This document shows positions 1-64,000 of a DNA stretch of 64,000 bases, in pieces; position 1 is the first letter of the stretch, and each line of letters starts with the position of its first letter. The position numbers and the translations under genes were made by a program. The notes beneath the pieces were generated by a model. It was not told where the DNA came from. It saw only the letters and a program-made list of their open reading frames with translations, and did no database searches. The stretch lies in contig NZ_LR216287.1 of assembly GCF_900696045.1 (NCBI RefSeq), positions 2,461,854 through 2,525,853 on the forward strand. The letters are read 5' to 3'. This DNA is from Candidatus Nitrosocosmicus franklandus. GTDB taxonomy: Archaea > Thermoproteota > Nitrososphaeria > Nitrososphaerales > Nitrososphaeraceae.

Positions 1-167
1 CCTATCCACCCCAATATGAAACATATTACTCCAACTATTACTGCCACTGTGAGCTTTAAGAGTAGTAAGCCGTAATCAGTAGCAAACAAAATGTAGATAT
101 AAACGAAAAAAAATACAAGTGCGATTACCAACAGACCGATTCCTTTAATTTTTTCTGCCCCTTTCAT
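1..167 (-). CDS. Small integral membrane protein, truncated by window edge
   Basis: The frame opens with ATG at 167 on the minus strand and runs off the left edge, so only about 55 residues are visible. A short charged start (MKGAEKIKG) is followed by two hydrophobic stretches, residues about 10-28 and 36-53, consistent with two membrane spans. The next upstream ATG (178) is out of frame and stops at once, so the 167 start is the only good one. No family is recognised. It is in the same orientation as the CobT-like gene that follows, with about 55 bases between. Confidence 0.55.
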   Translation of the reverse strand, partial: MKGAEKIKGIGLLVIALVFFFVYIYILFATDYGLLLLKLTVAVIVGVICFILGWI

Positions 168-222
168 AATTTTTTCATTCCAGAGTTCTGCTATTTATAG
201 TATTGATTTGCTATCTGTTTTC

Positions 223-1341
223 CTAAATATCGATTACGTTTGGTCTTTCAATTGTTCTAGTATAGTTGTCTTCCAGACGCTTAAGGAAATCTTCTTGGGT
301 TAGAAATTCATTATTCAAAAAGGCAGCTATAGTGTTGCCCCCTGCTCCTGCTCCTTCCTTAACAAAACCTTCGGAATAAGCTCGGAGTCCTTTTTTCGTT
401 GATTTGTTTAACCCCAAGTCAACATAATAAATGGGTACTTCTTCATCGATCTGGTTTATAAGGTCACATATATCTGATTTTTCATCGTCATACAAATAGG
501 ATGTTGTACCTATGCAGACCTTGTCCTTTATTTTGATATTTAGAGATTTCAAAATCGCTAAAATACAACACATTTGAGTTCCCCCTGCAAGGATAATTCT
601 TTTACCGCTTGAGATGGATGCCTCTGCTATGCCTACAGTTGTTGGCATCATTGGATCTCCAAGATTGGATATTGCCTTAAATACATCATTCTTACAATCA
701 CCATGATCTAAACCTGCTCTCGCCAAAGCCATTTCAATAACCTTATTCTTCAGATCATTTGGATTATCAGGCATACTGCTACTGACTTTGTTATATGCAT
801 TGAATCCCATTGCCTGCATCACTCCCAATGCGGTAGTTGTGCCTCCAGGTATGCTTTCACCTAAAATAATGGTGTCATTTATCTTAGCCAATTGGTAGCC
901 TAAAATTTTACCCATTTCATAATTTTCAACTGCTTTTTGAATCTCAATCCCTGGTTCGTGAAGGATATTTCTTCCTACAGGTGACTGGATATTGAAGTAT
1001 GGTAAGATTGGTTTTATTTCAGAGCCTGAATCAACTACATATATAGGGATATTCGAAATATCCAATGCAGTCTTTGTAATTATGGCGGGAGTTGGCTTGC
1101 CATCTGGTGTAGCCGGTATAGTGTTTATTGATTTACATTTTCCATAGTGAATATATTCTGCGTCTGCAGGAGGAGTAAATTTTATTAATTCGGGGTTAGC
1201 TCCTGCAACGGTTATCCCTGGAATCGTTGAAGTAGCAGTATGGGAAATAATAAAAACAAATACTGATTTATCTGATTTGAATTCCTCGAGATTAGAAATG
1301 TCTCCTTTTGAATTAGTGCTTTTGATGAAATTAAGAGTCAT
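223..1341 (-). CDS. CobT-like nicotinate-nucleotide-dimethylbenzimidazole phosphoribosyltransferase family protein (archaeal TIGR00303/UPF0284 type)
   Basis: At 372 residues it has the length of the archaeal CobT-like family, which is linked to building the lower nucleotide loop of cobamides from nicotinate mononucleotide. The Gly-rich stretch ESIPGGTTTALGVM near residue 160 and the C-terminal KEGAGAGGN segment are typical of this family. A TATA-like element (GAATATAAAA, 1361-1370, read on the minus strand) lies 20-30 bases before the ATG. This fits cobalamin synthesis, which ammonia-oxidising archaea carry out. Family membership is clear; the exact base activated cannot be read from the sequence. 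Confidence 0.85.
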   Translation of the reverse strand: MTLNFIKSTNSKGDISNLEEFKSDKSVFVFIISHTATSTIPGITVAGANPELIKFTPPADAEYIHYGKCKSINTIPATPDGKPTPAIITKTALDISNIPIYVVDSGSEIKPILPYFNIQSPVGRNILHEPGIEIQKAVENYEMGKILGYQLAKINDTIILGESIPGGTTTALGVMQAMGFNAYNKVSSSMPDNPNDLKNKVIEMALARAGLDHGDCKNDVFKAISNLGDPMMPTTVGIAEASISSGKRIILAGGTQMCCILAILKSLNIKIKDKVCIGTTSYLYDDEKSDICDLINQIDEEVPIYYVDLGLNKSTKKGLRAYSEGFVKEGAGAGGNTIAAFLNNEFLTQEDFLKRLEDNYTRTIERPNVIDI

Positions 1342-2143
1342 TAAACCCCTAACTATTGTTGAATATAAAACTTTATTTTAATTGGTACTGCTTTAGGATG
1401 TTTATTACATTTAGAAAAATACAAGGGTCGACAATTTTAGAAGGTTTGTAAAGATTATCTTAATTTTTAAGTCATTGTCAAATTCCTAGGTGTATGGTTC
1501 AACAGATGGTTTATTTTTATTGCTATAAAATCAATATTACTTTGTCAAGAGATTCTATTACAGTCTTACATTCTGAATTGCCGTATTATTGATTCTCCAA
1601 TTATGGAAACTTTAATCTATTTGTTTGTCAATTCCATTGACTGGTACTGTATACATATAATATCTAATGTCTGGCAAAATCCTTTTTCCAAAACTTGACT
1701 CTTTCAACCATGACTTGTTTTATTGTTTTTTCGAAATTGATACCATATACCTTGGTGTTTTGACTTTTGAAATTGTTTTTTGGCTTCGATTTAGATGCCA
1801 ATTTATTTAAATGAATCAATTTGATCAAGTAGTGATTCATGCTGCTGTAATCATTTGGTGTTTTGAGTATTTCAAAAGTGGATTTTAAGAGAGGGACGTC
1901 TCTTTGCTAATGATATTATTAAATCCCAACATGGTATTTTGTATATTTCAATGCTTATCCTAATGCTACTTTTCCTTCTTTTTCTTATTGATCATTGTCA
2001 TAACGATGGAATTGTCGTTACCTGCACAAGTATAACGAGGGATAACGCATTCCAAAATCGTAGTCGATATGGTCTTCGATATTTGTAAAGTCAAACTGCG
2101 TCAACTAGTCTACACCTTATACCAAAAAATATGAAACATTAAA
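1342..2143. other. Intergenic, 0.8 kb
   Basis: Holds the TATA-like element of the CobT-like gene near 1361-1370. No reading frame with coding character and no RNA gene was seen in the rest. It separates the CobT-like gene from the three-gene minus-strand block ending at 2144. Confidence 0.5.
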
Positions 2144-2758
2144 TTATGTGTTCATGAAGCTAAGAAATTCTTCCTTACTTCTAAATTTGAATACAAAATT
2201 ATTTTGTTTTTCGTCTCTCATCGATGAGGTTTTCTTTGATCCATAGTGATGACCGGGATATACTATTAACTTTTCATCGAGATTACTTAGTTTGCCATAT
2301 ATTGAATCGAACATTTCACTTGCACTTCCACCTGGTAAATCTAAACGACCACAACTACCCACAAAAATAGTATCTCCAGTTAGTATAATCTCATTATCCA
2401 CTATCAAGCAGATGCTATCTTTTGTATGTCCTGGAGTATATATGACATCAATAATAGAACTTCCGAATTCGATCCTATCACCATCTTCAAGAATCTTATC
2501 TTTGTGCAGAGGTGAATTCCTGTGTTGCATTATTTTGGCCCCTGTAACCTGTACTACTTGTTCATTGCCTAACGTGTGATCAAAATGGGAATGAGTGTTA
2601 ATTATAAACTTGATTTGAAGATTGTTTTTCTTAATGTACTCAAAAATAGTATCCAGATCCCATGAAGGATCTACTATTATACATGAATTATTTATTTCAT
2701 CGATTAGTAAGTACGTAAAATTGGCCATCTCTCCAACTAAAAATTGTTCTATTTTCAA
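2144..2758 (-). CDS. Metallo-beta-lactamase-fold hydrolase (glyoxalase II / ETHE1-like)
   Basis: A 204-residue single-domain protein. The metal-binding signature THSHFDHTLG (HxHxDH) is near residue 56. Downstream come PGHTKDS with the next metal His, GDTIFVGSCGRLDLPGG with the bridging Asp, and a C-terminal YPGHHYG with the last His. The GDTLFVGSCGR-type block is characteristic of the glyoxalase II and persulfide dioxygenase branch, so a thioester or glutathione-like thiol substrate is plausible. AOA lack glutathione, so the real substrate is unknown. It starts 5 bases after the stop of the NAD(P)HX epimerase gene and is probably co-transcribed with it. Confidence 0.85.
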   Translation of the reverse strand: MKIEQFLVGEMANFTYLLIDEINNSCIIVDPSWDLDTIFEYIKKNNLQIKFIINTHSHFDHTLGNEQVVQVTGAKIMQHRNSPLHKDKILEDGDRIEFGSSIIDVIYTPGHTKDSICLIVDNEIILTGDTIFVGSCGRLDLPGGSASEMFDSIYGKLSNLDEKLIVYPGHHYGSKKTSSMRDEKQNNFVFKFRSKEEFLSFMNT

Positions 2759-2763
2759 TTTAA

Positions 2764-3510
2764 CTAGACAACAACTCCTATCTCAGTTTCATATGGGATA
2801 CCTATTTTTTTCACTACTAGTTTTCCGACTACAGATGGATTGTTAATGTGTCCATGTTTGGGACGATGGAAAGTTACAGTTGCGTCTGCAATTATTGTCT
2901 TTTTGTTTTTTTCTCCAGTGTCAGGATTCAGTCCAGTGGGTATATCTACAGACAAGATATATGAATTACCCTTTCTACTGTTAATCAGATCAATAACAGT
3001 AGAGTATGGTTCATTGATATCACCCTTTATACCTGTACCGAAAATCCCGTCTAAAATTATATCCGAGTTCATTATTCTATTTTTGATTTCCTCGATTGTA
3101 CTCGAATCCAGGGTCAGAGTACTAACTGAATCAATTTTTTCAACTATGTTCCAGTTAGAATGAGCTTCGCTAGTCTTCAACTCATTTGGACGACCCAAGA
3201 GGACTACTGATAGGTTGGGGGTTTTTTCTGGTACAATTTTGGGTAAAATATATCCAGACAAGTGACGTATGGCTACTACTGCATCTCCACCATTGTTGCC
3301 CTGACCGCAAACCGCCACTATAGATTTGTTTATAATATCATCGCCAAATTCGCTTATTAGAAAATCGGCTATTCTGGAGCCTGCATTTTCCATCATTAAA
3401 ACCTTTTTCATCAAATACTTGGTTTCTCCGATATTTTCTATCTGATACATTTGTTTGGAAGAAATAGGTTCAAACCCCCTAATACTCTTAAACTTGTTGT
3501 CTGGGTCCAT
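2764..3510 (-). CDS. nnrE: NAD(P)H-hydrate epimerase (YjeF N-terminal domain)
   Basis: A 248-residue stand-alone YjeF_N domain, which interconverts the R and S forms of damaged, hydrated NAD(P)H as part of nucleotide repair. Visible motifs are GQGNNGGDA (about residue 90, nucleotide-binding loop), DGIFGTG (about 155) and SVDIPTGLNPDTG (about 200, catalytic Asp region). The ADP/ATP-dependent dehydratase domain often fused to it in archaea is absent, so the partner must be encoded elsewhere. The metallo-beta-lactamase gene follows 5 bases downstream. Confidence 0.9.
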   Translation of the reverse strand: MDPDNKFKSIRGFEPISSKQMYQIENIGETKYLMKKVLMMENAGSRIADFLISEFGDDIINKSIVAVCGQGNNGGDAVVAIRHLSGYILPKIVPEKTPNLSVVLLGRPNELKTSEAHSNWNIVEKIDSVSTLTLDSSTIEEIKNRIMNSDIILDGIFGTGIKGDINEPYSTVIDLINSRKGNSYILSVDIPTGLNPDTGEKNKKTIIADATVTFHRPKHGHINNPSVVGKLVVKKIGIPYETEIGVVV

Positions 3511-3567
3511 AAGCTTATGTTATGTATGCTTTCCCACTATTAAAAAATCTCTTAAATCTAGTAGTGT

Positions 3568-3813
3568 TTATTGATGCGAATGTAATCTTTTTTCTCTATG
3601 TTTGTTGATCTTTTCTTTTAGCTGATTCATATGATGACTAGTAATATGCTTATTACAACAAAGTTCATGCGATAAACCGATCTCGCAAAATTCACATGCG
3701 GCTACAAAATCCAGATCCTCAAACTCCTCCTTGCATATTGAACATATATCATTTGGTAAAGATTCAATAGACAATGGTTTTAACCATCCTTCTCTCCAAA
3801 GAACATCTGTCAA
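3568..3813 (-). CDS. Small zinc-finger protein
   Basis: 81 residues. Two CxxC knuckles (CSIC near 22, CEFC near 36), a further Cys pair (LCCNKH) and several His residues would bind one or two zinc ions in a RING or B-box-like cross-brace. The C-terminus is a basic helix rich in Lys, Arg and His (KINKHREKRLHSHQ) that may touch nucleic acid. It lies between the epimerase gene and hjc, all on the minus strand. No named family is recognised and the function is unknown. Confidence 0.65.
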   Translation of the reverse strand: MTDVLWREGWLKPLSIESLPNDICSICKEEFEDLDFVAACEFCEIGLSHELCCNKHITSHHMNQLKEKINKHREKRLHSHQ

Positions 3814-3856
3814 CGATAACCAACAATCATATCTTTCTATTAAGAATTATCCGTAA

Positions 3857-4336
3857 TCAAGGTATTTGAAAATTTTTTAGTTTTACTTTTCGGATCTTAG
3901 CATTATGTATTGCAAAAGTATCACCGTCATAATTACACTTTATGCTTGGGAAAACTTTTGGTATTTTTTTGAATTTTATTATTTTATAATATTCTCTTGT
4001 TTTCCTAGGAACATAGATAGTTTTTCCACCTATTTTTTGCCTCTTTACCCTCATGAATTTAAAAGCTAAAATTATGTATCTCTCATTATAGGCTTTAAAC
4101 ATCTTTGTAATTCCATGGCATCGCATAATTTGATCCGGTGGTACATAGATACTATTTCCCGTAGCTGATTTTGCCTCAATAGATAGCAAAATAGATAATT
4201 TGTTATTTACTGCAACAATATCCGGTAGACCGGTGCTAGAGCCCCCCAACCTTCTAGCTATCCAATCTCCATTGTTTAATCTCTTTACTAATCCATGTTC
4301 AAAATTATATCCTCTGCTCCGCCGAATATTGGTCAT
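3857..4336 (-). CDS. hjc: Archaeal Holliday junction resolvase Hjc
   Basis: 159 residues with the archaeal Hjc layout: an N-terminal basic segment with RGYNFEHGL (catalytic Glu), the LPDIVAV block (metal-binding Asp) and IEAKSA (ExK nuclease motif), all inside the first 60 residues. The enzyme cuts four-way DNA junctions during recombination and fork repair. The C-terminal 50 residues are basic and go beyond the compact core. The gene is divergent from the translin gene, with about 80 bases between the starts. Confidence 0.9.
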   Translation of the reverse strand: MTNIRRSRGYNFEHGLVKRLNNGDWIARRLGGSSTGLPDIVAVNNKLSILLSIEAKSATGNSIYVPPDQIMRCHGITKMFKAYNERYIILAFKFMRVKRQKIGGKTIYVPRKTREYYKIIKFKKIPKVFPSIKCNYDGDTFAIHNAKIRKVKLKNFQIP

Positions 4337-4385
4337 TGCTGAGGTTTCGCTAATAATGCAATAAATTGTTTCTCATGTTGAGGCT

Positions 4386-4398
4386 AGTATTTATAGTC
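4386..4398 (+). promoter_or_regulatory. TATA-box promoter of the translin gene
   Basis: AGTATTTATAGTC lies about 25 bases before the ATG at 4417. Archaeal transcription normally starts 22-27 bases after the TATA centre, so the transcript would begin at or beside the start codon (leaderless). The hjc/translin intergenic region holds little else. Confidence 0.5.
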
Positions 4399-4416
4399 TA
4401 AATTTAGAGTTACTAT

Positions 4417-5037
4417 ATGAGCTTTGAAATAAACTTTTCAAAAATGAACTCTTCATTGGATGAATTTTCAATCCATCTTAAACAGGTCGAGTCAAGTAGA
4501 GAAAAACTTATCAAAGAGAATAGAGAAGTAATTCTGTTTTGTAGCAAGGCTATAATTTCCTTACATAGTAACAAAATTAAAGATGCGAATGATATGCTTG
4601 TTAAAGCTTTTGAACTGCTTAAAGATTTGAGAAAATTCGTAATTTCTGATTTAGACCGATATCTATGGCCAGCTGAGCAGGAATATGTTGAAGCATATAT
4701 ACTAAAGGAAATCGTAGAAAAGAAAAATTCTATAAGTAGCCATCTTGATTTGGATGTTTCTTTAAGTGCTTATCTGATAGGACTTTTGGATTGCATTGGT
4801 GAAATCAAACGCATGATTTATGATAGTTTAAGAAGAAATGATTTCGAAACTTCATTGTCTTTGTTTGTGACAATGCAAACTTTCTATGACAGTATATATC
4901 CTTTCTCAATTTATGATAACATATTACCAGGAATTAGAAAAAAACTAGATGTAGGCAAAAGGATAATTGAAGATGTAAGAGTTACTGTGACTGAAGAACA
5001 ACGACGAAAGGATTTCTTAAGTAAATTTCAAAAGTGA
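4417..5037 (+). CDS. Translin family protein
   Basis: 206 residues, almost all helical and charged. An N-terminal REVILFCSKAI helix, an acidic QEYVEA segment near residue 90 and a YLIGLLDCIGEIKRM helix near 120 match the translin/TRAX fold. These proteins form octameric shells that bind single-stranded nucleic acid; archaeal members include RNases. The Glu pair in QEYVEA and the Glu of GEIKR are candidate metal ligands. The stop (TGA TAA) is doubled. Family assignment is from motif resemblance. Confidence 0.75.
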   Translation: MSFEINFSKMNSSLDEFSIHLKQVESSREKLIKENREVILFCSKAIISLHSNKIKDANDMLVKAFELLKDLRKFVISDLDRYLWPAEQEYVEAYILKEIVEKKNSISSHLDLDVSLSAYLIGLLDCIGEIKRMIYDSLRRNDFETSLSLFVTMQTFYDSIYPFSIYDNILPGIRKKLDVGKRIIEDVRVTVTEEQRRKDFLSKFQK

Positions 5038-5094
5038 TAAAACGAAATCTATCAATCATATTCTTGAATTAAAATATAAATAATGTCTTTCGGT

Positions 5095-6555
5095 TCAGGA
5101 GAACCTTGAAAAGGATTCAGTTAAAAACGCATTTAATTTTGTAGACCACTCGGGGAATGCATCGGGACTTTCAGGATAGTTTCTGTAGTGTTTTACCAGA
5201 TTTTCATTCATTTTAGCCGTAAACCTCAAGTCTTCGGCTAATTTTTTGTTCAATGCCCCTCTTATCATCATCCCAATTTTGCTCACTGAACTGAATTCAG
5301 GATGTTCTCCTTTAGTTATTTTGTCAATATCCATTTTTGACAGAAAATGTTTCATTCCATAATTTATTTGGTCATTACTTAACTGCTGCAACATTCTCCT
5401 GAAAACTTCAAGACCAGCCGTTTTGTAACCATATTCATTGATGAAATCCTTGTTATACTGCCAGAGACCCCTTTCTGATACATCGTTTGCTTCTATTGCC
5501 TCCACTACATCTTTTCCTGCAATGGTTGCTGCGATAATTGCAGGTCCTATTCCTCCAGCATCCAGTGGTTTTGGCATCCAGGCTGAATCTCCCACCATCA
5601 TGTATCCATTTGCAACCATGCAGTCATTTTGTCTTCTTACGGAAACTTGCCATGTACCCCATTCATTGCCTTGGTCTTCTGGGCTACTTGACAACCGGGG
5701 ATTGTTTATAACTGGATTTGCAGCAACATAGTCGTCAATGATCTTTTTCAAATCCCTTTTTATGCCCAATTCTTTATTTGCTTTCTCAAATAGCTTTTGT
5801 TGCACTCCTAACCCTATATTCACTTTGGATTGGCCTTTTGGAAATACCCATCCGTATCCACCCGGAGCAAGATTTTGATCTAGGTGAATAATGCAATAAT
5901 CTGGATCAAAATAGGTTTTGTCTTCTTTCCCTTCTGCGTCAAAATCATAAATATATCTTCCAGTTGATTCCAAATCATTTCTATCGATTTTTTTCTGAAT
6001 GTATGACCTTATAGGTAGGTTAGTTCTCAAGACAGATGTCACACCTGTGCAGTCGACAACAACCTTTGCCGTCTTCTTAAAAATCTCTCTGGTCTTGGTA
6101 TCCTCTCCCTCTACACCAACGATAAAATTGTTCTCCGTAGTTAATTGTCGAATCACTATGTTACTCTTGATTTCAACTCCTAATTTGGATGCCTCTTTTA
6201 GTTGCTTTTGAGGGAGTTGTTTTCTATTTAAAATATATCCTTCACCATCAAATGACACCTTAGTTTCATGATCAGGTGAAAAGGCTACTACGCCCTTAAC
6301 TGGATGTTCTATTTCGGGGTAACCCCAAGAAATCTTTATTCTCTCTGTCATATAATCTACAGTATTTTTGCCTACAGCGTCACCACAAATCCAACCCGAA
6401 ATAGTTTTTCGACCTTGGATATCAATGGAATTCCTATCTACCACCAAGATTCTTAATCTTTGATTGGAATGATATGCTGCTGAAGAAGCTACTATTAGGC
6501 CCGCAAGTCCGCCCCCAGCAACAATAATGTCATAATCAGTTTTTGACAGGCTCAT
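5095..6555 (-). CDS. Geranylgeranyl reductase family FAD-dependent oxidoreductase
   Basis: 486 residues. The N-terminal FAD-binding GGGLAGLIVA (residue about 13) is followed by a GR-x-T-x-SGWICGD segment typical of geranylgeranyl reductases, a second FAD motif (VVDCTGVTSVLR, about 170), GGYGWVFPKG (about 235) and the MMVGDSAWMPKPLDAGGIGPA flavin-binding block (about 320). The family saturates the isoprenoid chains of archaeal ether lipids or of menaquinone. The product is membrane-associated but has no membrane span. ATG at 6555 gives a normal N-terminus for the flavin fold. Confidence 0.88.
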   Translation of the reverse strand: MSLSKTDYDIIVAGGGLAGLIVASSAAYHSNQRLRILVVDRNSIDIQGRKTISGWICGDAVGKNTVDYMTERIKISWGYPEIEHPVKGVVAFSPDHETKVSFDGEGYILNRKQLPQKQLKEASKLGVEIKSNIVIRQLTTENNFIVGVEGEDTKTREIFKKTAKVVVDCTGVTSVLRTNLPIRSYIQKKIDRNDLESTGRYIYDFDAEGKEDKTYFDPDYCIIHLDQNLAPGGYGWVFPKGQSKVNIGLGVQQKLFEKANKELGIKRDLKKIIDDYVAANPVINNPRLSSSPEDQGNEWGTWQVSVRRQNDCMVANGYMMVGDSAWMPKPLDAGGIGPAIIAATIAGKDVVEAIEANDVSERGLWQYNKDFINEYGYKTAGLEVFRRMLQQLSNDQINYGMKHFLSKMDIDKITKGEHPEFSSVSKIGMMIRGALNKKLAEDLRFTAKMNENLVKHYRNYPESPDAFPEWSTKLNAFLTESFSRFS

Positions 6556-7757
6556 CTTTTCCTATAATTACCAACAAGACAGGATAATTAAAGCTATGTT
6601 GTTCATAAACACGCATAAATATTATCCGATTCTAATAACTCAAGAATTAACGCAGATGATTGTTCAGTTTAGATGATGAGTGATTACAACCGGAGTTTGA
6701 TTTTTCCGAAATACTATGTGTTCTATTCTTCCCAGTCTGGTTAATTTAGATAAAAAATCACACATAACTGAAAAAAACAAAGCCTAATACTGATATTGCT
6801 AGTACCCTCCCTCCAATAGAAGAAATTAGCATAGTTTCGTCATGAGATTGGTTCATTTTAGAAAAGTTATCTATTTTTGAATGATTATCTATCGGTTAAG
6901 ATGGATTTTGTTCAAATAAACTTGACTGAGCCAAAATATTTGTTTTATATATATTCTTATTAATGTATGATATAATATATGCTTCAGCAATCAAAAGATT
7001 GTAAAGCTTTTCTCTTACTGGAAAATTGATGATTTCTTTATATACTTTTCAAGCACGAAATAAATGTGTCGCATGCGACACAAATGTTTAATTAATTATC
7101 CTTAATAGATCTATACCACGAAACATTTATAAATGATCAAAATTTTAGATACCCAATTCTTACCGTACCACAGTATATCCGTTTGAGTTTGATTTTCCTC
7201 TGGGTTTTATGATTGTAATAATGGTCTATGCTAGAGTTTGCATCCCCAAACGGGTAGTTAGTACTACATATTCCAATCGGTAATCCTCATAATATCTATG
7301 ACAAGTCTACTTGCTCAAAAAGCATGATTTTCTATCCTGTTTACAGTGGGGCAGAAGAAGTGGGTTTTTCTTTCTTCTTCTTCTTCTTCCTATACCCCTC
7401 TTAGAATAAATTTTTGAAACTAGATAATGATATGGTTTGGCATGTTCCTCTCCTTCTACATCTAGTATCCGCTTGAGCATTACCATCATCACTACCACCA
7501 TCGCCATGACCACCACTAAAATCACTATCATCAACTAACTTGGTTATCGTTTTCTAATAGATCTTGATACCATTTTTCTTTTTTATACGCTAGAACTAAA
7601 ATATCATATTGACCCTAATCCCTGCTGCCATCACTAAAGACTACCTTTGTATTTCTGCTCTTTTGTATTCTCCTTGATTAATTCTAAAAGTACTAGAATA
7701 TTAGAGTATTGCAACTAGTTAGCAAATCCCATATATTTTTTTTCTAATATTAAAGAT
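6556..7757. other. Intergenic, 1.2 kb, with palindrome and low-complexity tract
   Basis: Contains an 18-bp perfect palindrome (7065-7082), a CTT-repeat tract near 7370-7390, and on the minus strand (about 7400-7545) a Gly/Asp/Ser-rich frame without a start codon. That frame could be a decayed secreted-protein gene but is too short and simple to call. A TATA-like CATATATTTT near 7729 serves the gene at 7758. Confidence 0.5.
7065..7082. promoter_or_regulatory. 18-bp perfect palindrome, possible operator or hairpin
   Basis: TGTGTCGCATGCGACACA is a perfect palindrome with a GC-rich centre in very AT-rich DNA. It lies about 510 bases after the start of the geranylgeranyl reductase gene (which points away) and about 680 bases before the secreted repeat protein. 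A dimeric regulator site or a small hairpin are both possible. Nothing in the sequence tells which. Confidence 0.4.
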
Positions 7758-8207
7758 ATGAATAATAAAACACAAAATATTCATAAAAACACAAACAAAA
7801 ACAAAATGCTTGTAGCATCAATTGCAATGGTGGTCGCTTTGGCTCTATTATCCAGTCCATTGGTAGCCATGGATAATGATGCTCTTGCAACAAACAAGAA
7901 GGGAAATAAAGCAAAACAATCGATAGAACAATCACAGTCATCAAACCAAAATGGTCTGTGTGTTTCAGGTGCTAGTACATTCTTCTCATGCAACAACGCT
8001 AGCTTCCAGCATCAGTTCAACAGTGGAAACAACGCTTTAGCACAATCCGGACAAGGTGGAAACTCTGCAGAACAAAGCATTAGCCAATCTCAATCTTCTA
8101 ACCAGGGAAGCATAGTAGTTTCTGGTGGAGATACAGTAGGTTCTGGTAACAACATTAACGTTCAAAGCCAAACAAACACCGGTAGCAACGCAGCAGCACA
8201 AAGTTAA
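7758..8207 (+). CDS. Secreted Gln/Asn/Ser-rich tandem-repeat protein, amyloid-like
   Basis: 149 residues. A basic N-terminus and a hydrophobic core (LVASIAMVVALALLSSPLVA, about 18-37) form a signal peptide, with cleavage likely after ALA (about 44). The mature part is two tandem copies of a unit of about 50 residues: QSI-QSQSSNQ, a VSG turn, a GNN-x-x-x-Q-x-Q stretch, then SGNNALAQSG. Regular Gln/Asn/Ser/Gly spacing with alternating small residues resembles curlin-type beta-solenoid repeats, though no named family was matched. A TATA-like element near 7729 predicts a leaderless transcript. No partner secretion gene is adjacent. Confidence 0.7.
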   Translation: MNNKTQNIHKNTNKNKMLVASIAMVVALALLSSPLVAMDNDALATNKKGNKAKQSIEQSQSSNQNGLCVSGASTFFSCNNASFQHQFNSGNNALAQSGQGGNSAEQSISQSQSSNQGSIVVSGGDTVGSGNNINVQSQTNTGSNAAAQS

Positions 8208-8390
8208 GTTCAACACATATTTTTTTTGAATTCAAATTTTCTGATTGGTTTGGTCTTTATCCAGATCCGATAAATTTATTCTGGAACTCTACTACTATAG
8301 GGAACTTAATTTCTATAAATAAATACCCTTACTAATATAACCACAATAATATTTATTTTGTATACTGTATTTTTCAGCATGGGAGGACGA

Positions 8391-9149
8391 CTAAATGTAT
8401 CCAGTTGCTGTAATATCTTCAATAAAGCTATACTTCTTAATAATAGGATGGTTTATTACTTCTGTAAAAATACTGATAAGTGCACGTGTAAATTTAAAAC
8501 ATTCTTCCCAAAGTTCACCTTTATCTTCTGAAATAATTCGCTCACCGTGTTTAAATACATAGGACTTATTTTTCCATTTGAAATCAGAAAATGACTCTTG
8601 CCTTTCACTAATATATACTCCATTATTATAAAGAGAACTTCTAAATTTCACCACTATTTCTAAAAAATCTCTTCTCCCAATATCCAATAGATTTAACTTC
8701 TTTAGAATAATTACCAACAGATTCTTGATATCCTCTTTTTCCCACTCACCAATTTTTTTAGCAAGAGAATACTCTTCAGTTAAACAACTTTTGCAAATCC
8801 TTCTAAATGAAGATTCGAATATATGAAAAACGGAACTAAAATATGAAAGTAGCAAATATTGATCAATATTGTCTGTTTCTATTTGACGAGATTCATTTGA
8901 GCTCGTTGAGAAAATCCGTTTATTTATCTTATACTTGGGTAATTTTTTTAACCACCAATCCTCTGTTACTAATGTAGTATCTGAAAAAATCATTAAATGT
9001 ATAGTAGAATTTGTGGTAGTTACTAAATGTTTGTAGAAGGACACTCTTACGTCGTTTTGTTTGTGTCCTGTATGTAAGAGATCCTGTTTTTTTGAATTAC
9101 ATGCTTCAAACAATGCTTCCAGGTTCCTTATTGCCTGCATTTTATCCAT
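8391..9149 (-). CDS. Uncharacterised protein, HEPN-like features possible
   Basis: 252 residues, no signal peptide or membrane span, mostly helical and charged. Two helical blocks (YLLLSYFSSVFHIFESSFR near 97; IGRRDFLEIVVKFRSSLYNNGVYI near 157) recall HEPN RNase-like domains, in which the second helix carries an R-x4-6-H motif at an RN-x-x-x-HN-x-G position. Here that position reads RSSLYNNG, so the catalytic His would be replaced by Tyr. This is a weak resemblance and not an assignment. The gene stands alone between two gaps, facing the repeat-protein gene. Confidence 0.55.
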   Translation of the reverse strand: MDKMQAIRNLEALFEACNSKKQDLLHTGHKQNDVRVSFYKHLVTTTNSTIHLMIFSDTTLVTEDWWLKKLPKYKINKRIFSTSSNESRQIETDNIDQYLLLSYFSSVFHIFESSFRRICKSCLTEEYSLAKKIGEWEKEDIKNLLVIILKKLNLLDIGRRDFLEIVVKFRSSLYNNGVYISERQESFSDFKWKNKSYVFKHGERIISEDKGELWEECFKFTRALISIFTEVINHPIIKKYSFIEDITATGYI

Positions 9150-9622
9150 TTTATAATAATCCTGTTCATCTCATAGTTAACCATATTGAAATATGGAAAT
9201 CGAAATCTGATAACTGCTACAAAAGAGTGTATAATCAATTCTTGATCGAATGAACTTAAATGACGTTTTACATTTATAACTTGATCATGATTATCAATCA
9301 AACACCAAGAATCTTTTGGTTTTCCTAGTGTAGAATTAAGAATATCTTAGACTGACTACTTTAATAGTATCTAAGATTAAATTGATAACTTAATGGTTAA
9401 TTATATGTTCAAAAGTACGAATATGGGAATATTTTAGCAAGTATCTTAAATACATTGGAATATGTATTTTTTTTGCATTCGCCCATTCCAGTGTACTCAA
9501 AAGTTTTTTTATCAGTGTGTCTACTTTTGCTAACTTACCATAAATTCATCGACTTACTATTTACTCCCTTACCAATTTAAATACTTACTTTTTGATAGTA
9601 GATATACCAAGGTGATTTATGG
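9150..9622. other. Intergenic, 0.47 kb
   Basis: AT-rich. It holds upstream sequence for the divergent genes on either side, including TATA-like AATTTAAATACTT near 9577 before the oxidoreductase. Nothing else was recognised. Confidence 0.4.
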
Positions 9623-10561
9623 ATGAAATCAATTCAAATAAACAAGTATGGTGGAAGAGATGTTATAGGCCTAAATACGGATATTCGTATTCCACAGGTC
9701 TCTCCTGGCCAGGTTCTTGTTGAGGTCAAAGCAGCCGGAGTTAATCCGATTGATTGGAAGATACGTGAGGGGTACTTTCAACAACTAATACCCCTTAAAT
9801 TTCCTATTACATTAGGAATGGACTTTTCAGGCGTTATCAAAGAGTTAGATGGGAATAAATCTACTCATTTGGATATAGGTGATGAGGTCTATGGACAAGC
9901 CTCAGTGTTGTTTGGAGGGTCAGGATCTTTTGCTGAATTGGCCGTGACCAGTCTAAACAGTATAGCTGCTAAACCAAAGAGCTTAAGTCATATTGAAGCC
10001 AGCGGATTGCCATTAGTTGGTGTCAGCGCGTGGCAGGCACTTGTTGAAAATATTGGATTGTCAAAAAATCATAAGATCCTTATACATGGAGGTTCAGGCG
10101 GCATCGGTTTGATAGCAATACAACTTGCAAAGAAATTGGGAGCGTTTGTTGCGACTACGGTAAGGTCTAATAATAAAGAGTTCGTTCAACGACTAGGAGC
10201 AGATGAGATAGTTGATTACACAACTCAAAGGTTCGACGATATACTTCAAGATTACGATGCAGTAATTGATACTGTGGGTGGTGAGATCTATAGAAAATCC
10301 TTCAAAGTATTGAAAAATGGCGGTACCATTGTATCCCTGGTAGAACAACCGGATTCAAATCTAGCGAAGCAATATGGAATCAAATCGATATTCCAATTTA
10401 CTGAGATTACAAATGAAAGGTTGACTAAGTTAGCACAATGGATAGATGAAAATCATGTTCAAGTAAATATTGAAAAGACATTTCCACTCCCTGAAACTGC
10501 AAAGGCTCTGGATTACCAAAAAGAAAGTCATCCCCGGGGAAAGATAGTTCTCACTTTATAG
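9623..10561 (+). CDS. Zinc-independent medium-chain dehydrogenase / quinone-oxidoreductase-like protein
   Basis: 312 residues of the MDR superfamily. The GroES-like N-terminal half contains VKAAGVNPIDWKIREG and LGMDFSGVI; the Rossmann half contains ILIHGGSGGIGLIAIQLAKKLGA (about 150) for NADP(H). The zinc-binding Cys and His residues of alcohol dehydrogenases are absent, as in quinone oxidoreductases. It probably reduces quinones or enones; the true substrate is unknown. AAGGTGAT lies 7 bases before the ATG at 9623, so this transcript seems to carry a short leader with a ribosome binding site. Confidence 0.85.
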   Translation: MKSIQINKYGGRDVIGLNTDIRIPQVSPGQVLVEVKAAGVNPIDWKIREGYFQQLIPLKFPITLGMDFSGVIKELDGNKSTHLDIGDEVYGQASVLFGGSGSFAELAVTSLNSIAAKPKSLSHIEASGLPLVGVSAWQALVENIGLSKNHKILIHGGSGGIGLIAIQLAKKLGAFVATTVRSNNKEFVQRLGADEIVDYTTQRFDDILQDYDAVIDTVGGEIYRKSFKVLKNGGTIVSLVEQPDSNLAKQYGIKSIFQFTEITNERLTKLAQWIDENHVQVNIEKTFPLPETAKALDYQKESHPRGKIVLTL

Positions 10562-12209
10562 TAAAATCTTAAGAACCCTTCCAAATCTTCCTCTTCTTTA
10601 TTTTGTAATTGCTAGCTATGATCCTAATGTAAAAATTAATATGATCATTATCTTTCATGGGATATGTGTTGTTTCAGGAAGCTTAATCTCAGCTTTTTCC
10701 AACTTGATAAACTCTTATATAGTAATAATTTGTTACAAAGAAGTATGAATATTTAAGCAATACCTTCAAATTTTTTTGGTATTTATTTAAAACCCTGAGC
10801 AACTAAATATTGTCTCATTGATTTATGATTCGATGAAGAAACCTGAGTTATTAGACGAACTCCCTCATGAATAAAATCTTGACTCGGATTTATCTATCTA
10901 AGGTTAGTCTTGACATTTAACTTCCACTTTTGGTTTACGATACTAAAGTTGGTGTTTGTGTTTTATTCGAAATAGATTGATTAAGAACAATGTTTATGTT
11001 CACATTATTATTTCCGTAAAGTTAGATATTCTCATCTCCTAGTTCAATAAAAGTAAAGAATTATAATTTCCTTTTAGATACGCATGATTTCCACTTGCGG
11101 GTTTAAACCAGTAAATTATTTTTTAAGGTCTATGTGATATATTGAGCTTGATCAGGTGAAGTATACCCTATTCTTTGCATAAGGACTATTGCAGCTTTTG
11201 TAGTTCCTCGACCTTCCACTTCGATTCCTGTCAGTTGAATTCCTTTTTCATCTGGCAAATCTAGTAAAATTTTATCGCCAATAAGAATACCCGGATCAAT
11301 TACCGAAGTCGTGCTTCTCCATTTTCTATTTTTTTAACTTGCTATTGATTGGCAATTTTTAGTTCCGTGCATTAGAATAGATCGAATTTTGGTAAATAGC
11401 TTTGTAGTACAAGCAAGATTAAGTATCTTTGTTCTGGAAACCCATTATAAATTTTGAAATTCTAATTAGCCTTAAATGGTATCATGACTTTTTGAAATTC
11501 AATTATCATTATTCATGGAAGTATGACAATATGTTTCTGGGATCTGATCTAAATCAACTTCATGTGGACTTATAGTTCTAGTTTTTTCAAATTCACACAG
11601 TTGCAATTTAGATGTCTTGTACAAATCATATGTGTCAAATAGGATATACAAGTAATATCTTGCTTCTATTCTTGTATTAGATGTTAGATATCGCTTTTGT
11701 CATTTCATTAGAGTTGGTTGTGGTGGATGATATACTATACTGGTAATAATATATAATATATAAAGATGGCTTAAAGGTTGAATATAATAGTTGTTTGTTT
11801 CGAGATCTATTATTAGTAATACTCGTTGGATTTATGGAATTTTTGATTTTAAAACAAAGATCAAGAGTTACTAAGGAGGATCGAACGTACAGTAATAATT
11901 TTCAAATTGAGTTATTATTTTACTCAAAATAGGAAGCACGAGGAAATAATGTAAAAGAAAAAGACTATTCAAAGTATATTTAGAAAGTAAATAAATATAG
12001 ATAGTTTGTTGTTAGACATTCTTGATAATTAATTTTCCTTCTCTATTTACAGGCTCCTGATCTCCCCCAAAACATTACAAAATACTAGGAGGGATGATAC
12101 ATTTTTTCTCATATTGAACCACCTTAGTGTTTGTTTTCAAGTTTGTGTTGCACTTTCTTAGCTACAATAATCTTTGTACTGTGGTCTTTCCAATTTTTGA
12201 TTCTTATCC
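10562..12209. other. Intergenic, 1.65 kb, with one gene remnant
   Basis: The longest gap in the window. Only one coding-like stretch is visible (11130-11335, minus, listed separately). The rest is AT-rich and closed in all frames at useful length. Confidence 0.5.
11130..11335 (-). pseudogene. Remnant of an unidentified gene (C-terminal 65 codons)
   Basis: A minus-strand frame is open from about 11335 to a TAG at 11130. It reads with good protein character (VIDPGILIGDKILLDLPDEK, a GIEVEGRGTT stretch, and RIGYTSPDQAQYIT at the end). It begins just after a TAA, has no usable start codon, and no coding sequence continues it in other frames. It looks like the tail of a gene whose front has been lost. 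Family not recognised. Confidence 0.35.
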
Positions 12210-13256
12210 TTAATCTATTGTTGCGTTCTGTAACACTTTTGTAAGGTTCTCTTGCCAGTCAATCATACTCACAGGTTTTGAGATCGCAATGTCTTTTCCA
12301 TCTATTAGGCCAGGTACGGGTTGAGTTACATTGAAGAAACCCATTGCACCTCTATCTTCGGGAATTCCATGTTGGTGAAATACATATTTTCCCTCCCAGG
12401 GCCATTCCATTTCAAATATTGCTGCATCTCCTGAAGATGTTGCATAGGTTTGAGTATGTACCGGGTCATTCATCCAGATACCAGAGATCCATGTCTTAAA
12501 GAGAGTTCCGTGAATGTGATATCCATACGCGGGCAACTGGGATAAATTAATCATATATACTCTTACTGTTTCATTGGTGTACACTGGTAAGGGATTATCA
12601 TAGTAAATATTTTCATAGCCATTGTAGAACGCACTTTCAGGATCTGATGTGTGTATATCTTTGGTATCATAATCTCCAAATACAATTACAAACTCTTTGG
12701 CAGGAGGTAAAGGTGTCTTAGGGTCAACTATGAATGCTCCATATAGTCCCATCCTCACATGTTCAACAACTGGCATCACATGACAATGGTACATGAGAGC
12801 TCCAGATGGTGCTGCCGTGAACTCGTAGGTAAAAGTCTTATTTGGTGGTACAATTTCAAACACGCCATCCATTGTACCATTATGGCCGCCATGAAAATGA
12901 ATCGTATGTGGTAAATCTAACTCGTTTATAAAATGGACTATTACCTTATCTCCCTCCGTTACACGCAGTGTTGGACCTGGGATAGTTCCATTGTATGTCC
13001 ATGCCTTAATTTTCTTGCTTGGAGATATATCTAACATAGTTTCTTTGGCAACTAGGGTGAATTCTTTCGTATTTGGATTTGTTTGATTTGTTTTTGTTGC
13101 TGTAGATGTTTGGTTAGTATTGCTAATAACTGCTTTCGAAGCGACTGACTTATTTTCCAAACTATCTGAGAGAGCAAAGAAAGAAAAACTGATCATTACT
13201 ATCAGAATGATTGCTTTCGTTCTATGAGTTGATATCGTTGGAAACATATTGTCCAT
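12210..13256 (-). CDS. Two-domain multicopper oxidase, secreted
   Basis: 348 residues. N-terminal signal or anchor (AIILIVMISFSFFALSDSL, about 15-33), then a Thr/Asn-rich linker and two cupredoxin domains. Domain 1 has HTIHFHGGHNG and MYHCHVMPVVEHVRMGLYG; the Cys, the His eight residues on and the Met three after that would form a type 1 copper site. Domain 2 has GYHIHGT and FHQHGIPEDRG and no Cys. The four HxH motifs are what a trinuclear copper centre needs, giving a type C arrangement. Such proteins in AOA are often annotated NirK, but the HxHG motifs look laccase-like. It acts outside the cell membrane; the substrate is unknown. Confidence 0.88.
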   Translation of the reverse strand: MDNMFPTISTHRTKAIILIVMISFSFFALSDSLENKSVASKAVISNTNQTSTATKTNQTNPNTKEFTLVAKETMLDISPSKKIKAWTYNGTIPGPTLRVTEGDKVIVHFINELDLPHTIHFHGGHNGTMDGVFEIVPPNKTFTYEFTAAPSGALMYHCHVMPVVEHVRMGLYGAFIVDPKTPLPPAKEFVIVFGDYDTKDIHTSDPESAFYNGYENIYYDNPLPVYTNETVRVYMINLSQLPAYGYHIHGTLFKTWISGIWMNDPVHTQTYATSSGDAAIFEMEWPWEGKYVFHQHGIPEDRGAMGFFNVTQPVPGLIDGKDIAISKPVSMIDWQENLTKVLQNATID

Positions 13257-13649
13257 TAAAGCAATTGTAATTTGAAGTTAATAAGAGAGACGTATTGTTT
13301 GCGTGTTTATGTATTCAATTGTATTGGAATGTATTCACACAATATACATTATCTGCAAGTCCCGATCCACCGACTCTTTGAAATGTTAACTTACATGGTT
13401 ACCTTACTTGTAAAATGACACATCATAAATTCGAAATATGATAGGTAAGCAAATGTACAATTTTGTGGGTTATATTATGAGTTTCTATTATGCCCTGAAT
13501 TGTTTTCCTTGTCCCCATATATTCTATGATAGCTTACATGGTAAATGAATAGATAATTGAATGAGCCTCTCTTAATGGCTACTTAGAGTAATTGATCAGT
13601 TATATTCATTGATCTCTGTTAATTTATTGTTCTAGATGTCGTTCTGATC
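13257..13649. other. Intergenic upstream of multicopper oxidase, up to IS6 copy 1
   Basis: Upstream region of the oxidase. It ends in TTCTGATC (13642-13649), the 8-bp flank that reappears inverted beside IS copy 2. Nothing else was seen. Confidence 0.45.
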
Positions 13650-14322
13650 GGCTCTGTTCAGTTAACGATAAGCCTATAGCTTGAAAGCATTCCATTTCTT
13701 TTATGCTTACTAGAAACAGAACGCCTTCAAAGTATGTATATTATGGGTTGCATTTGTACTTTTCAGGCTTATCCTTAAGGAAAGCCTCGGAAAGATTATC
13801 TCAGATATACAAGAGAAATCACGTTTCCATTTGGAATTGGATTCAAAAGTACGAGCCTCAAAAGCTAAGTCAACTAGAAGAAGAGTTCTAGAGTATATAA
13901 TAGATGAGACCATGTTGAATGTGGGATCAGAGTTTGTCTGGCTCTGGGTTGCAACTGAACCCGACAGAAAACAGGCAAATTCTCGCACTGTCTATCTCTA
14001 AAGAAAGAAACATGTTTGTAGCTGAAAGATTCATTTCAGATTTAGTCAAGATTCATGGAATTCATCCAGTTTCGACTGATGATGGAGGTACTTGGTATCC
14101 CATGGCTTGTCAGTTTCTCAAACTCGATCACCATATTCATTCCTCTTACGAGAAAAGTGTAATCGAAAGAAAGATGCAATACATAAAGGATAGAACCGAA
14201 AGTTTCGATGATTACTTTCCTTGTAGAATAAAGAACTGCAAGTTAAAGCATGTACGGAATTGGCTGCGGCTCTTTGTAGACTATCATAACAATGAAATAA
14301 AACATATTAAGTGAACAGAGCC
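13650..14322 (+). mobile_element. IS6-family insertion sequence, copy 1 (defective, 673 bp)
   Basis: Bounded by terminal inverted repeats GGCTCTGTTCA / TGAACAGAGCC (about 16 bp with the next bases, GGCTCTGTTCA-s-TTAA). The size, end sequence and transposase are those of the IS6 family. Flanks are TTCTGATC on the left and CTCCAAGG on the right, so it has no target duplication of its own. Compared with the 667-bp intact copies it carries a 4-base insertion, a 3-base insertion and a 1-base deletion. Only one base difference from copy 2 was seen (GGCTTATCC against GGCCTATCC). Confidence 0.92.
13703..14314 (+). pseudogene. IS6-family transposase, two frameshifts (copy 1)
   Basis: The transposase is split. 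The first frame (13703-13891) ends after residue 62 because of a 1-base deletion (AAGCTAAGTC where copy 4 has AAGCTGAAGTC). The second frame, readable from about 13919, is shifted by a 4-base insertion near 13960. Across the pieces the DDE residues are all still present: IDET, VSTDDGG and ERKMQYIKDRTE. Intact length would be about 201-202 residues. It cannot make a whole enzyme without recoding. Confidence 0.88.
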
Positions 14323-14510
14323 CTCCAAGGCGATAGTACTCTAGTGTATAGTCAACTAGTTACGGTATGAAGGACTTTAAGAATTGGATACGAATTTTAG
14401 GATATCTCTATAGGCTTGACATCAATACTGCTACCATATCAGAAACCAATAATAAAGAGCATACAGAACAAATATCAAAAAAAATCTATTTACTTTATTT
14501 AGCCAAAAAA

Positions 14511-16097
14511 TCAAATCCCAAAAACTAAAGGAACCAAAATACTTGTTAATGTTGTAACGAGTATGATGGAAATAAAGTCCAACGGCAATCCAGCTCTAGC
14601 CATTGCCCTAGAACTTACTAACCCGGTGGAATATACAATTGCATTGGGAGGGGTACCTACAGGCATGATAAAACCATAACTGGCGGCAACGGCTATAGGT
14701 GCCATTAACAATAACGGATTTATCCCCATAGAGAGCGCAAGTGACGCTGAAATGGGTAGTAATAACGCCGCCGTGGCAGTATTGCTTATCATTTCTGTCG
14801 GCAAAATAGCCAGCGTTACGAAAACAAGTAATATTACAAGGTAATTTGCATTTCCAAGGAAACTAAGTTGATTTGCAATCCAGTCGCCTAGCCCTGTAGA
14901 AGTAAAACCATTTGCAAGAGCCAAACCTCCCCCTATTAATATAAGTACTCCCCATGGAATTTTTACTGCTGTATCCCAATCAAGTAAATTCCTTGACGGA
15001 CTCTGAAGGTCGGCGTCAAAACCTGTTTTAGGACGTTTACTATCACTATCATTTATGTCCCTGCCTTCATTTGGATGGCTATTGTAACCTACAAAATCTT
15101 TGTAATCTTCGGCCCTCTTTTCGGATTTTTGTTTATTTCCAAGTACCGAAGGTATAAGGAATAACGATACAGATGAAGCAATCACTATCATAGAATCGTC
15201 TATCATAGGTGCGATGTCTTTCCAAAACAGCCCTCGCGTAATCCATGCGACTATTGTTATAATAAATATACAAGCGACTATCTTTTCATCTCTACTTATA
15301 GGCCCTAAATCCTTCATATTCTTGACAATGGTATCTTTTTCGCCGAAGATGTCGTATTTGATATTTGTAATTTTCGAGCCAATTCTTATTAGATATAACC
15401 ATATTATCATCAGAGATAGTGCACTTATTGGTAATCCGAATAGCATCCATTGTCCAAAAGCAACATCTATTCCCACTATGGAATCGGCTAAAGATGCAAA
15501 TATTGCATTAGGTGGAGTGCCTATGAGTGTAGATACACCACTGATATTTGCAGAATAGGCTACTGCAAGTAACAAACATACAACAAATTTGTGATGTTTC
15601 TCTTTATCTTTAATCAAAGAAATAACCGCCAATGCTATTGGAAGCATTAGGATAGCAGTGGCGGTATTGCTCATCCAAGCTCCTAGAAACCATGTGACTA
15701 TCATGAATGATAACACAACAAACTTTGGATCAGTTCCAAAAAGGCGTAACATTCTATATGCAAATCGTCTATGTAAATTTGACTTTTCAATTGCTTTTGC
15801 AAGGAGAAAACCCCCCAGGAATAAGAATATGATGTTATCCGTATAGTTGCTAGAGGTCTCTGTAAAGGAAGTGACTCTTAATGCCGGAAATATTACTAGA
15901 GGCAATAAAGCAGTAACATATATTGGGGCAGCTTCTGTAATCCACCATACTGCCATCCACATGGTTGTAGCTAATACGATTTTAGAAGAAAACGATAAAT
16001 CCCCACTTATTTGAGGGACAGGCATTAGAATAACTATTAGAAATAATATTGGTCCTAAGAATACACCGATATTTTTGGTCATGGTTCTGGACAGCAC
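14511..16097 (-). CDS. DASS (SLC13) family anion:sodium symporter
   Basis: 528 residues with about a dozen hydrophobic segments. Both halves carry the family signature: SNTATA with a later IGTPPNA (about 150-195) and SNTATAA with VGTPPNAI (about 440-480), the Asn/Thr-Pro-Pro pairs that bind sodium and the carboxylate. A hydrophilic loop of about 50 residues (near 320-370) separates the halves. Substrate may be dicarboxylates, sulfate or phosphate. A GTG at 16097 sits 27 bases after TATA-like ATATAAAA (16121-16128), suggesting a leaderless start there; the alternative is ATG at 16082. It lies inside the block flanked by IS6 copies 1 and 2. Confidence 0.87.
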   Translation of the reverse strand: MLSRTMTKNIGVFLGPILFLIVILMPVPQISGDLSFSSKIVLATTMWMAVWWITEAAPIYVTALLPLVIFPALRVTSFTETSSNYTDNIIFLFLGGFLLAKAIEKSNLHRRFAYRMLRLFGTDPKFVVLSFMIVTWFLGAWMSNTATAILMLPIALAVISLIKDKEKHHKFVVCLLLAVAYSANISGVSTLIGTPPNAIFASLADSIVGIDVAFGQWMLFGLPISALSLMIIWLYLIRIGSKITNIKYDIFGEKDTIVKNMKDLGPISRDEKIVACIFIITIVAWITRGLFWKDIAPMIDDSMIVIASSVSLFLIPSVLGNKQKSEKRAEDYKDFVGYNSHPNEGRDINDSDSKRPKTGFDADLQSPSRNLLDWDTAVKIPWGVLILIGGGLALANGFTSTGLGDWIANQLSFLGNANYLVILLVFVTLAILPTEMISNTATAALLLPISASLALSMGINPLLLMAPIAVAASYGFIMPVGTPPNAIVYSTGLVSSRAMARAGLPLDFISIILVTTLTSILVPLVFGI

Positions 16098-16794
16098 AAA
16101 TGATAGTAATTAGATCAACAATATAAAACAAAGTCTATCTGATTTTATCAACGCCTTAAATCCGTGAGGGACATAGGTACGCTGAGAAAAATTTCATTAC
16201 GAGTCAATCTGAATTGTTGTATATATAGATACTGTAAAATGATAAGAGTGAACAGTGCATCTTAGGACTAATTCCATCCTTTATCATGAGTTCTACAAGA
16301 TTGTTAAAAGTCACCCATTAGATTCAAAATCCACACATGTCTAATTGAACAATAGAAGATAATGATTTTATGATCCAAGTGTTCTGAATTTAGATATTGT
16401 TGTATTTTTCTAATTCTGTTTAGTGATCACTATTCTGAAGAGTAGAGGAGGGCTGGATTCTTATTACTATGTACCATTATTATCATTTTCATTTTTAACT
16501 ACGCCGTGCTCTTAATCTAACGGAGTACAACTCACAGCTTACTAAACAGACACTTAACGATAGCCTCATAAATTATTTCATTCCCCTCACAGGACTCTAT
16601 TACATATTAATAAAAAATTTGTGACAAAACTGAAGAAAAACAAGTCGATGTCAGTCAGTCAATTCTATTTTCAATATCTAAAGTTAATAAAATATAACTC
16701 ATTGAAAAAGTCAAAAGAAAAGAAACTATTACCTATTTCAATACAATTTCCCTTCCGTTTCCGTCTAACACCTTGCAGCACTTAAAGCATCTTA
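16098..16794. other. Intergenic, 0.7 kb
   Basis: Contains the promoter of the DASS gene near 16121. No further gene or structure was recognised. Confidence 0.4.
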
Positions 16795-17325
16795 TTATTT
16801 TTTAGACACAATATTAAACACAATAACAAGTGAATGTTCCTTTAGCAAAGATTCTTTTGATTTAATGTTCAAATCTGCAAAAAGAGAACTAATAAGTGTA
16901 CCTATATACAATGAACCCTTTCGACCTAGGTTATGTTGGATTCTAAATTCTAGTTTCCCATCGGACTGAATAACCTTATTATTGAAATTGGATGCAGAAA
17001 ACCATAGCTTTAGTACATCTACAATACTTTCTAGATCATTTTTACCATGAATAAAAGAAATAGCATCCCTCATTCCTGTGTAGCATGAAGTCCTTGCTGC
17101 TTTTATTATAATCTCGTCTGAAAGATGTTCAAAAATGTTTCGTACAAAAGGTTTTTGCAAAAAAACAAATCCGATGTCACTTACAAATTGATCCCATGAC
17201 ACATATTTTCTAAGGACGTTATTTATGATTGCAGATATTGTCTTGTCTTCAGCAGACGCTTGAAATTCAATTTTTTCATATATTTCAGTTGGTATTCGTA
17301 TTGCAGTGTTTACAGTCGAATTCAT
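16795..17325 (-). CDS. Protein with ribbon-helix-helix-like N-terminus
   Basis: 176 residues. The first 45 (IRIPTEIYEKI, then DKTISAIINNVLRKYV) fit a beta-strand plus two helices, as in ribbon-helix-helix DNA-binding proteins. The rest is a separate alpha/beta domain with RIQHNLGRKGSLYIGTLI near residue 130 and no Cys pairs. A regulator with a sensing domain is a fair guess, but the C-terminal family is not recognised. The gene at 22685 has a similar N-terminal architecture. Confidence 0.6.
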   Translation of the reverse strand: MNSTVNTAIRIPTEIYEKIEFQASAEDKTISAIINNVLRKYVSWDQFVSDIGFVFLQKPFVRNIFEHLSDEIIIKAARTSCYTGMRDAISFIHGKNDLESIVDVLKLWFSASNFNNKVIQSDGKLEFRIQHNLGRKGSLYIGTLISSLFADLNIKSKESLLKEHSLVIVFNIVSKK

Positions 17326-18424
17326 TGTTGTTTATCATATATACTACAGTGTCTGACATTATTATGCATTGTCATGATCATTTTCATGATTTTTTCTTAT
17401 CTTATTTGATGAATAGATACCAAGAATCTTAAAATGGATTTTCTAATCATATGTATTCAGTCAACTTAATCTCTCAAATTCAACTTGATTAAGCGCAAGA
17501 CATCTATTTCGAAATCTAACATAGTCAAACAAATTTAGTTGATTGGCAATGTATTATTATTTGATCTTTGTTGCTTATTCTGTTTTATCTGTGTATATTT
17601 ACTAGTTGGACGAATATAACAAAGATTCAATATTAGAAACATCGTGATAATCAGGCTACACTAGTTGGTAAAATTAGAAAAACTTTATATATCTATCGGA
17701 TTTTTTCCATATTGTCAAAATCCTGTTTGCCGTAACTCATATATTAAGAAGGTAGATTCTTCACTTCTAACAAAGACAATATTTCTTTGTTTTTATAAAA
17801 AAGAATTCTAAAAAATGATTGATGGTAATAATGACTAAAATCGCATTAAAGAATATTTGGAGTGAAGGCAGATATTTAAGATTTTGTGATATGCCAAGAT
17901 AATGATAAATACTAAATATTATTTCATATATATTGTTTCATACGAAAAATAAGTTTTCGATTCATAAATAGTTATTTTACTATTAATTAAAAGACTAAGT
18001 TTGCTTCTCAGTGTTAGAACTATTTGTCATCATCATATAGAGCAAAGATACTGCAGGTGATCCATCTTTTAATTGACTAGCTTGATTATCGTCGTAGTCA
18101 TTCTTTCTAAAAATACGAAATTTTAATAATGGATGACAATAAAATCGGAAAGAACATTAACGAGAAATCAATGCAGGATATCCTTCATACATTTAAGAAT
18201 TGCGTTTGGCAAATGCGGCTATTTCTTTTGTTACGCATATTTCAATTCATTTTTTATGAGATTATTACTCCAGAGGTCACATTAACCATATCCCATTATC
18301 TAATGCAGCAACGAAATGCATGATTTCTCTTAATGACCGTGTCATACAATGTTATACGTTATTCGACAGAGTTATATTATGGCAACGTTCAGTTATTTTA
18401 TTGAATCATATTAAAATTATCGTA
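17326..18424. other. Intergenic, 1.1 kb, upstream of the oxidase-plastocyanin gene
   Basis: AT-rich. A 64-codon frame at 18129-18323 and the first 35 codons of the frame opening at 18320 lack secreted-protein or domain character and are taken as chance. TATA-like sequences are frequent and no single promoter could be chosen. Confidence 0.4.
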
Positions 18425-20173
18425 ATGGCAGAAAACCTTGCAAAAAGGTCTGGTGTATTATTGTATAATAGTTTGAATTTTCAAACACGATTTAGCGATA
18501 AAATAAATGATGCAATAAGTTTAAGGCCAAGGCGACTTTTCATCCATTTGTCTTTTTCAATATTGTCAATTTGTGTCTTAACCATGATGTTTAGTCTTTC
18601 TGTCAATTTTGTTGATTTAGGGTCGAAAGCTGTTTGGGCACAAGGATTGAACCAAATGAATGAGAGTGCGATTTCTATAATTGAAAATAATTTAACCAAG
18701 AGTTTTCCACCGTCAGGAGCTGATAAAAATTACGTGAGTATAAATGTCAATCAAACGGAAAATAATGACGGAGCTCATCCTACTAAACTCATAACGCTCG
18801 TTACTGAGGATGTAGAAATCGATATTGCACCAGGAAAAAGAGTAAAAGCTTGGACATTTAATGGAACGGTACCTGGACCAACTATAAGGATTACAGAAGG
18901 AGAAAACATTACTATCAAATATGTAAACAAATCTCCTATACCTCATACGATTCACTTCCATGGCAACCACGATGATGCAAACGATGGTGTGATTCCACAG
19001 GTGATGCCTGGTGAAACTTATCTATACAACATAACAGGCGAACCAGCAGGTGCACTAATGTATCACTGCCATGCACCCCCCACGTCATTGCATGTTAGAA
19101 TGGGCATGTACGGAGCGCTGATAGTTGATCCTATAAATAAAGAAATTGCTCCTGCAAAAGAGTTTGTGATGGTAATGGGAGAATACAGTCTCAAAAACCA
19201 AATGGGACTAGAGGCCGATTATTACCTCATAAATGGGTATGCTGATCAATATATGCACAATCCACTTGAAATTAATCATCAAGACCTAATGCGAATTTAT
19301 TTAATCAATCTTGGTACTACGATACCAGCATCGTTCCACCTTCACAGTACAACATTCTTAACTTATCCATCAGGTCTTTGGGATAACCCTCCAATTCAAT
19401 CACAAACTATATCTGTAGCACCAGGCGATGCTTCAATAATTGAAGCCAAATGGAAATATCCAGGGACCTATTTGTTCCATGCTCACGGGATACAAGAAGA
19501 AAGAGGCAATATGGGAATGATAAGAGTAATTGGTCAAGAAGAGTCACCAGAAGGGGGTAATTCAAGACTAGGTAATGAAAGCAGCAATGTCACTATGGAA
19601 AATTCAAACATCCAACAACAGCAATCATCAAGTAATACCTCTGAGCCATTAACCGAAAGTGTATCTATGTTTGATTGGCAATATGAACTGCAAAAGAACC
19701 TACAGAATCCAGTAGTAGTTAATCAGACTGGACATGGAGTGTTAGACAAAAAAGAAAAAAAGATAATAAAGGAAATGCATGAAATCGAAAAAATAAAAGA
19801 ACCAAGTGAAAACTTCGCATCGATATTAGATGAAACCTCATCAACTAACACTACAGAATCTGATGGTGCAAACTCCAGTTCTAATCAGATATCAATAGTT
19901 CCTGGTTCCTCCAGTCCGGATAGTAAGATGTATTATGATCCTCCCAACATTGAAGTTAAAGTGGGTACTGAGGTAACTTGGGTTAATAACGACACTAATA
20001 TGCCACATACGGTGACATCCGGCAATGTAGACACTGGCCCGACCGGAATATTTGATTCTGGAATTATGATGGGTGACGGTAGCAAATTTAAGCACAAATT
20101 TGAACAGAAAGGGCAATTTGAATACTTTTGTACGTTACATCCATGGATGACATCAAAGATCATAGTAAAATAA
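18425..20173 (+). CDS. Two-domain multicopper oxidase fused to a C-terminal plastocyanin-like domain
   Basis: From ATG at 18425 the protein has 582 residues (an in-frame start at 18320 would add 35 with no plausible role). A signal or anchor segment (LSFSILSICVLTMMFSLSV, about 40-58) comes first. Two cupredoxin domains carry HTIHFHGNH, MYHCHAPPTSLHVRMGMYG, SFHLHST and FHAHGIQEERG: four HxH motifs, with the type 1 Cys/His/Met only in domain 1. A charged linker of about 100 residues leads to a blue-copper domain with NMPHTVTS and EYFCTLHPWM (His, Cys, His, Met ligands). The extra domain could pass electrons to the oxidase. Thirteen bases downstream begins a secreted protein gene, probably in the same operon. 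Confidence 0.88.
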   Translation: MAENLAKRSGVLLYNSLNFQTRFSDKINDAISLRPRRLFIHLSFSILSICVLTMMFSLSVNFVDLGSKAVWAQGLNQMNESAISIIENNLTKSFPPSGADKNYVSINVNQTENNDGAHPTKLITLVTEDVEIDIAPGKRVKAWTFNGTVPGPTIRITEGENITIKYVNKSPIPHTIHFHGNHDDANDGVIPQVMPGETYLYNITGEPAGALMYHCHAPPTSLHVRMGMYGALIVDPINKEIAPAKEFVMVMGEYSLKNQMGLEADYYLINGYADQYMHNPLEINHQDLMRIYLINLGTTIPASFHLHSTTFLTYPSGLWDNPPIQSQTISVAPGDASIIEAKWKYPGTYLFHAHGIQEERGNMGMIRVIGQEESPEGGNSRLGNESSNVTMENSNIQQQQSSSNTSEPLTESVSMFDWQYELQKNLQNPVVVNQTGHGVLDKKEKKIIKEMHEIEKIKEPSENFASILDETSSTNTTESDGANSSSNQISIVPGSSSPDSKMYYDPPNIEVKVGTEVTWVNNDTNMPHTVTSGNVDTGPTGIFDSGIMMGDGSKFKHKFEQKGQFEYFCTLHPWMTSKIIVK

Positions 20174-20185
20174 ATATACTAGAAA

Positions 20186-20812
20186 ATGTGGAACAGAAAT
20201 GCATTGGAGAATAGACGGACTATACACAATAGGAACAGAATTGTAAATAAAGAAACACTGTTCATTGTTACACTTGTGAGTATGTTTCTTATGGGTGCAA
20301 CAATTGTTTCTAACCCTGAATCCATATTTGCACAACACCATGGTGCCCCACCTCCGATGGCCACGTTGGGTGATCGAAACATCGCTATGAATCTCACTAT
20401 CGAACCAGAAGAAATAACCTCGGATCAAGATGCTCAATTGATACTGCAACTCACTGATGAAAATACAGGACAAATGATTCAGCATGTTACCTACAGATTA
20501 ACTATATCAAATGATGTACAGACGAAGCTCTCTGAATTCTTTCATTCGCATGAAGGTGATTTGACAATTTTGGTTCGAAATGGCAAATTACCCCAAGTAA
20601 ATGTTGGCGGAACCTTTGATGTACTTACCAATGCAATTGTTCCCGATCCAGCAGGAAAGATCGTTGTTAGCGGCCCATTGTTTTCAGAAGAGGGTAAGTA
20701 TGATATAGATGTAGAAGTTACAACACTAGATAATGATAAAACAGATCTGCAAGTTCCTTTAGCGTATCATTTTGTTACTAATAGTAGCAGTAGCAGTATC
20801 GGGTCAAATTAA
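20186..20812 (+). CDS. Secreted beta-sandwich protein paired with multicopper oxidase
   Basis: 208 residues. A signal peptide (FIVTLVSMFLMGATIVS, cleaved near IFAQ, about 51) is followed by HHGAPPPMATLGDRN and an all-beta domain with alternating hydrophobics and a SFHSHEGDL-like His-x-His (FFHSHEGD, about 115). This recalls the YtkA/CopC-type immunoglobulin-like folds found with copper proteins, by shape and not by a firm motif. The HH pair near the mature N-terminus could bind copper. The gene follows the oxidase by 13 bases, so a joint role outside the cell is likely. Confidence 0.65.
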   Translation: MWNRNALENRRTIHNRNRIVNKETLFIVTLVSMFLMGATIVSNPESIFAQHHGAPPPMATLGDRNIAMNLTIEPEEITSDQDAQLILQLTDENTGQMIQHVTYRLTISNDVQTKLSEFFHSHEGDLTILVRNGKLPQVNVGGTFDVLTNAIVPDPAGKIVVSGPLFSEEGKYDIDVEVTTLDNDKTDLQVPLAYHFVTNSSSSSIGSN

Positions 20813-21212
20813 TCTTTGGTGAAAATCAACCTATTTTTGTATCCATAGTATCCGTTAACAAATTTCCTCAAAAAACACAGATACATTATTTACAAATTTG
20901 TATAGAGTTGTGCAGCTTAGTCTCTTACATGTAGTCACTGCACTAATCACGACAAATTATACGAATGCGGCCACTCCTCTAATGTTATTATAGAAGATAG
21001 ATTTCATGAAAATCGTTACTCACTGTTCCTCTATTAGTTATTTTATAATTAAAGATATTCACAAATAGAATAGATGAATAATTAGAAAATATTAAAAATA
21101 TAAATAAAAAAAATGAAACAAAAAAGAAAAAATACCTCTCAAACCAAAGTCTTGAAGTGCTATAATACTTTTATGTAGCAAGATACCTACGAGCTACTCA
21201 GAGAAAGATGTA
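20813..21212. other. Intergenic, 0.4 kb
   Basis: AT-rich, with A-rich tracts near 21050-21130. It probably holds the terminator of the oxidase operon and the promoter of the stress-protein gene; neither is distinct. Confidence 0.35.
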
Positions 21213-21671
21213 ATGATACAAAAAATAATAGTAACAGATGATGGAACTGCAGTATCTGATAGGGCGATCGAAATGGCATTAGAAATAGCAAAGGGTTTAA
21301 GGGCTCATCTAATTTTACTACATATAATTGATCCGACTGAACATCCAGAATCTGCGTTATTTGAAAACGACAAGGAACTAATCGAAAAGGCAAAGCAAAT
21401 GAATCTCATAGAATCAAAGAAAGATACATGGGAAGAAAGAGTTAAACGGAAAATTCAAGAACTAAGTGAAAAAAAGATAGATTCAACGAGCGAATGTAGA
21501 ACAGGATCACCCGTAGAAAAAATCCTAAGCTTTGTAGACGATAATAAAGCAGATATGATTGTTATGGGCAGTGGTAAGAGACTAACAGGAGTGTCCAAAA
21601 TAAAAGCCTTGGGTAGTGTTACTAGAAAAGTTTCAGAAATGGCAAATTGCCCAGTATTGATTGTTCATTAG
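21213..21671 (+). CDS. Universal stress protein (UspA family)
   Basis: 152 residues, single domain. It begins with the usual beta strand (QKIIVTDDGTAVSDRAIEMA), and the C-terminal nucleotide-binding segment reads DMIVMGSGKRLTG followed by ALGSVTRKVSEMANCPVLIVH. The Gly-spacing resembles ATP-binding members though the loop is not canonical. Role: cytoplasmic stress response, mechanism unknown. Three other Usp domains occur in the window (51416 and two in 56194). Confidence 0.88.
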   Translation: MIQKIIVTDDGTAVSDRAIEMALEIAKGLRAHLILLHIIDPTEHPESALFENDKELIEKAKQMNLIESKKDTWEERVKRKIQELSEKKIDSTSECRTGSPVEKILSFVDDNKADMIVMGSGKRLTGVSKIKALGSVTRKVSEMANCPVLIVH

Positions 21672-21996
21672 CCTTTACTTAAAAACAAAGACATAACAAA
21701 TACATGATATTCTACTAAAGAGAATCGATATAGAAGATGAATATATTGTATAAATAGAACATCTAGGAACGACGTATTATATCAAATGTGTAGAAAAGCA
21801 ACGATGTTAACAAACAGGATTGCTATCCTTTTGAATGCGAATAATAATTTCATCCAATTTGGAAATATCGAAAAATATCTTACTAGCGATTTGTTCTTTA
21901 GAGTAATATAGGGATATGGAACGAATTTAATTAAAATATTCGGTGCATAAAATATACAAATCCGTACAAAAATTTAAACCAACACGAAGATCAGAA
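21672..21996. other. Intergenic up to IS6 copy 2
   Basis: Ends in GATCAGAA (21989-21996), the exact reverse complement of the 8 bases left of IS copy 1. No gene was seen. Confidence 0.4.
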
Positions 21997-22669
21997 GGCT
22001 CTGTTCACTTAATATGTTTTATTTCATTGTTATGATAGTCTACAAAGAGCCGCAGCCAATTCCGTACATGCTTTAACTTGCAATTCTTTATTCTACAAGG
22101 AAAGTAATCATCGAAACTTTCGGTTCTATCCTTTATGTATTGCATCTTTCTTTCGATTACACTTTTCTCGTAAGAGGAATGAATATGGTGATCGAGTTTG
22201 AGAAACTGACAAGCCATGGGATACCAAGTACCTCCATCATCAGTCGAAACTGGATGAATTCCATGAATCTTGACTAAATCTGAAATGAATCTTTCAGCTA
22301 CAAACATGTTTCTTTCTTTAGAGATAGACAGTGCGAGAATTTGCCTGTTTTCTGTCGGGTTCAGTTGCAACCCAGAGCCAGACAAACTCTGATCCCACAT
22401 TCAACATGGTCTCATCTATTATATACTCTAGAACTCTTCTTCTAGTTGACTTAGCTTTTGAGGCTCGTACTTTTGAATCCAATTCCAAATGGAAACGTGA
22501 TTTCTCTTGTATATCTGAGATAATCTTTCCGAGGCTTTCCTTAAGGATAGGCCTGAAAAGTACAAATGCAACCCATAATATACATACTTTGAAGGCGTTC
22601 TGTTTCTAGTAAGCATAAAAGAAATGGAATGCTTTCAAGCTATAGGCTTATCGTTAACTGAACAGAGCC
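21997..22669 (-). mobile_element. IS6-family insertion sequence, copy 2 (defective, 673 bp, inverted to copy 1)
   Basis: Same ends as copy 1, opposite orientation and the same length. It carries the same 1-base deletion and 4-base insertion. Flanks are GATCAGAA on the left and ATGTTGCT on the right. The left flank pairs (inverted) with copy 1's left flank; the right flank pairs (inverted) with copy 4's right flank AGCAACAT. It is thus a partner in two rearrangements. Confidence 0.92.
22005..22616 (-). pseudogene. IS6-family transposase, two frameshifts (copy 2)
   Basis: Pieces 22616-22428 and 22400-22005 correspond to the first 62 and last 131 residues of the transposase. The predicted peptides are identical to those of copy 1. 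The break positions are the same, so the defects predate the duplication that made copies 1 and 2. Confidence 0.88.
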
Positions 22670-22684
22670 ATGTTGCTCTTGCAC

Positions 22685-23131
22685 TTAAGCGTTTTTATAT
22701 AGTTTGCTTAATTTCAGTATCGATCCAGTCACCAGAACTTGTCTAACGTGAATACAGGAATCGGATTCGCAGGTCTCATAGACGGCATAGAACCCTGAAT
22801 TATTCAAATCGCTGTCAGGATATTCCTTTAACTTTACTCCAGCAGTTTTATTAAGCTTAGAGTCAATAAGGTAGATCGCATTGTTGGAAATATAGTCCTC
22901 AACAATATGGAGAGCATATATTTTTTCAAATCTATCTTTATTAACATGCGGCGATACCATAGTATTAACAAAATCAGCAATAGTTCGACGTTTCTTCTGC
23001 ACTAGAGATTTAAATTTATGATATACTTCATCTGCAATATTCAACGGTATGTAATCTTTTTTGTTTAGCAGATTTGTCTGACATGTTAAATGTATAAACT
23101 GTATAACCCCACCATTATAAACATAGTTCAT
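22685..23131 (-). CDS. Small protein with ribbon-helix-helix-like segment
   Basis: 148 residues from the ATG at 23131; the start is uncertain, since the coherent part begins near residue 26 (KDYIPLNIADEVYHKFKSL). That part followed by KRRTIADFVNTMVSPHV fits a strand-helix-helix DNA-binding unit like that of the 16795 gene. The C-terminal half has a small CESDSC pair and unknown fold. Its stop lies 16 bases from IS copy 2, but the frame is complete. Confidence 0.5.
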   Translation of the reverse strand: MNYVYNGGVIQFIHLTCQTNLLNKKDYIPLNIADEVYHKFKSLVQKKRRTIADFVNTMVSPHVNKDRFEKIYALHIVEDYISNNAIYLIDSKLNKTAGVKLKEYPDSDLNNSGFYAVYETCESDSCIHVRQVLVTGSILKLSKLYKNA

Positions 23132-23874
23132 ACTATTTTTGAATACTTACTAGGTAATTTGCATGCGATTTTTGTAAGTTTAGGTGAATATAATGATTTT
23201 TGTTTGTTTATGAATACAACCTGTGACTCAAAAATAGTATAAAGATTGATTGGTAGTTGAATGTCAGTCGTGGTAAAATGAATCAGAATATTGAATTTTA
23301 GTCGATCCTATCCATCTAGATAGTCACAAACTGAAAAGGCAATGTTCGCTTTTTTGGAATTCCAAGACATTGCAAACAGTTTTTCATGTTTTTTGTTTCT
23401 CCTAACATGGTAATCACTCCATGGTCGCGAATCATGATTTTCAGATTACACGGTTTGGAGACGTTCAAATCTCAATTTTTTTCATCAGTTACATATTTAA
23501 TCAAATCAATGAAAACACTACACGATCATGTTTTTGGATTTAGCATTCTGATCTTTAGGAAACTATTGTCTTGTACATCATTAGCTTGGAAAAGTCAAAA
23601 GATCTTCAATCATAAATAGAACCGTAGAAGAAACTAATTGTTCCAAAATTATTTCCTATAGTCCTTTCTATGTACAGGTTCATGCTGGAATATAAAAACT
23701 GAAGAGAATTCGCGGAAAAATCCGAAAAGGAGAAAGAGAAAAGGGTTGATAAAAATACTGAAAAACCAGATGTTCAGATTTTTAAATTATCCAGAACAAA
23801 GGTACACATAGAAGTTTAGAACAGAAAAATATACAATAAAAGTATTTTAGATATTTATATCCAGTTGACCTAAA
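23132..23874. other. Intergenic, 0.74 kb
   Basis: A 77-codon frame at 23386-23619 has no protein-like features. The TATA-like ATATTTATAT at 23851-23860 is the likely promoter of the next gene. Confidence 0.4.
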
Positions 23875-24396
23875 TTGAAACCATTGTCCAGTATAAAGAC
23901 TTTCAGCCTGGTGCTACTTGTTACGACTATAACATTAATGAGCATTTTAGAAGGGAAGAACAGTCCTTTTCATTTTAGTGCATTCGGCCAAGGAGCAGAA
24001 GAAGATTATAAAAAATATGACATAGTGCTGCTGAGTCATTCATATGTTGGTAATTTCTTTACTGATGAATTAATCGGAGAGATTTTGAATAATGGAACAG
24101 CGACTATAAAGGCGGTAGAGATGACTGCAATTTTTTATGACGAAGATGACGAGACTATTGGCAGCGCAGATAGTGGGACAAGTCCTTACACTATCAACCC
24201 AGGAGATACCGCCTCATTCACTATAGAGGTGTTCGACGAAGCAGTAAAGGCTAATGCTTCCAGTTACGATTTTACAGCAAAATGGAAGGATGAATTCTTA
24301 TCCAACAATTATTTTATAAGGTTGGCAGGAGGCGATATTTCAGATGATACTAGTAATGATGGAGATGATGAAGAGGAGGATGAAGAGGAAAGCTAG
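23875..24396 (+). CDS. Secreted FxLYD-like beta-sandwich protein with acidic tail
   Basis: 173 residues starting at TTG, 20 bases after a TATA-like element. The first ATG would fall inside the signal peptide (FSLVLLVTTITLMSILEG), so TTG is preferred. The mature part has VGEILNNGTATIKAVEMTAIFYDEDDETIGSA-type strands (split here: GEILNNGTATIKAVEMTAIF, then YDEDDETIG) and PYTINPGDTASFTIEVFD, which is how FxLYD domains read. The last 20 residues are nearly all Asp, Glu and Ser. Function unknown; it is exported. Confidence 0.7.
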   Translation: MKPLSSIKTFSLVLLVTTITLMSILEGKNSPFHFSAFGQGAEEDYKKYDIVLLSHSYVGNFFTDELIGEILNNGTATIKAVEMTAIFYDEDDETIGSADSGTSPYTINPGDTASFTIEVFDEAVKANASSYDFTAKWKDEFLSNNYFIRLAGGDISDDTSNDGDDEEEDEEES

Positions 24397-24810
24397 CAAA
24401 ATTCAATACATAGATAAATGAAGTATACAAACAAAATTCAAACTGATGCAAAAATATTAATCTATTCAGAATACCTGGGCTGCTTTCTCACTCCCTTTTT
24501 TTGAATTATTCCAGTTGCTTCATGGAATCAATGTAGTTACTCGAGTTTAACCTAGTGGATATTTCGATCATACACTTTGAAAATCAAGATATTTGGAATT
24601 GGTCATTTACTTGCAACACTCTATTTCTTTGTGGTAGAAAGATCGCAAGGTATTAGATAGTTTCGATTTACTTTGATTATCAGAAAATAAATTTATACCA
24701 ACATGTAAATCTGGTAGAAACCTTTACTTATTGTCTATTAACAAAGTATGTATTAGTCAAAGAATTGAATTTGTATCGGGATTATAAAAGATAATCTTAA
24801 GTAATATATA
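24397..24810. other. Intergenic, 0.4 kb
   Basis: ATTATAAAAG near 24781-24790, about 26 bases before the next ATG, is a clear TATA candidate. Nothing else was noted. Confidence 0.4.
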
Positions 24811-25035
24811 ATGAAAAATAATCTGCTTTTTGTAATACCTATTATCTCAATATTTTTGTTTTTGGCAACAACCATTGGATGGGCTCAAAGTATATATGCT
24901 CAAGGTGAAACCACTAAGAATAGTTTAGATACTGAAGTTAATTCAACATCCAAAAGCAAGAATATTTCGATCATAACTCCTTGGAATACTGGAAACTATG
25001 ACAGAAAGAATGGCGTTGGAAGCACATTTAACTGA
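24811..25035 (+). CDS. Small secreted protein
   Basis: 74 residues. A strong signal peptide (LLFVIPIISIFLFLATTIG) ends at SIYAQG, followed by only about 42 mature residues, hydrophilic and Asn/Ser/Thr-rich. The TATA element 26 bases upstream predicts a leaderless mRNA and supports expression. No known family. Confidence 0.5.
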   Translation: MKNNLLFVIPIISIFLFLATTIGWAQSIYAQGETTKNSLDTEVNSTSKSKNISIITPWNTGNYDRKNGVGSTFN

Positions 25036-25618
25036 TTGATTTTTTCAGGGTATCATTTCACTTGAGACTACCAAACATAAAATGCTGTATGGTAAGGCTT
25101 TAATTCTAAAGGGAGAAGTAGCTGATTATTTAATAATTGAAAAGCATGTTTAGTGAACCCAAGGATGGTGACTCTTTTTAGCTATGAGTAATGTTTGAGA
25201 AATTTGCAGGGAAAATCTAGGCCCCCATAAAGATCTTTTACAAACTACATAAAAGACTAGCGAATTTACTTGAAACATCATGAAAGGTCGTTTTATCGTC
25301 ATAATTTCTTGTCTCGTCTTGTAATTTCTACTCCATTTATTTGACTAGAATGAGTTTATCGTCATTTTCGATAAAAAAGAGACAAGAATTATCTCAGTGT
25401 AGTTCATATAATAGTCATCAGGTCAACAAAAGATATGATATCAAGAGAAGAATTGACAAAAGGGGAAATGTCGAATAGTTTACGTACTGTTTCAAAGGCT
25501 ATCATCTTATTGATATATGAAGTTATAACATGGATGACGAGATTAAATGTATATACTGAATTATCGATATAGTCGCAGAGATCGACTACAAAACATTTGT
25601 AATTCTAAATTTTAGTCC
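25036..25618. other. Intergenic, 0.58 kb
   Basis: AT-rich with no supported frame, RNA gene or repeat. Confidence 0.4.
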
Positions 25619-26221
25619 TTATCTAGTCTTTGGCTTGCGAAGCATAGGAATAATAGGAGGGAAATTGTTGACTTTTATTGTGCCTAGTACTTGGAAGCCA
25701 TGCCGCTCATACAAAGTTACATTTCTTGGATTTGATGATTCTAGATAGGCCAAAACATTTTCATTATCAAACTTATCAGTCGCGTATCTCAAAAGGATCG
25801 ACCCCAATCCCCTACCATGGTGAAGTGGATCAACACCAAGAAGTGGTAAATACCAATGAGGTTCGCTCGGATGGTAACTTCCCATTTTTTCAAATACTCG
25901 TGGTACTACATTCTGAACTTCCTCTGAAGTAGTTTCTTTTAACAATGCAAGCAGGGCTTCGACATCGGGTTCAACATTTGGTGGCAGCCAGAGAGCGGCG
26001 CCTGAATAATTTCCAACATATTGGGCGGCCTTGTTGACAAACGCCCTACCACCAAAGGCCTTTGCAAATTTAGAGAAATGTAAAATATATTTTTGCGGGT
26101 CTGGCCATACAGCCCGTGTAGCAGGATCAGTACCAAAGGCCAATTTTAAAGTGTCAAATAAAGCTTCTTGTTCAGACAAATTTGCAGTTTTGACTTGAAC
26201 ATTGGACATAGTAATATCCAA
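25619..26221 (-). CDS. GNAT-family N-acetyltransferase
   Basis: 200 residues. The acetyl-CoA loop is LLGVDPLHHGRGLGSILLRY (near residue 128), followed by ESSNPRNVTLYERHGF, the usual last strand-helix of the fold. Long N-terminal part with LAFGTDPATRAVWPDP, a layout common in bacterial GNATs of unknown substrate. Local GC looks higher than in neighbouring genes, which hints at transfer from another lineage. Internal ATG at 26209 is an alternative start. Confidence 0.85.
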   Translation of the reverse strand: MDITMSNVQVKTANLSEQEALFDTLKLAFGTDPATRAVWPDPQKYILHFSKFAKAFGGRAFVNKAAQYVGNYSGAALWLPPNVEPDVEALLALLKETTSEEVQNVVPRVFEKMGSYHPSEPHWYLPLLGVDPLHHGRGLGSILLRYATDKFDNENVLAYLESSNPRNVTLYERHGFQVLGTIKVNNFPPIIPMLRKPKTR

Positions 26222-26857
26222 AGAATAATCATGGTTATAACCTTTTATCGATGATCTATTCGTTAAAGCTTGGCAGATTCACGTATTTAGTAATAAGATG
26301 ATTTATTTCGGCCATATGAGTAGGTTTCATGATAGCCAACCACCAGTTTCCAGATAATAAGTTGCACGGACCGGTCAAATTTATCTCCCAGGTAAACTTA
26401 GAAGCAAATGATTGTAACAATATCCATGAGTACTAAAAAAACGCAACGTTAGATATCCAATACTCACCAATGACCTCACAAATTTTCCATTACACATAAA
26501 GAAGAGATATTTGTATTTCTGAGGCAAAAGACGTAATAATGTATTATTAACACATAGCATCCCGGTTGATGAGAATTGTTACGGTTATAAAGAAAATAAT
26601 GATCTGTTCTATAACCCACTTAAAAACCTTATATTAGTTTTACTATTCTTATTAAAAATAATATTCTGCAAAGTCACAACAATCAATTCACGATCAGATA
26701 TATTGTACATGTATTCTAGATATTTTCCTGTCTTTAGACTACCACGAAGTTTTAATCACCATAATTGAAAATCTTTAAATCAAAAATGCACTTACAAGAA
26801 TTATTGATATTCTATGGCAGGACAGAAGTTATCCCTCCATAGTGATGTGTTACTAAA
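26222..26857. other. Intergenic, 0.64 kb
   Basis: AT-rich. No gene, repeat or RNA was recognised. Confidence 0.4.
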
Positions 26858-27310
26858 TCAAGTTATAATTATAGCAATATTCTCTGAATAATTATTCGAA
26901 GTATTCATGCCATACACTCTCTTATGGATGTCATCACCATATACAACTTCCGCAACAAACCCCTTTCCAATTGGAACTTCCTTTGAGTCAAATACAAATT
27001 CAAAAGAGATTGTTTCCCCTAGAGGAAAATGTTGTGCCCCTAGTCCATCTACGGCTGGACTATCAATGATATTGACATATACTGTTCCATATTCATCGGT
27101 ATTCCCATTGTTTGTAACCTCGACATTTATTCTGAAAACCTGGCTACTCTGTGCTTTGACATGATCAATGAAATCGATTTCAGTAACAGAAAAAAGACCC
27201 AGTATCAATGCAATCAAGAAAATAGGGAAAAATATACTATTGCGGTATAAAGTTGTATTCAGATGAACAAGATAGTGTATGAATCTAGAATTACGATTAA
27301 CGTAACACAT
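26858..27310 (-). CDS. Secreted or anchored beta-sandwich protein (CARDB-like)
   Basis: 150 residues. One hydrophobic segment (IFFPIFLIALILGLFSV, about 26-42) then KAQSSQ, a likely cleavage or anchor boundary. The outer part (FRINVEVTNNGNTDEYGTVY, later FPLGETISFEFVFD) reads like the strand pattern of CARDB/Ig-like domains. Exported, role unknown. The N-terminal 25 residues are unusually long before the membrane segment, so the real start may be downstream. Confidence 0.6.
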   Translation of the reverse strand: MCYVNRNSRFIHYLVHLNTTLYRNSIFFPIFLIALILGLFSVTEIDFIDHVKAQSSQVFRINVEVTNNGNTDEYGTVYVNIIDSPAVDGLGAQHFPLGETISFEFVFDSKEVPIGKGFVAEVVYGDDIHKRVYGMNTSNNYSENIAIIIT

Positions 27311-28212
27311 GGTTACTTTTAACTAACCATATCTTTAACCCTTGTTTAAGAAACGACTAACTAATTCTTCAATAGGCAAAGATCAGAATGCTTTTACAAG
27401 AGATTCTCTAATCACTTTATAAACTCGATAGTATAGCCAGAAAAAATAATGAGAAACGAATGCCGACAATATCCTTGTCTTGTTCCCTAAAGATCTACTA
27501 TTAGAAAAAATCGTTTATGTGTCTTGACCTTTGAATATTTCTTCTAATTCGGATAACTTATAACACACTTCCCGCAAGTAATTGACCAACTTCCAAATCC
27601 GAGCTCTTCTATAGTGTCCAGCGATGTAGATCGATCAACTATTTTATCTCCCACTGTAGATGTAGACTAAAAATTATCCTTTTGGCCACATTTTGATCAT
27701 CCTATAACCATGACATGGCTAACCAAATCGCCTATTTTGCCAGTAAATGTCATACACATGTATCAGAAAAGACATCAGACCTGAGTTTTGTTTTCAGAAA
27801 TAATCATTCATTAGCAAATTTACCAGTGTATAAAATCATCAATATTCCGAGATTTATTGGGTTGATTCATGAAATGATTTTGTAGAAAAAGTAATCTTGC
27901 CTAATTATGAAGCATCATTTATTCATGACATAAATGGCAGAGAAATTTAGTTAGTAGTATGAGATGTGGGTTAGGAAATATCATCACGATAAAAGGTATT
28001 AAACATACGTGAGTAACCTATGTAGAAAATATCACAATATTGAGGTTTTAACCAAGAAACCGAATTCACAAATACAATAAAAAAGAAACAGTACTCGACA
28101 GATTAAGGGTTTGTTATTTCCGTCTCGAGGAATGAGTACCTATCTAATTCATTTAGACGAATACAATTGACAAAATGTGTTGTCAAATTAACCTATGCTT
28201 TTTTAGATACAT
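27311..28212. other. Intergenic, 0.9 kb
   Basis: AT-rich. Short coding-like stretches exist on the minus strand near 27545-27665 (ending in a Cys-pair peptide) but none has a convincing start. Confidence 0.35.
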
Positions 28213-28500
28213 ATGATAATAAATTGTATGAAAGATTTTGAAGAAATGACAGAAAAAGAGAAAGAAGACTTTCTAAAACAAGTTCAGAATCTTCCCGATA
28301 ATAAGGTAGAGGACTATGACTCATTTGATCTGCTGGCTCAATCATTCGATGAAATTTCAATGACTTGGACCGAGTCAATAAAAGAGTTTGAGACCCTCTA
28401 CCCAGAATATATTAAACCCGTGGAAAACAATCCTCAAAGAAAATACGAGTCCAAATGGATTGCTAGATTCAAGAAGAGATTTCATAGTCATAGTCGATAA
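28213..28500 (+). CDS. Small acidic-basic hypothetical protein
   Basis: 95 residues (or 90 from a second ATG at 28228). N-terminal half rich in Glu, Lys and Asp (KDFEEMTEKEKEDFLKQ), C-terminal tail basic (RFKKRFHSHSR). Soluble and helical, no motifs recognised. It precedes another small soluble gene by 170 bases. Confidence 0.5.
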   Translation: MIINCMKDFEEMTEKEKEDFLKQVQNLPDNKVEDYDSFDLLAQSFDEISMTWTESIKEFETLYPEYIKPVENNPQRKYESKWIARFKKRFHSHSR

Positions 28501-28670
28501 ATATCATGTTTGCAAATCCTCAGATTCAGATCAGTAATTAAATTGTTAAGTTAAACTTGTAAAATCTACTGTCACATCAAAGAATTGTGTTTCTTTCAAG
28601 CCGCCATTATCTCAGAAATTAGAATGAAGGCAATGTTTAATAGCCCTAAAATTCAATAATAGATTTTACC

Positions 28671-28907
28671 ATGCAAGATCTAGATGATTTTGCCAAATCC
28701 GATCTAGATAAATTGGAAAGACTGGCAGACAACTTTAGATGGATTTATAAACAACAAAACAATCTTAGGGGAAAGTACGATAACAACTATGTTGCAATAA
28801 AGGACAAAAAAATATTGGATAAAGATACAAATCTTGACAGATTGATGAAAAGACTAAATATAAGAAATTACGACGAATCTATTGCAATAGAATATATACA
28901 GAACTGA
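28671..28907 (+). CDS. DUF5678-like small protein
   Basis: 78 residues. The central pattern (N-F-R-W-I-Y, then LRGKYDNNYVAIKDKKIL and DRLMKRLN) resembles the DUF5678 layout, in which a short helix precedes a KY-x-x-x-YVA strand and a second helix. Such small proteins are frequent in archaea, often beside toxin-antitoxin or stress genes, but their function is not known. The match is by eye. Confidence 0.55.
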   Translation: MQDLDDFAKSDLDKLERLADNFRWIYKQQNNLRGKYDNNYVAIKDKKILDKDTNLDRLMKRLNIRNYDESIAIEYIQN

Positions 28908-29570
28908 CTGCCCCTCATATTCATTCCCAGCCAATAGAGTTGTCATCAAGAACAAGTAAAAATCATTGGGAAGGATCTTACCATCATTTTTTGTTCAAAA
29001 AAAATTCTTGACTTGAGGAATCTATTCTAGCTGAAGCGTTTTAGACATTGAAAAAGGGATGAATCTACCTTGTCTTACCAGAGTAATTAATGCATATACA
29101 GCAGGTACGTAAAAATAAATGGCCAAACTAAATTGAACATGTTTGAATTGGTTATCTAGGAATACTATTAAAATCGTATTGTTGCTTTTGATCTTTTTGG
29201 GTTTATCACACTTTGGATTCAAAATGAACATTAAAGTAAAAAGGCAAAAAGAACTATAAAACCCTCAAGATCGGGGAACACATTGTAATACAGAGAGTAG
29301 GAAAGCAAAACACCCTCAATCTCCAATAACGTAGCTAGATAATATTTTTAGGCAAACATGGGAGGTAACAAAATAACGATGTTATTCAAAAAGGTCCCAA
29401 CCCAGAATTGTCCAAATGGCATCAATACTACAGTATACTATTATTATATGTGATGGGTAAAGGGCAGGACTTGTTGGAATTTACAAGCACGTTTATAGAG
29501 TAATTTTATACACTGAAAGTAATAGTTACATAAATACTTTGGCTAGGTAATCTATGAGATATCATAAAAG
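28908..29570. other. Intergenic, 0.66 kb
   Basis: A 69-codon minus-strand frame (29022-29231) with mixed composition is not convincing. Nothing else was seen. Confidence 0.35.
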
Positions 29571-30719
29571 TCATAAATTTAGATTGAACCGGGTTTCAAT
29601 TTTATTTTTGATATATTTTTGAATACGTTCATAAAACAATCCACAACCAAGTCCAACTATTGCACCGATTATCAGAGTTAGTGGGAATACAACAGAAAAG
29701 GAATCCACAAAAATTGGGATAATATCAACTAAGGTTGTAAATTCCGTATTCGATAAATCTAATGGCATCAAAAAGTTTCCAAGAGCTAGAGGTAACAAAG
29801 GATATCCCATTAGGTAAAATAATGATGCCATTATGATTGCAGCAACCAACTTTCTATTTTCTGAACGATGCCTACCACCCCTTTTGAATGGCGGTTTATC
29901 ATATACAATAAGATCTATCAGAATGAAGGGTATGATAACCAAGAGATAATAAGGCATAAAGAGTGCAAGATCCGCGGATGGAAGAATATTCGATAATGAA
30001 GTTGCAACGATTACACCGATGCCCACTAAACTAATGTACCCAAATTTCTTTACAGTATTGATCATAAAGAGGGTCATAAATGAATTAATCAAAGGCAAGA
30101 ACAGTAGGGCTATTAGCGATTCAAGATATGGATCAAGGTTAAAGTTGAATATCTCTCCATTGGATATAGGTAAAGAGAAAATATATACATAAGAAATTGA
30201 GGTGAGCCAGAGCGCTACAAGCCCAAATACAAACATTATAGAGCTAATAACATGAAATGGTCTTTCCTTTTGAAGCGAGTTAAGACGAACTAGTCCCAAT
30301 GTAGTTCCGATTGCGTTAATAAACATACCAGTAATCAACATCAGATGTGTAGGGCTTAGAAATCCATCGACTCCAAATATTTCATGCCAAGCAAAATCAC
30401 TTGGACCAGAAACAACAGACAATACCGATCCGACAATAAGAAGCTTGAAGGATAGTGAAATAACATCATTTTGTATTTCTTTATACTTTATCAAGACATA
30501 GGCTGCAATAATTGATGAAATGGACAGTAAAAAAATCCCACTATACATCACAGTGTGTGACGGAGTAAAGAATGTTTCTGGTTGTAGTAACAAATGAGAA
30601 GTTACATCCCAATTACCTCCAGCAATTTGAAGAATAGAGCCCACAGAAGCTATTCCTAAAATGACAAAACAATAATAAAAAACTCGTTTGTCTAGGAAAG
30701 GCTTTGTTTGCATATTCAT
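29571..30719 (-). CDS. Polytopic membrane protein with conserved-looking His motifs, family unknown
   Basis: 382 residues with about nine or ten hydrophobic segments and a basic loop (KPPFKRGGRHRSENRK, near 275). The first third has four periplasm- or membrane-edge motifs with His: WDVTSHLLL, FFTPSHTVMYSG, DFAWHEIFGVDG and LSPTHLMLI. Such repeated S/T-H and W-H-E patterns suggest metal or haem ligands. A 14-bp perfect palindrome lies 28 bases before the start and a winged-helix gene just beyond, so it is probably regulated by a small molecule. No transporter family was recognised. Confidence 0.75.
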   Translation of the reverse strand: MNMQTKPFLDKRVFYYCFVILGIASVGSILQIAGGNWDVTSHLLLQPETFFTPSHTVMYSGIFLLSISSIIAAYVLIKYKEIQNDVISLSFKLLIVGSVLSVVSGPSDFAWHEIFGVDGFLSPTHLMLITGMFINAIGTTLGLVRLNSLQKERPFHVISSIMFVFGLVALWLTSISYVYIFSLPISNGEIFNFNLDPYLESLIALLFLPLINSFMTLFMINTVKKFGYISLVGIGVIVATSLSNILPSADLALFMPYYLLVIIPFILIDLIVYDKPPFKRGGRHRSENRKLVAAIIMASLFYLMGYPLLPLALGNFLMPLDLSNTEFTTLVDIIPIFVDSFSVVFPLTLIIGAIVGLGCGLFYERIQKYIKNKIETRFNLNL

Positions 30720-30746
30720 TATTATAATTTGACAGATATAAATATT

Positions 30747-30760
30747 ACTGACCGGTCAGT
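30747..30760. promoter_or_regulatory. 14-bp perfect palindrome, likely operator
   Basis: ACTGACCGGTCAGT, perfect and GC-rich in AT-rich DNA. It sits directly upstream of TATA-like AATATTTATATC (minus strand, 30736-30746), which is itself about 20 bases before the ATG at 30719. A repressor bound here would block TFB/TBP. The TGACC-GGTCA halves are typical of TetR-type operators, but no TetR gene is in the window; the nearby winged-helix protein is the only local candidate. Confidence 0.6.
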
Positions 30761-30896
30761 CATCATAATTTTTATTGATTTTAGATCCAAAAAGACACAC
30801 TTACATCACATACCAATATGTTGCATAAAGAAACCAGAGCTGTTGTTTTAGATCATTCAGAAAAAATAGAGATATTCATTAATTTCCTTTAATTTT

Positions 30897-31190
30897 CTAG
30901 ATTTCGTAGTCGCTTTTAAGGGATGGAACAAATTCAATTATGTTATCATATTTTCTTACAAATTCATTTCCTTTAGGAGTAGCCAGAAATCTATGCTGTG
31001 TTTCATCAAATCTCAACAAACCTAGTCTAACTAGATCTGCCAAGTAATAGTTAAGACGTCTATATGAGCTATAATAACTTAGTCTGTTTTTGGTTTGAGA
31101 TTTTCCAATACAACTCTTTACGATCAAATAAAAAATCTGACACTTATCACGATATTTTGTCTTGCCCCTATCTCTTCCTTCGACCAACAA
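30897..31190 (-). CDS. Winged-helix DNA-binding protein (HTH_45-like)
   Basis: 97 residues. The pattern CQIFYLIVKSC, then KNRLSYYSSYRRLNYYLADLV-type recognition helix (SYRRLNYYLADLVRLGLL) and the wing FLATPKGNEFV matches the archaeal single-domain winged-helix family common in Nitrososphaerota. It likely binds DNA as a dimer. It lies upstream of the orphan membrane protein gene in the same orientation, with the ACTGACCGGTCAGT palindrome between them. Confidence 0.75.
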   Translation of the reverse strand: MLVEGRDRGKTKYRDKCQIFYLIVKSCIGKSQTKNRLSYYSSYRRLNYYLADLVRLGLLRFDETQHRFLATPKGNEFVRKYDNIIEFVPSLKSDYEI

Positions 31191-31579
31191 CCGAATTTCG
31201 TTATTTATTCTGGTCCGAGCAAATTAATCGAAATATAAAAAAAAGTGTACTATCTAGTAAAAATTATTCATGAGGCTTTATTGTTGACGACGTTAGAATA
31301 TTATAATCTGCCACATAATTTTAAACATAATCCAAAGACGTTGCCCGTCGAGGATTTTAACTACAAATATCCAAGGTAATGGCTTCCTGGGGTCTCTCAT
31401 CAGTAATCATTTGAGTAAAAGATTTTCCACGTTCAATACAAAACCTATTTTCTGCTATGCTGATAGGATAATTATCTTATCAAAATTTGTTCCTTAAAGA
31501 AAAGCATATTTTGAAATTGCGATGGCAGGAGATTAGGCAGATCAGCATCATCACCTATATCTCCTTGAATCTCCTGCGA
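31191..31579. other. Intergenic, with a 10-bp inverted repeat
   Basis: GCAGGAGATT (31525-31534) and AATCTCCTGC (31568-31577) form a 10-bp inverted repeat with a 33-base spacer; significance unclear. No gene otherwise. Confidence 0.35.
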
Positions 31580-31717
31580 TCAGGTTTTATCCGATAATCC
31601 TTTTCTTCTATCTTTGATCAGCCAATATGTTACCAATATAATTCCAAAAATTGGAAATGAAGATATAAACAAGTAAGGAAAGATCGCTAGAAATGTGGAT
31701 GGTTCAAAAATATTCAA
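31580..31717 (-). CDS. Possible 45-residue single-span membrane peptide
   Basis: Opens at TTG (31717) and ends with TGA at 31580. One long hydrophobic run (LAIFPYLFISSFPIFGIILV) is followed by WLIKDRRKGL, a positive stop-transfer end. It lies downstream of rimI, same strand. No family, weak start; could be chance. Confidence 0.3.
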   Translation of the reverse strand: MNIFEPSTFLAIFPYLFISSFPIFGIILVTYWLIKDRRKGLSDKT

Positions 31718-31774
31718 TGAAATCTAGACAGCTTACCGATATTTATTTTATAGTAAAAACTGATTTATTTAAGA

Positions 31775-32290
31775 TTATGACAATTCGAGTGCCATTAAAT
31801 TTGCATCTTCACCGTCTCTATAATAAGATTTTAAAATAGATTTGGTTTGAAATCCTAACTTTCTATACAATGATATTGCAGAAACATTGCTTGTTCTGAC
31901 TTCTAAATAAATCTCATCACCTTTCCGTGATGAAATTCCGTTAATTCCTTCGATCATCAAAGCCTCACCTATCTTTTTCCCTCTGTGTTCTGGTAACAAT
32001 GCAATAGACACTACGTGTCCTTTCTTAACAAATCCTAATTTTCTAAAATTCGAAAATCCGAATTCCAGCTTACACATAATATACCCAACGACCGCATTGT
32101 TAATTTCTGCTATTATGAAAGCTTCTGGAATTTCGCGCAAGAGAGATTCAAAAAAATATTCTGTATAATGTTCAGGCAAAGTTTTCAGGTTTATATCAAT
32201 AACCGCTTTCAGGTCTTCATAAGTACATCTTCGAATTGTATACCCGTTAACTTTCCTTAATGCTATTTGCAAACAATATTCAATATCCAA
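31775..32290 (-). CDS. rimI: RimI/Ard1-like N-terminal protein acetyltransferase
   Basis: 171 residues of the GNAT fold. It has the N-terminal IRRCTYEDLKAVIDIN start, VVSIALLPEHRGKKIGEALM (acetyl-CoA loop) and EVRTSNVSAISLYRKLGF, the signature of ribosomal-protein-S18-alanine or archaeal Ard1 acetyltransferases. It acetylates N-termini of proteins. It is divergent from hflX with about 95 bases between. Confidence 0.88.
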   Translation of the reverse strand: MDIEYCLQIALRKVNGYTIRRCTYEDLKAVIDINLKTLPEHYTEYFFESLLREIPEAFIIAEINNAVVGYIMCKLEFGFSNFRKLGFVKKGHVVSIALLPEHRGKKIGEALMIEGINGISSRKGDEIYLEVRTSNVSAISLYRKLGFQTKSILKSYYRDGEDANLMALELS

Positions 32291-32385
32291 AACAAAATAT
32301 TTAAATTTATCAAGGTATTGCCTTCGATATGTTAACTCAAATGGATTTAACTATTCAAGATTAGGTAATACCGTGTTTGCAATTT

Positions 32386-33486
32386 ATGAAATTTACAAAT
32401 TTAGAGAATAGAAAAAAAGCCTTATTAATCACATATCCAACCGAGTTTTCCAAATCTGAGGCATTAAGCCTTGCTGAATCTGCAGGTTATGCGATAATGG
32501 AGACCGTATCGCAGAGAAATATTACGAGATCTAGATTTGGGATTGGAAAAGGAAAAGCAGAGGAAGTGAAAGAGATTGTCTCAAAATTGAGCATAGAGGT
32601 AATAATTTTCGATGAATTATTGAAACCGAGTCAACAGTATAATCTAGCAAGACTGTGTAAAGTAGATGTAATAGACAGAGAAAAATTAATCCTAGAAATA
32701 TTCTTAGCTCGTGCTACAACAAATGAATCAAAAATACAAGTAAGATTGGCACAACTAAAGTATGATATAGTCAGAGTAAAAGAGAAAACAAGGTTGGCAA
32801 AACTAGGAGAACAGCCAGGTTTCTATGGACTAGGGAAATATGACGCTGATGTCCATTTATTAGATATCAAGAGACGTACAACGCTGTTAAAAAAGAAACT
32901 AAAGATAGAGGAGAGAAAGAGAGCTCTACATAGGACTCAAAGGTTGAGTAGTAATTTACCCTTGATCGCCCTTGCAGGCTACACCTCTGCTGGAAAAACC
33001 ACATTGTTTAACTTATTGGCCAAAGAAAAGAAAGATACTAGTGAAAAGGTTTTTACTACTTTAACTACTTATACACGTTCATTCCTTATCGAGGAAAGAA
33101 AAGCATTGGTTTCGGATACCATTGGATTTATTAGCAGATTACCTCCATACATGATAGAAGCTTTTAAATCCACACTATCTGAATTGAATTATGCAGATGT
33201 TATACTATTAGTTATTGATTTTAGCGAGGACACTGTTGGAATAAGAAAAAAGCTGAAAAGCTCAATGGAAATATTAGCACAATTACAAATTCCACTTGAC
33301 AAATGCATACTAGTCTTAAACAAGATAGATAAAGTAAAGAGTAACGAAATAAAAGATAAATTAAATGAATTATTCATAACAAAAGGAATGGACCAAGTCA
33401 TTTCGATTTCTGCTGAATTAGGATACAACATACCATCATTGATCAAATTGATTAAAGAGAGAATAGACACCATTAAGTATGCTTAA
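32386..33486 (+). CDS. hflX: HflX family ribosome-associated GTPase
   Basis: From ATG at 32386 the protein has 366 residues (a TTG nine bases earlier is possible). It has the HflX N-domain (GIGKGKAEEVKEIV, FDELLKPSQQYNL), an Arg/Lys-rich coiled middle and the GTPase domain: G1 GYTSAGKTT (near 205), G3 DTIGF, G4 NKID, with SAELG for G5. HflX proteins bind the large ribosomal subunit and split stalled ribosomes. Confidence 0.93.
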   Translation: MKFTNLENRKKALLITYPTEFSKSEALSLAESAGYAIMETVSQRNITRSRFGIGKGKAEEVKEIVSKLSIEVIIFDELLKPSQQYNLARLCKVDVIDREKLILEIFLARATTNESKIQVRLAQLKYDIVRVKEKTRLAKLGEQPGFYGLGKYDADVHLLDIKRRTTLLKKKLKIEERKRALHRTQRLSSNLPLIALAGYTSAGKTTLFNLLAKEKKDTSEKVFTTLTTYTRSFLIEERKALVSDTIGFISRLPPYMIEAFKSTLSELNYADVILLVIDFSEDTVGIRKKLKSSMEILAQLQIPLDKCILVLNKIDKVKSNEIKDKLNELFITKGMDQVISISAELGYNIPSLIKLIKERIDTIKYA

Positions 33487-33553
33487 TTGACCATTGATTA
33501 CTCCATTACATGACAAATGTCGTAAAAGTTATAGGATATTCATTCTAAATGTT

Positions 33554-33955
33554 ATGAAATACTTGAATAATATTAGTAATATTAAGCTCTTTGAATTCGA
33601 ATGGTACCTCAGGGATTATTTTTTTAGATCTAACAGTAATAATTCAGGAGAAATCTCCATGGTATTTGAGATTGAAGATATAGTCAAGACTATTGGTGAA
33701 AAATATTTTAGATATAAGACATGGACTGACCTTGAAATTCGCGATACTCTCTTGAAGGTTTTACCCATCCTACAAAAAAAAGGTCTGTTAGATAGCAAGC
33801 TAGATGCCGATACGGTGCAACTCAGATCTAAACTCGAGCGCAGGCAATGTAGCGATTGTTATTATGTTAATTGCCTAGGGTCAGAAGAGGCAAAAAAGTG
33901 TTTAAGATGTAGTTCTGAAAAACTAGTTGAATTCCCAACTCGTATTAAACGATAA
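33554..33955 (+). CDS. Small C-terminal zinc-ribbon protein
   Basis: 133 residues from the ATG at 33554 (the frame is open from TTG 33494). The N-terminal part is helical (LFEFEWYLRDYFF, EIEDIVKTIGEKYFRYKTW), like a small winged-helix. The C-terminus has CSDCYYVNCLGSEEAKKCLRC, a four- or five-Cys zinc ribbon. It begins 67 bases after hflX in the same direction and is probably co-transcribed. DNA or RNA binding is likely; no named family. Confidence 0.65.
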   Translation: MKYLNNISNIKLFEFEWYLRDYFFRSNSNNSGEISMVFEIEDIVKTIGEKYFRYKTWTDLEIRDTLLKVLPILQKKGLLDSKLDADTVQLRSKLERRQCSDCYYVNCLGSEEAKKCLRCSSEKLVEFPTRIKR

Positions 33956-34035
33956 TTTTCGAATATTCAGTTAGATATTCTAATAGATTAATTAGTAAGA
34001 GATTCTAAAATAATTGAACTATACAGGATTATAAC

Positions 34036-35022
34036 ATGGCTCTACCGAATCAAATGCATGGACTCAAGCCTGTCGTAAATAAAGGTTTAGAGTGGATATA
34101 TATTGGTCAACCTACTAGAGAGAAATTGGACGCTCTTTCAAAAAGATATCCACTACACGAGTTAAACATAGAAGACTGTCTATCTAAAAATCAATTGCCT
34201 AAAATTGATCGATATGATGATCATGTGTTTATAATTCTTCAATTTCCTACTACCCAAAAGGAGAAAACCTCTCCAAAGTTTAGCCAACTTTCATTGTTTA
34301 TTGGTCGAGATTTTTTAATTTCAGTTCATCAAGGAGATCTTAAACCATTATCAGAGTTATATCAAGCATGTAGTACGGATAACGAAAAAGACAAACAGAA
34401 TATTATGGGAAATTCTCCAGGATACCTTCTACACACCATTTTGGATGCTTTGGTCGATGATTTACTTCACCTATTAATGAAAGTCATTGGTAATCTGGAT
34501 GATATAGAGGATGCGGTATTTGACGATAAAGTTGCAGTTGCCAAAGAAATTTCAATATTGAGAAGAGAAATAACAACGCTGAGGAGGATTGTAGTGCCCT
34601 TGAAAAGGATCATGTTAGAACTTATCTCAAGAGACGTCAGAAAATTCTCTACAAATGTGGAAGAGGAGGATCTTATTTCTTATTTTAACGATATCAATGA
34701 TCATGTATCCAAAGTACTCGAGGCACTAGATGAATCAAAAGAAACTATTGAAATTTACAAAGATACTGATCATATGTTAAGTAGCGAAAAGACAAACAAG
34801 ATACTTAGTTTCTTAACCATATTGTTTACTTTATCAATTCCAGTAACAGTTGTTGGTACATTTTATGGAATGAATATCATTATTCCAGGAAGTGTTAATT
34901 TCAGCTATAATTTATACGATTTTATGCCGTTGATATTGACTTTGTCCTTTTCTATTGGATCAATCATAATAATGCTATATTATTTCAACAAGCTGGGCTG
35001 GATGAATAATCTTACAAAATAA
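34036..35022 (+). CDS. corA: CorA family divalent-cation transporter
   Basis: 328 residues. Long cytoplasmic N-domain, then two C-terminal membrane spans; the first ends in YGMN (about residue 288), the family's selectivity signature, followed by the short IIIPG loop and a second span (LILTLSFSIGSIIIMLYYF). CorA pentamers carry magnesium or cobalt/nickel. The loop lacks the common MPE sequence, so selectivity may differ. It is preceded by an ordinary TATA region and is not in an obvious operon. Confidence 0.9.
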   Translation: MALPNQMHGLKPVVNKGLEWIYIGQPTREKLDALSKRYPLHELNIEDCLSKNQLPKIDRYDDHVFIILQFPTTQKEKTSPKFSQLSLFIGRDFLISVHQGDLKPLSELYQACSTDNEKDKQNIMGNSPGYLLHTILDALVDDLLHLLMKVIGNLDDIEDAVFDDKVAVAKEISILRREITTLRRIVVPLKRIMLELISRDVRKFSTNVEEEDLISYFNDINDHVSKVLEALDESKETIEIYKDTDHMLSSEKTNKILSFLTILFTLSIPVTVVGTFYGMNIIIPGSVNFSYNLYDFMPLILTLSFSIGSIIIMLYYFNKLGWMNNLTK

Positions 35023-35360
35023 CTTGTTACATAATTCATTATTTTGATCCTGGAAAATAGCAAAAGTATTACTAGTCATTTTGTTATAGTATTTGAGCCT
35101 TGTGAACACCCAACTGACTTTTATTTTTCTCTATCGTGTGTACCCCTTTAAGTCTTGGTCTTGACAGCACAAAGGGACGGAACACAACGTGAATTTAACT
35201 CCATACCAGAAATTCAGTGAAAAATTTGCAAAATCAGGGTCAAAAACATACGAATAATTACCAATTAAGGTAGCCAAATCCCATGTAATAATCAAGAAAT
35301 TGTATTCAAAATAATGAGAATGAGATTAACCAAAATTCTGTTAATCATAGATAATAGTAG
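35023..35360. other. Intergenic, 0.34 kb
   Basis: AT-rich region between convergent corA and the cupin gene. No structure was recognised. Confidence 0.35.
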
Positions 35361-35924
35361 TTAGTCAAAACTATAACTTTGTACCCAAGGTACAACATTT
35401 TCATTTATTTTTTCAGAAACCTTTCTCAGATGATCAATTACTATGGAGTGTCCGTTAGTTCCTAGCAGCTTCTGGATCAAATCAACAGCCCATATTGTTT
35501 GAGATCTAGTCAAGACTACGCGATTTCCTTCGTATTTTTGATTGAACATTTTTCTAATAGCAATATGAGAAAAAGTTTGACCCGGAATCGCACCATGAAT
35601 ATGTAGTATCTGAGGTTCAATCAAAACAATTTCGCCAACCTTTAATGGTTGAAATTTAATATTTTCCCAACAAAGGTCGATCAGTGTGGTTGACGGCTTG
35701 AGGGTAAATTCTCCTACAACTCCATTTCCAGATATAGGGATCAGGATTTGTTCAGATTCGTGATAATGCACAGTAGTTAAAGAACCGCCAATGAATTCAA
35801 CAAAATAGGCTTCAAGATCGTTACTATTATCTGAGTTAAAAATTTCTCTCATAATAACCTGCCCATCAAAATACAAAGGATTAGTTTCCCTGATCTGAGA
35901 ATTATAGAGAATTTTTCGAATCAT
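35361..35924 (-). CDS. Cupin-fold protein
   Basis: 187 residues. The two cupin metal motifs are TVHYHESEQILIPISGNG (about 55-72; His, His, Glu) and EPQILHIHGAIPGQTFSHI (about 103-120; His). The conserved PGxTFSH end fits anti-sigma-like or sugar-binding single cupins. A C-terminal helical extension of about 60 residues is unusual. Substrate unknown. Confidence 0.7.
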   Translation of the reverse strand: MIRKILYNSQIRETNPLYFDGQVIMREIFNSDNSNDLEAYFVEFIGGSLTTVHYHESEQILIPISGNGVVGEFTLKPSTTLIDLCWENIKFQPLKVGEIVLIEPQILHIHGAIPGQTFSHIAIRKMFNQKYEGNRVVLTRSQTIWAVDLIQKLLGTNGHSIVIDHLRKVSEKINENVVPWVQSYSFD

Positions 35925-36026
35925 ATTTGTAATCGAATTAACATGAATTTAATTTAATATGGTTGATGAGTGAAAAATAATTTAGTACAAACGATTAAGC
36001 TAGCAACATTACCACATTTGATCAGG

Positions 36027-36191
36027 TTACCAAAAATTACCCTTGTCTGAACAAGTTAACTCTGCTCCGCAATTTAAGCATTTAAGATGGCAGGCAGACA
36101 GCTGACCCATTGGAGAACCGCACCTAATACATAATGGTTTTTTTGTCTGTTTTTTCTCACCATCTTTCTTGCCAAATATTTCGTCATTCAT
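36027..36191 (-). CDS. 54-residue zinc-ribbon microprotein
   Basis: ATG 36191 to TAA 36027. Basic N-terminus (KKDGEKKQTKK), then CIRCGSPMG and CLNCGAELTC, two CxxC knuckles plus a fifth Cys; typical zinc ribbon of RNA-polymerase or primase type but free-standing. One of five tiny Cys-pair proteins within 8 kb. Confidence 0.6.
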   Translation of the reverse strand: MNDEIFGKKDGEKKQTKKPLCIRCGSPMGQLSACHLKCLNCGAELTCSDKGNFW

Positions 36192-36352
36192 TTATAACAT
36201 AGTTGTTCATTGATAGGATTAATATCTTGTCTTAATCATCTAGGACAACATATGTTGTTGTGTCGATGAAAAAGTAGACAGCGAAAAGATTACTGAAGCC
36301 TAATTCACGAGTGCATGGAGGGAATTAACATGTAGATGGTATGATTAATTAG

Positions 36353-36511
36353 CTATTTCAAACGATTCCGATTGCTACATTCTATACAAACATCAATAGA
36401 GACTAATACTGTATTCGGTTTATCATAATAGTATTTGATTCTTCGTTCAATTATTTTGCTGCATAGATCGCACTTGATGTTTCTATAGAATTCATCTATC
36501 TCTATGGTCAT
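36353..36511 (-). CDS. 52-residue zinc-finger microprotein
   Basis: ATG 36511 to TAG 36353. KCDLC (about 15) and VCIEC (about 43) pairs with about 24 residues between, charged (RRIKYYYDKP). Probably a treble-clef-like or ribbon fold. It lies in the same orientation as, and 160 bases before, the 36027 gene. Confidence 0.55.
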   Translation of the reverse strand: MTIEIDEFYRNIKCDLCSKIIERRIKYYYDKPNTVLVSIDVCIECSNRNRLK

Positions 36512-37006
36512 AATACCGAATAAGTTTAACTATTACTTAATTCTAATTACATAGCTATAATCACGAAAATTATTTATGTGTCTGAAGAGCCAAAAAAATG
36601 ACCCTTATGGATTACTATGGATTGTTAAAACAGAAATTAAATCCAAGAAATATGAATTTATGATCTATAAACTACTTAAATTACTGTGTAATCCAATTAG
36701 CCTTTATTGAAAAATGATCTTTTCATTAGATAGGTATCAAAATCCCATTTACAATTACGTGATCTATATCGCAATTGCAAGAATAAAATAATAGAAAGAT
36801 TCGATTTTGCTGTCCAATAACTGATACCCTATCATCACATGATTATCTGCATGAGAATATATGATTAAATATAGGTTAAGAAACATTCCATGATACATTA
36901 TACAAAAAGCTGTTTACTATATTAAATTTAAGAATACTGAGAAAATAAAAATAATGACATCATAGTCTATAAACTATAACCTTTTATCTGCTGTTATTAG
37001 TATAGA
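36512..37006. other. Intergenic, 0.5 kb
   Basis: Upstream region of the amino acid permease. TATA-like ACTATAACC lies near 36975-36985 before its ATG at 37007. No gene. Confidence 0.4.
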
Positions 37007-38356
37007 ATGTCGCAACCTCAGGATGAAAGTAAATTCAACGCAGGTTTGAAAAAAACATTAGGATTATTCGAGGCCACCATTCTTGGTGTTGGTCTTATAT
37101 TAGGTGCCGGGATTTATACTATAATAGGTGATGTGGCAGCAATAGCTGGAAACGCCATGTGGCTTTCTTTTATCATAGCTTCAATAATTGCCATCCTGAT
37201 TGGACTAACTTATGCAGAACTTGCATCGCTGTTTCCAAGCAGTGGAGCAGAGTACTTATTTTCAATGAATGCGTTTAACAATAACTTTCTTGCGTCGATA
37301 ATAGGTTTTCTGGTAGTATTCGCCATCATATCATCCTCAGCTACCGTAGCTGTTGGATTTTCGGGATACTTATCCATATTTATACCTTCAATTCCTCCTA
37401 TTACTTTTGCAATCATAATTATAATTATATTATCTATCATCAATTTTTGGGGTATTTCTGAATCTACCAGAATTAATTTAACATTTACCTTCATAGAGAT
37501 CTTTGGACTTATTTTTATTATAGGACTGGCCTTCTATACTGGATCTATTTTTCAATCAGATTTTTTTGAATTTCCTACAATGCAAGATGAATCAAACAAG
37601 TTATGGATGATTTTTTCTGCAGCAGGGCTTGTGTTTTTTGCATACATAGGTTTTGAAAATATTGTTACACTATCCGATGAGACAAAGAAACCTCGAAAGG
37701 TTATACCCAAAGCACTAATTCTTTCTATAGGGATAACCACAATAATTTATATTTTAATAGCAATATCTACAATCGGACTAGTTGGTTGGGAGATCCTTTC
37801 AATGTCGGATGCACCATTGGCTACTGCCGCTCAAAAAGCAGCCGGCAACTCTGGCAATTTTTTACTTTCAGTAATTGGCCTATTTGCTACGGCTAACACT
37901 GTTTTGATGCTACTTATTGCAAGCTCGAGAATGATATATGGAATTGCGGAACATGGATTATCAATCCCCAAAGTATTTTCAAATATTCACAGAAAAAGGA
38001 AAACTCCATGGATAGCCATTTTAGTAGTAATGTGGATTTCCCTGTTTTTAGTAATAGTACTACAAGCTAACGTTACTAAACTTGCGAGTGTATCTGTATT
38101 TAACATGCTTATAGTATATATATTGATGAATGTTTCTTTGATCGCACTTAGATATAGAAAGAAAGAATTAGAAAGATCATTTTCCTCACCGTTGACAATA
38201 AAACGCTTCCCAGTATTAGCTAGTATAGGTATCATTTTTTCTTTGATACTACTTTCTCAATTTGATGAAAACACTATAATGATTGGATTAACAGTAATCT
38301 CAGGAATAGTATTCCTGATGCTTATTAGATATGGAATCGATCGATATAGAAAATAG
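37007..38356 (+). CDS. APC-superfamily amino acid permease
   Basis: 449 residues with about twelve hydrophobic segments. The first span starts with GLFEATILGVGLILGAGIYTIIGD, the unwound substrate- and sodium-binding helix (GxGxGAGIY type), followed by AELASLFPSSGAEY. It probably imports an amino acid or amine. A 16-bp perfect hairpin 25 bases after the stop looks like its transcript end. Confidence 0.9.
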   Translation: MSQPQDESKFNAGLKKTLGLFEATILGVGLILGAGIYTIIGDVAAIAGNAMWLSFIIASIIAILIGLTYAELASLFPSSGAEYLFSMNAFNNNFLASIIGFLVVFAIISSSATVAVGFSGYLSIFIPSIPPITFAIIIIIILSIINFWGISESTRINLTFTFIEIFGLIFIIGLAFYTGSIFQSDFFEFPTMQDESNKLWMIFSAAGLVFFAYIGFENIVTLSDETKKPRKVIPKALILSIGITTIIYILIAISTIGLVGWEILSMSDAPLATAAQKAAGNSGNFLLSVIGLFATANTVLMLLIASSRMIYGIAEHGLSIPKVFSNIHRKRKTPWIAILVVMWISLFLVIVLQANVTKLASVSVFNMLIVYILMNVSLIALRYRKKELERSFSSPLTIKRFPVLASIGIIFSLILLSQFDENTIMIGLTVISGIVFLMLIRYGIDRYRK

Positions 38357-38381
38357 TGCGACGGATTTACGTCTTTATTCT

Positions 38382-38416
38382 CATTAATAAGCCATATGAT
38401 ATATGGCTTATTAATG
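38382..38416 (+). terminator. Perfect hairpin downstream of permease gene
   Basis: CATTAATAAGCCATAT, loop GAT, then ATATGGCTTATTAATG: a 16-bp stem without mismatch, 25 bases past the TAG of the permease gene, followed by an A-rich run. It is a good candidate for an RNA 3' end structure. Archaeal terminators are usually U-tracts, so the hairpin may instead stabilise the 3' end. Symmetric, so strand assignment is by context. Confidence 0.6.
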
Positions 38417-38956
38417 AAAAAAAGGATCAGTAATAGAAGAAGAAAGAATATGTCAAAGCTTATGTAAGTGTATATTAAGCTAGATAGGTATACGTTCAAA
38501 ATCTTTTGCAAAACTGATAAATTTTGGAACGTAAATTATGAGTGTAACTCAGGTTATTTCATGAGTTTAAAGCATCTTATAAATGGGGTTTATATTGTGT
38601 TTACTGAAAAGATATCGTAACAGAATGTTAATCAATAATATTATATAAGGTTAATAATTATCTGATAGGCAACATTTGTCTAAATCATTAGTTGTAAGAG
38701 AAACTGAAATATGGAATATTAATTATCATACTTAAGATATCTTAATCTAGAAGGATGAAAGATACAAAATTCATGTGTGATGATATCTTTTAACATGCGA
38801 ATTAGATTGATAGATCTATCGTCAGTAAAGGTAGAACTAAAAGCGCAAGACCAAAATCGAATGACAACTTATTTGTGTGAAATTGATGTTCGCTAGACAA
38901 AATCTAAATAAAGCACATACCCTATCCTTCCATAATCATTCACTTATCGGTGTTTG
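38417..38956. other. Intergenic, 0.54 kb
   Basis: AT-rich. No gene or repeat apart from the hairpin before it. Confidence 0.35.
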
Positions 38957-39190
38957 ATGACTCCCATCAAAGAATTAACCAAGGGAACGTGTTTCAAAAT
39001 ATATTATATGGGAATAAGAATTTATCAATGGACTCGTTTGCTGTTTAATACTATGTTGAGCTTATTATTATCATCTATGTATGAAGATCATAAAGTGAAG
39101 TGTTCGTCTTGTGGTAAGTTATTTGTTTCCAAGGAGCATGATACAATCTGTGATGAATGTTCTAAAAAACTTGAGAATATCAAGTTTTAA
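38957..39190 (+). CDS. Small protein with C-terminal zinc ribbon
   Basis: 77 residues from ATG at 38957 (a TTG directly before could also start). One hydrophobic stretch (WTRLLFNTMLSLLLSSM) is followed by KCSSCGKLF and ICDECSK (two CxxC pairs, 14 residues between). It could be a membrane-tethered zinc ribbon. No family assigned. Confidence 0.5.
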   Translation: MTPIKELTKGTCFKIYYMGIRIYQWTRLLFNTMLSLLLSSMYEDHKVKCSSCGKLFVSKEHDTICDECSKKLENIKF

Positions 39191-39285
39191 GTTATCAAAT
39201 AAAAGGCGTACATGAAATCAACTAAATGCCTATATGCAGTACATGAGAAATTTATTTTACTTTACATGTAGGCTTCATTCACAAC

Positions 39286-39435
39286 TTATTTCTTTTTCAT
39301 ACAGTCAACGCAAATCCATACATTATCGATGTATTTTCCTTCTTTAATATGACCTTCTTTCTTCACTTCCGGCTCAACAAGATCAGTAACAGGAACGTCA
39401 CAAATTTCACACTTAGGCAGGATGTTTTTTACCAT
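39286..39435 (-). CDS. 49-residue zinc-finger microprotein
   Basis: ATG 39435 to TAA 39286. KCEIC (about 10) and ICVDC (about 43) pairs with an EGKYIDNVW stretch between; soluble and charged. It is close to the other Cys-pair genes. The CxxC-x(30)-CxxC spacing resembles that of the 36353 product. Confidence 0.55.
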   Translation of the reverse strand: MVKNILPKCEICDVPVTDLVEPEVKKEGHIKEGKYIDNVWICVDCMKKK

Positions 39436-39563
39436 GAAAATTATTTTGCTACATTGTTTTTAACAATAATAAATTGAGAAAAAAGTAAATTATAAGCTTT
39501 ATCGATTGTGACCTCAGTGATTATAATCGCGTTACTTTCATGTCTTTTTGCTACTGATTGTAC

Positions 39564-39770
39564 TTACATAGGAACTGGCGGAACCACTTTTGTAGCATTT
39601 TCAACAGGTAATGTCTTATTTAGCACATCAATAGTTGAATTTGTTTCGTTAATAGTTGTCATTGGAAGATCTGAAGTCGTTGGCGTCTGTGCATGAGTAG
39701 GATTGATTATGACTCCTGGCAAAATAATATTTGCAAAAAGGACAACCATGAAAACTTCCTTAGCATTCAT
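39564..39770 (-). CDS. Small secreted protein
   Basis: 68 residues. Signal peptide VFMVVLFANIILPGVIINPTHAQ, cleavage after THA, then about 40 mature residues rich in Thr, Asn and Pro (TTINETNSTIDVLNKT). Several NxT sequons suggest a glycosylated surface peptide. The overlapping plus-strand frame is a shadow. Confidence 0.5.
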   Translation of the reverse strand: MNAKEVFMVVLFANIILPGVIINPTHAQTPTTSDLPMTTINETNSTIDVLNKTLPVENATKVVPPVPM

Positions 39771-40190
39771 GATATACTAACACGTATCATGATATATAAC
39801 GCAGTATAATTGAATTCCTAATACATATGTAGTTAGCCAAATCGCTCCAGTAAAAATTTTCTCAATTTGACAATTCATCAGATAGCTAAAATATTTTACC
39901 TACAGATAAACAAACCTGATAATAATTAATTATAGTAATGTATAGAAAAATTATTCATACAATTAGGATCTCGATTTATTGAACTATCTGAAGAAACTAA
40001 TGAAGAATTGCCCATTGTAAACCTAAACCTTGAATAGAACTTGTATGATAAAACTCTAGGAGTTTTTATATTTGCATAAAAATAATACGCTAATGAGTGA
40101 AAATTCAGATTTTTCACTGAGTCGAATATTGAAAAAAGGAGTGGTAATAGAGAAAAATTTAGTAACGAAAAGCTTTTTGCTGTAATTAGC
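39771..40190. other. Intergenic, 0.4 kb
   Basis: The 88-codon frame at 39926-40192 (minus) is of low-complexity composition with no signal or motif and is not accepted. Confidence 0.35.
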
Positions 40191-40475
40191 ATGGTCGTAA
40201 AACCTTATTTAATTGCTTACGAAGTTTCAGAATCGATTACAAGCAGCCTTGTAGCGAATCCTCCAATAGGTAACTTTATTTATTCTAGTATTTTAAGAGA
40301 TTGAGTCACGAATAACTTAGACAAAGAAATCAAAATTCCATTATAGAATCTTATTCAAGTTACAGGAAAAATAGTTACAGATCTAAAAGAGGAACAATCA
40401 AAACGAAATGATAAATCTGATTCAAAAATTCTACAAATCCATGAATACACATTCAAAACAACAAGTAAAGGATAA
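40191..40475 (+). pseudogene. Possible gene remnant with two in-frame stops
   Basis: One frame from ATG 40191 to TAA 40473-40475 is interrupted by TGA after residue 37 and TAG 13 codons later, and is otherwise open for 95 codons. The last part (KIVTDLKEEQSKRNDKSDSK) has protein-like composition. It may be a decayed gene. Chance cannot be excluded at this AT content. Family unknown. Confidence 0.25.
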
Positions 40476-40920
40476 AGATATTAAATCAGGTTTTGGACCT
40501 TAAGTCAGGGTTCAATATTATTAATTCCAAAATGTGGAGGCCTAAAATATAATTACTTGAAAGATTCTCCTTGCAACTGAACAATGATACAAAAAAAATA
40601 CCTCTATCAAAAAGGAGTATTGTTTATTAATAATTTCGAAATGTCAATTCACTAACTCCTTTAGAGTTAGTTCTTAAGAAATATATAATGAAAGATTATT
40701 AGAAATTTGCTTATATTTACAATATCGGAGGAAAATTTTAGAAACTATAATAATTTTCGTGTTTACAGTCGCGATAATTGCTTTTCGTCCTCAAATAATA
40801 TTACGTTATGTAATTTTCATCCAATTTTCTGACAACGAATATTTACAATAACAACATCAAATTAAGCTCAAGTTTTTGTCTTGACTCGATCCAAAAAAAA
40901 GGATTAAAGTAAGACAAAAT
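40476..40920. other. Intergenic, 0.44 kb
   Basis: AT-rich; no feature recognised. Confidence 0.35.
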
Positions 40921-41169
40921 TTAAGAATCGTTTTCTATTTTTGTCATACCTCTTTTGCGGTATTCTTCCTGTGCTTCAGGCGATTCTGTTCCAGTTTGAC
41001 CTGTTGATGTTATATTCTGATCACTAGAATCTCGTTTTACTGCCGTCGGTTCTCCTTCATTGAGCTTTGCAGGTGTCATTGGCTCTTTATCGGAATATTC
41101 TTTTAACGGGTCACTATTTCTATTCTTATTTGTTCCTGCTGCACCTTCTTCATATTCTCTATCTGTCAT
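40921..41169 (-). CDS. Small hydrophilic, disordered protein
   Basis: 82 residues, all charged or polar (Glu, Lys, Asp, Ser, Thr, Asn, Pro, Gly), no hydrophobic core, one aromatic start (MTDREYEEG). Looks intrinsically disordered, like stress- or desiccation-linked hydrophilins, by composition only. Ends 210 bases from IS copy 3. Confidence 0.5.
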   Translation of the reverse strand: MTDREYEEGAAGTNKNRNSDPLKEYSDKEPMTPAKLNEGEPTAVKRDSSDQNITSTGQTGTESPEAQEEYRKRGMTKIENDS

Positions 41170-41380
41170 CGTAACAGCAAGTGTTTAACATATTATTTAA
41201 GAATGGATACATGTATTGTAAACATGCCAACGATCAATTTTTAGCACAATCGAACGAAATCACATATTAGATAAGATGAACCTAAATTATAGAAATAACC
41301 CCATCGGACTAGATTAATAATATCAATCATAAACTATTCATTTGTATTTCGAGAGTTTTATAGACCTAAATAAGATGATC

Positions 41381-42047
41381 GGCTCTGTTCAGTTAACATG
41401 TTTTATTTCTCTGTTATGATAGTCAATAAATAACCGCAACCAATTGTGTACATGCTTCAACTTACAATTCTTTACTCTGCAAGGAAAATAGTCATCGAAA
41501 CTTTCGGTTCTATCCTTGATATATTGCATCGTTCTTTCGATTACACTTTTCTCGTAAGAGGAATGAATATGGTGATCGAGTTTGAGAAACTGACAAGCCA
41601 TGGGATACCAAGTCCCACCATCTGTAGAAACTGGGTGCTTTCCATGAACTTTGATCAAATTAGAAAGATATCTTTCTGCAACAAACATGTTTCTCTCTTT
41701 GGATATAGAAAGTGCGAGGATCTGTCTGTTTGCAGGCTCTATCGCCACCCAAAGCCAGATGTATTCTGACCCTACCTTCAACATTGTCTCGTCTACAATA
41801 TATTCTAGAATTCTTCTTCTTGATGCTTTCAATTTTTGAGGCCTGTATTTTTGAATCCAATTCCAGATGGAGACATGGTTTCTTTTATACATCTGAGACA
41901 ATCTTTCCGAGGCTTTTCTTAAAGATAAACCTGAAAAGTACAAATGTAAGCCATAATACACATACCTTGAAGGTGTTCTGTTTCTGCTAATCATAAAAGA
42001 AATAGGACATCTTCAAGCTATAGGTTTATCGTTAAATGAACAGAGCC
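41381..42047 (-). mobile_element. IS6-family insertion sequence, copy 3 (intact, 667 bp)
   Basis: Terminal repeats GGCTCTGTTCA / TGAACAGAGCC. Both sides are AGATGATC (41373-41380 and 42048-42055), a perfect 8-bp target duplication, the size IS6 elements make. The transposase frame is complete. It is therefore a simple, recent insertion, in contrast to copies 1, 2 and 4. Confidence 0.95.
41389..41994 (-). CDS. IS6-family DDE transposase (copy 3, intact)
   Basis: 201 residues. An N-terminal basic helix-turn-helix (RKASERLSQMYKRNHVSIWNW) is followed by the DDE core: YIVDETMLKVGS (first Asp, about 70), STDGGTWYP (second Asp, about 132) and ERTMQYIKDRTES (Glu, about 166). It cuts at the GGCTCTGTTCA ends and joins the element replicatively to new sites. 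It could supply enzyme to the broken copies 1, 2 and 4. Confidence 0.93.
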   Translation of the reverse strand: MISRNRTPSRYVYYGLHLYFSGLSLRKASERLSQMYKRNHVSIWNWIQKYRPQKLKASRRRILEYIVDETMLKVGSEYIWLWVAIEPANRQILALSISKERNMFVAERYLSNLIKVHGKHPVSTDGGTWYPMACQFLKLDHHIHSSYEKSVIERTMQYIKDRTESFDDYFPCRVKNCKLKHVHNWLRLFIDYHNREIKHVN

Positions 42048-43107
42048 AGATGATCCAATTCTTTCTTATATAAATAAAGTTTAGACAAATACTTTCTAAT
42101 ACGCTTCAATTTATATTTCAACAACATCTTTATTTGCAGGGATAAGCCTATCGATACTTCAAAATAATTCTTTGTCCTAATCCTTTGGTACTTTATATTT
42201 TTTCTATTTCACAAGTATCTTGATGCAATCAAAATTTTTTTATAATCTTGTTTTGCAGTGAGTATCTAATTAGAAGAATCTTTGTTGTTTTATTGTTATC
42301 TGTTATATTATTATAAAGGTCTTCTAGATTGAATTTGGGCATTTTCAAATCCATAAAAGATAATTAAAACTAAATTTGATTTTTTAGAATATTCTGTTTT
42401 CAAAAAAGAATTAGTAAAAGATACCACATCTACATCCATTCTTAGTCATTTTGAATCGAAATATCGATATCTAAAGTACGACAAAGAAATTACTTAAATT
42501 AAAGTGAACAATATGGTATTATTATCAAATGGTAACAAATCAAATATAGTTATCGTCTTGAATCATCACTCATCTAGATCAATTCATCTGTATAAGCTGA
42601 CCTCCAATGTATTTTGAGACTACCATTTCAAAGTGCCCAATAGTTTGAGGAACAATATTATAGTTTGGTATTAAATGTTGTTAGGAGTATTATTGTAACC
42701 ATGTTTGTAATCAAAAACATTTTAGTTGCTAATTTGGTAACAATATAAATAGAATATGGACGGCAGTAAATATGATATCGGTCGGACAAAAGTATGTTCA
42801 AACTTAGCCCAACAACAAAATTAGAAAACAAATTACAACGTACTTTCTGTATAAGGGAAAGAAGCTAACATTTTGTATTCTATAGTTGAATGACATATCA
42901 AATTTGCTCAAGATTACGGTTAATAAAATTTGATTGCTTTATGGCTGGAAATAAAACAGGATATACAAAGACATCTGTCAAAATTAAGGTTGTTTTCAGA
43001 GGCATTATATGAAAATTAAAGCAGTTGAGTTGTTAAGGAGTTGTTACTTGAATTTGGCTGATGGAAAGAACCCAAACACAGGTAGAATCCAACGCCATCT
43101 TTTCTAA
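42048..43107. other. Intergenic, 1.06 kb
   Basis: Only frames of 23 and 32 codons near 42940-43108 (plus) are seen and neither is supported. AT-rich, no repeat. Confidence 0.4.
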
Positions 43108-43428
43108 TTACCTGTACACTAACCCAGCGGAGGAAGTAAGATCCGAAACTCCATTATACGTTCTATCCTTGAGTTTGTTTAATGCACTTATGATACTATC
43201 CTTTTCATCAAAGTCTTCGCTCTGGACGACATAGTCAAGAATTTTACTCTTTGGTGCAGGAAAACTAACATCTTTTAATATATCGGCCAACTTCGAAACG
43301 CCAGAATAACTTTCTACGTTTACCTCTTTTCGTTGACCTTCCGTCACGTTTTGTTGATTGATTATTTTACCTGTTTGGCTTTCAGGACCTTGTGATTCTG
43401 GAATCTGCTCTTTCTTTGATTGGTTCAT
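43108..43428 (-). CDS. DUF2795-like protein
   Basis: 106 residues. The first 45 are polar and disordered (EQIPESQGPESQTGK). The second half (KLADILKDVSFPAPKSKILD, then ISALNKLKDRTYNGVSDLT) matches the DUF2795 pattern: a helix, FPA-x-K, a helix and a LPDR-Y-x-s-x-x-DV-like end. These small domains are widespread and of unknown function. A decayed relative lies at about 45101-45347. Confidence 0.65.
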   Translation of the reverse strand: MNQSKKEQIPESQGPESQTGKIINQQNVTEGQRKEVNVESYSGVSKLADILKDVSFPAPKSKILDYVVQSEDFDEKDSIISALNKLKDRTYNGVSDLTSSAGLVYR

Positions 43429-43657
43429 GGTAGTTAGTATCTAACAACTTATTTAACCAGTAAACTTGACTGAGGTTGATGCGCATTCCGACTATAAAAA
43501 CGGAATATTTTTGTTCATTCAATTAGTTAACTACGAATGGAATTATCTTCATATGTCATAGTGTTCCTAGGTTTAACTCAAGCTGGAAAATTAATAATGA
43601 TATTGAATGCTTTTACCATTTGAAATATCTTAAATATGATTAGTTATGTAGTTAATC

Positions 43658-43798
43658 ATGATCAGGTTTTTCAATCCCACAGATTATTTACCATGTAAAA
43701 ATTGTTCGCACTCAAAAAAACTTCATATCAAGAATTCAGAACTCCCAAGGTGCAAAGTGACAGGTTGCCAATGTAGTACATACAAGAATTATTTTTAA
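43658..43798 (+). CDS. 46-residue Cys-rich microprotein
   Basis: ATG 43658 to TAA 43796. CKNC (13) and a C-x5-C-x-C group (CKVTGCQC) give five Cys and a His nearby, consistent with one zinc or an iron-sulfur site. Basic and aromatic-rich (MIRFFNPTDYL). Family unknown. Confidence 0.5.
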   Translation: MIRFFNPTDYLPCKNCSHSKKLHIKNSELPRCKVTGCQCSTYKNYF

Positions 43799-44224
43799 AT
43801 TGAGTAGAATTCAATCTAGTGATTATATCCATAATATTGCAGGAGAAATCAAGGTGAAACTTTAACTTATCCTTGAGTACAGTCAAATTTTATGCGTCTT
43901 GTAGGAAATATATCGAATTCGGCTTTGTACGACAACACGATTTAAAGCAACAATTATTCAAAGAACCCTTAAAATCAGTTCCAATAGAGATAGTTTGACT
44001 GGGTTTTATTTTCCAAACAATAAATAGAGCAGAGAACCATCTAAACATAAGACAGCTAATGTAATAATCTATTACGGAAACTAGTCCTTTGGATGTTGAA
44101 TTAGTCTGCATGATCATCTTTCAAAATCCTAACAAAATAAAAAACAAATGTATCCTTTAAATGTAAATACCAACAGAGACCGAGGTCGTTTTACTCTTAT
44201 ATTTCTTGTTGAACAATAGTTAAA
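43799..44224. other. Intergenic, 0.43 kb
   Basis: The 75-codon minus frame at 43890-44117 has mixed composition and no motif; it is not accepted. Confidence 0.35.
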
Positions 44225-45082
44225 TTGTCATCCACGGATAAGAGTAAAAGCTCGAAGGTGATTGAAAGTCGCGATATCTTTTTCTTTTATCGACCGAAGG
44301 TCGATTCCAAAAAAGTGGAAATCATAAAGGACGTTCAAAGGTTATATATGATCCTTGCTCCAGAAAACAATACCCAAAATAAAAAAGAAAATATAAGAAA
44401 CATATATCGGCTATTTCTCTTGGGTAGAAAAAAACTTCCCAATATCATAAAAGGGGAAATCCAATCCAAGCGGAAGAAAATAGACATTCAATGTATTGAC
44501 TACTACAGATGTAGGTGATCTACAAGAAGAGTTACTGATTTCTGAAAACTATTCTACAAAAACAAGAGGCCAAGATAGAATAATGCCTACAGCCATACCG
44601 ACAGGAGAAGGGAAATACACTATTTCAAACCAAGACAATCATACGGAATTGGCAAATATAAAAGAGTTATCCGAAAGGCTCAATCCATCGCAAAATAAAT
44701 TTCAAATACATGGAGAAGCGAGTTACATCATTTCTATGAAGAATCCCGAAATAAACATACTGTCTTTGCTTGATTCTCAGATAAGAAATCTGAATATCCA
44801 GAGAAACTAACACAAATGTTTGGGGGTGAAAGATGAATAAGTATTGGATCTACAGATTTACTCAACTACGAAAATACACAGCTTCGATTAATAGATATTA
44901 GGAAAGAAGATGTGGAGGAAGAATCGGGAATTCAAATAGAAGAGCAAGTTGAAAATGAGAAAACTACTGAATTATCGTCCAATCTGCAAATAGACAAGAA
45001 TAAGATCCCTGTGAAAACATTGTTCTCATGGAAATTTCCGCTGAAAAAGGAGATACCCCATAGAACCACGATGAGACGTTAA
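44225..45082 (+). pseudogene. Decayed gene of an uncharacterised conserved family
   Basis: Three pieces in three frames, read in order, form one protein of about 285 residues. Piece 1 (44225-44518, TTG start) begins with ESRDIFFFYRPKVDSKK. Piece 2 (from about 44496) has TTTDVGDLQEELL and EASYIISMKNPEI. Piece 3 starts near 44780 (DKKSEYPEKLTQMFGGER) and goes to LLNYENTQLRLIDIRKEDVE and beyond. There are two frameshifts, and a TGA at 44834-44836 where Trp is expected. From memory this resembles a recurrent family of unknown function in archaea and bacteria; this was not checked. Confidence 0.65.
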
Positions 45083-45100
45083 AGATTTATCAACATCTGA

Positions 45101-45347
45101 AGTACAGGGCAAGGGTGGAAAGGAGGGAAAGTGGCTGCAAAATCATCAGCATCAACATCAATATCAGCAATTGGAAGAATCCTTGGCGGAATACATTTAC
45201 CAAAAAAATATGAATTAATAAAATATGAAGAAAGAAACGAGTAAAAATTAATTCAAAAGAAATAATTAATACAATTAAAGATCTGCCTCCAACAGGTCAT
45301 TTTACACAATGTCAGAAGTAGAAAAAGATCTGGATGAAATAAGGTAA
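45101..45347 (+). pseudogene. Decayed DUF2795-like gene
   Basis: SAIGRILGGIHLPKKYELIKY, then in a shifted frame INSKEIINTIKDLPPTGHF, then in a third MSEVEKDLDEIR. Together these rebuild the DUF2795-type pattern (helix, LPKK, helix, LPPT-x-x, short end helix). Two frameshifts. It follows the decayed gene at 44225 by about 20 bases, so the two probably formed an operon that died together. Confidence 0.55.
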
Positions 45348-46033
45348 GTATATACCAAATTTGAGGAATAGTCATGGTCTTAAAAAAAGAATCCATCTAT
45401 AGATACTACCAAAGAAAAATATTTTCGAATTGGTATTGACTTGTGTTACAAAGAGTTTAATCAAAATTTGATACTTTGAAATGCTGATTAATATCGTAGA
45501 CCTTATGCAGTATCAGAAGTCAACTTTGAAATATTCATGACTGAGATCAATTACTATAGATACAAGAAATTATGCTAAATGGAGAAATAATGTAGGATAT
45601 TCAAAAACTAGCTGACTAGTTAAAGTTGAGGCTAAATGGCAATTGTTACCATGATTTAAATTCTTTTCGTATTATTTTTCGTTTGATTATTATTAGAATA
45701 AATATGCCATAAGTTGACACGAAAACTTTTCATCAGTTTTTTACTATTGAGTATTTGCTTTCTCCAATCAATTTGAAGTTGGAGCTTAATTAAAGAAGAT
45801 AAGGTCAACAAAGTCAATAGATAATCACAACCTTTTCGATAGCATTCATAACTACCGACAATTATTCTTTTTTCTCGTTTTCGCATTCGAAGTATTTCTT
45901 TAAACGACAAATAATGATATAACATCATTTATTGATCAGCAGAAATGACATTTGAACAAATGGGTCATACGAATGCTTTACTAGTTTGAATTGGTTAACT
46001 TCGTATATTTATGAGTATTATAGTAATATCTAT
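45348..46033. other. Intergenic, 0.69 kb
   Basis: The 90-codon minus frame at 45656-45928 has no motif, signal or helix periodicity and is doubted. The area continues the decayed block upstream of it. Confidence 0.35.
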
Positions 46034-46405
46034 TTATTTTTCTGGATATTTTTCCTCAAGACTTTTCATAAATCGCTTGTATTCTTCTGTGTCCATTCTC
46101 AGTTCCAATATTTTCTCCAAGATCTTCTCCTTTCTTTGATCCCCTAACCTATCTTGCGGTGATGCTACCGCAAACAAAATCATCAGCCCACCTATCTGCC
46201 ACGATAGTTGTAAAAATTCGGATTGCCAGTTTTCTGTAGTTTGCCTAACAAATTCATTCCAAAATACATTCATTAATATGGGTTGATGGTGTTGATTTTG
46301 TTCGTCTGCAAATTGGTTAAATGCAGTAACTCCATGTATTATCCATGATATCGCAAAAAATATGAGAGTCACATAAAGATATCCTCTTTTTTTGAACTCA
46401 TGCAT
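46034..46405 (-). CDS. DUF6766-like two-span membrane protein
   Basis: 123 residues. Two hydrophobic segments (YLYVTLIFFAISWIIHGVTAF and LSWQIGGLMILFAVA) surround a polar loop with TTENWQSEFLQLSW, the NW-x-SEFLQ motif typical of DUF6766. The C-terminus is charged (KILEKILELRMDTEEYKRF). The function of the family is not known. Confidence 0.7.
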   Translation of the reverse strand: MHEFKKRGYLYVTLIFFAISWIIHGVTAFNQFADEQNQHHQPILMNVFWNEFVRQTTENWQSEFLQLSWQIGGLMILFAVASPQDRLGDQRKEKILEKILELRMDTEEYKRFMKSLEEKYPEK

Positions 46406-46861
46406 ATATAGTTAAGGTTCGAAAAGTAAATATACTAGACACTAAATTTGGCAAAAAAAGAAAACGAATGACCCAGTATTAACTTACTATCATTACAGGT
46501 CTTTTAAGCAGATGCTTGTGGTAAATAGGCTTTAATTCTCTATTCTAATATTGTATATCCTTTAAAGGAAACGATCCACTACTCATTATTAGTCCAGTAC
46601 CAAGTATTTCAAAGATATGACCAGTTTTACTATGAGGGTACTAATGACAATGCCTAAATCATGTCCCGGACAACTTCTTGCTGATTTTAGTTCGCTCTTA
46701 ATATCTAAAGCATCTACATATTGCATAGAGCAATAATAGATATCATATCAACTTATCATCATAAGTTTGTGAACACCGTTCATTGTATTAACCATAAATT
46801 GCCATTTTGATTCTAAGATATAAAAAATAATTTAAAGCACCGTATTCAAAGTATATAGACC
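46406..46861. other. Intergenic, 0.46 kb
   Basis: AT-rich. It holds the promoter region of the broken monooxygenase-like gene. Confidence 0.35.
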
Positions 46862-47157
46862 ATGGTTAAAGTAGGACTATACGTCAGATTGGAAGCAAAA
46901 GCGGGCAAGGAAGATGAAGTAGAACAATTTCTCAAAAGTGGATTATCAATAGTTCAGAGTCCAATACTACGGTGTGGTTTGCATTTCGGCTGGGTCCAAC
47001 AACATTTGGCATATTTGATGCATTTCCCGATGAGAACGGAAGACAGGAACATCTAGCAGGACAAGTTGCCGCTGCTTTAATGGAAAAGTCTGCAGAGTTA
47101 CTTAGTAGTCCACCTACTATTGAGAAGGCAGACATTATTGCATCTAAACTTCCTTAA
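46862..47157 (+). pseudogene. Antibiotic-biosynthesis-monooxygenase-like protein, 1-base deletion
   Basis: The front (MVKVGLYVRLEAKAGKEDEV, residues 1-20) and the rear (WFAFRLGPTTFGIFDAFPDE and on to PPTIEKADIIASKLP) are in different frames. The junction near 46955-46965 (ATAGTTCAGAGTCC) lacks one base of a codon between IVQ and ESNTTVW. Rejoined, it is a 98-residue ferredoxin-like ABM domain of the small stress-related kind. All other codons look under constraint, so the loss is recent, or a sequencing error. Confidence 0.75.
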
Positions 47158-47909
47158 ATCGACTTCTCTCCTAATTTTAAGAGTGAAACGTGACTTGCAT
47201 TTTCCTTCGTTAGGGGCGTTTGAGTTAATATCCGGAATGAACTGACTACAGGTAAAGGGCGTAATTGGACAAGTCATTCAACCATCAGTTTAAACATAAA
47301 GACATCTATTAGTAACAATCGTATAGACCATGTTATTTGGACCGAACATGTAAGTAAGACGGCAAATCTAATTTCAAGTATATACCCAATGGAATCAGAA
47401 AAGAATGGAAGTATCTTGCCAAATCATTGGCTTCAGTGCTGCTTAAAGGCAATGTGTTATTGATATTTCTAAATTTAAAGAGGAAGACAGTTTTAATTAT
47501 CGATATTGAAATTTAATGGATTCTTTCCATAAATTAACAGGCATGATTTGAATTTGAATTATTGAACTGGCACAACAAGTCCATAATAATTCTATTCTTG
47601 TCCAATCCATCTTTTTTCACCAATATTTCCTTCGTTGAAGACCGAGATTTTTCTAATAAACAGATAAGCAAGATTCCTGGATTGCTGTGTTATTATCATC
47701 AGTAATCCATGTAAAGTTATGAGTATTGAAGATAATTAAATGCTGTTATTAAAGTTCACTTTCTTGTAATCAATGTATATAATACCATTAAAATTCTCGG
47801 CCAGTAGAGTATAAAAAATACTACAAAAATATTCAAATAGTTATATCAACGTCTAACAATGAAAGTGACTCATACACTACTTAAATAATATTAATCATAA
47901 GGAATCTAA
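47158..47909. other. Intergenic, 0.75 kb
   Basis: AT-rich; no supported gene. Confidence 0.4.
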
Positions 47910-48899
47910 GTGGTTGGTCTCTATACATTATTCTTCCTATTCATATTTGCGTACTTTTGTTCCTTTAGTATTCAACAGATTGATTCTAAGGAAATTTTTT
48001 CATATGCTCAAGAAAAGATTTTCAACAATAACGTAGTCAGTATATCCAAGGGGGCTGCAAATCCTGAAGTGGATATAACGAATTTATCCCCAAGGCAATG
48101 GTATGATCCAACAGTAATCTCAATAAATGTAAATGATACTGTAACATGGGTTAATAACGATACTGAGCCGCATACTGTAACAAGTGGACTTGGAGGAGGA
48201 TTAAACAGTTTAATATCCAATTCACAAGGAAAACCAAATGGGTTATTCGATAGCGGATTATTTTCAGCAGGCGACTCTATATCGATTAGATTCAATACTT
48301 CAGGTACATTTAGTTATTTCTGTACTATTCACCCATGGATGGAAGGTACCGTTGTTGTAAGAAACACTTCTACAAGTATTCCATCCTATCCCGTTGATCA
48401 GGTTGGAAACAAGATTGATGAATTTCCTATCTACAATTTTACAGAAGACAATAGGATTGAAATAGGTCTATCATGGACCCCCGTAACCATAATGACAAAT
48501 GAACCCATTACCTTTATAATGGATTTTTTTGAATATCCTGAAAACTCTCGCTTACATTTATGGCCATACAACTTTGTAATTTTGCAAAATGGTAGTGAAA
48601 TATACAGGACTAGCGATATCACTCAGGTAGGTTCCTCTTCGAGAACGTATGCCTTCAATTCATCTGGGGAGGTTACTATTAGGATTGAAAGTACGGATAA
48701 CAAAAATACATTTGTAGAGTTTGGGACAATAGTTTATGAAAATCCGTATGAATCATCTGCAGATTTTGAAAATGTATCAAACAATACTTTTAGTTTACTT
48801 TCCCCTTTAACACTCGTTTACATAGTATACGGCATTATCATAATTTTGCCTATAACGTTAGTTATAATAATAATTCTTTATAAAAAGAAAAAGATTTGA
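47910..48899 (+). CDS. Membrane-anchored plastocyanin-like (blue copper) protein
   Basis: 329 residues from GTG. Signal peptide (LYTLFFLFIFAYFCSFSI), then a cupredoxin domain: DPTVISINVNDTVTWVNNDT with EPHTVTS (first His), and FSYFCTIHPWMEG (Cys, His, Met), the full type 1 copper site. A second all-beta domain without ligands (about 165-290) and a C-terminal span (VYGIIIILPITLVIIIILY) with a KKKK stop end follow. It is tethered outside the membrane and could carry electrons for the ammonia-oxidation chain, which in AOA uses copper proteins in place of cytochromes c. Confidence 0.88.
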   Translation: MVGLYTLFFLFIFAYFCSFSIQQIDSKEIFSYAQEKIFNNNVVSISKGAANPEVDITNLSPRQWYDPTVISINVNDTVTWVNNDTEPHTVTSGLGGGLNSLISNSQGKPNGLFDSGLFSAGDSISIRFNTSGTFSYFCTIHPWMEGTVVVRNTSTSIPSYPVDQVGNKIDEFPIYNFTEDNRIEIGLSWTPVTIMTNEPITFIMDFFEYPENSRLHLWPYNFVILQNGSEIYRTSDITQVGSSSRTYAFNSSGEVTIRIESTDNKNTFVEFGTIVYENPYESSADFENVSNNTFSLLSPLTLVYIVYGIIIILPITLVIIIILYKKKKI

Positions 48900-48982
48900 C
48901 AATCATGGAAATGCAAAATAATTCAAACAAATAGATTTAATTTGTACGGATTATATATGACAAGAAGAAGAATATTTGTGCT

Positions 48983-49552
48983 ATGAATCTTTATACCGCC
49001 AGAATAATGATGATTGCTTCAATAGTCATTTATGGTTATTTTTCATTCTTTTCGATAATTCCTTCTCTAACATCTTTATATGTTGATGACAACAACTCCG
49101 AAGCTGATTTATTCTATGAAGGGTTTGCCCAAGTAGAGGATAACAATACAACCGAACCCATAATAGACAATACAACTTGGATTAGCGAAAGAGAAAACCT
49201 CAAAATCACAATGAACCTTGAACCAAAGATTCCCATCATAGATCAATGGACTCTAATCTCTTTTGAAATTAGAAATTTGACTTCGGACGACCTCCTCCTT
49301 GAGAATGGATTGTTGGTAAATGCTACCATTACTGATCATGACGGAAGATTATTCAAATTCCCACAGAAATCCGTTAAGGATGGTATGTTCAACTTAGAGT
49401 ATATCTTTCCGGACGATGGACAACATCGAATTATACTACAGTTTTATAAAAGTAATATCGCTTTCATAGTAGCTTCTTTTGATTTGACTGTACCTCATCC
49501 ACAACCCGCCACAGACTTTTGGTCTCAATTATTTCAACCCAAACCATACTAA
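48983..49552 (+). CDS. Secreted beta-sandwich protein next to plastocyanin gene
   Basis: 189 residues. Signal or anchor (MMIASIVIYGYFSFFSIIP) and a mature part with ITMNLEPKIPIIDQWTLISF, DGRLFKFPQ and FPDDGQHRIILQFYKSN, an Ig-like strand pattern of the FixH/YtkA sort. It follows the plastocyanin gene by 83 bases in the same direction. The oxidase/secreted pair at 18425-20812 has a similar two-gene design. Confidence 0.6.
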   Translation: MNLYTARIMMIASIVIYGYFSFFSIIPSLTSLYVDDNNSEADLFYEGFAQVEDNNTTEPIIDNTTWISERENLKITMNLEPKIPIIDQWTLISFEIRNLTSDDLLLENGLLVNATITDHDGRLFKFPQKSVKDGMFNLEYIFPDDGQHRIILQFYKSNIAFIVASFDLTVPHPQPATDFWSQLFQPKPY

Positions 49553-49800
49553 TGTATTATAATCATCATAGTCACATCCAAACACTTTAATAGTTACTTT
49601 TGCCGATATCATATTTGATCGACGATAACCCAATCAAATATGACCTTAGGGTGAGAAAATAATGTTTACTATTGAGAGAAACACATACTCTTTTGATATA
49701 TTTTCAAATTGTATGTGAAATACCTAATTCGACTCCAATCATCTTAGAACCTATTCCAAAATTCGATAGAAATATAGCTCCTTATCTGTCTTGGTAAACC

Positions 49801-50220
49801 GTGATCTGTGTCCAGACTAAGGAAGACAAAGCAAAACACACTCTTCCTACTATCAGAAGGATTCCCGATGAATTATGGGACGAGTTTAAGAAGATACTGC
49901 CTAAAGAAAAGCCTCCAAAAACTGTGGGTAGACCGATTATTCCATATAAACAAGTACTGGATGGGATCCTTTACGTTCTTAGAACGGGGTGCCAATGGAA
50001 GATGCTTCCAAAAGAATATGGTTCAGGTTCTACCTGTCACAGGAGATTTCAGGAGTGGAATAAACTGGATGTATTTAAAAATGCATGGATCAAACTATTG
50101 AAAGATTATGATGATAAAATTGGTCTCAACTGGACGTGGCAATCCATAGACAGTATATCCATAAAGTCATCTTTAGGGGGGCCAAGACTGGAAATAATCC
50201 CACAGACAGGAGCAAACTAG
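49801..50220 (+). CDS. IS5-like transposase, first frame (orfA)
   Basis: 139 residues from GTG. It has the IS5 N-terminal domain (IPDELWDEFKKILP, LRTGCQWKMLPKEYGSGSTCHRRFQEW) and the first catalytic Asp (QSIDSISIKSSLGG). After the G6 run at about 50174-50180 this frame goes on as an unrelated 10-residue tail to TAG. The continuation of the enzyme lies in the -1 frame. Confidence 0.8.
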   Translation: MICVQTKEDKAKHTLPTIRRIPDELWDEFKKILPKEKPPKTVGRPIIPYKQVLDGILYVLRTGCQWKMLPKEYGSGSTCHRRFQEWNKLDVFKNAWIKLLKDYDDKIGLNWTWQSIDSISIKSSLGGPRLEIIPQTGAN

Positions 50221-50690
50221 GCACAAAAAGACACATTTTGACAGAGAAGAAAGGTATTCCTCTATCGGTTGTAATTTCACCTGCTAGCACTCACGACATC
50301 AATCTGGTAACAGATGTAGTCGATAATACAGTAATAAAAAGACCAAAATCATTATCCAGATCGAGACGACGACGACGACGATTACAACATCTGTGTCTTG
50401 ATAAGGGATACAAATCTGCAGAGGAAGAACAGGAATTAATCAAACGAGGATATGTTCTGCACATTCCAATCAAGAAGAAAAAAGGGAAGAAAGGTGAAAT
50501 TGGCAAAGAAATATCAATGCCAAACCGTAAGAAATATTCTTCCAAGAGATGGGTTGTAGAGAGAACGAATTCATGGCATAACAGGTTTAGGAAACTCTTC
50601 ACACGATATGAAAAGAAGGATGAAAACTATCTTGGTCTAGCACAGTTCTCTTGTAGTATAATCATCTATAGAAAGTTAATTTTGGGATAG
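50136..50690 (+). CDS. IS5-like transposase, second frame (orfB)
   Basis: The enzyme part begins after the G run with AKTGNNPTDRSKLGTKRHIL, then holds LCLDKGYKSAEEEQEL (second Asp) and KRWVVERTNSWHNRFRKL (Glu with the Y/W-x-x-E-R-x-x-x-W signature). Most likely it is made as a fusion by -1 frameshifting. An unusual RSRRRRRRL stretch, written with repeated CGA codons, interrupts the loop before the second Asp. Confidence 0.8.
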   Translation: MAIHRQYIHKVIFRGAKTGNNPTDRSKLGTKRHILTEKKGIPLSVVISPASTHDINLVTDVVDNTVIKRPKSLSRSRRRRRRLQHLCLDKGYKSAEEEQELIKRGYVLHIPIKKKKGKKGEIGKEISMPNRKKYSSKRWVVERTNSWHNRFRKLFTRYEKKDENYLGLAQFSCSIIIYRKLILG

Positions 50691-50694
50691 GCTC

Positions 50695-51415
50695 TTATTA
50701 GTTCATCTGTGTCATGTATTTTTGTTTCAACTCTTAAGAATGTTTTGTATGGCTTGCAAGATTGCTTTACATAACATCAGGTGGTTCAAATTAGCTTATC
50801 AAAAACACTAATATTTTGAATTTTTAAATCAGCGCATTGATCACGCATTATATGGAATTATTATTTAATAAAACACTTTCTATTAGTATATGCCAAGTTA
50901 GTTAAATTAAACTCACTAGCAGCAAGTAATACATCAAATTTTGTCACCATTCATACGCTATGTTTCATCGTAGACAATAACAAAATGTCAGACTAATTAT
51001 TGTTACTAATGACTCGAGTTTGTATATCTAAAGTGATGCACAGTTTTTTCTTTTAGAAATCCTGTCATCTAGTTTTACTAGCCATTTTATGAAACATTTA
51101 AAAAATGATTGGTGGCTTGTTACATGATTTGTAAAACTTCAAATTTCGTTTCAATGTATCAAACTTTTTAATAAGAATATTCAACTATTTTATGATAAAA
51201 ACAGATTCAATCACCCCATAACAAAATAATAATTGGTACTGATATTTACCACATAACAATATATTTGATCGTAAAAGTAAATAAGAATGGATCAAAATAG
51301 ACACAGGCATATCAATTTTCTTTATTGTTGGATTTAGGTTAAACAGCTTTAAAGCCCAATTAACTACTTGTGGTAACCAATACTCCATATATTGATGGAA
51401 GATCGATATAGGTAA
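50695..51415. other. Intergenic, 0.72 kb
   Basis: AT-rich. The 67-codon minus-strand frame at 51185-51388 is not supported. No repeat seen. Confidence 0.35.
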
Positions 51416-51883
51416 ATGGCTATTAGGCGTATTCTAATACCTTGTAATAAATCGAAGTTGTCGACCAAGGCTTTGGAAAAAGCAATAGAATTGTCATCTT
51501 CTAATCAAACAGAAATCTTTATACTTTATGTAATTAATGAAATACCACTATCAATTCATTATTCGAATATAGAGTCGAAAAACAATGAGATCCTCATTTC
51601 TCCTATAGTGGACAAATCCCATGAGGAGATAAAGAACGAACTGACTGAAATACCTGGGGATTTGAAAGAAAAATATACCAGAGACAATATTACTATTACC
51701 ACGGAAATTAAAATAGGTGCTCCAGTGGAAGAAATAGCCCGGTAGGCTAAAGTAAATAATATCGATCTAATTGTTATAGGCAGTATCGGACATAAGGGAA
51801 TTTCAGACACTTTTAGAAGATTGGAAAATGTATCAAAAAATGTGTCAGAAGAAGTCGATTGTGTAGAATTGATAATAAAATGA
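51416..51883 (+). pseudogene. Universal stress protein interrupted by one in-frame TAG
   Basis: ATG 51416 (MAIRRILIPCNKSKLSTKAL) to TGA 51881-51883, 155 codons in a single frame apart from a TAG at 51743-51745. The part after it (AKVNNIDLIVIGSIGHKGIS and on to VDCVELIIK) is a normal Usp C-terminus with the nucleotide-loop region. All other positions look intact. Either a fresh nonsense mutation or readthrough; no pyrrolysine genes are in the window. Confidence 0.8.
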
Positions 51884-52231
51884 ATTTATGAGCATGTATA
51901 CTTATTCATGTAATTGGAACATGTTTTGGTATTAGACGCTCGAATCAATTAACCGCGTTTTATCGGATTTATAATTAAAACAAAATTATTTAGATATAAC
52001 TGAGGCTCTAAACTTTTTTGAATAGAATGTTGCTGGTGTTTCTAAACACAATAGAGAGCAGTCAACAAGGTTTATGGATCTGATAAAGGAGGCAAGGCTT
52101 GGAGTCCTATTTGCTCCGTTCGATATTATGAAATTAAAAGCCTAGTTATTACCAAAAACTTTGGAATTTACCAAATATCAACTTCCTCATGAATAGTAAG
52201 TGGGCAAGTTGGTATACACCATACATGAATC
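51884..52231. other. Intergenic, 0.35 kb
   Basis: AT-rich; nothing recognised. Confidence 0.35.
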
Positions 52232-52450
52232 TTATTTTTTAATAAATCCTAGGCTTATCCTTGGTGTAATTTCTTTTAGACAAATAGCAAAACCTACGTG
52301 ACCGCAATCATCAGTATTACAGACAATGCGATATGGCATACCTTCCCTATACGATACGATGACATATTTATTATCAAAATAGTCTTTGAAAGTTATCAAA
52401 GTATTCCCAGAATCAGTCTCTTTTGACATTAACCTTTTCATAGACTCCAC
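52232..52450 (-). CDS. Small hypothetical protein
   Basis: 72 residues with an ordered look: ITFKDYFDNKYVIVSYREG, then YRIVCNTDDCGHVGFAICLK with three Cys. Soluble. No family is recognised. It lies alone, 170 bases from the antiporter gene in the same direction. Confidence 0.5.
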   Translation of the reverse strand: MESMKRLMSKETDSGNTLITFKDYFDNKYVIVSYREGMPYRIVCNTDDCGHVGFAICLKEITPRISLGFIKK

Positions 52451-52619
52451 AGTACCTAACGCAGACTAGATAATATTGTATTCTTTTCAGTTATTATGGA
52501 CTTGGTTGATATCGTTTTGTCTACCCTTGTCCGGATATATAATCAAAAAAAGGATTAGATATCAATATCGAATCTAGTTATCTTTCATCGATAGATTCCT
52601 TTTGAAAAGGTATTTTATC

Positions 52620-53882
52620 TCATAAAGATGTATTTGAACCATCATCTACATCTGTTGATTTTTTTTCTTGTTTATGTTGTAGTTTTTCATTCATTTTGTC
52701 ATGTTGTTTTGCAAATCTTTCTGTAAACTTCCAGCCTAATTTAATAACGTAAGGAGCAATGAATGTTGTTATAATTGTCATCGTACCAATCATTGGTAGA
52801 ATAATAGGATTTGCCGCTCCGACATCAATTCCTCCTTTTGCTACTACTAGTGCTATTTCACCACCAGATGATGAACATCCCAATGCAGCTCTTGTCGAAG
52901 TGAGGTTACTTAATTTTTGGAGTCTGGCTGCAAGGTAAACAGTCATGAATTTTGCACCAATTGAAACTCCTATCAATATCAATGCAGGGACTATAAACTG
53001 GGGAATCAGTGAAAAGTCCATGAGCGCACCAACCGATACAAAGAACAATGCTGCAAAAATGTCTTTTACTGGATTAGCCAAAACACTTGTTACAGCATGA
53101 GATCTAGACTCTGCAACAAGAACACCTGCAAAAAATGCACCTGCAGCAACAGATATTCCCAGTTGAAATGATACAAAGGCCAATGTAAAAGCCAGTCCTA
53201 CAGCTGCAACTATTAGAACGTCGTGTTGGTTGGTTCTTGCAACTATGTCAATTAGTTTGGGAATAATTTTGGAGCCTACTACTAGCACTCCTGCAATAAA
53301 ACCTATGGTTATTCCAACAGATATTATGATTTCGTTAAGAGAGAATTCTCCACTCGCACCTGTGGATTGAAATATGGCCAATAGTGAGATTATGAGGATA
53401 TCTTCGATTATTGTTGTACCCAGGATCAATGTAGCTGATTCGTCTTTCATCATTTTGAGTTCTCCAAGAACTCTCATTATGATAACAGTGCTAGTTACTG
53501 ATATAGCAAGAGCAACAAAAAGACTATCGTAAAATCCTAATCCTAATGATTGTGCAACTATAAAACCTATGGCTAAAGTACCAAAGGCTTCGCTTGAAGC
53601 TATTACAATTGCCTTTCTTCCAACTTCTTTTAATTTTTGAATAGGAAATTCCATTCCAACAGTAAAAAGTAAGAGGATTACTCCCATCTCTGCGAATAAG
53701 TTGAGTACTTCTAGGTTATGGATAAGACTAAACGGCGGAGTATGAGGCCCTATTATTATGCCTGCAACGATGAATCCTATAACCATAGGTTGCTTTAGCT
53801 TGTAAAAAGCCAAAGTCATTGCAGAGGCAACAATCATTATAACTGCAAAATCTTGTAATATCTGTCCAATTTGAGATTCCAC
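52620..53882 (-). CDS. CPA2-family cation:proton antiporter (KefB/NapA-like)
   Basis: 420 residues with about 12-13 hydrophobic segments. N-terminal QPMVIGFIVAGIIIGPHTPP, LLLFTVGMEFP and a GISVAAGAFFAGVLVAESRS block are the family's marks, with later FFVSVGALMDFSL. The regulatory TrkA-N/C domains of Kef proteins are absent; the tail is short and charged. It exchanges sodium or potassium for protons. Confidence 0.9.
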   Translation of the reverse strand: MESQIGQILQDFAVIMIVASAMTLAFYKLKQPMVIGFIVAGIIIGPHTPPFSLIHNLEVLNLFAEMGVILLLFTVGMEFPIQKLKEVGRKAIVIASSEAFGTLAIGFIVAQSLGLGFYDSLFVALAISVTSTVIIMRVLGELKMMKDESATLILGTTIIEDILIISLLAIFQSTGASGEFSLNEIIISVGITIGFIAGVLVVGSKIIPKLIDIVARTNQHDVLIVAAVGLAFTLAFVSFQLGISVAAGAFFAGVLVAESRSHAVTSVLANPVKDIFAALFFVSVGALMDFSLIPQFIVPALILIGVSIGAKFMTVYLAARLQKLSNLTSTRAALGCSSSGGEIALVVAKGGIDVGAANPIILPMIGTMTIITTFIAPYVIKLGWKFTERFAKQHDKMNEKLQHKQEKKSTDVDDGSNTSL

Positions 53883-54756
53883 AATTAGAGTAGCATACTT
53901 AACGTTATTTATAGAATTTCAGAGGATGGATCATGAATTGTAGTTCCGACCGACGTTATAAGACTGAAACTTGCAACAATAGTTAAGAGATCGATGACCA
54001 ATGCTAGGAAATATTCGAATTGGAGTTGCAAGTATAGTCAAAACTGGAAATAACCATTACATAAAAGGCATCGTATTTTAACTCTAATTTGTAATATGTA
54101 TGTTACAAGAAACAGCGTGTAGGATTTGGTCGGAATTCCCAAAAAACCTAATTGTTACAAAATCCAATAATCTAATTCTGCTAAAATTGATCAGTTGTTA
54201 GGAACCAGTCGATGACTCATAAGAATTATTACATTCCAAGATATAGTAACAATCAGATTTTAATCTTGCAAACTAAACTTCATGTCACAATCATCATTGT
54301 TTTTATTGGGGTTACATTCTATGCATCATTTAAGAATAAATTTCTTAATTTATGTGGATAAGCTCCAGTCTTCATTTTGAATCTGTTCTGGCCAATCATG
54401 AGCCGGATGGATTATGAATTCGTTAATGGAACAAGAGTGATAAAATCATTCATACATGTCCTATGGCATTTATATAACAACAGAGACGATTGAGTTTGAA
54501 TGAATTACAAGCATTCATACAACAACAATAAGAAGAAAGTACATCCCCACTAATAGGATACATTGATTTAAAATTAGGTTTTGTAAGTTAATTCATTTAT
54601 GGTTGTTAAATATCAATACTATGAGACATTTCTTAAATTAATTACCAATTAACTCAAGATATTAGAAAATAAACAACCAATTGTCTATAGTTTAATCCAT
54701 CACAACTACCTAATTTTTTATGATAAACTTAAAACAAAGGATTGCAAAATCACTGT
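53883..54756. other. Intergenic, 0.87 kb
   Basis: AT-rich; no supported gene. A-rich/T-rich tracts and TATA-like elements near 54715-54730 precede the next start. Confidence 0.35.
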
Positions 54757-55134
54757 ATGAATAATACAACTAAACCTGAGGGAGTGTTAGACTCAATCGT
54801 TGAAGGTATTAACAATGGAAACCTTGATGCACTTATGACTCTTTATGAACCCGATGCATGTTTTGCAAGTCAACCAGGAGAGCTTGCAAAAGGGCTAGAT
54901 GGAGTACGACAAAGTCTACGCAATTTCATCGACCTTAAGGGAAAACTTGATTTAAAGGTAAAGAGGGTGCTTCAAACAAGCGATCTTGCCTTAGTAACAA
55001 CTGATTGGTCGTTTAGCGGAACTGGACCAGATGGCAATCCTGTCAGTATAAGTTCCAAATCTGCAGATGTACTTCGCAAACAAGCTGATGGGACTTGGCG
55101 GTTTGTAATAGACAACCCTTGGGGAACAGACTAA
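54757..55134 (+). CDS. SnoaL/DUF4440-like (NTF2 fold) protein
   Basis: 125 residues from ATG at 54757 (a TTG at 54742 is weaker). VLDSIVEGINNGNLDALMTL, YEPDACFASQPG, LKVKRVLQTSDLALVTTDW and GTWRFVIDNPWG are the segments of SnoaL-like or DUF4440 cone-shaped proteins of the ketosteroid isomerase kind. Catalytic role unknown. Local GC looks higher than in the flanks, as in the 25619 gene. Confidence 0.8.
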   Translation: MNNTTKPEGVLDSIVEGINNGNLDALMTLYEPDACFASQPGELAKGLDGVRQSLRNFIDLKGKLDLKVKRVLQTSDLALVTTDWSFSGTGPDGNPVSISSKSADVLRKQADGTWRFVIDNPWGTD

Positions 55135-56193
55135 TATCAGAATAATACTAGGAAGAGAAAAGTCATGAAATTCATCTGAAGAGAGAGTGAAGACAATTGG
55201 CTGTAAGAGAGATAATAAGATGGACCTTTCTAACTTCCTATTAATATTACCTCCTCTAAAATTAATTGTTCCTAACTGCATGGGTTAGATTCACTTCAAT
55301 GATGCTCTAATACTTTGGTTACTAACGGCTCTATGACATTAAAATAATTAACAACTCTCAAACATAGTCATTTATAATTTGAGTCGTATGGATTTGAGTG
55401 TTTGTTGATCTTTTCATGAATACCACAAATTATCCAATGACAATACTAATACATTCAAAGTCTTTTATAGAATTCGATATTCGGTTGACTTGAAATACTA
55501 CCTGATGGTCATTGTTTTCAGCTTAAGTGACGAGTATAAAATTTTGGAGATATCATCTTATTAGACAAATGTCAATAGTTACAATAGTTTTCGCTAGGTC
55601 AATCTCAAAATAGTTGGATTACCTCTGAATCCTTGTTAATCTTCATATCACTCTATTTTACACTAAACTTTTGCAATCGTTTTGATTGATTAATATTAAT
55701 TTTATTCTACTTATTCTCTGACAGATACATTTCTCATTTTTGAAATTATTTTCCTACGAGTTAAGGCAATTATAATTGTTTTTTCTTTAGGGAACACATA
55801 TCAATGAACATTTATCGACTTAAGCTAACTGAGGCTCAAGTTGTGTCTATGAATTGATCCTGCACGTATTAAAATCGTTATTATGCCTTTAAGAATTTCC
55901 ATCTAATCTCTCGAAGTTAATTATCAAAATAAAGGAATCATGGGAAGAATTTAATCTGCAGAATTCACAATTATTGATGGAAAGAACTTAATTTGCAAGA
56001 GATACACAGATATTGTCAACGACCTAATGTATCACCTTCTAACCTCTGTGAAGATGACCTTAAATTTCCCAGTAGGTATTAATACGGTCATTCATTGTCC
56101 TTTCGAATTAATCAAGTATAAAAAATAAAAATACTATTCAGACCTGCATAGATGTAAACTTAAATATTAATTACACATGACTTTAATTGACAA
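55135..56193. other. Intergenic, 1.06 kb
   Basis: AT-rich; frames on the minus strand near 54991-55281 are shadow or chance. Nothing else recognised. Confidence 0.4.
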
Positions 56194-57168
56194 TTGAACA
56201 ATTCATCGTATTTTTCTCACATTTTGGTTCCACATGACGGAACAGAAATTTCAGATATTGCGTTAGATGAAGCTATTAGATTTGCAAAGATATTTAATTC
56301 AAAGTTAACTTTATTATTCGTAGTAGAGGAGCAAATTGTGCCCCCCAGTTTAATTCTCTCTTTCATAAAGAGCGGTTCAGAGATAGAACAGTCAAAGAAA
56401 AACATAATAAGCCTTCTTAAAACAGGAGCTGAAGTACTTCTGAAAGATAGATCAAAAAAGCTGACTGCAGCAAACATCCCTTTCGATTTACAAATTGGAA
56501 TAGGTTCTCCGAGTAAGGAAATACTACGTTATGTTGAAGAGAAGAATGTAGACATAATCATCATGGGAAGAAAACAAATTTCCGGACTCGGTTCTATGAT
56601 GGCTCTTGGTAGTGTAGCAAGGAGAGTATCGGAATTGTCCAAAGTACCTACAATGCTGGTACATCATAATGCTACTAAAGAAGATAAACGCCCATATTCT
56701 AACATCTTGGTACCATATGATGGCTCTGAATTTTCAGATAGAGCGACAGAATGTGCTGTAAAGATAGCCGAAACTTGTAATTCAACTATTTTGTTATTCA
56801 ATACAGTAGATGAAATATTGCTCCCGCCTACAATGCAGACGTTGAAATTCAAATCCGAAATCACAGATGAGATGGTCTCAAAAGAAGTATATCTAAAAGA
56901 ACTGCATCAAAAGCTTAAAAATGAAATGCTCGCAACCCTAGAAACCGTGCGAGCCAAATACAAAAATAAACAGAATATAGTCATAGATATAGAGGTAAAT
57001 ATAGGGTATCCGCCCGAAAGCATTATTAGGAAAATAGCAGAAGGCAAGCATAAGTTAGTAATAATGGGCACAGTAGGCCTGAGAGGAATATCGAAGCTTC
57101 ATGCATTAGGTAGTGTAGCTAGAAAAGTCTCTGAAAATTCGTCATGCAATATATTGCTCGTACATTGA
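56194..57168 (+). CDS. Tandem universal stress protein (two Usp domains)
   Basis: 324 residues starting at TTG, as no ATG is available in front of the first strand (YFSHILVPHDGTEISDIALD). Domain 1 ends with IIMGRKQISG and ALGSVARRVSELSKVPTMLVHH. Domain 2 begins YSNILVPYDGSEFSDRATEC near residue 168 and ends VIMGTVGLRG, ALGSVARKVSE, NILLVH. Both carry the G-x2-G-type loop, so nucleotide binding is possible. Double-Usp proteins are usual in archaea. It lies 0.9 kb before IS copy 4. Confidence 0.9.
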   Translation: MNNSSYFSHILVPHDGTEISDIALDEAIRFAKIFNSKLTLLFVVEEQIVPPSLILSFIKSGSEIEQSKKNIISLLKTGAEVLLKDRSKKLTAANIPFDLQIGIGSPSKEILRYVEEKNVDIIIMGRKQISGLGSMMALGSVARRVSELSKVPTMLVHHNATKEDKRPYSNILVPYDGSEFSDRATECAVKIAETCNSTILLFNTVDEILLPPTMQTLKFKSEITDEMVSKEVYLKELHQKLKNEMLATLETVRAKYKNKQNIVIDIEVNIGYPPESIIRKIAEGKHKLVIMGTVGLRGISKLHALGSVARKVSENSSCNILLVH

Positions 57169-57686
57169 TTGCATTTTGACAGCGATTAATTCAAATGATA
57201 TACACAAAAAGGATAAAAATAAAAGGATTTAATCATCTTGTCGAATTCCTCCACTGATTTAAAGTAAGATATAACATATAATGAATTTGTTGATCATTGA
57301 ATGGTGAAAGCAATGGTTAAGATTATGTGAACCGTACTTTTCTTATAGGTTATTAAGAATTTAATCTAAACAATCTAATAATTCGCCATCAAATATACAT
57401 ACTTGCCATCGATTTCGAAATTAATGAAACGTTACGTTCTCTTATTTAGAATGCAATTGCAGAAAAACGAGCAAAAGGTGATTATGAGCTTAGTTGGAAC
57501 AACGATCTTATAATAGGTATTACATAATCCATTCCTATACTTGACGACGGATTACTATGGTCGGTGGTAATTGTATCTCCTTAGTCAATTTGGTCTTTTT
57601 AGTAAATATTGTAACTTTAAGAGATTATAAGTTATCTCCAATAATATGGACGTCATGAAAAGAATCATCAATTAGGTTTTAGATTA
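57169..57686. other. Intergenic, 0.5 kb
   Basis: AT-rich; no gene or repeat. Confidence 0.35.
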
Positions 57687-57863
57687 ATGAAACCGAGTGT
57701 TAATCTTATTGGGATAAAATCACAAGTGTCGTCTTATATTGAATCTAATTCCTTCAAACAGATTAATTTCCAATATTCTTGTATTGGATATCCATTAAGG
57801 AATGCCTCTATTGTAGAAGATGATCATTACAAGTACGAGACTATAATGCCGGATAAGTTATAA
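57687..57863 (+). CDS. Possible small protein, 58 residues
   Basis: ATG 57687 to TAA 57861. Ordered-looking (MKPSVNLIGIKSQVSSYIES, later IGYPLRNASIV, then charged). No family, no clear promoter and no neighbour in the same operon; may be chance. Confidence 0.25.
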   Translation: MKPSVNLIGIKSQVSSYIESNSFKQINFQYSCIGYPLRNASIVEDDHYKYETIMPDKL

Positions 57864-58066
57864 ACGAATTTCATTTTAGCAATTTGAGTTGATCAAGTTC
57901 AAAGGAGGACAATATCATAAGATTATCGGAGATTGTAAAAACAAATTTTTTGAGTCAGATATCTTGGAACAACCAGTCTAGAAGGACATAAGGAGACTAG
58001 AAAAGGTGATTATGAACACGATTTCTATATAGTTTAGTTTCTTGATTATATACCAAATCTCTAAGG

Positions 58067-58740
58067 GGCTCTGTTCATTTAACGATAAACCTATAGCTTG
58101 AAAGCATTCCATTTCTTTTATGCTTGCTAGAAACAGAACGCCTTCAAAGTATGTATATTATGGGTTGCATTTGTACTTTTCAGGCCTATCTTTAAGAAAA
58201 GCCTCGGAAAGATTATCTCAGATATACAAGAGAAATCACGTTTCCATTTGGAATTGGATTCAAAAGTACAAGCCTCAAAAGCTGAAGTCAACTAGAAGAA
58301 GAGTTCTAGAGTATATAATAGATGAGACCATGTTGAAGGTGGGATCAGAGTTTGTCTGGCTCTGGGTTGCAACTGAACCCGACAGAAAACAGGCAAATTC
58401 TCGCACTGTCTATCTCTAAAGAAAGAAACATGTTTGTAGCTGAAAGATTCATTTCAGATTTAGTCAAGATTCATGGAATTCATCCAGTTTCGACTGATGA
58501 TGGAGGTACTTGGTATCCCATGGCTTGTCAGTTTCTCAAACTCGATCATCACATTCATTCCTCTCTGGAGAAAAGTCTGATTGAAAGAAAGATGCAATAC
58601 ATAAAGGATAGAACCGAAAGTTTCGATGACTACTTTCCTTGTAGAATAAAGAATTACAAGTTAAAGCATGTACGGAATTGGCTGCGGCTCTTTGTAGACT
58701 ATCATAACAATGAAATAAAACATATTAAGTGAACAGAGCC
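58067..58740 (+). mobile_element. IS6-family insertion sequence, copy 4 (defective, 674 bp)
   Basis: Terminal repeats as in the other copies. Left flank CTCTAAGG and right flank AGCAACAT, so no duplication of its own. The left flank matches copy 1's right flank (CTCCAAGG) in 7 of 8 bases; the right flank is the reverse complement of copy 2's right flank. It has the 4-base and 3-base insertions of copies 1 and 2 but not their 1-base deletion, hence 674 bp. Confidence 0.92.
58120..58732 (+). pseudogene. IS6-family transposase, one frameshift (copy 4)
   Basis: The first frame (58120-58419) runs 99 residues and includes the HTH and the first catalytic Asp (YIIDETMLKVGS), then breaks at a 4-base insertion where the intact enzyme has EPANRQILAL. 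The second frame (from about 58352) carries VSTDDGG and ERKMQYIKDRTE. The break would need a +1 shift to be read through. It is the least damaged of the three defective copies. Confidence 0.88.
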
Positions 58741-58808
58741 AGCAACATACTTTATAGTATTTTTATAGTATTCCAATTCCCGTTTGACTAGCTGCTTTGT
58801 GGCTATCA

Positions 58809-59015
58809 TTATCGAAAGTGCTTCGGGATCAAGTTGTTTATCCGATCTTTTAATTCTCTATAAGTAGATTGATTTGGTAATTCTGAAAGATCTATATTGT
58901 CGACCTCATCTAACTTTGAGGAATTTATTTTTTGATCGGCGACCCAAGTATCTCTGCAAACTAGCCTTCTATCTGTGTTAGGATCCTGATCCTTAAGATC
59001 AGTATTCTTACTCAA
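58809..59015 (-). CDS. Small hydrophilic protein
   Basis: 68 residues, polar, with a coherent middle (RLVCRDTWVADQKI) and a C-terminal helix (STYRELKDRINNLIPKHFR). Function unknown. It ends 69 bases from IS copy 4. The inferred older order puts the 22685 gene facing it across the rearrangement point, so neither gene was cut. Confidence 0.5.
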   Translation of the reverse strand: MSKNTDLKDQDPNTDRRLVCRDTWVADQKINSSKLDEVDNIDLSELPNQSTYRELKDRINNLIPKHFR

Positions 59016-59675
59016 TGAGGCCTCCCTACTAATTGTACATATTTTATTTGTGATAAATGTAACTATTAACTATGATTGCTCAATTTTCAAGGACAAAAAT
59101 TTTAAATGATTAATGAAATCTGTCATAAGCGTCGGGCCTGTTATCATATTGGTCAAATTACGGACCAAAATTGGGAGCTAAAAGTAACTAATCATAATGA
59201 GTTAACCTATCCCTCGCTACCAGCAAAACACGTTGGATATAACAGAAAAATTGGATTGAATTAATCGTATTTAATGATTGTGTTAAATATCATCCAATGC
59301 TTATAGTTCGTCGTCAAAATTCATAGAAGACGTCAATGTTTTATATGACCTACTTGGCGCAATAGAAAATTTCACATTTATTATATTTTAACAATAGGCC
59401 AAATTCATTACGAAAATAGAATTTTCTTTTAAACATAACCAAAACAAGATAACATCAGAGAAATTGCCTTTTGCCTAAATCTAAAAACATTTTCTACATC
59501 TTATAATGAAACAGTATTGTTTAATCAAATAGATTTGATTTTCTAGGTGCACCCGATGACATAACACAGCCTGAGTCTGTGCAAATATGAAAAATAATAT
59601 TTAATCTCATAAAAGAGAAAAATACATTTCTGAATTGTAGATCAGTAGTGAGGAGCTCTTCTCGTCGTAGAACTA
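59016..59675. other. Intergenic, 0.66 kb
   Basis: AT-rich; no gene or repeat was recognised. Confidence 0.35.
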
Positions 59676-60922
59676 TCATACTGCCAAATCATTTGAGAAA
59701 ATAAGAGGAGTTCGAACTGGTTTCATATCTACTCTAACCTCATGGTTCGCATTACTATTAGTGTTACTACTTTGCAATTCTTGGATATTTAAGAATGAAA
59801 GTACTGCTTTATTGAATATCTCTGGATATTGATACATTAACCCATGACCTGCATCCTTTATCTTCATTAGCCATGCTCCCGGAATTTTTTGAACTATGTT
59901 AACAGAATTCTCTGCTGGGGTAAAATAATCGTCAGTTCCGACAATAGCTATAGTGGACGAGGAAATGTTTCCGAGAATCTGACACTTGCCACTCCAGTTT
60001 TCTGACGCTCTTATTTGCATCTCCATTACGTCTGGAGATACTGATTTGGATGGGACTGGAACATAGTTCAGATAATTAGGGTTAGCTTCAAACCATAATT
60101 TAGGGAACATTAATGTAATTGAACTCTGACCTACCTCCTCAGGAGTGGAAGAAGTATTGCTATATGTTTCCATTACTTCAGGAGTTGGTGGAACTGAATC
60201 AGGACCATCACAACTTGAAGCATATAAAATGAGGCTATCCACTCTATCTGGATCTACTACCGCTAGTTGCTGTGCGATAAAGGCCCCAATAGATCATCCA
60301 AGGATATTGGGTTTCTCAATTCCCAATGCATTCAAAAACTCAGAGTATCATTTACAAATTGGCTAATTGAAAACTCTTAGGTCCCTATAGTAGATTCGTC
60401 AGCACCGCTATTATCGAAAATAATCACTTTACAGTCATCCAGAGCATTAGTCAAGTTATTTATCACAGTTGGACTTCACATGTCTATAGTATCACCTGCT
60501 CCTGCAATTAAAACAATTGTGTTGTTTCCCTCATCTATCTGCTTATAGGCCATATCTATATCATCTACTGTTACCTTTTGAACTGGCAAGCTATCTATTT
60601 CCCGAATCATATCCTCAAATAATGATGATGGTGATGAGGGTAGAATACTTGATTGAGTATTATTATTGATAGTAGTCATAGACAAGGTAACGTTAGAATT
60701 ATCGATAGTATTAATACTATCAACTGTTTCAGTAATTGTTTGCTGAACTTCCTTATTTATCGTTGATTGCAAATCAAGTTGATCTTGTTGAATAGATTGA
60801 TTTAGAGGGGAAGTCGCATAAACCAAAACTGGACTTGTGTTTGAAATAGTAAAATTACTACCTACAAAAACCATTATAGTAACCAAAACGAGAACCGTTG
60901 ATGATAATCTTTTATTTGTCAC
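59676..60922 (-). pseudogene. Secreted alpha/beta-hydrolase gene, decayed
   Basis: Read from 60922 down: a signal peptide (VLVLVTIMVFVGSNFTIS), a Gln/Thr/Asn-rich spacer, then the hydrolase (TIVLIAGAGDTIDM) which hits a TGA at 60476-60478. Beyond it the frame goes on with VIIFDNSGADESTIGT, a TAA, a 1-base deletion, then ILG-TGA-SIGAFIAQQL (nucleophile Ser). From 60242 the open part supplies VGTDDYFTP (acid) and DAGHGLMYQYP (His). The full catalytic triad is present in about 410 codons, with three nonsense changes and one frameshift. Confidence 0.8.
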
Positions 60923-61083
60923 AAAAATTGTTCATCATATAGTTCTTAAAAATTTAAAAGCAGTTGTTGTAAAAACTGGATTCAACACCTTTTTGATAAA
61001 TTATTCGATTAAATGCATATTGACAATTGTAATTAATTGAAAGTTTTTCTATCTTCATGTTCTAATTTCATTAGTATCTATCT

Positions 61084-61917
61084 ATGGCTCTAAACATTGG
61101 GTGTTCTGGATGGAGTTATGAAGGCTGGAAGGGCAAATTCTATCCAAGAGAAATGGAAAATAAAGACTATCTGTCCTATTACTCTAAACTCTTTAAATTC
61201 GTTGAGGTTGATTCTACGTATTACCACATACCTTCAAGAACTACAGTTAGAGGATGGAAGGACAAGACACCTGATGATTTTAGGTTTTCATTAAAATTTC
61301 CCAAAGTTATAACTCACGAAAAGAAATTAGAAGATGTTGTAAAGCCTCTATCAATTCTTTTTTACTCATTAGAACCATTGATTGATAAAACACTAACACT
61401 GCTAATACAACTCCCCCATTTTCTCACAGAAAGGAACGGCTTTACTCCATTAAAAGATATGGTTCATCATCTAGACAAAAGATTCAGATATTCCATTGAA
61501 GTGAGGCATCCTTCTTGGTTTACGGAAGAGGTGTATGAATTTCTAAAATACAATGATATCTCGTTGGTCTGGAGTATTCGGGACGAACTTGTATCCCCAT
61601 CAATTGTTACTTCAGATCACGTATATATTAGATTTATTGGTGACAGAAGTATATCTGAAAAGGATTTTGGAAAAATAGTAAAAGACAGAAGAAAAGATCT
61701 ACTTGAATACGTTAAACAGGTTAGAGAGATCCAGAATGAAAATTCTGACATACAAGATATATTGATAGCCTTTAACAATCACTTTGCTGGTTTTGGTCCT
61801 CAATCAGTTAACGATTTTCTGAGATTAATGAGTATGTCAGAGATTGATTGGAAGGCCGAAATGGAGAGATACAAAAACAACAATAATACTAACCAATCAA
61901 CTCTGTCAGGTTTTTAA
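61084..61917 (+). CDS. DUF72 family protein
   Basis: 277 residues. NIGCSGWSYEGWKGKFYP, FVEVDSTYYHIPS, FRFSLKFPKVITHEKKL and YSIEVRHPSWF are the marks of the DUF72 TIM-barrel family, whose biochemical role is unknown. The C-terminal NNHFAGFGPQSVNDFLRL completes the barrel; the last 12 residues are polar. ATG at 61084 gives the usual N-terminus. Confidence 0.9.
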   Translation: MALNIGCSGWSYEGWKGKFYPREMENKDYLSYYSKLFKFVEVDSTYYHIPSRTTVRGWKDKTPDDFRFSLKFPKVITHEKKLEDVVKPLSILFYSLEPLIDKTLTLLIQLPHFLTERNGFTPLKDMVHHLDKRFRYSIEVRHPSWFTEEVYEFLKYNDISLVWSIRDELVSPSIVTSDHVYIRFIGDRSISEKDFGKIVKDRRKDLLEYVKQVREIQNENSDIQDILIAFNNHFAGFGPQSVNDFLRLMSMSEIDWKAEMERYKNNNNTNQSTLSGF

Positions 61918-62129
61918 GTTCACATGAAATTGTATGTCCAATCTTGTTTGCATACGTAAAACTGTCAGTAATCTACACCAACCCAATCCTTCTACCGAGT
62001 CCCCAACCATGATCATCAAATACCAAGTTACATACTTGTAGTAATTTTAAATACATGAACCAAGATATTGACAGAAAAGGATTAACTACTTTTATGTTGC
62101 TCTATGTCATACTTTTTTAAAGATTAAAT

Positions 62130-62796
62130 GGCTCTGTTCATTTAGCGTCAAGTCTATAGCTTGAAGATGTCCTATCTCTTTTATGAATACTAGAAACAGA
62201 ACACCTTCAAGGTATGTGTATTATGGCTTACATTTGTACTTTTCAGGTCTTTCTCTTAGGAAAACATCTGAAAGATTATCATACTGTATCAAACGAAATC
62301 ATGTCACTATCTGGAACTGGATTCAAAAGTACCAACCTAAGATTATCAAGACAAAACAAAGAAGGATATGTGAATTCATTGTAGATGAAACATTGCTTAA
62401 GGTTGGTTCAGAATACACGTGGTTATGGGTTGCAATAGATGCGAAAAGTAAGGAAATTCTCTCACTATCCATTTCTAAGGAGAGAAACATGTTTGTTGCG
62501 GAACGGTTTCTGTCAAACATAGTCAGAGACTATGGAAAGCATCCAGTTTCAACAGATGGTGGTACTTGGTATCCCATGGCTTGTCAATTCCTTAAATTAG
62601 AACACCATCTCCATTCCTCCTATGAAAAAAACTTGATTGAAAGAACAATGCAGTATATCAAGGACAGAACTGAAAGTTTCGATGATTACTTTCCCTGCAG
62701 GCTAAAGAACTGCAAACTAAAACACGTAAAAAACTGGTTGAACCTGTTTGTCGACTATCACAACAAGGAATTAAAACCTGTTAACTGAACAGAGCC
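62130..62796 (+). mobile_element. IS6-family insertion sequence, copy 5 (intact, 667 bp)
   Basis: Terminal repeats GGCTCTGTTCA / TGAACAGAGCC. Flanked by GATTAAAT on both sides (62122-62129 and 62797-62804), a perfect 8-bp direct duplication. Same length as copy 3 but clearly diverged in sequence, so it belongs to a second sub-lineage and arrived separately. Confidence 0.95.
62183..62788 (+). CDS. IS6-family DDE transposase (copy 5, intact)
   Basis: 201 residues, same architecture as the copy 3 enzyme: RKTSERLSYCIKRNHVTIWNW helix-turn-helix, FIVDETLLKVGS, STDGGTWYP and ERTMQYIKDRTES. Differs from copy 3 at many positions, for example around residues 50-60 and 75-90. Complete and probably active. 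Confidence 0.93.
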   Translation: MNTRNRTPSRYVYYGLHLYFSGLSLRKTSERLSYCIKRNHVTIWNWIQKYQPKIIKTKQRRICEFIVDETLLKVGSEYTWLWVAIDAKSKEILSLSISKERNMFVAERFLSNIVRDYGKHPVSTDGGTWYPMACQFLKLEHHLHSSYEKNLIERTMQYIKDRTESFDDYFPCRLKNCKLKHVKNWLNLFVDYHNKELKPVN

Positions 62797-63123
62797 GATT
62801 AAATATATTACACGCATATACAGAATATGGAAGATCGGCAGAGGATGTTCTAAGGCTAGTTATATTCTTGGTAGGATAGTATACGATTTGATTTGTTGAA
62901 TTTACTGATCTAGTCTTTTTATATCGATTACATAGGTTAACTTTATCGTGTTTTCATTTAAACGATGGTCTTAAATCCATCCTACAACTTATTGTAGAGA
63001 GTGTAGGGTAGAACCATTCTTGTTATTAATTTTCGAATGCTTACTGCAACTGAATTCAGAAATATGTCTGTGAAAGTGGGTGAATTTAAACCCGAAAATA
63101 TTTCCGACTGTGGGCTTTGAGGT
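62797..63123. other. Intergenic, 0.33 kb, with possible original N-terminus of the integrase
   Basis: From ATG 63064 the frame MSVKVGEFKPENISDCGL reads into a TGA at 63118-63120, in frame with the integrase that follows. This suggests the integrase gene once began further up. Confidence 0.4.
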
Positions 63124-64000
63124 TTGAATGATTCTCCCGTACCTCAACATCCTGCAGAAGCTACAAAAAATAGCAATTTAATTTTGAATCAGCGCCGGGA
63201 GAGGGATAAGAGACCATACAGCGGTAACAAATTATGCTCAATTGATGAGAAATTGGTACAAGATTTCAAAGAGTATCTTGTTAACCAGAAACAAAGTCCT
63301 CATACTATAAGAAACAAGATTCAATATATAAAGAGATTCTACTATGTTTTAGAAGAAGAAAATGCTCAAGATTTAATGTCTGTTTCTCCAGAAACACGCC
63401 AGCATGCAATGAAATCATTGGCATCATTGTCAAAGTTTATGGGAATATATGATCGGTGGCAAACCCTCATTAAGAGATTCCAATTAAAATGGCCAAAGAA
63501 AGAGGCATATGCTATATTTAATGAAATTTTCAATGATTCTAATGAATCCTATACTACTATGTTAAAATGGATAAAGGATTCTATTCTAGTTCTTCCAAAA
63601 TCGTGGGGGAATATTATCCTCTTTAATACCTTAACGGGGCTTCGGCCGGATGAAGGGTATAAAGCAATGGATCTCATTAGGACTGAAGGTACTACATATA
63701 TTGACAAGAAAAGGATGCTCTTGATGCATTATAAATTTCCAAACCACTTTATCCGCGTTTCCAAAAAGGCATATGTTAGCATTATAAATGAGGAAATCTT
63801 ACAAATTGCTCGTAAGTCCGAACAAGTTACTTCATATAATTTGATGAGAAACACCTTTAGTGAATATTGCGTCTCTATGAATATGTATTACTGTAGAAAG
63901 GTCTTCGCCACATTTTTGAGGAATGAAGGAATTGAACCAGAGATAATAGATCTATTACAAGGGCGAATTCCAAACTCTATATTTGTACGACACTATTACA
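63124..64000 (+). CDS. Tyrosine recombinase (integrase), truncated by window edge
   Basis: From TTG 63124 at least 292 residues are visible. The core-binding domain (KLVQDFKEYLVNQKQSPHTI, IQYIKRFYYVLEEENAQDL) precedes the catalytic domain with LTGLRPDEGYKAM (first Arg), YYCRKVFATFLRNEGI (second Arg; the usual His two before is Tyr or Cys) and at the window end NSIFVRHYY with the Tyr nucleophile. It joins an archaeal provirus or integrative element to the chromosome. The element would extend beyond position 64000. A TGA directly before the TTG suggests either a shortened gene or decay. Confidence 0.8.
   Translation, partial: MNDSPVPQHPAEATKNSNLILNQRRERDKRPYSGNKLCSIDEKLVQDFKEYLVNQKQSPHTIRNKIQYIKRFYYVLEEENAQDLMSVSPETRQHAMKSLASLSKFMGIYDRWQTLIKRFQLKWPKKEAYAIFNEIFNDSNESYTTMLKWIKDSILVLPKSWGNIILFNTLTGLRPDEGYKAMDLIRTEGTTYIDKKRMLLMHYKFPNHFIRVSKKAYVSIINEEILQIARKSEQVTSYNLMRNTFSEYCVSMNMYYCRKVFATFLRNEGIEPEIIDLLQGRIPNSIFVRHYY

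Follow-up and report, generated by a model that had tools for sequence, protein, structure and literature searches.

A membrane protein gene in the window, the whole 64,000-nucleotide stretch of DNA analysed here, very probably encodes a divergent homologue of AmoC, as judged from sequence and profile comparisons, and lies behind a dedicated palindromic operator which, in many relatives, is accompanied by a TetR-family gene. The best overall explanation, to which we assign a probability of about 0.6, is that of a TetR-repressed AmoC homologue, which, once induced, may handle copper or act as a membrane oxidase dependent on it. The window comes from the genome of an ammonia-oxidising soil archaeon, represented by a single contig of 2.84 Mb; its relatives in the same genus bear the label Candidatus Nitrosocosmicus.

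The AmoC-like gene and its motifs

The gene and its main parts are located as follows.

29571 to 30719, minus strand: AmoC-like membrane protein gene, 382 aa (ORF list, BLASTP, hhalign)
30171 to 30719, minus strand: AmoC-homologous N-terminal half, residues 1-183, helices 1-5 (hhalign, PDB profile matches, model)
30555 to 30608, minus strand: CuC-like motif D38-x3-H42-x12-H55, invariant in the family, spaced as D41/H45/H58 of AmoC
30345 to 30398, minus strand: CuD-like motif D108-x3-H112-x12-H125, invariant in the family, with Asp against the Asn of AmoC, spaced as N113/H117/H130 of AmoC

Translation probably starts at the second ATG (30713), giving a protein of 380 aa, because the orthologues begin there and the distance between operator and ATG is then 47 nt, as in theirs. 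The ORF carries the motifs WDVTSH (W37-H42), TPSHT (H55), WHEIFG (H112) and SPTHL (H125), which the initial annotation had placed at membrane edges. The four His residues are invariant in the family. In an AlphaFold2 model with a pLDDT of 87.9, they lie where helices 11-43, 53-78, 87-115 and 123-149 end or begin, or close to these points, in agreement with that description; from the predicted helix topology, all four would face the same side of the membrane. Residues that are invariant in an alignment of 28 family sequences are W37, D38, H42, P53, H55, D108, W111, H112, S122, P123 and H125. The His residues of the annotated motifs match a known copper-site pattern, but the two Asp residues that belong to the same motifs had been overlooked.

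No family of Pfam or NCBIfam, transporter and enzyme families included, matched the window protein. The description of the protein as an orphan has to be abandoned: it belongs to a family found widely among ammonia-oxidising archaea, with an N-terminal half homologous to AmoC. A viral origin of the gene was rejected, as no member of the family was found in the viral contigs searched. A search for RNA genes within the window found none.

Comparison with AmoC and PmoC

The similarity to archaeal AmoC detected by BLASTP spans residues 38-146, at about 23% identity, and reaches E=2e-5 for one comparison, with the ligands in register. When the family profile was aligned to AmoC by hhalign, an E-value of 9.7e-7 (about 1e-6) was obtained; the score was 46.2, whereas 100 class-preserving shuffles reached 21.0 at best and reversed AmoC gave 13.9. 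The best PDB matches of the window protein were AmoC chains. In a profile search against 177,635 PDB sequences, the top five were AmoC/PmoC chains, with PmoC among the few matches; the best AmoC E-value was 0.01, and no individual AmoC match was significant by itself. The Pfam AmoC model (PF04896) recognised the orthologue from genome G036 with E=5.7e-4 and 20.2 bits, under the curated cut-off of 26.7, which was not reached; the window protein itself gave no match to it. A relative from genome G051 bridges the two families, with E-values of 1e-14 to the window protein and 5e-6 to AmoC; its second site reads NE-x2-H, as in AmoC, and neither AmoA nor AmoC was found in G051. A profile search, which the initial annotation had suggested with a metal site in mind, led in this way to AmoC, a family with metal ligands, and not to a family lacking them, the outcome named there as refuting.

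NE-x2-H is found at the second site, as in AmoC, in the relatives at L258:3071-4093, L248:4868-5824 and L249:4540-5496, from genomes in which AmoA/AmoC were not detected.

In PmoC, the CuC site is formed by Asp156/His160/His173 and the CuD site by Asn227/His231/His245 (PMC12576850), and both sites are reported to be conserved in archaeal AmoC (PMC10030591). The window protein contains D-x3-H-x12-H twice, at a distance of 70 residues; in the AmoC of the same host the corresponding residues are D41/H45/H58 and N113/H117/H130, 72 residues apart. The CuC pattern, D-x3-H-x12-H, is reproduced by the invariant D38/H42/H55, with a spacing identical to that of PmoC. A CuD-type site is also present, although not in the form N-x3-H-x12/13-H: both His are kept, and an invariant Asp108 takes the place of Asn, followed by x12 spacing where PmoC has Asn and x13. 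PmoC belongs to a trimeric ABC complex, of which no sign was seen for the window protein. The double motif was found in 223 of the 2416 ORFs at the loci covered, a set enriched for both AmoC and AmoC-like proteins, and every one of the 223 was AmoC or AmoC-like. From these ligand patterns, copper may be held at both the CuC-like and the CuD-like site.

The family belongs to the AmoC superfamily, but is distinct from AmoC and should not be filed under that name, because Asp replaces Asn in its CuD-like site, it scores under the Pfam cut-off and it carries an extra domain. Unlike archaeal AmoC, the window protein has about 200 additional C-terminal residues and more membrane helices, and its gene has an operator of the TetR type and no AmoA or AmoB neighbour.

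Distribution of the family

Within a sample of 398 genomes of the phylum, the family and AmoC occur together in 60, the family alone in 4, AmoC alone in 11, and neither in 323 (Fisher p=1e-54). The family is thus carried by 60 of the 71 AmoC-bearing genomes, spread across the ammonia-oxidising archaea. Three draft genomes (G043, G051 and G052; 77-94% complete), in which AmoA and AmoC were not detected, contain divergent members. The family tree resolves a Nitrososphaeraceae clade, which includes the window type and is the site of both operator and TetR, a marine clade, a clade in which the gene is preceded by a partner, and a short form from Nitrosopumilaceae. Neither an operator within two mismatches nor an adjacent TetR gene was found at the marine and partner-coupled loci.

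The short form, of about 200 aa, combines both D-x3-H-x12-H motifs with a conserved tail, YEIF[SA]SGC[SA][IV]L, and is present in most of the Nitrosopumilaceae sampled (L240:4376-4966; L242-L247, L250-L253). The partner, encoded directly upstream in one clade (L096:7883-8452, L161:5382-5954 and others), is a membrane-anchored, probably beta-rich protein of about 190 aa with invariant His residues (PH...SHxP...DxQ). It could be assigned to no known family, and no link to AmoB was detected; its identification as AmoB was rejected, with an hhalign E-value of 0.39 and no PDB match.

In the open-access literature that was searched, the family is not described, and the discussion is confined to duplicates of canonical AmoC. 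Provisionally, it is therefore regarded as a second, previously undescribed AmoC-related family of ammonia-oxidising archaea. A close parallel is given by the extra AmoC copies of soil species, such as AmoC1-6 of Nitrososphaera viennensis (PMC10030591), which are likewise AmoC paralogues located away from amoA and amoB; those are close duplicates, whereas the present family stands apart at about 23% identity.

The strong co-occurrence with AmoC in the 398 genomes would fit an accessory role in ammonia oxidation, the protein being a membrane copper store, a chaperone, an assembly factor of the ammonia monooxygenase (AMO) or a stand-in for AmoC that is induced by stress; a function in stress has been proposed for the extra canonical AmoC copies (PMC10030591, PMC7490402, PMC11561398). 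We regard such a role, the main rival of our own reading, as possible rather than probable. Co-occurrence could also result from ancestry shared within one lineage; the family is present in the three genomes, named above, in which AmoA and AmoC are undetectable; no amo genes lie beside its members in the neighbourhoods read; and the window protein departs from AmoC in its low identity, its doubled length and the Asp at the CuD-like site. A role independent of AMO is favoured because the family is found where AMO is undetected and has no amo neighbours.

Predicted structure

When the model of the N-terminal half was compared with known structures by Foldseek, bundles of cytochrome b561 and STEAP proteins were ranked first (TM 0.54, E 0.05), STEAP1 among them; AmoC and PmoC were absent from the best 50 matches listed, in a comparison that had no archaeal AmoC as positive control. 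The full-length model gave no significant match. This ranking would agree with a b561-like electron-transfer or metal-transport protein, similar to AmoC only locally, whose sites bind Fe, Zn or haem; the six ligand-type residues would all be compatible with more than one metal. Such a protein is nevertheless improbable: homology to AmoC emerges by several independent routes and above shuffles, Pfam finds no b561 match, and the predicted topology places the four His together at one face of the membrane, against the two-sided haems of b561.

Operator, promoter and TetR regulator

The elements upstream of the gene are the following.

30736 to 30742, minus strand: TATA box TTTATAT, from the sequence and the promoter alignment; the operator covers its upstream flank, where the BRE would lie
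30747 to 30760, no strand assigned: operator ACTGACCGGTCAGT, a perfect 14-bp palindrome, conserved in orthologous promoters
30897 to 31190, minus strand: 97-aa winged-helix ORF of the HTH_45 type (Pfam PF14947 on orthologues, neighbourhoods)

The palindrome next to the TATA box was already recognised in the initial annotation, and its position and perfect symmetry are as described there. Its absence from orthologous promoters, named there as a refuting outcome, was not observed: in the alignment of the 100 nt upstream of the gene in ten members of the genus, the only conserved stretch is TGACTGACYRGTCAGTAaTaNTTATA. Of the 15 genus genomes, 12 contain a single exact copy of the extended palindrome, ACTGACYRGTCAGT, and in all 12 it precedes the AmoC-like gene, which is more than chance would give; of the remaining three, G007 has a site with one mismatch before its own copy, and no close orthologue is present in G004 or G005. 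In other genera, the operator also precedes orthologues of 37-45% identity.

The initial annotation had also proposed to look for the palindrome elsewhere in the genome. The 10-bp core, TGACCGGTCA, has two more exact sites in the window genome, both inside coding sequence and not regulatory, and for this reason the core alone was dropped as a genome-wide regulon marker.

A TetR gene sharing the site had also been anticipated, and is indeed adjacent in many relatives, while unlinked in the window genome. In these relatives it follows directly downstream of the AmoC-like gene, with overlapping stop and start codons in G013. Over 80 family loci, the operator is found together with an adjacent TetR gene in 15 and by itself in 3, and there is no case of an adjacent TetR without operator; some relatives have neither. 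Outside the genus, a divergent nucleotide-sugar dehydrogenase gene is followed by the operator, the AmoC-like gene and TetR. Within the genus, another TetR from the clade of the adjacent ones is encoded at a separate location, mostly beside a nucleotide-sugar dehydrogenase gene, and a site near-identical to the operator, ACTGACYRGTCAGA, lies 115-316 nt upstream of these unlinked TetRs in 8/8 copies examined. Adjacent and unlinked TetRs group together in a single clade that excludes the remaining TetRs of these genomes, and TetR_N (PF00440) is found in the adjacent TetRs and, with E=8e-17, in the unlinked TetR of the window genome (C1:2032266).

From this linkage, control of the AmoC-like gene by TetR is considered highly likely, and in the window genome the unlinked TetR at C1:2032266 most likely acts on it in trans. 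The window locus has no adjacent TetR, and a downstream remnant was looked for and not seen. Five members found to have no adjacent TetR (G000, G002, G003, G006 and G008) make up one branch of the protein tree, so that a single loss, with the operator kept, would explain them. In G008, a draft 96% complete, the TetR search found none at all.

Broken or truncated TetR genes lie beside the AmoC-like gene in G009, G007 and G011 (L075, L066, L067), suggesting that the adjacent copy is being lost there. In the window genome, a single in-frame stop (L036 ~1210, minus strand) interrupts the nucleotide-sugar dehydrogenase gene that diverges from the unlinked TetR; in several relatives this gene is open.

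The winged-helix ORF is flanked by the AmoC-like gene and by one for an acetyltransferase, and holds this position in four further genomes of the genus that were read; it is a possible regulator, less likely than TetR. It is very unlikely that the palindrome serves this or another regulator, with the TetR link being secondary, since the nearby ORF and the missing TetR at the window locus have to be set against the 80-locus counts, the near-identical site that the unlinked TetRs have of their own, and the pairing of operator and TetR also outside the genus.

The arrangement resembles autoregulated TetR-family systems in its palindromic promoter operator, in the position of TetR within the operon or divergent from it, and in the TetR_N domain. 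It differs from them in that the target is an AmoC homologue and not an efflux pump, and in the archaeal TATA/BRE promoter.

Proposed function

According to the proposed mechanism, the N-terminal half, of five helices, would keep the equivalents of CuC (D38/H42/H55) and CuD (D108/H112/H125), with an extra C-terminal membrane domain attached to it. A TetR repressor would occupy the palindrome, which borders TATA/BRE on the upstream side; with the BRE inside the operator stretch, the bound protein should block access of the basal factors TFB and TBP. Release of TetR by a small molecule would then allow the protein to be made only on demand. Its role would be that of a membrane oxidase dependent on copper, or of a protein that handles copper, and it may act on a hydrophobic compound independently of AMO. 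The analysis demonstrates the homology, the conservation of the ligands and their spacing, the conserved dedicated operator and its genetic linkage to TetR; repression by TetR, copper in the two sites and the oxidase or copper-handling role are inferred. The ligand-controlled system suggested in the initial annotation, perhaps for a metal or a hydrophobic compound, is supported in part.

As for the specific activity, our first choice, held tentatively and at less than even odds, is an inducible membrane oxidase that depends on copper and acts on a hydrophobic compound. A wider and rather unlikely extension is that a free-standing family of inducible copper oxidases or monooxygenases, older than AmoC or sister to it, exists in Nitrososphaeria and in closely related archaea that lack AMO, that AmoC arose from it, and that the window protein is a TetR-controlled member working without AmoA and AmoB.

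Which of PmoA, PmoB and PmoC carries the active site of copper membrane monooxygenases has been a matter of debate, and recent work favours PmoC (PMC10030591, PMC12576850). With both copper-site patterns of PmoC/AmoC, and no AmoA or AmoB neighbours, this widespread family would offer a natural system of a single subunit for testing the role of these sites. Its occurrence in archaea without detected AMO bears on the origin of AmoC, and the dedicated TetR operator offers a handle on the inducer, in organisms that dominate soil nitrification. The family adds a relative to a central enzyme of the nitrogen cycle, with a function and an evolutionary position that can be tested.

Related genes in the window genome

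A second member of the family is encoded elsewhere in the window genome (L092:6637-8163; G000:C1:123699-124742), with a length of 508 aa and long low-complexity insertions. The same genome has three copies of AmoC (L097, L098 and L099), identical in protein sequence, two of which lie about 13.5 kb apart.
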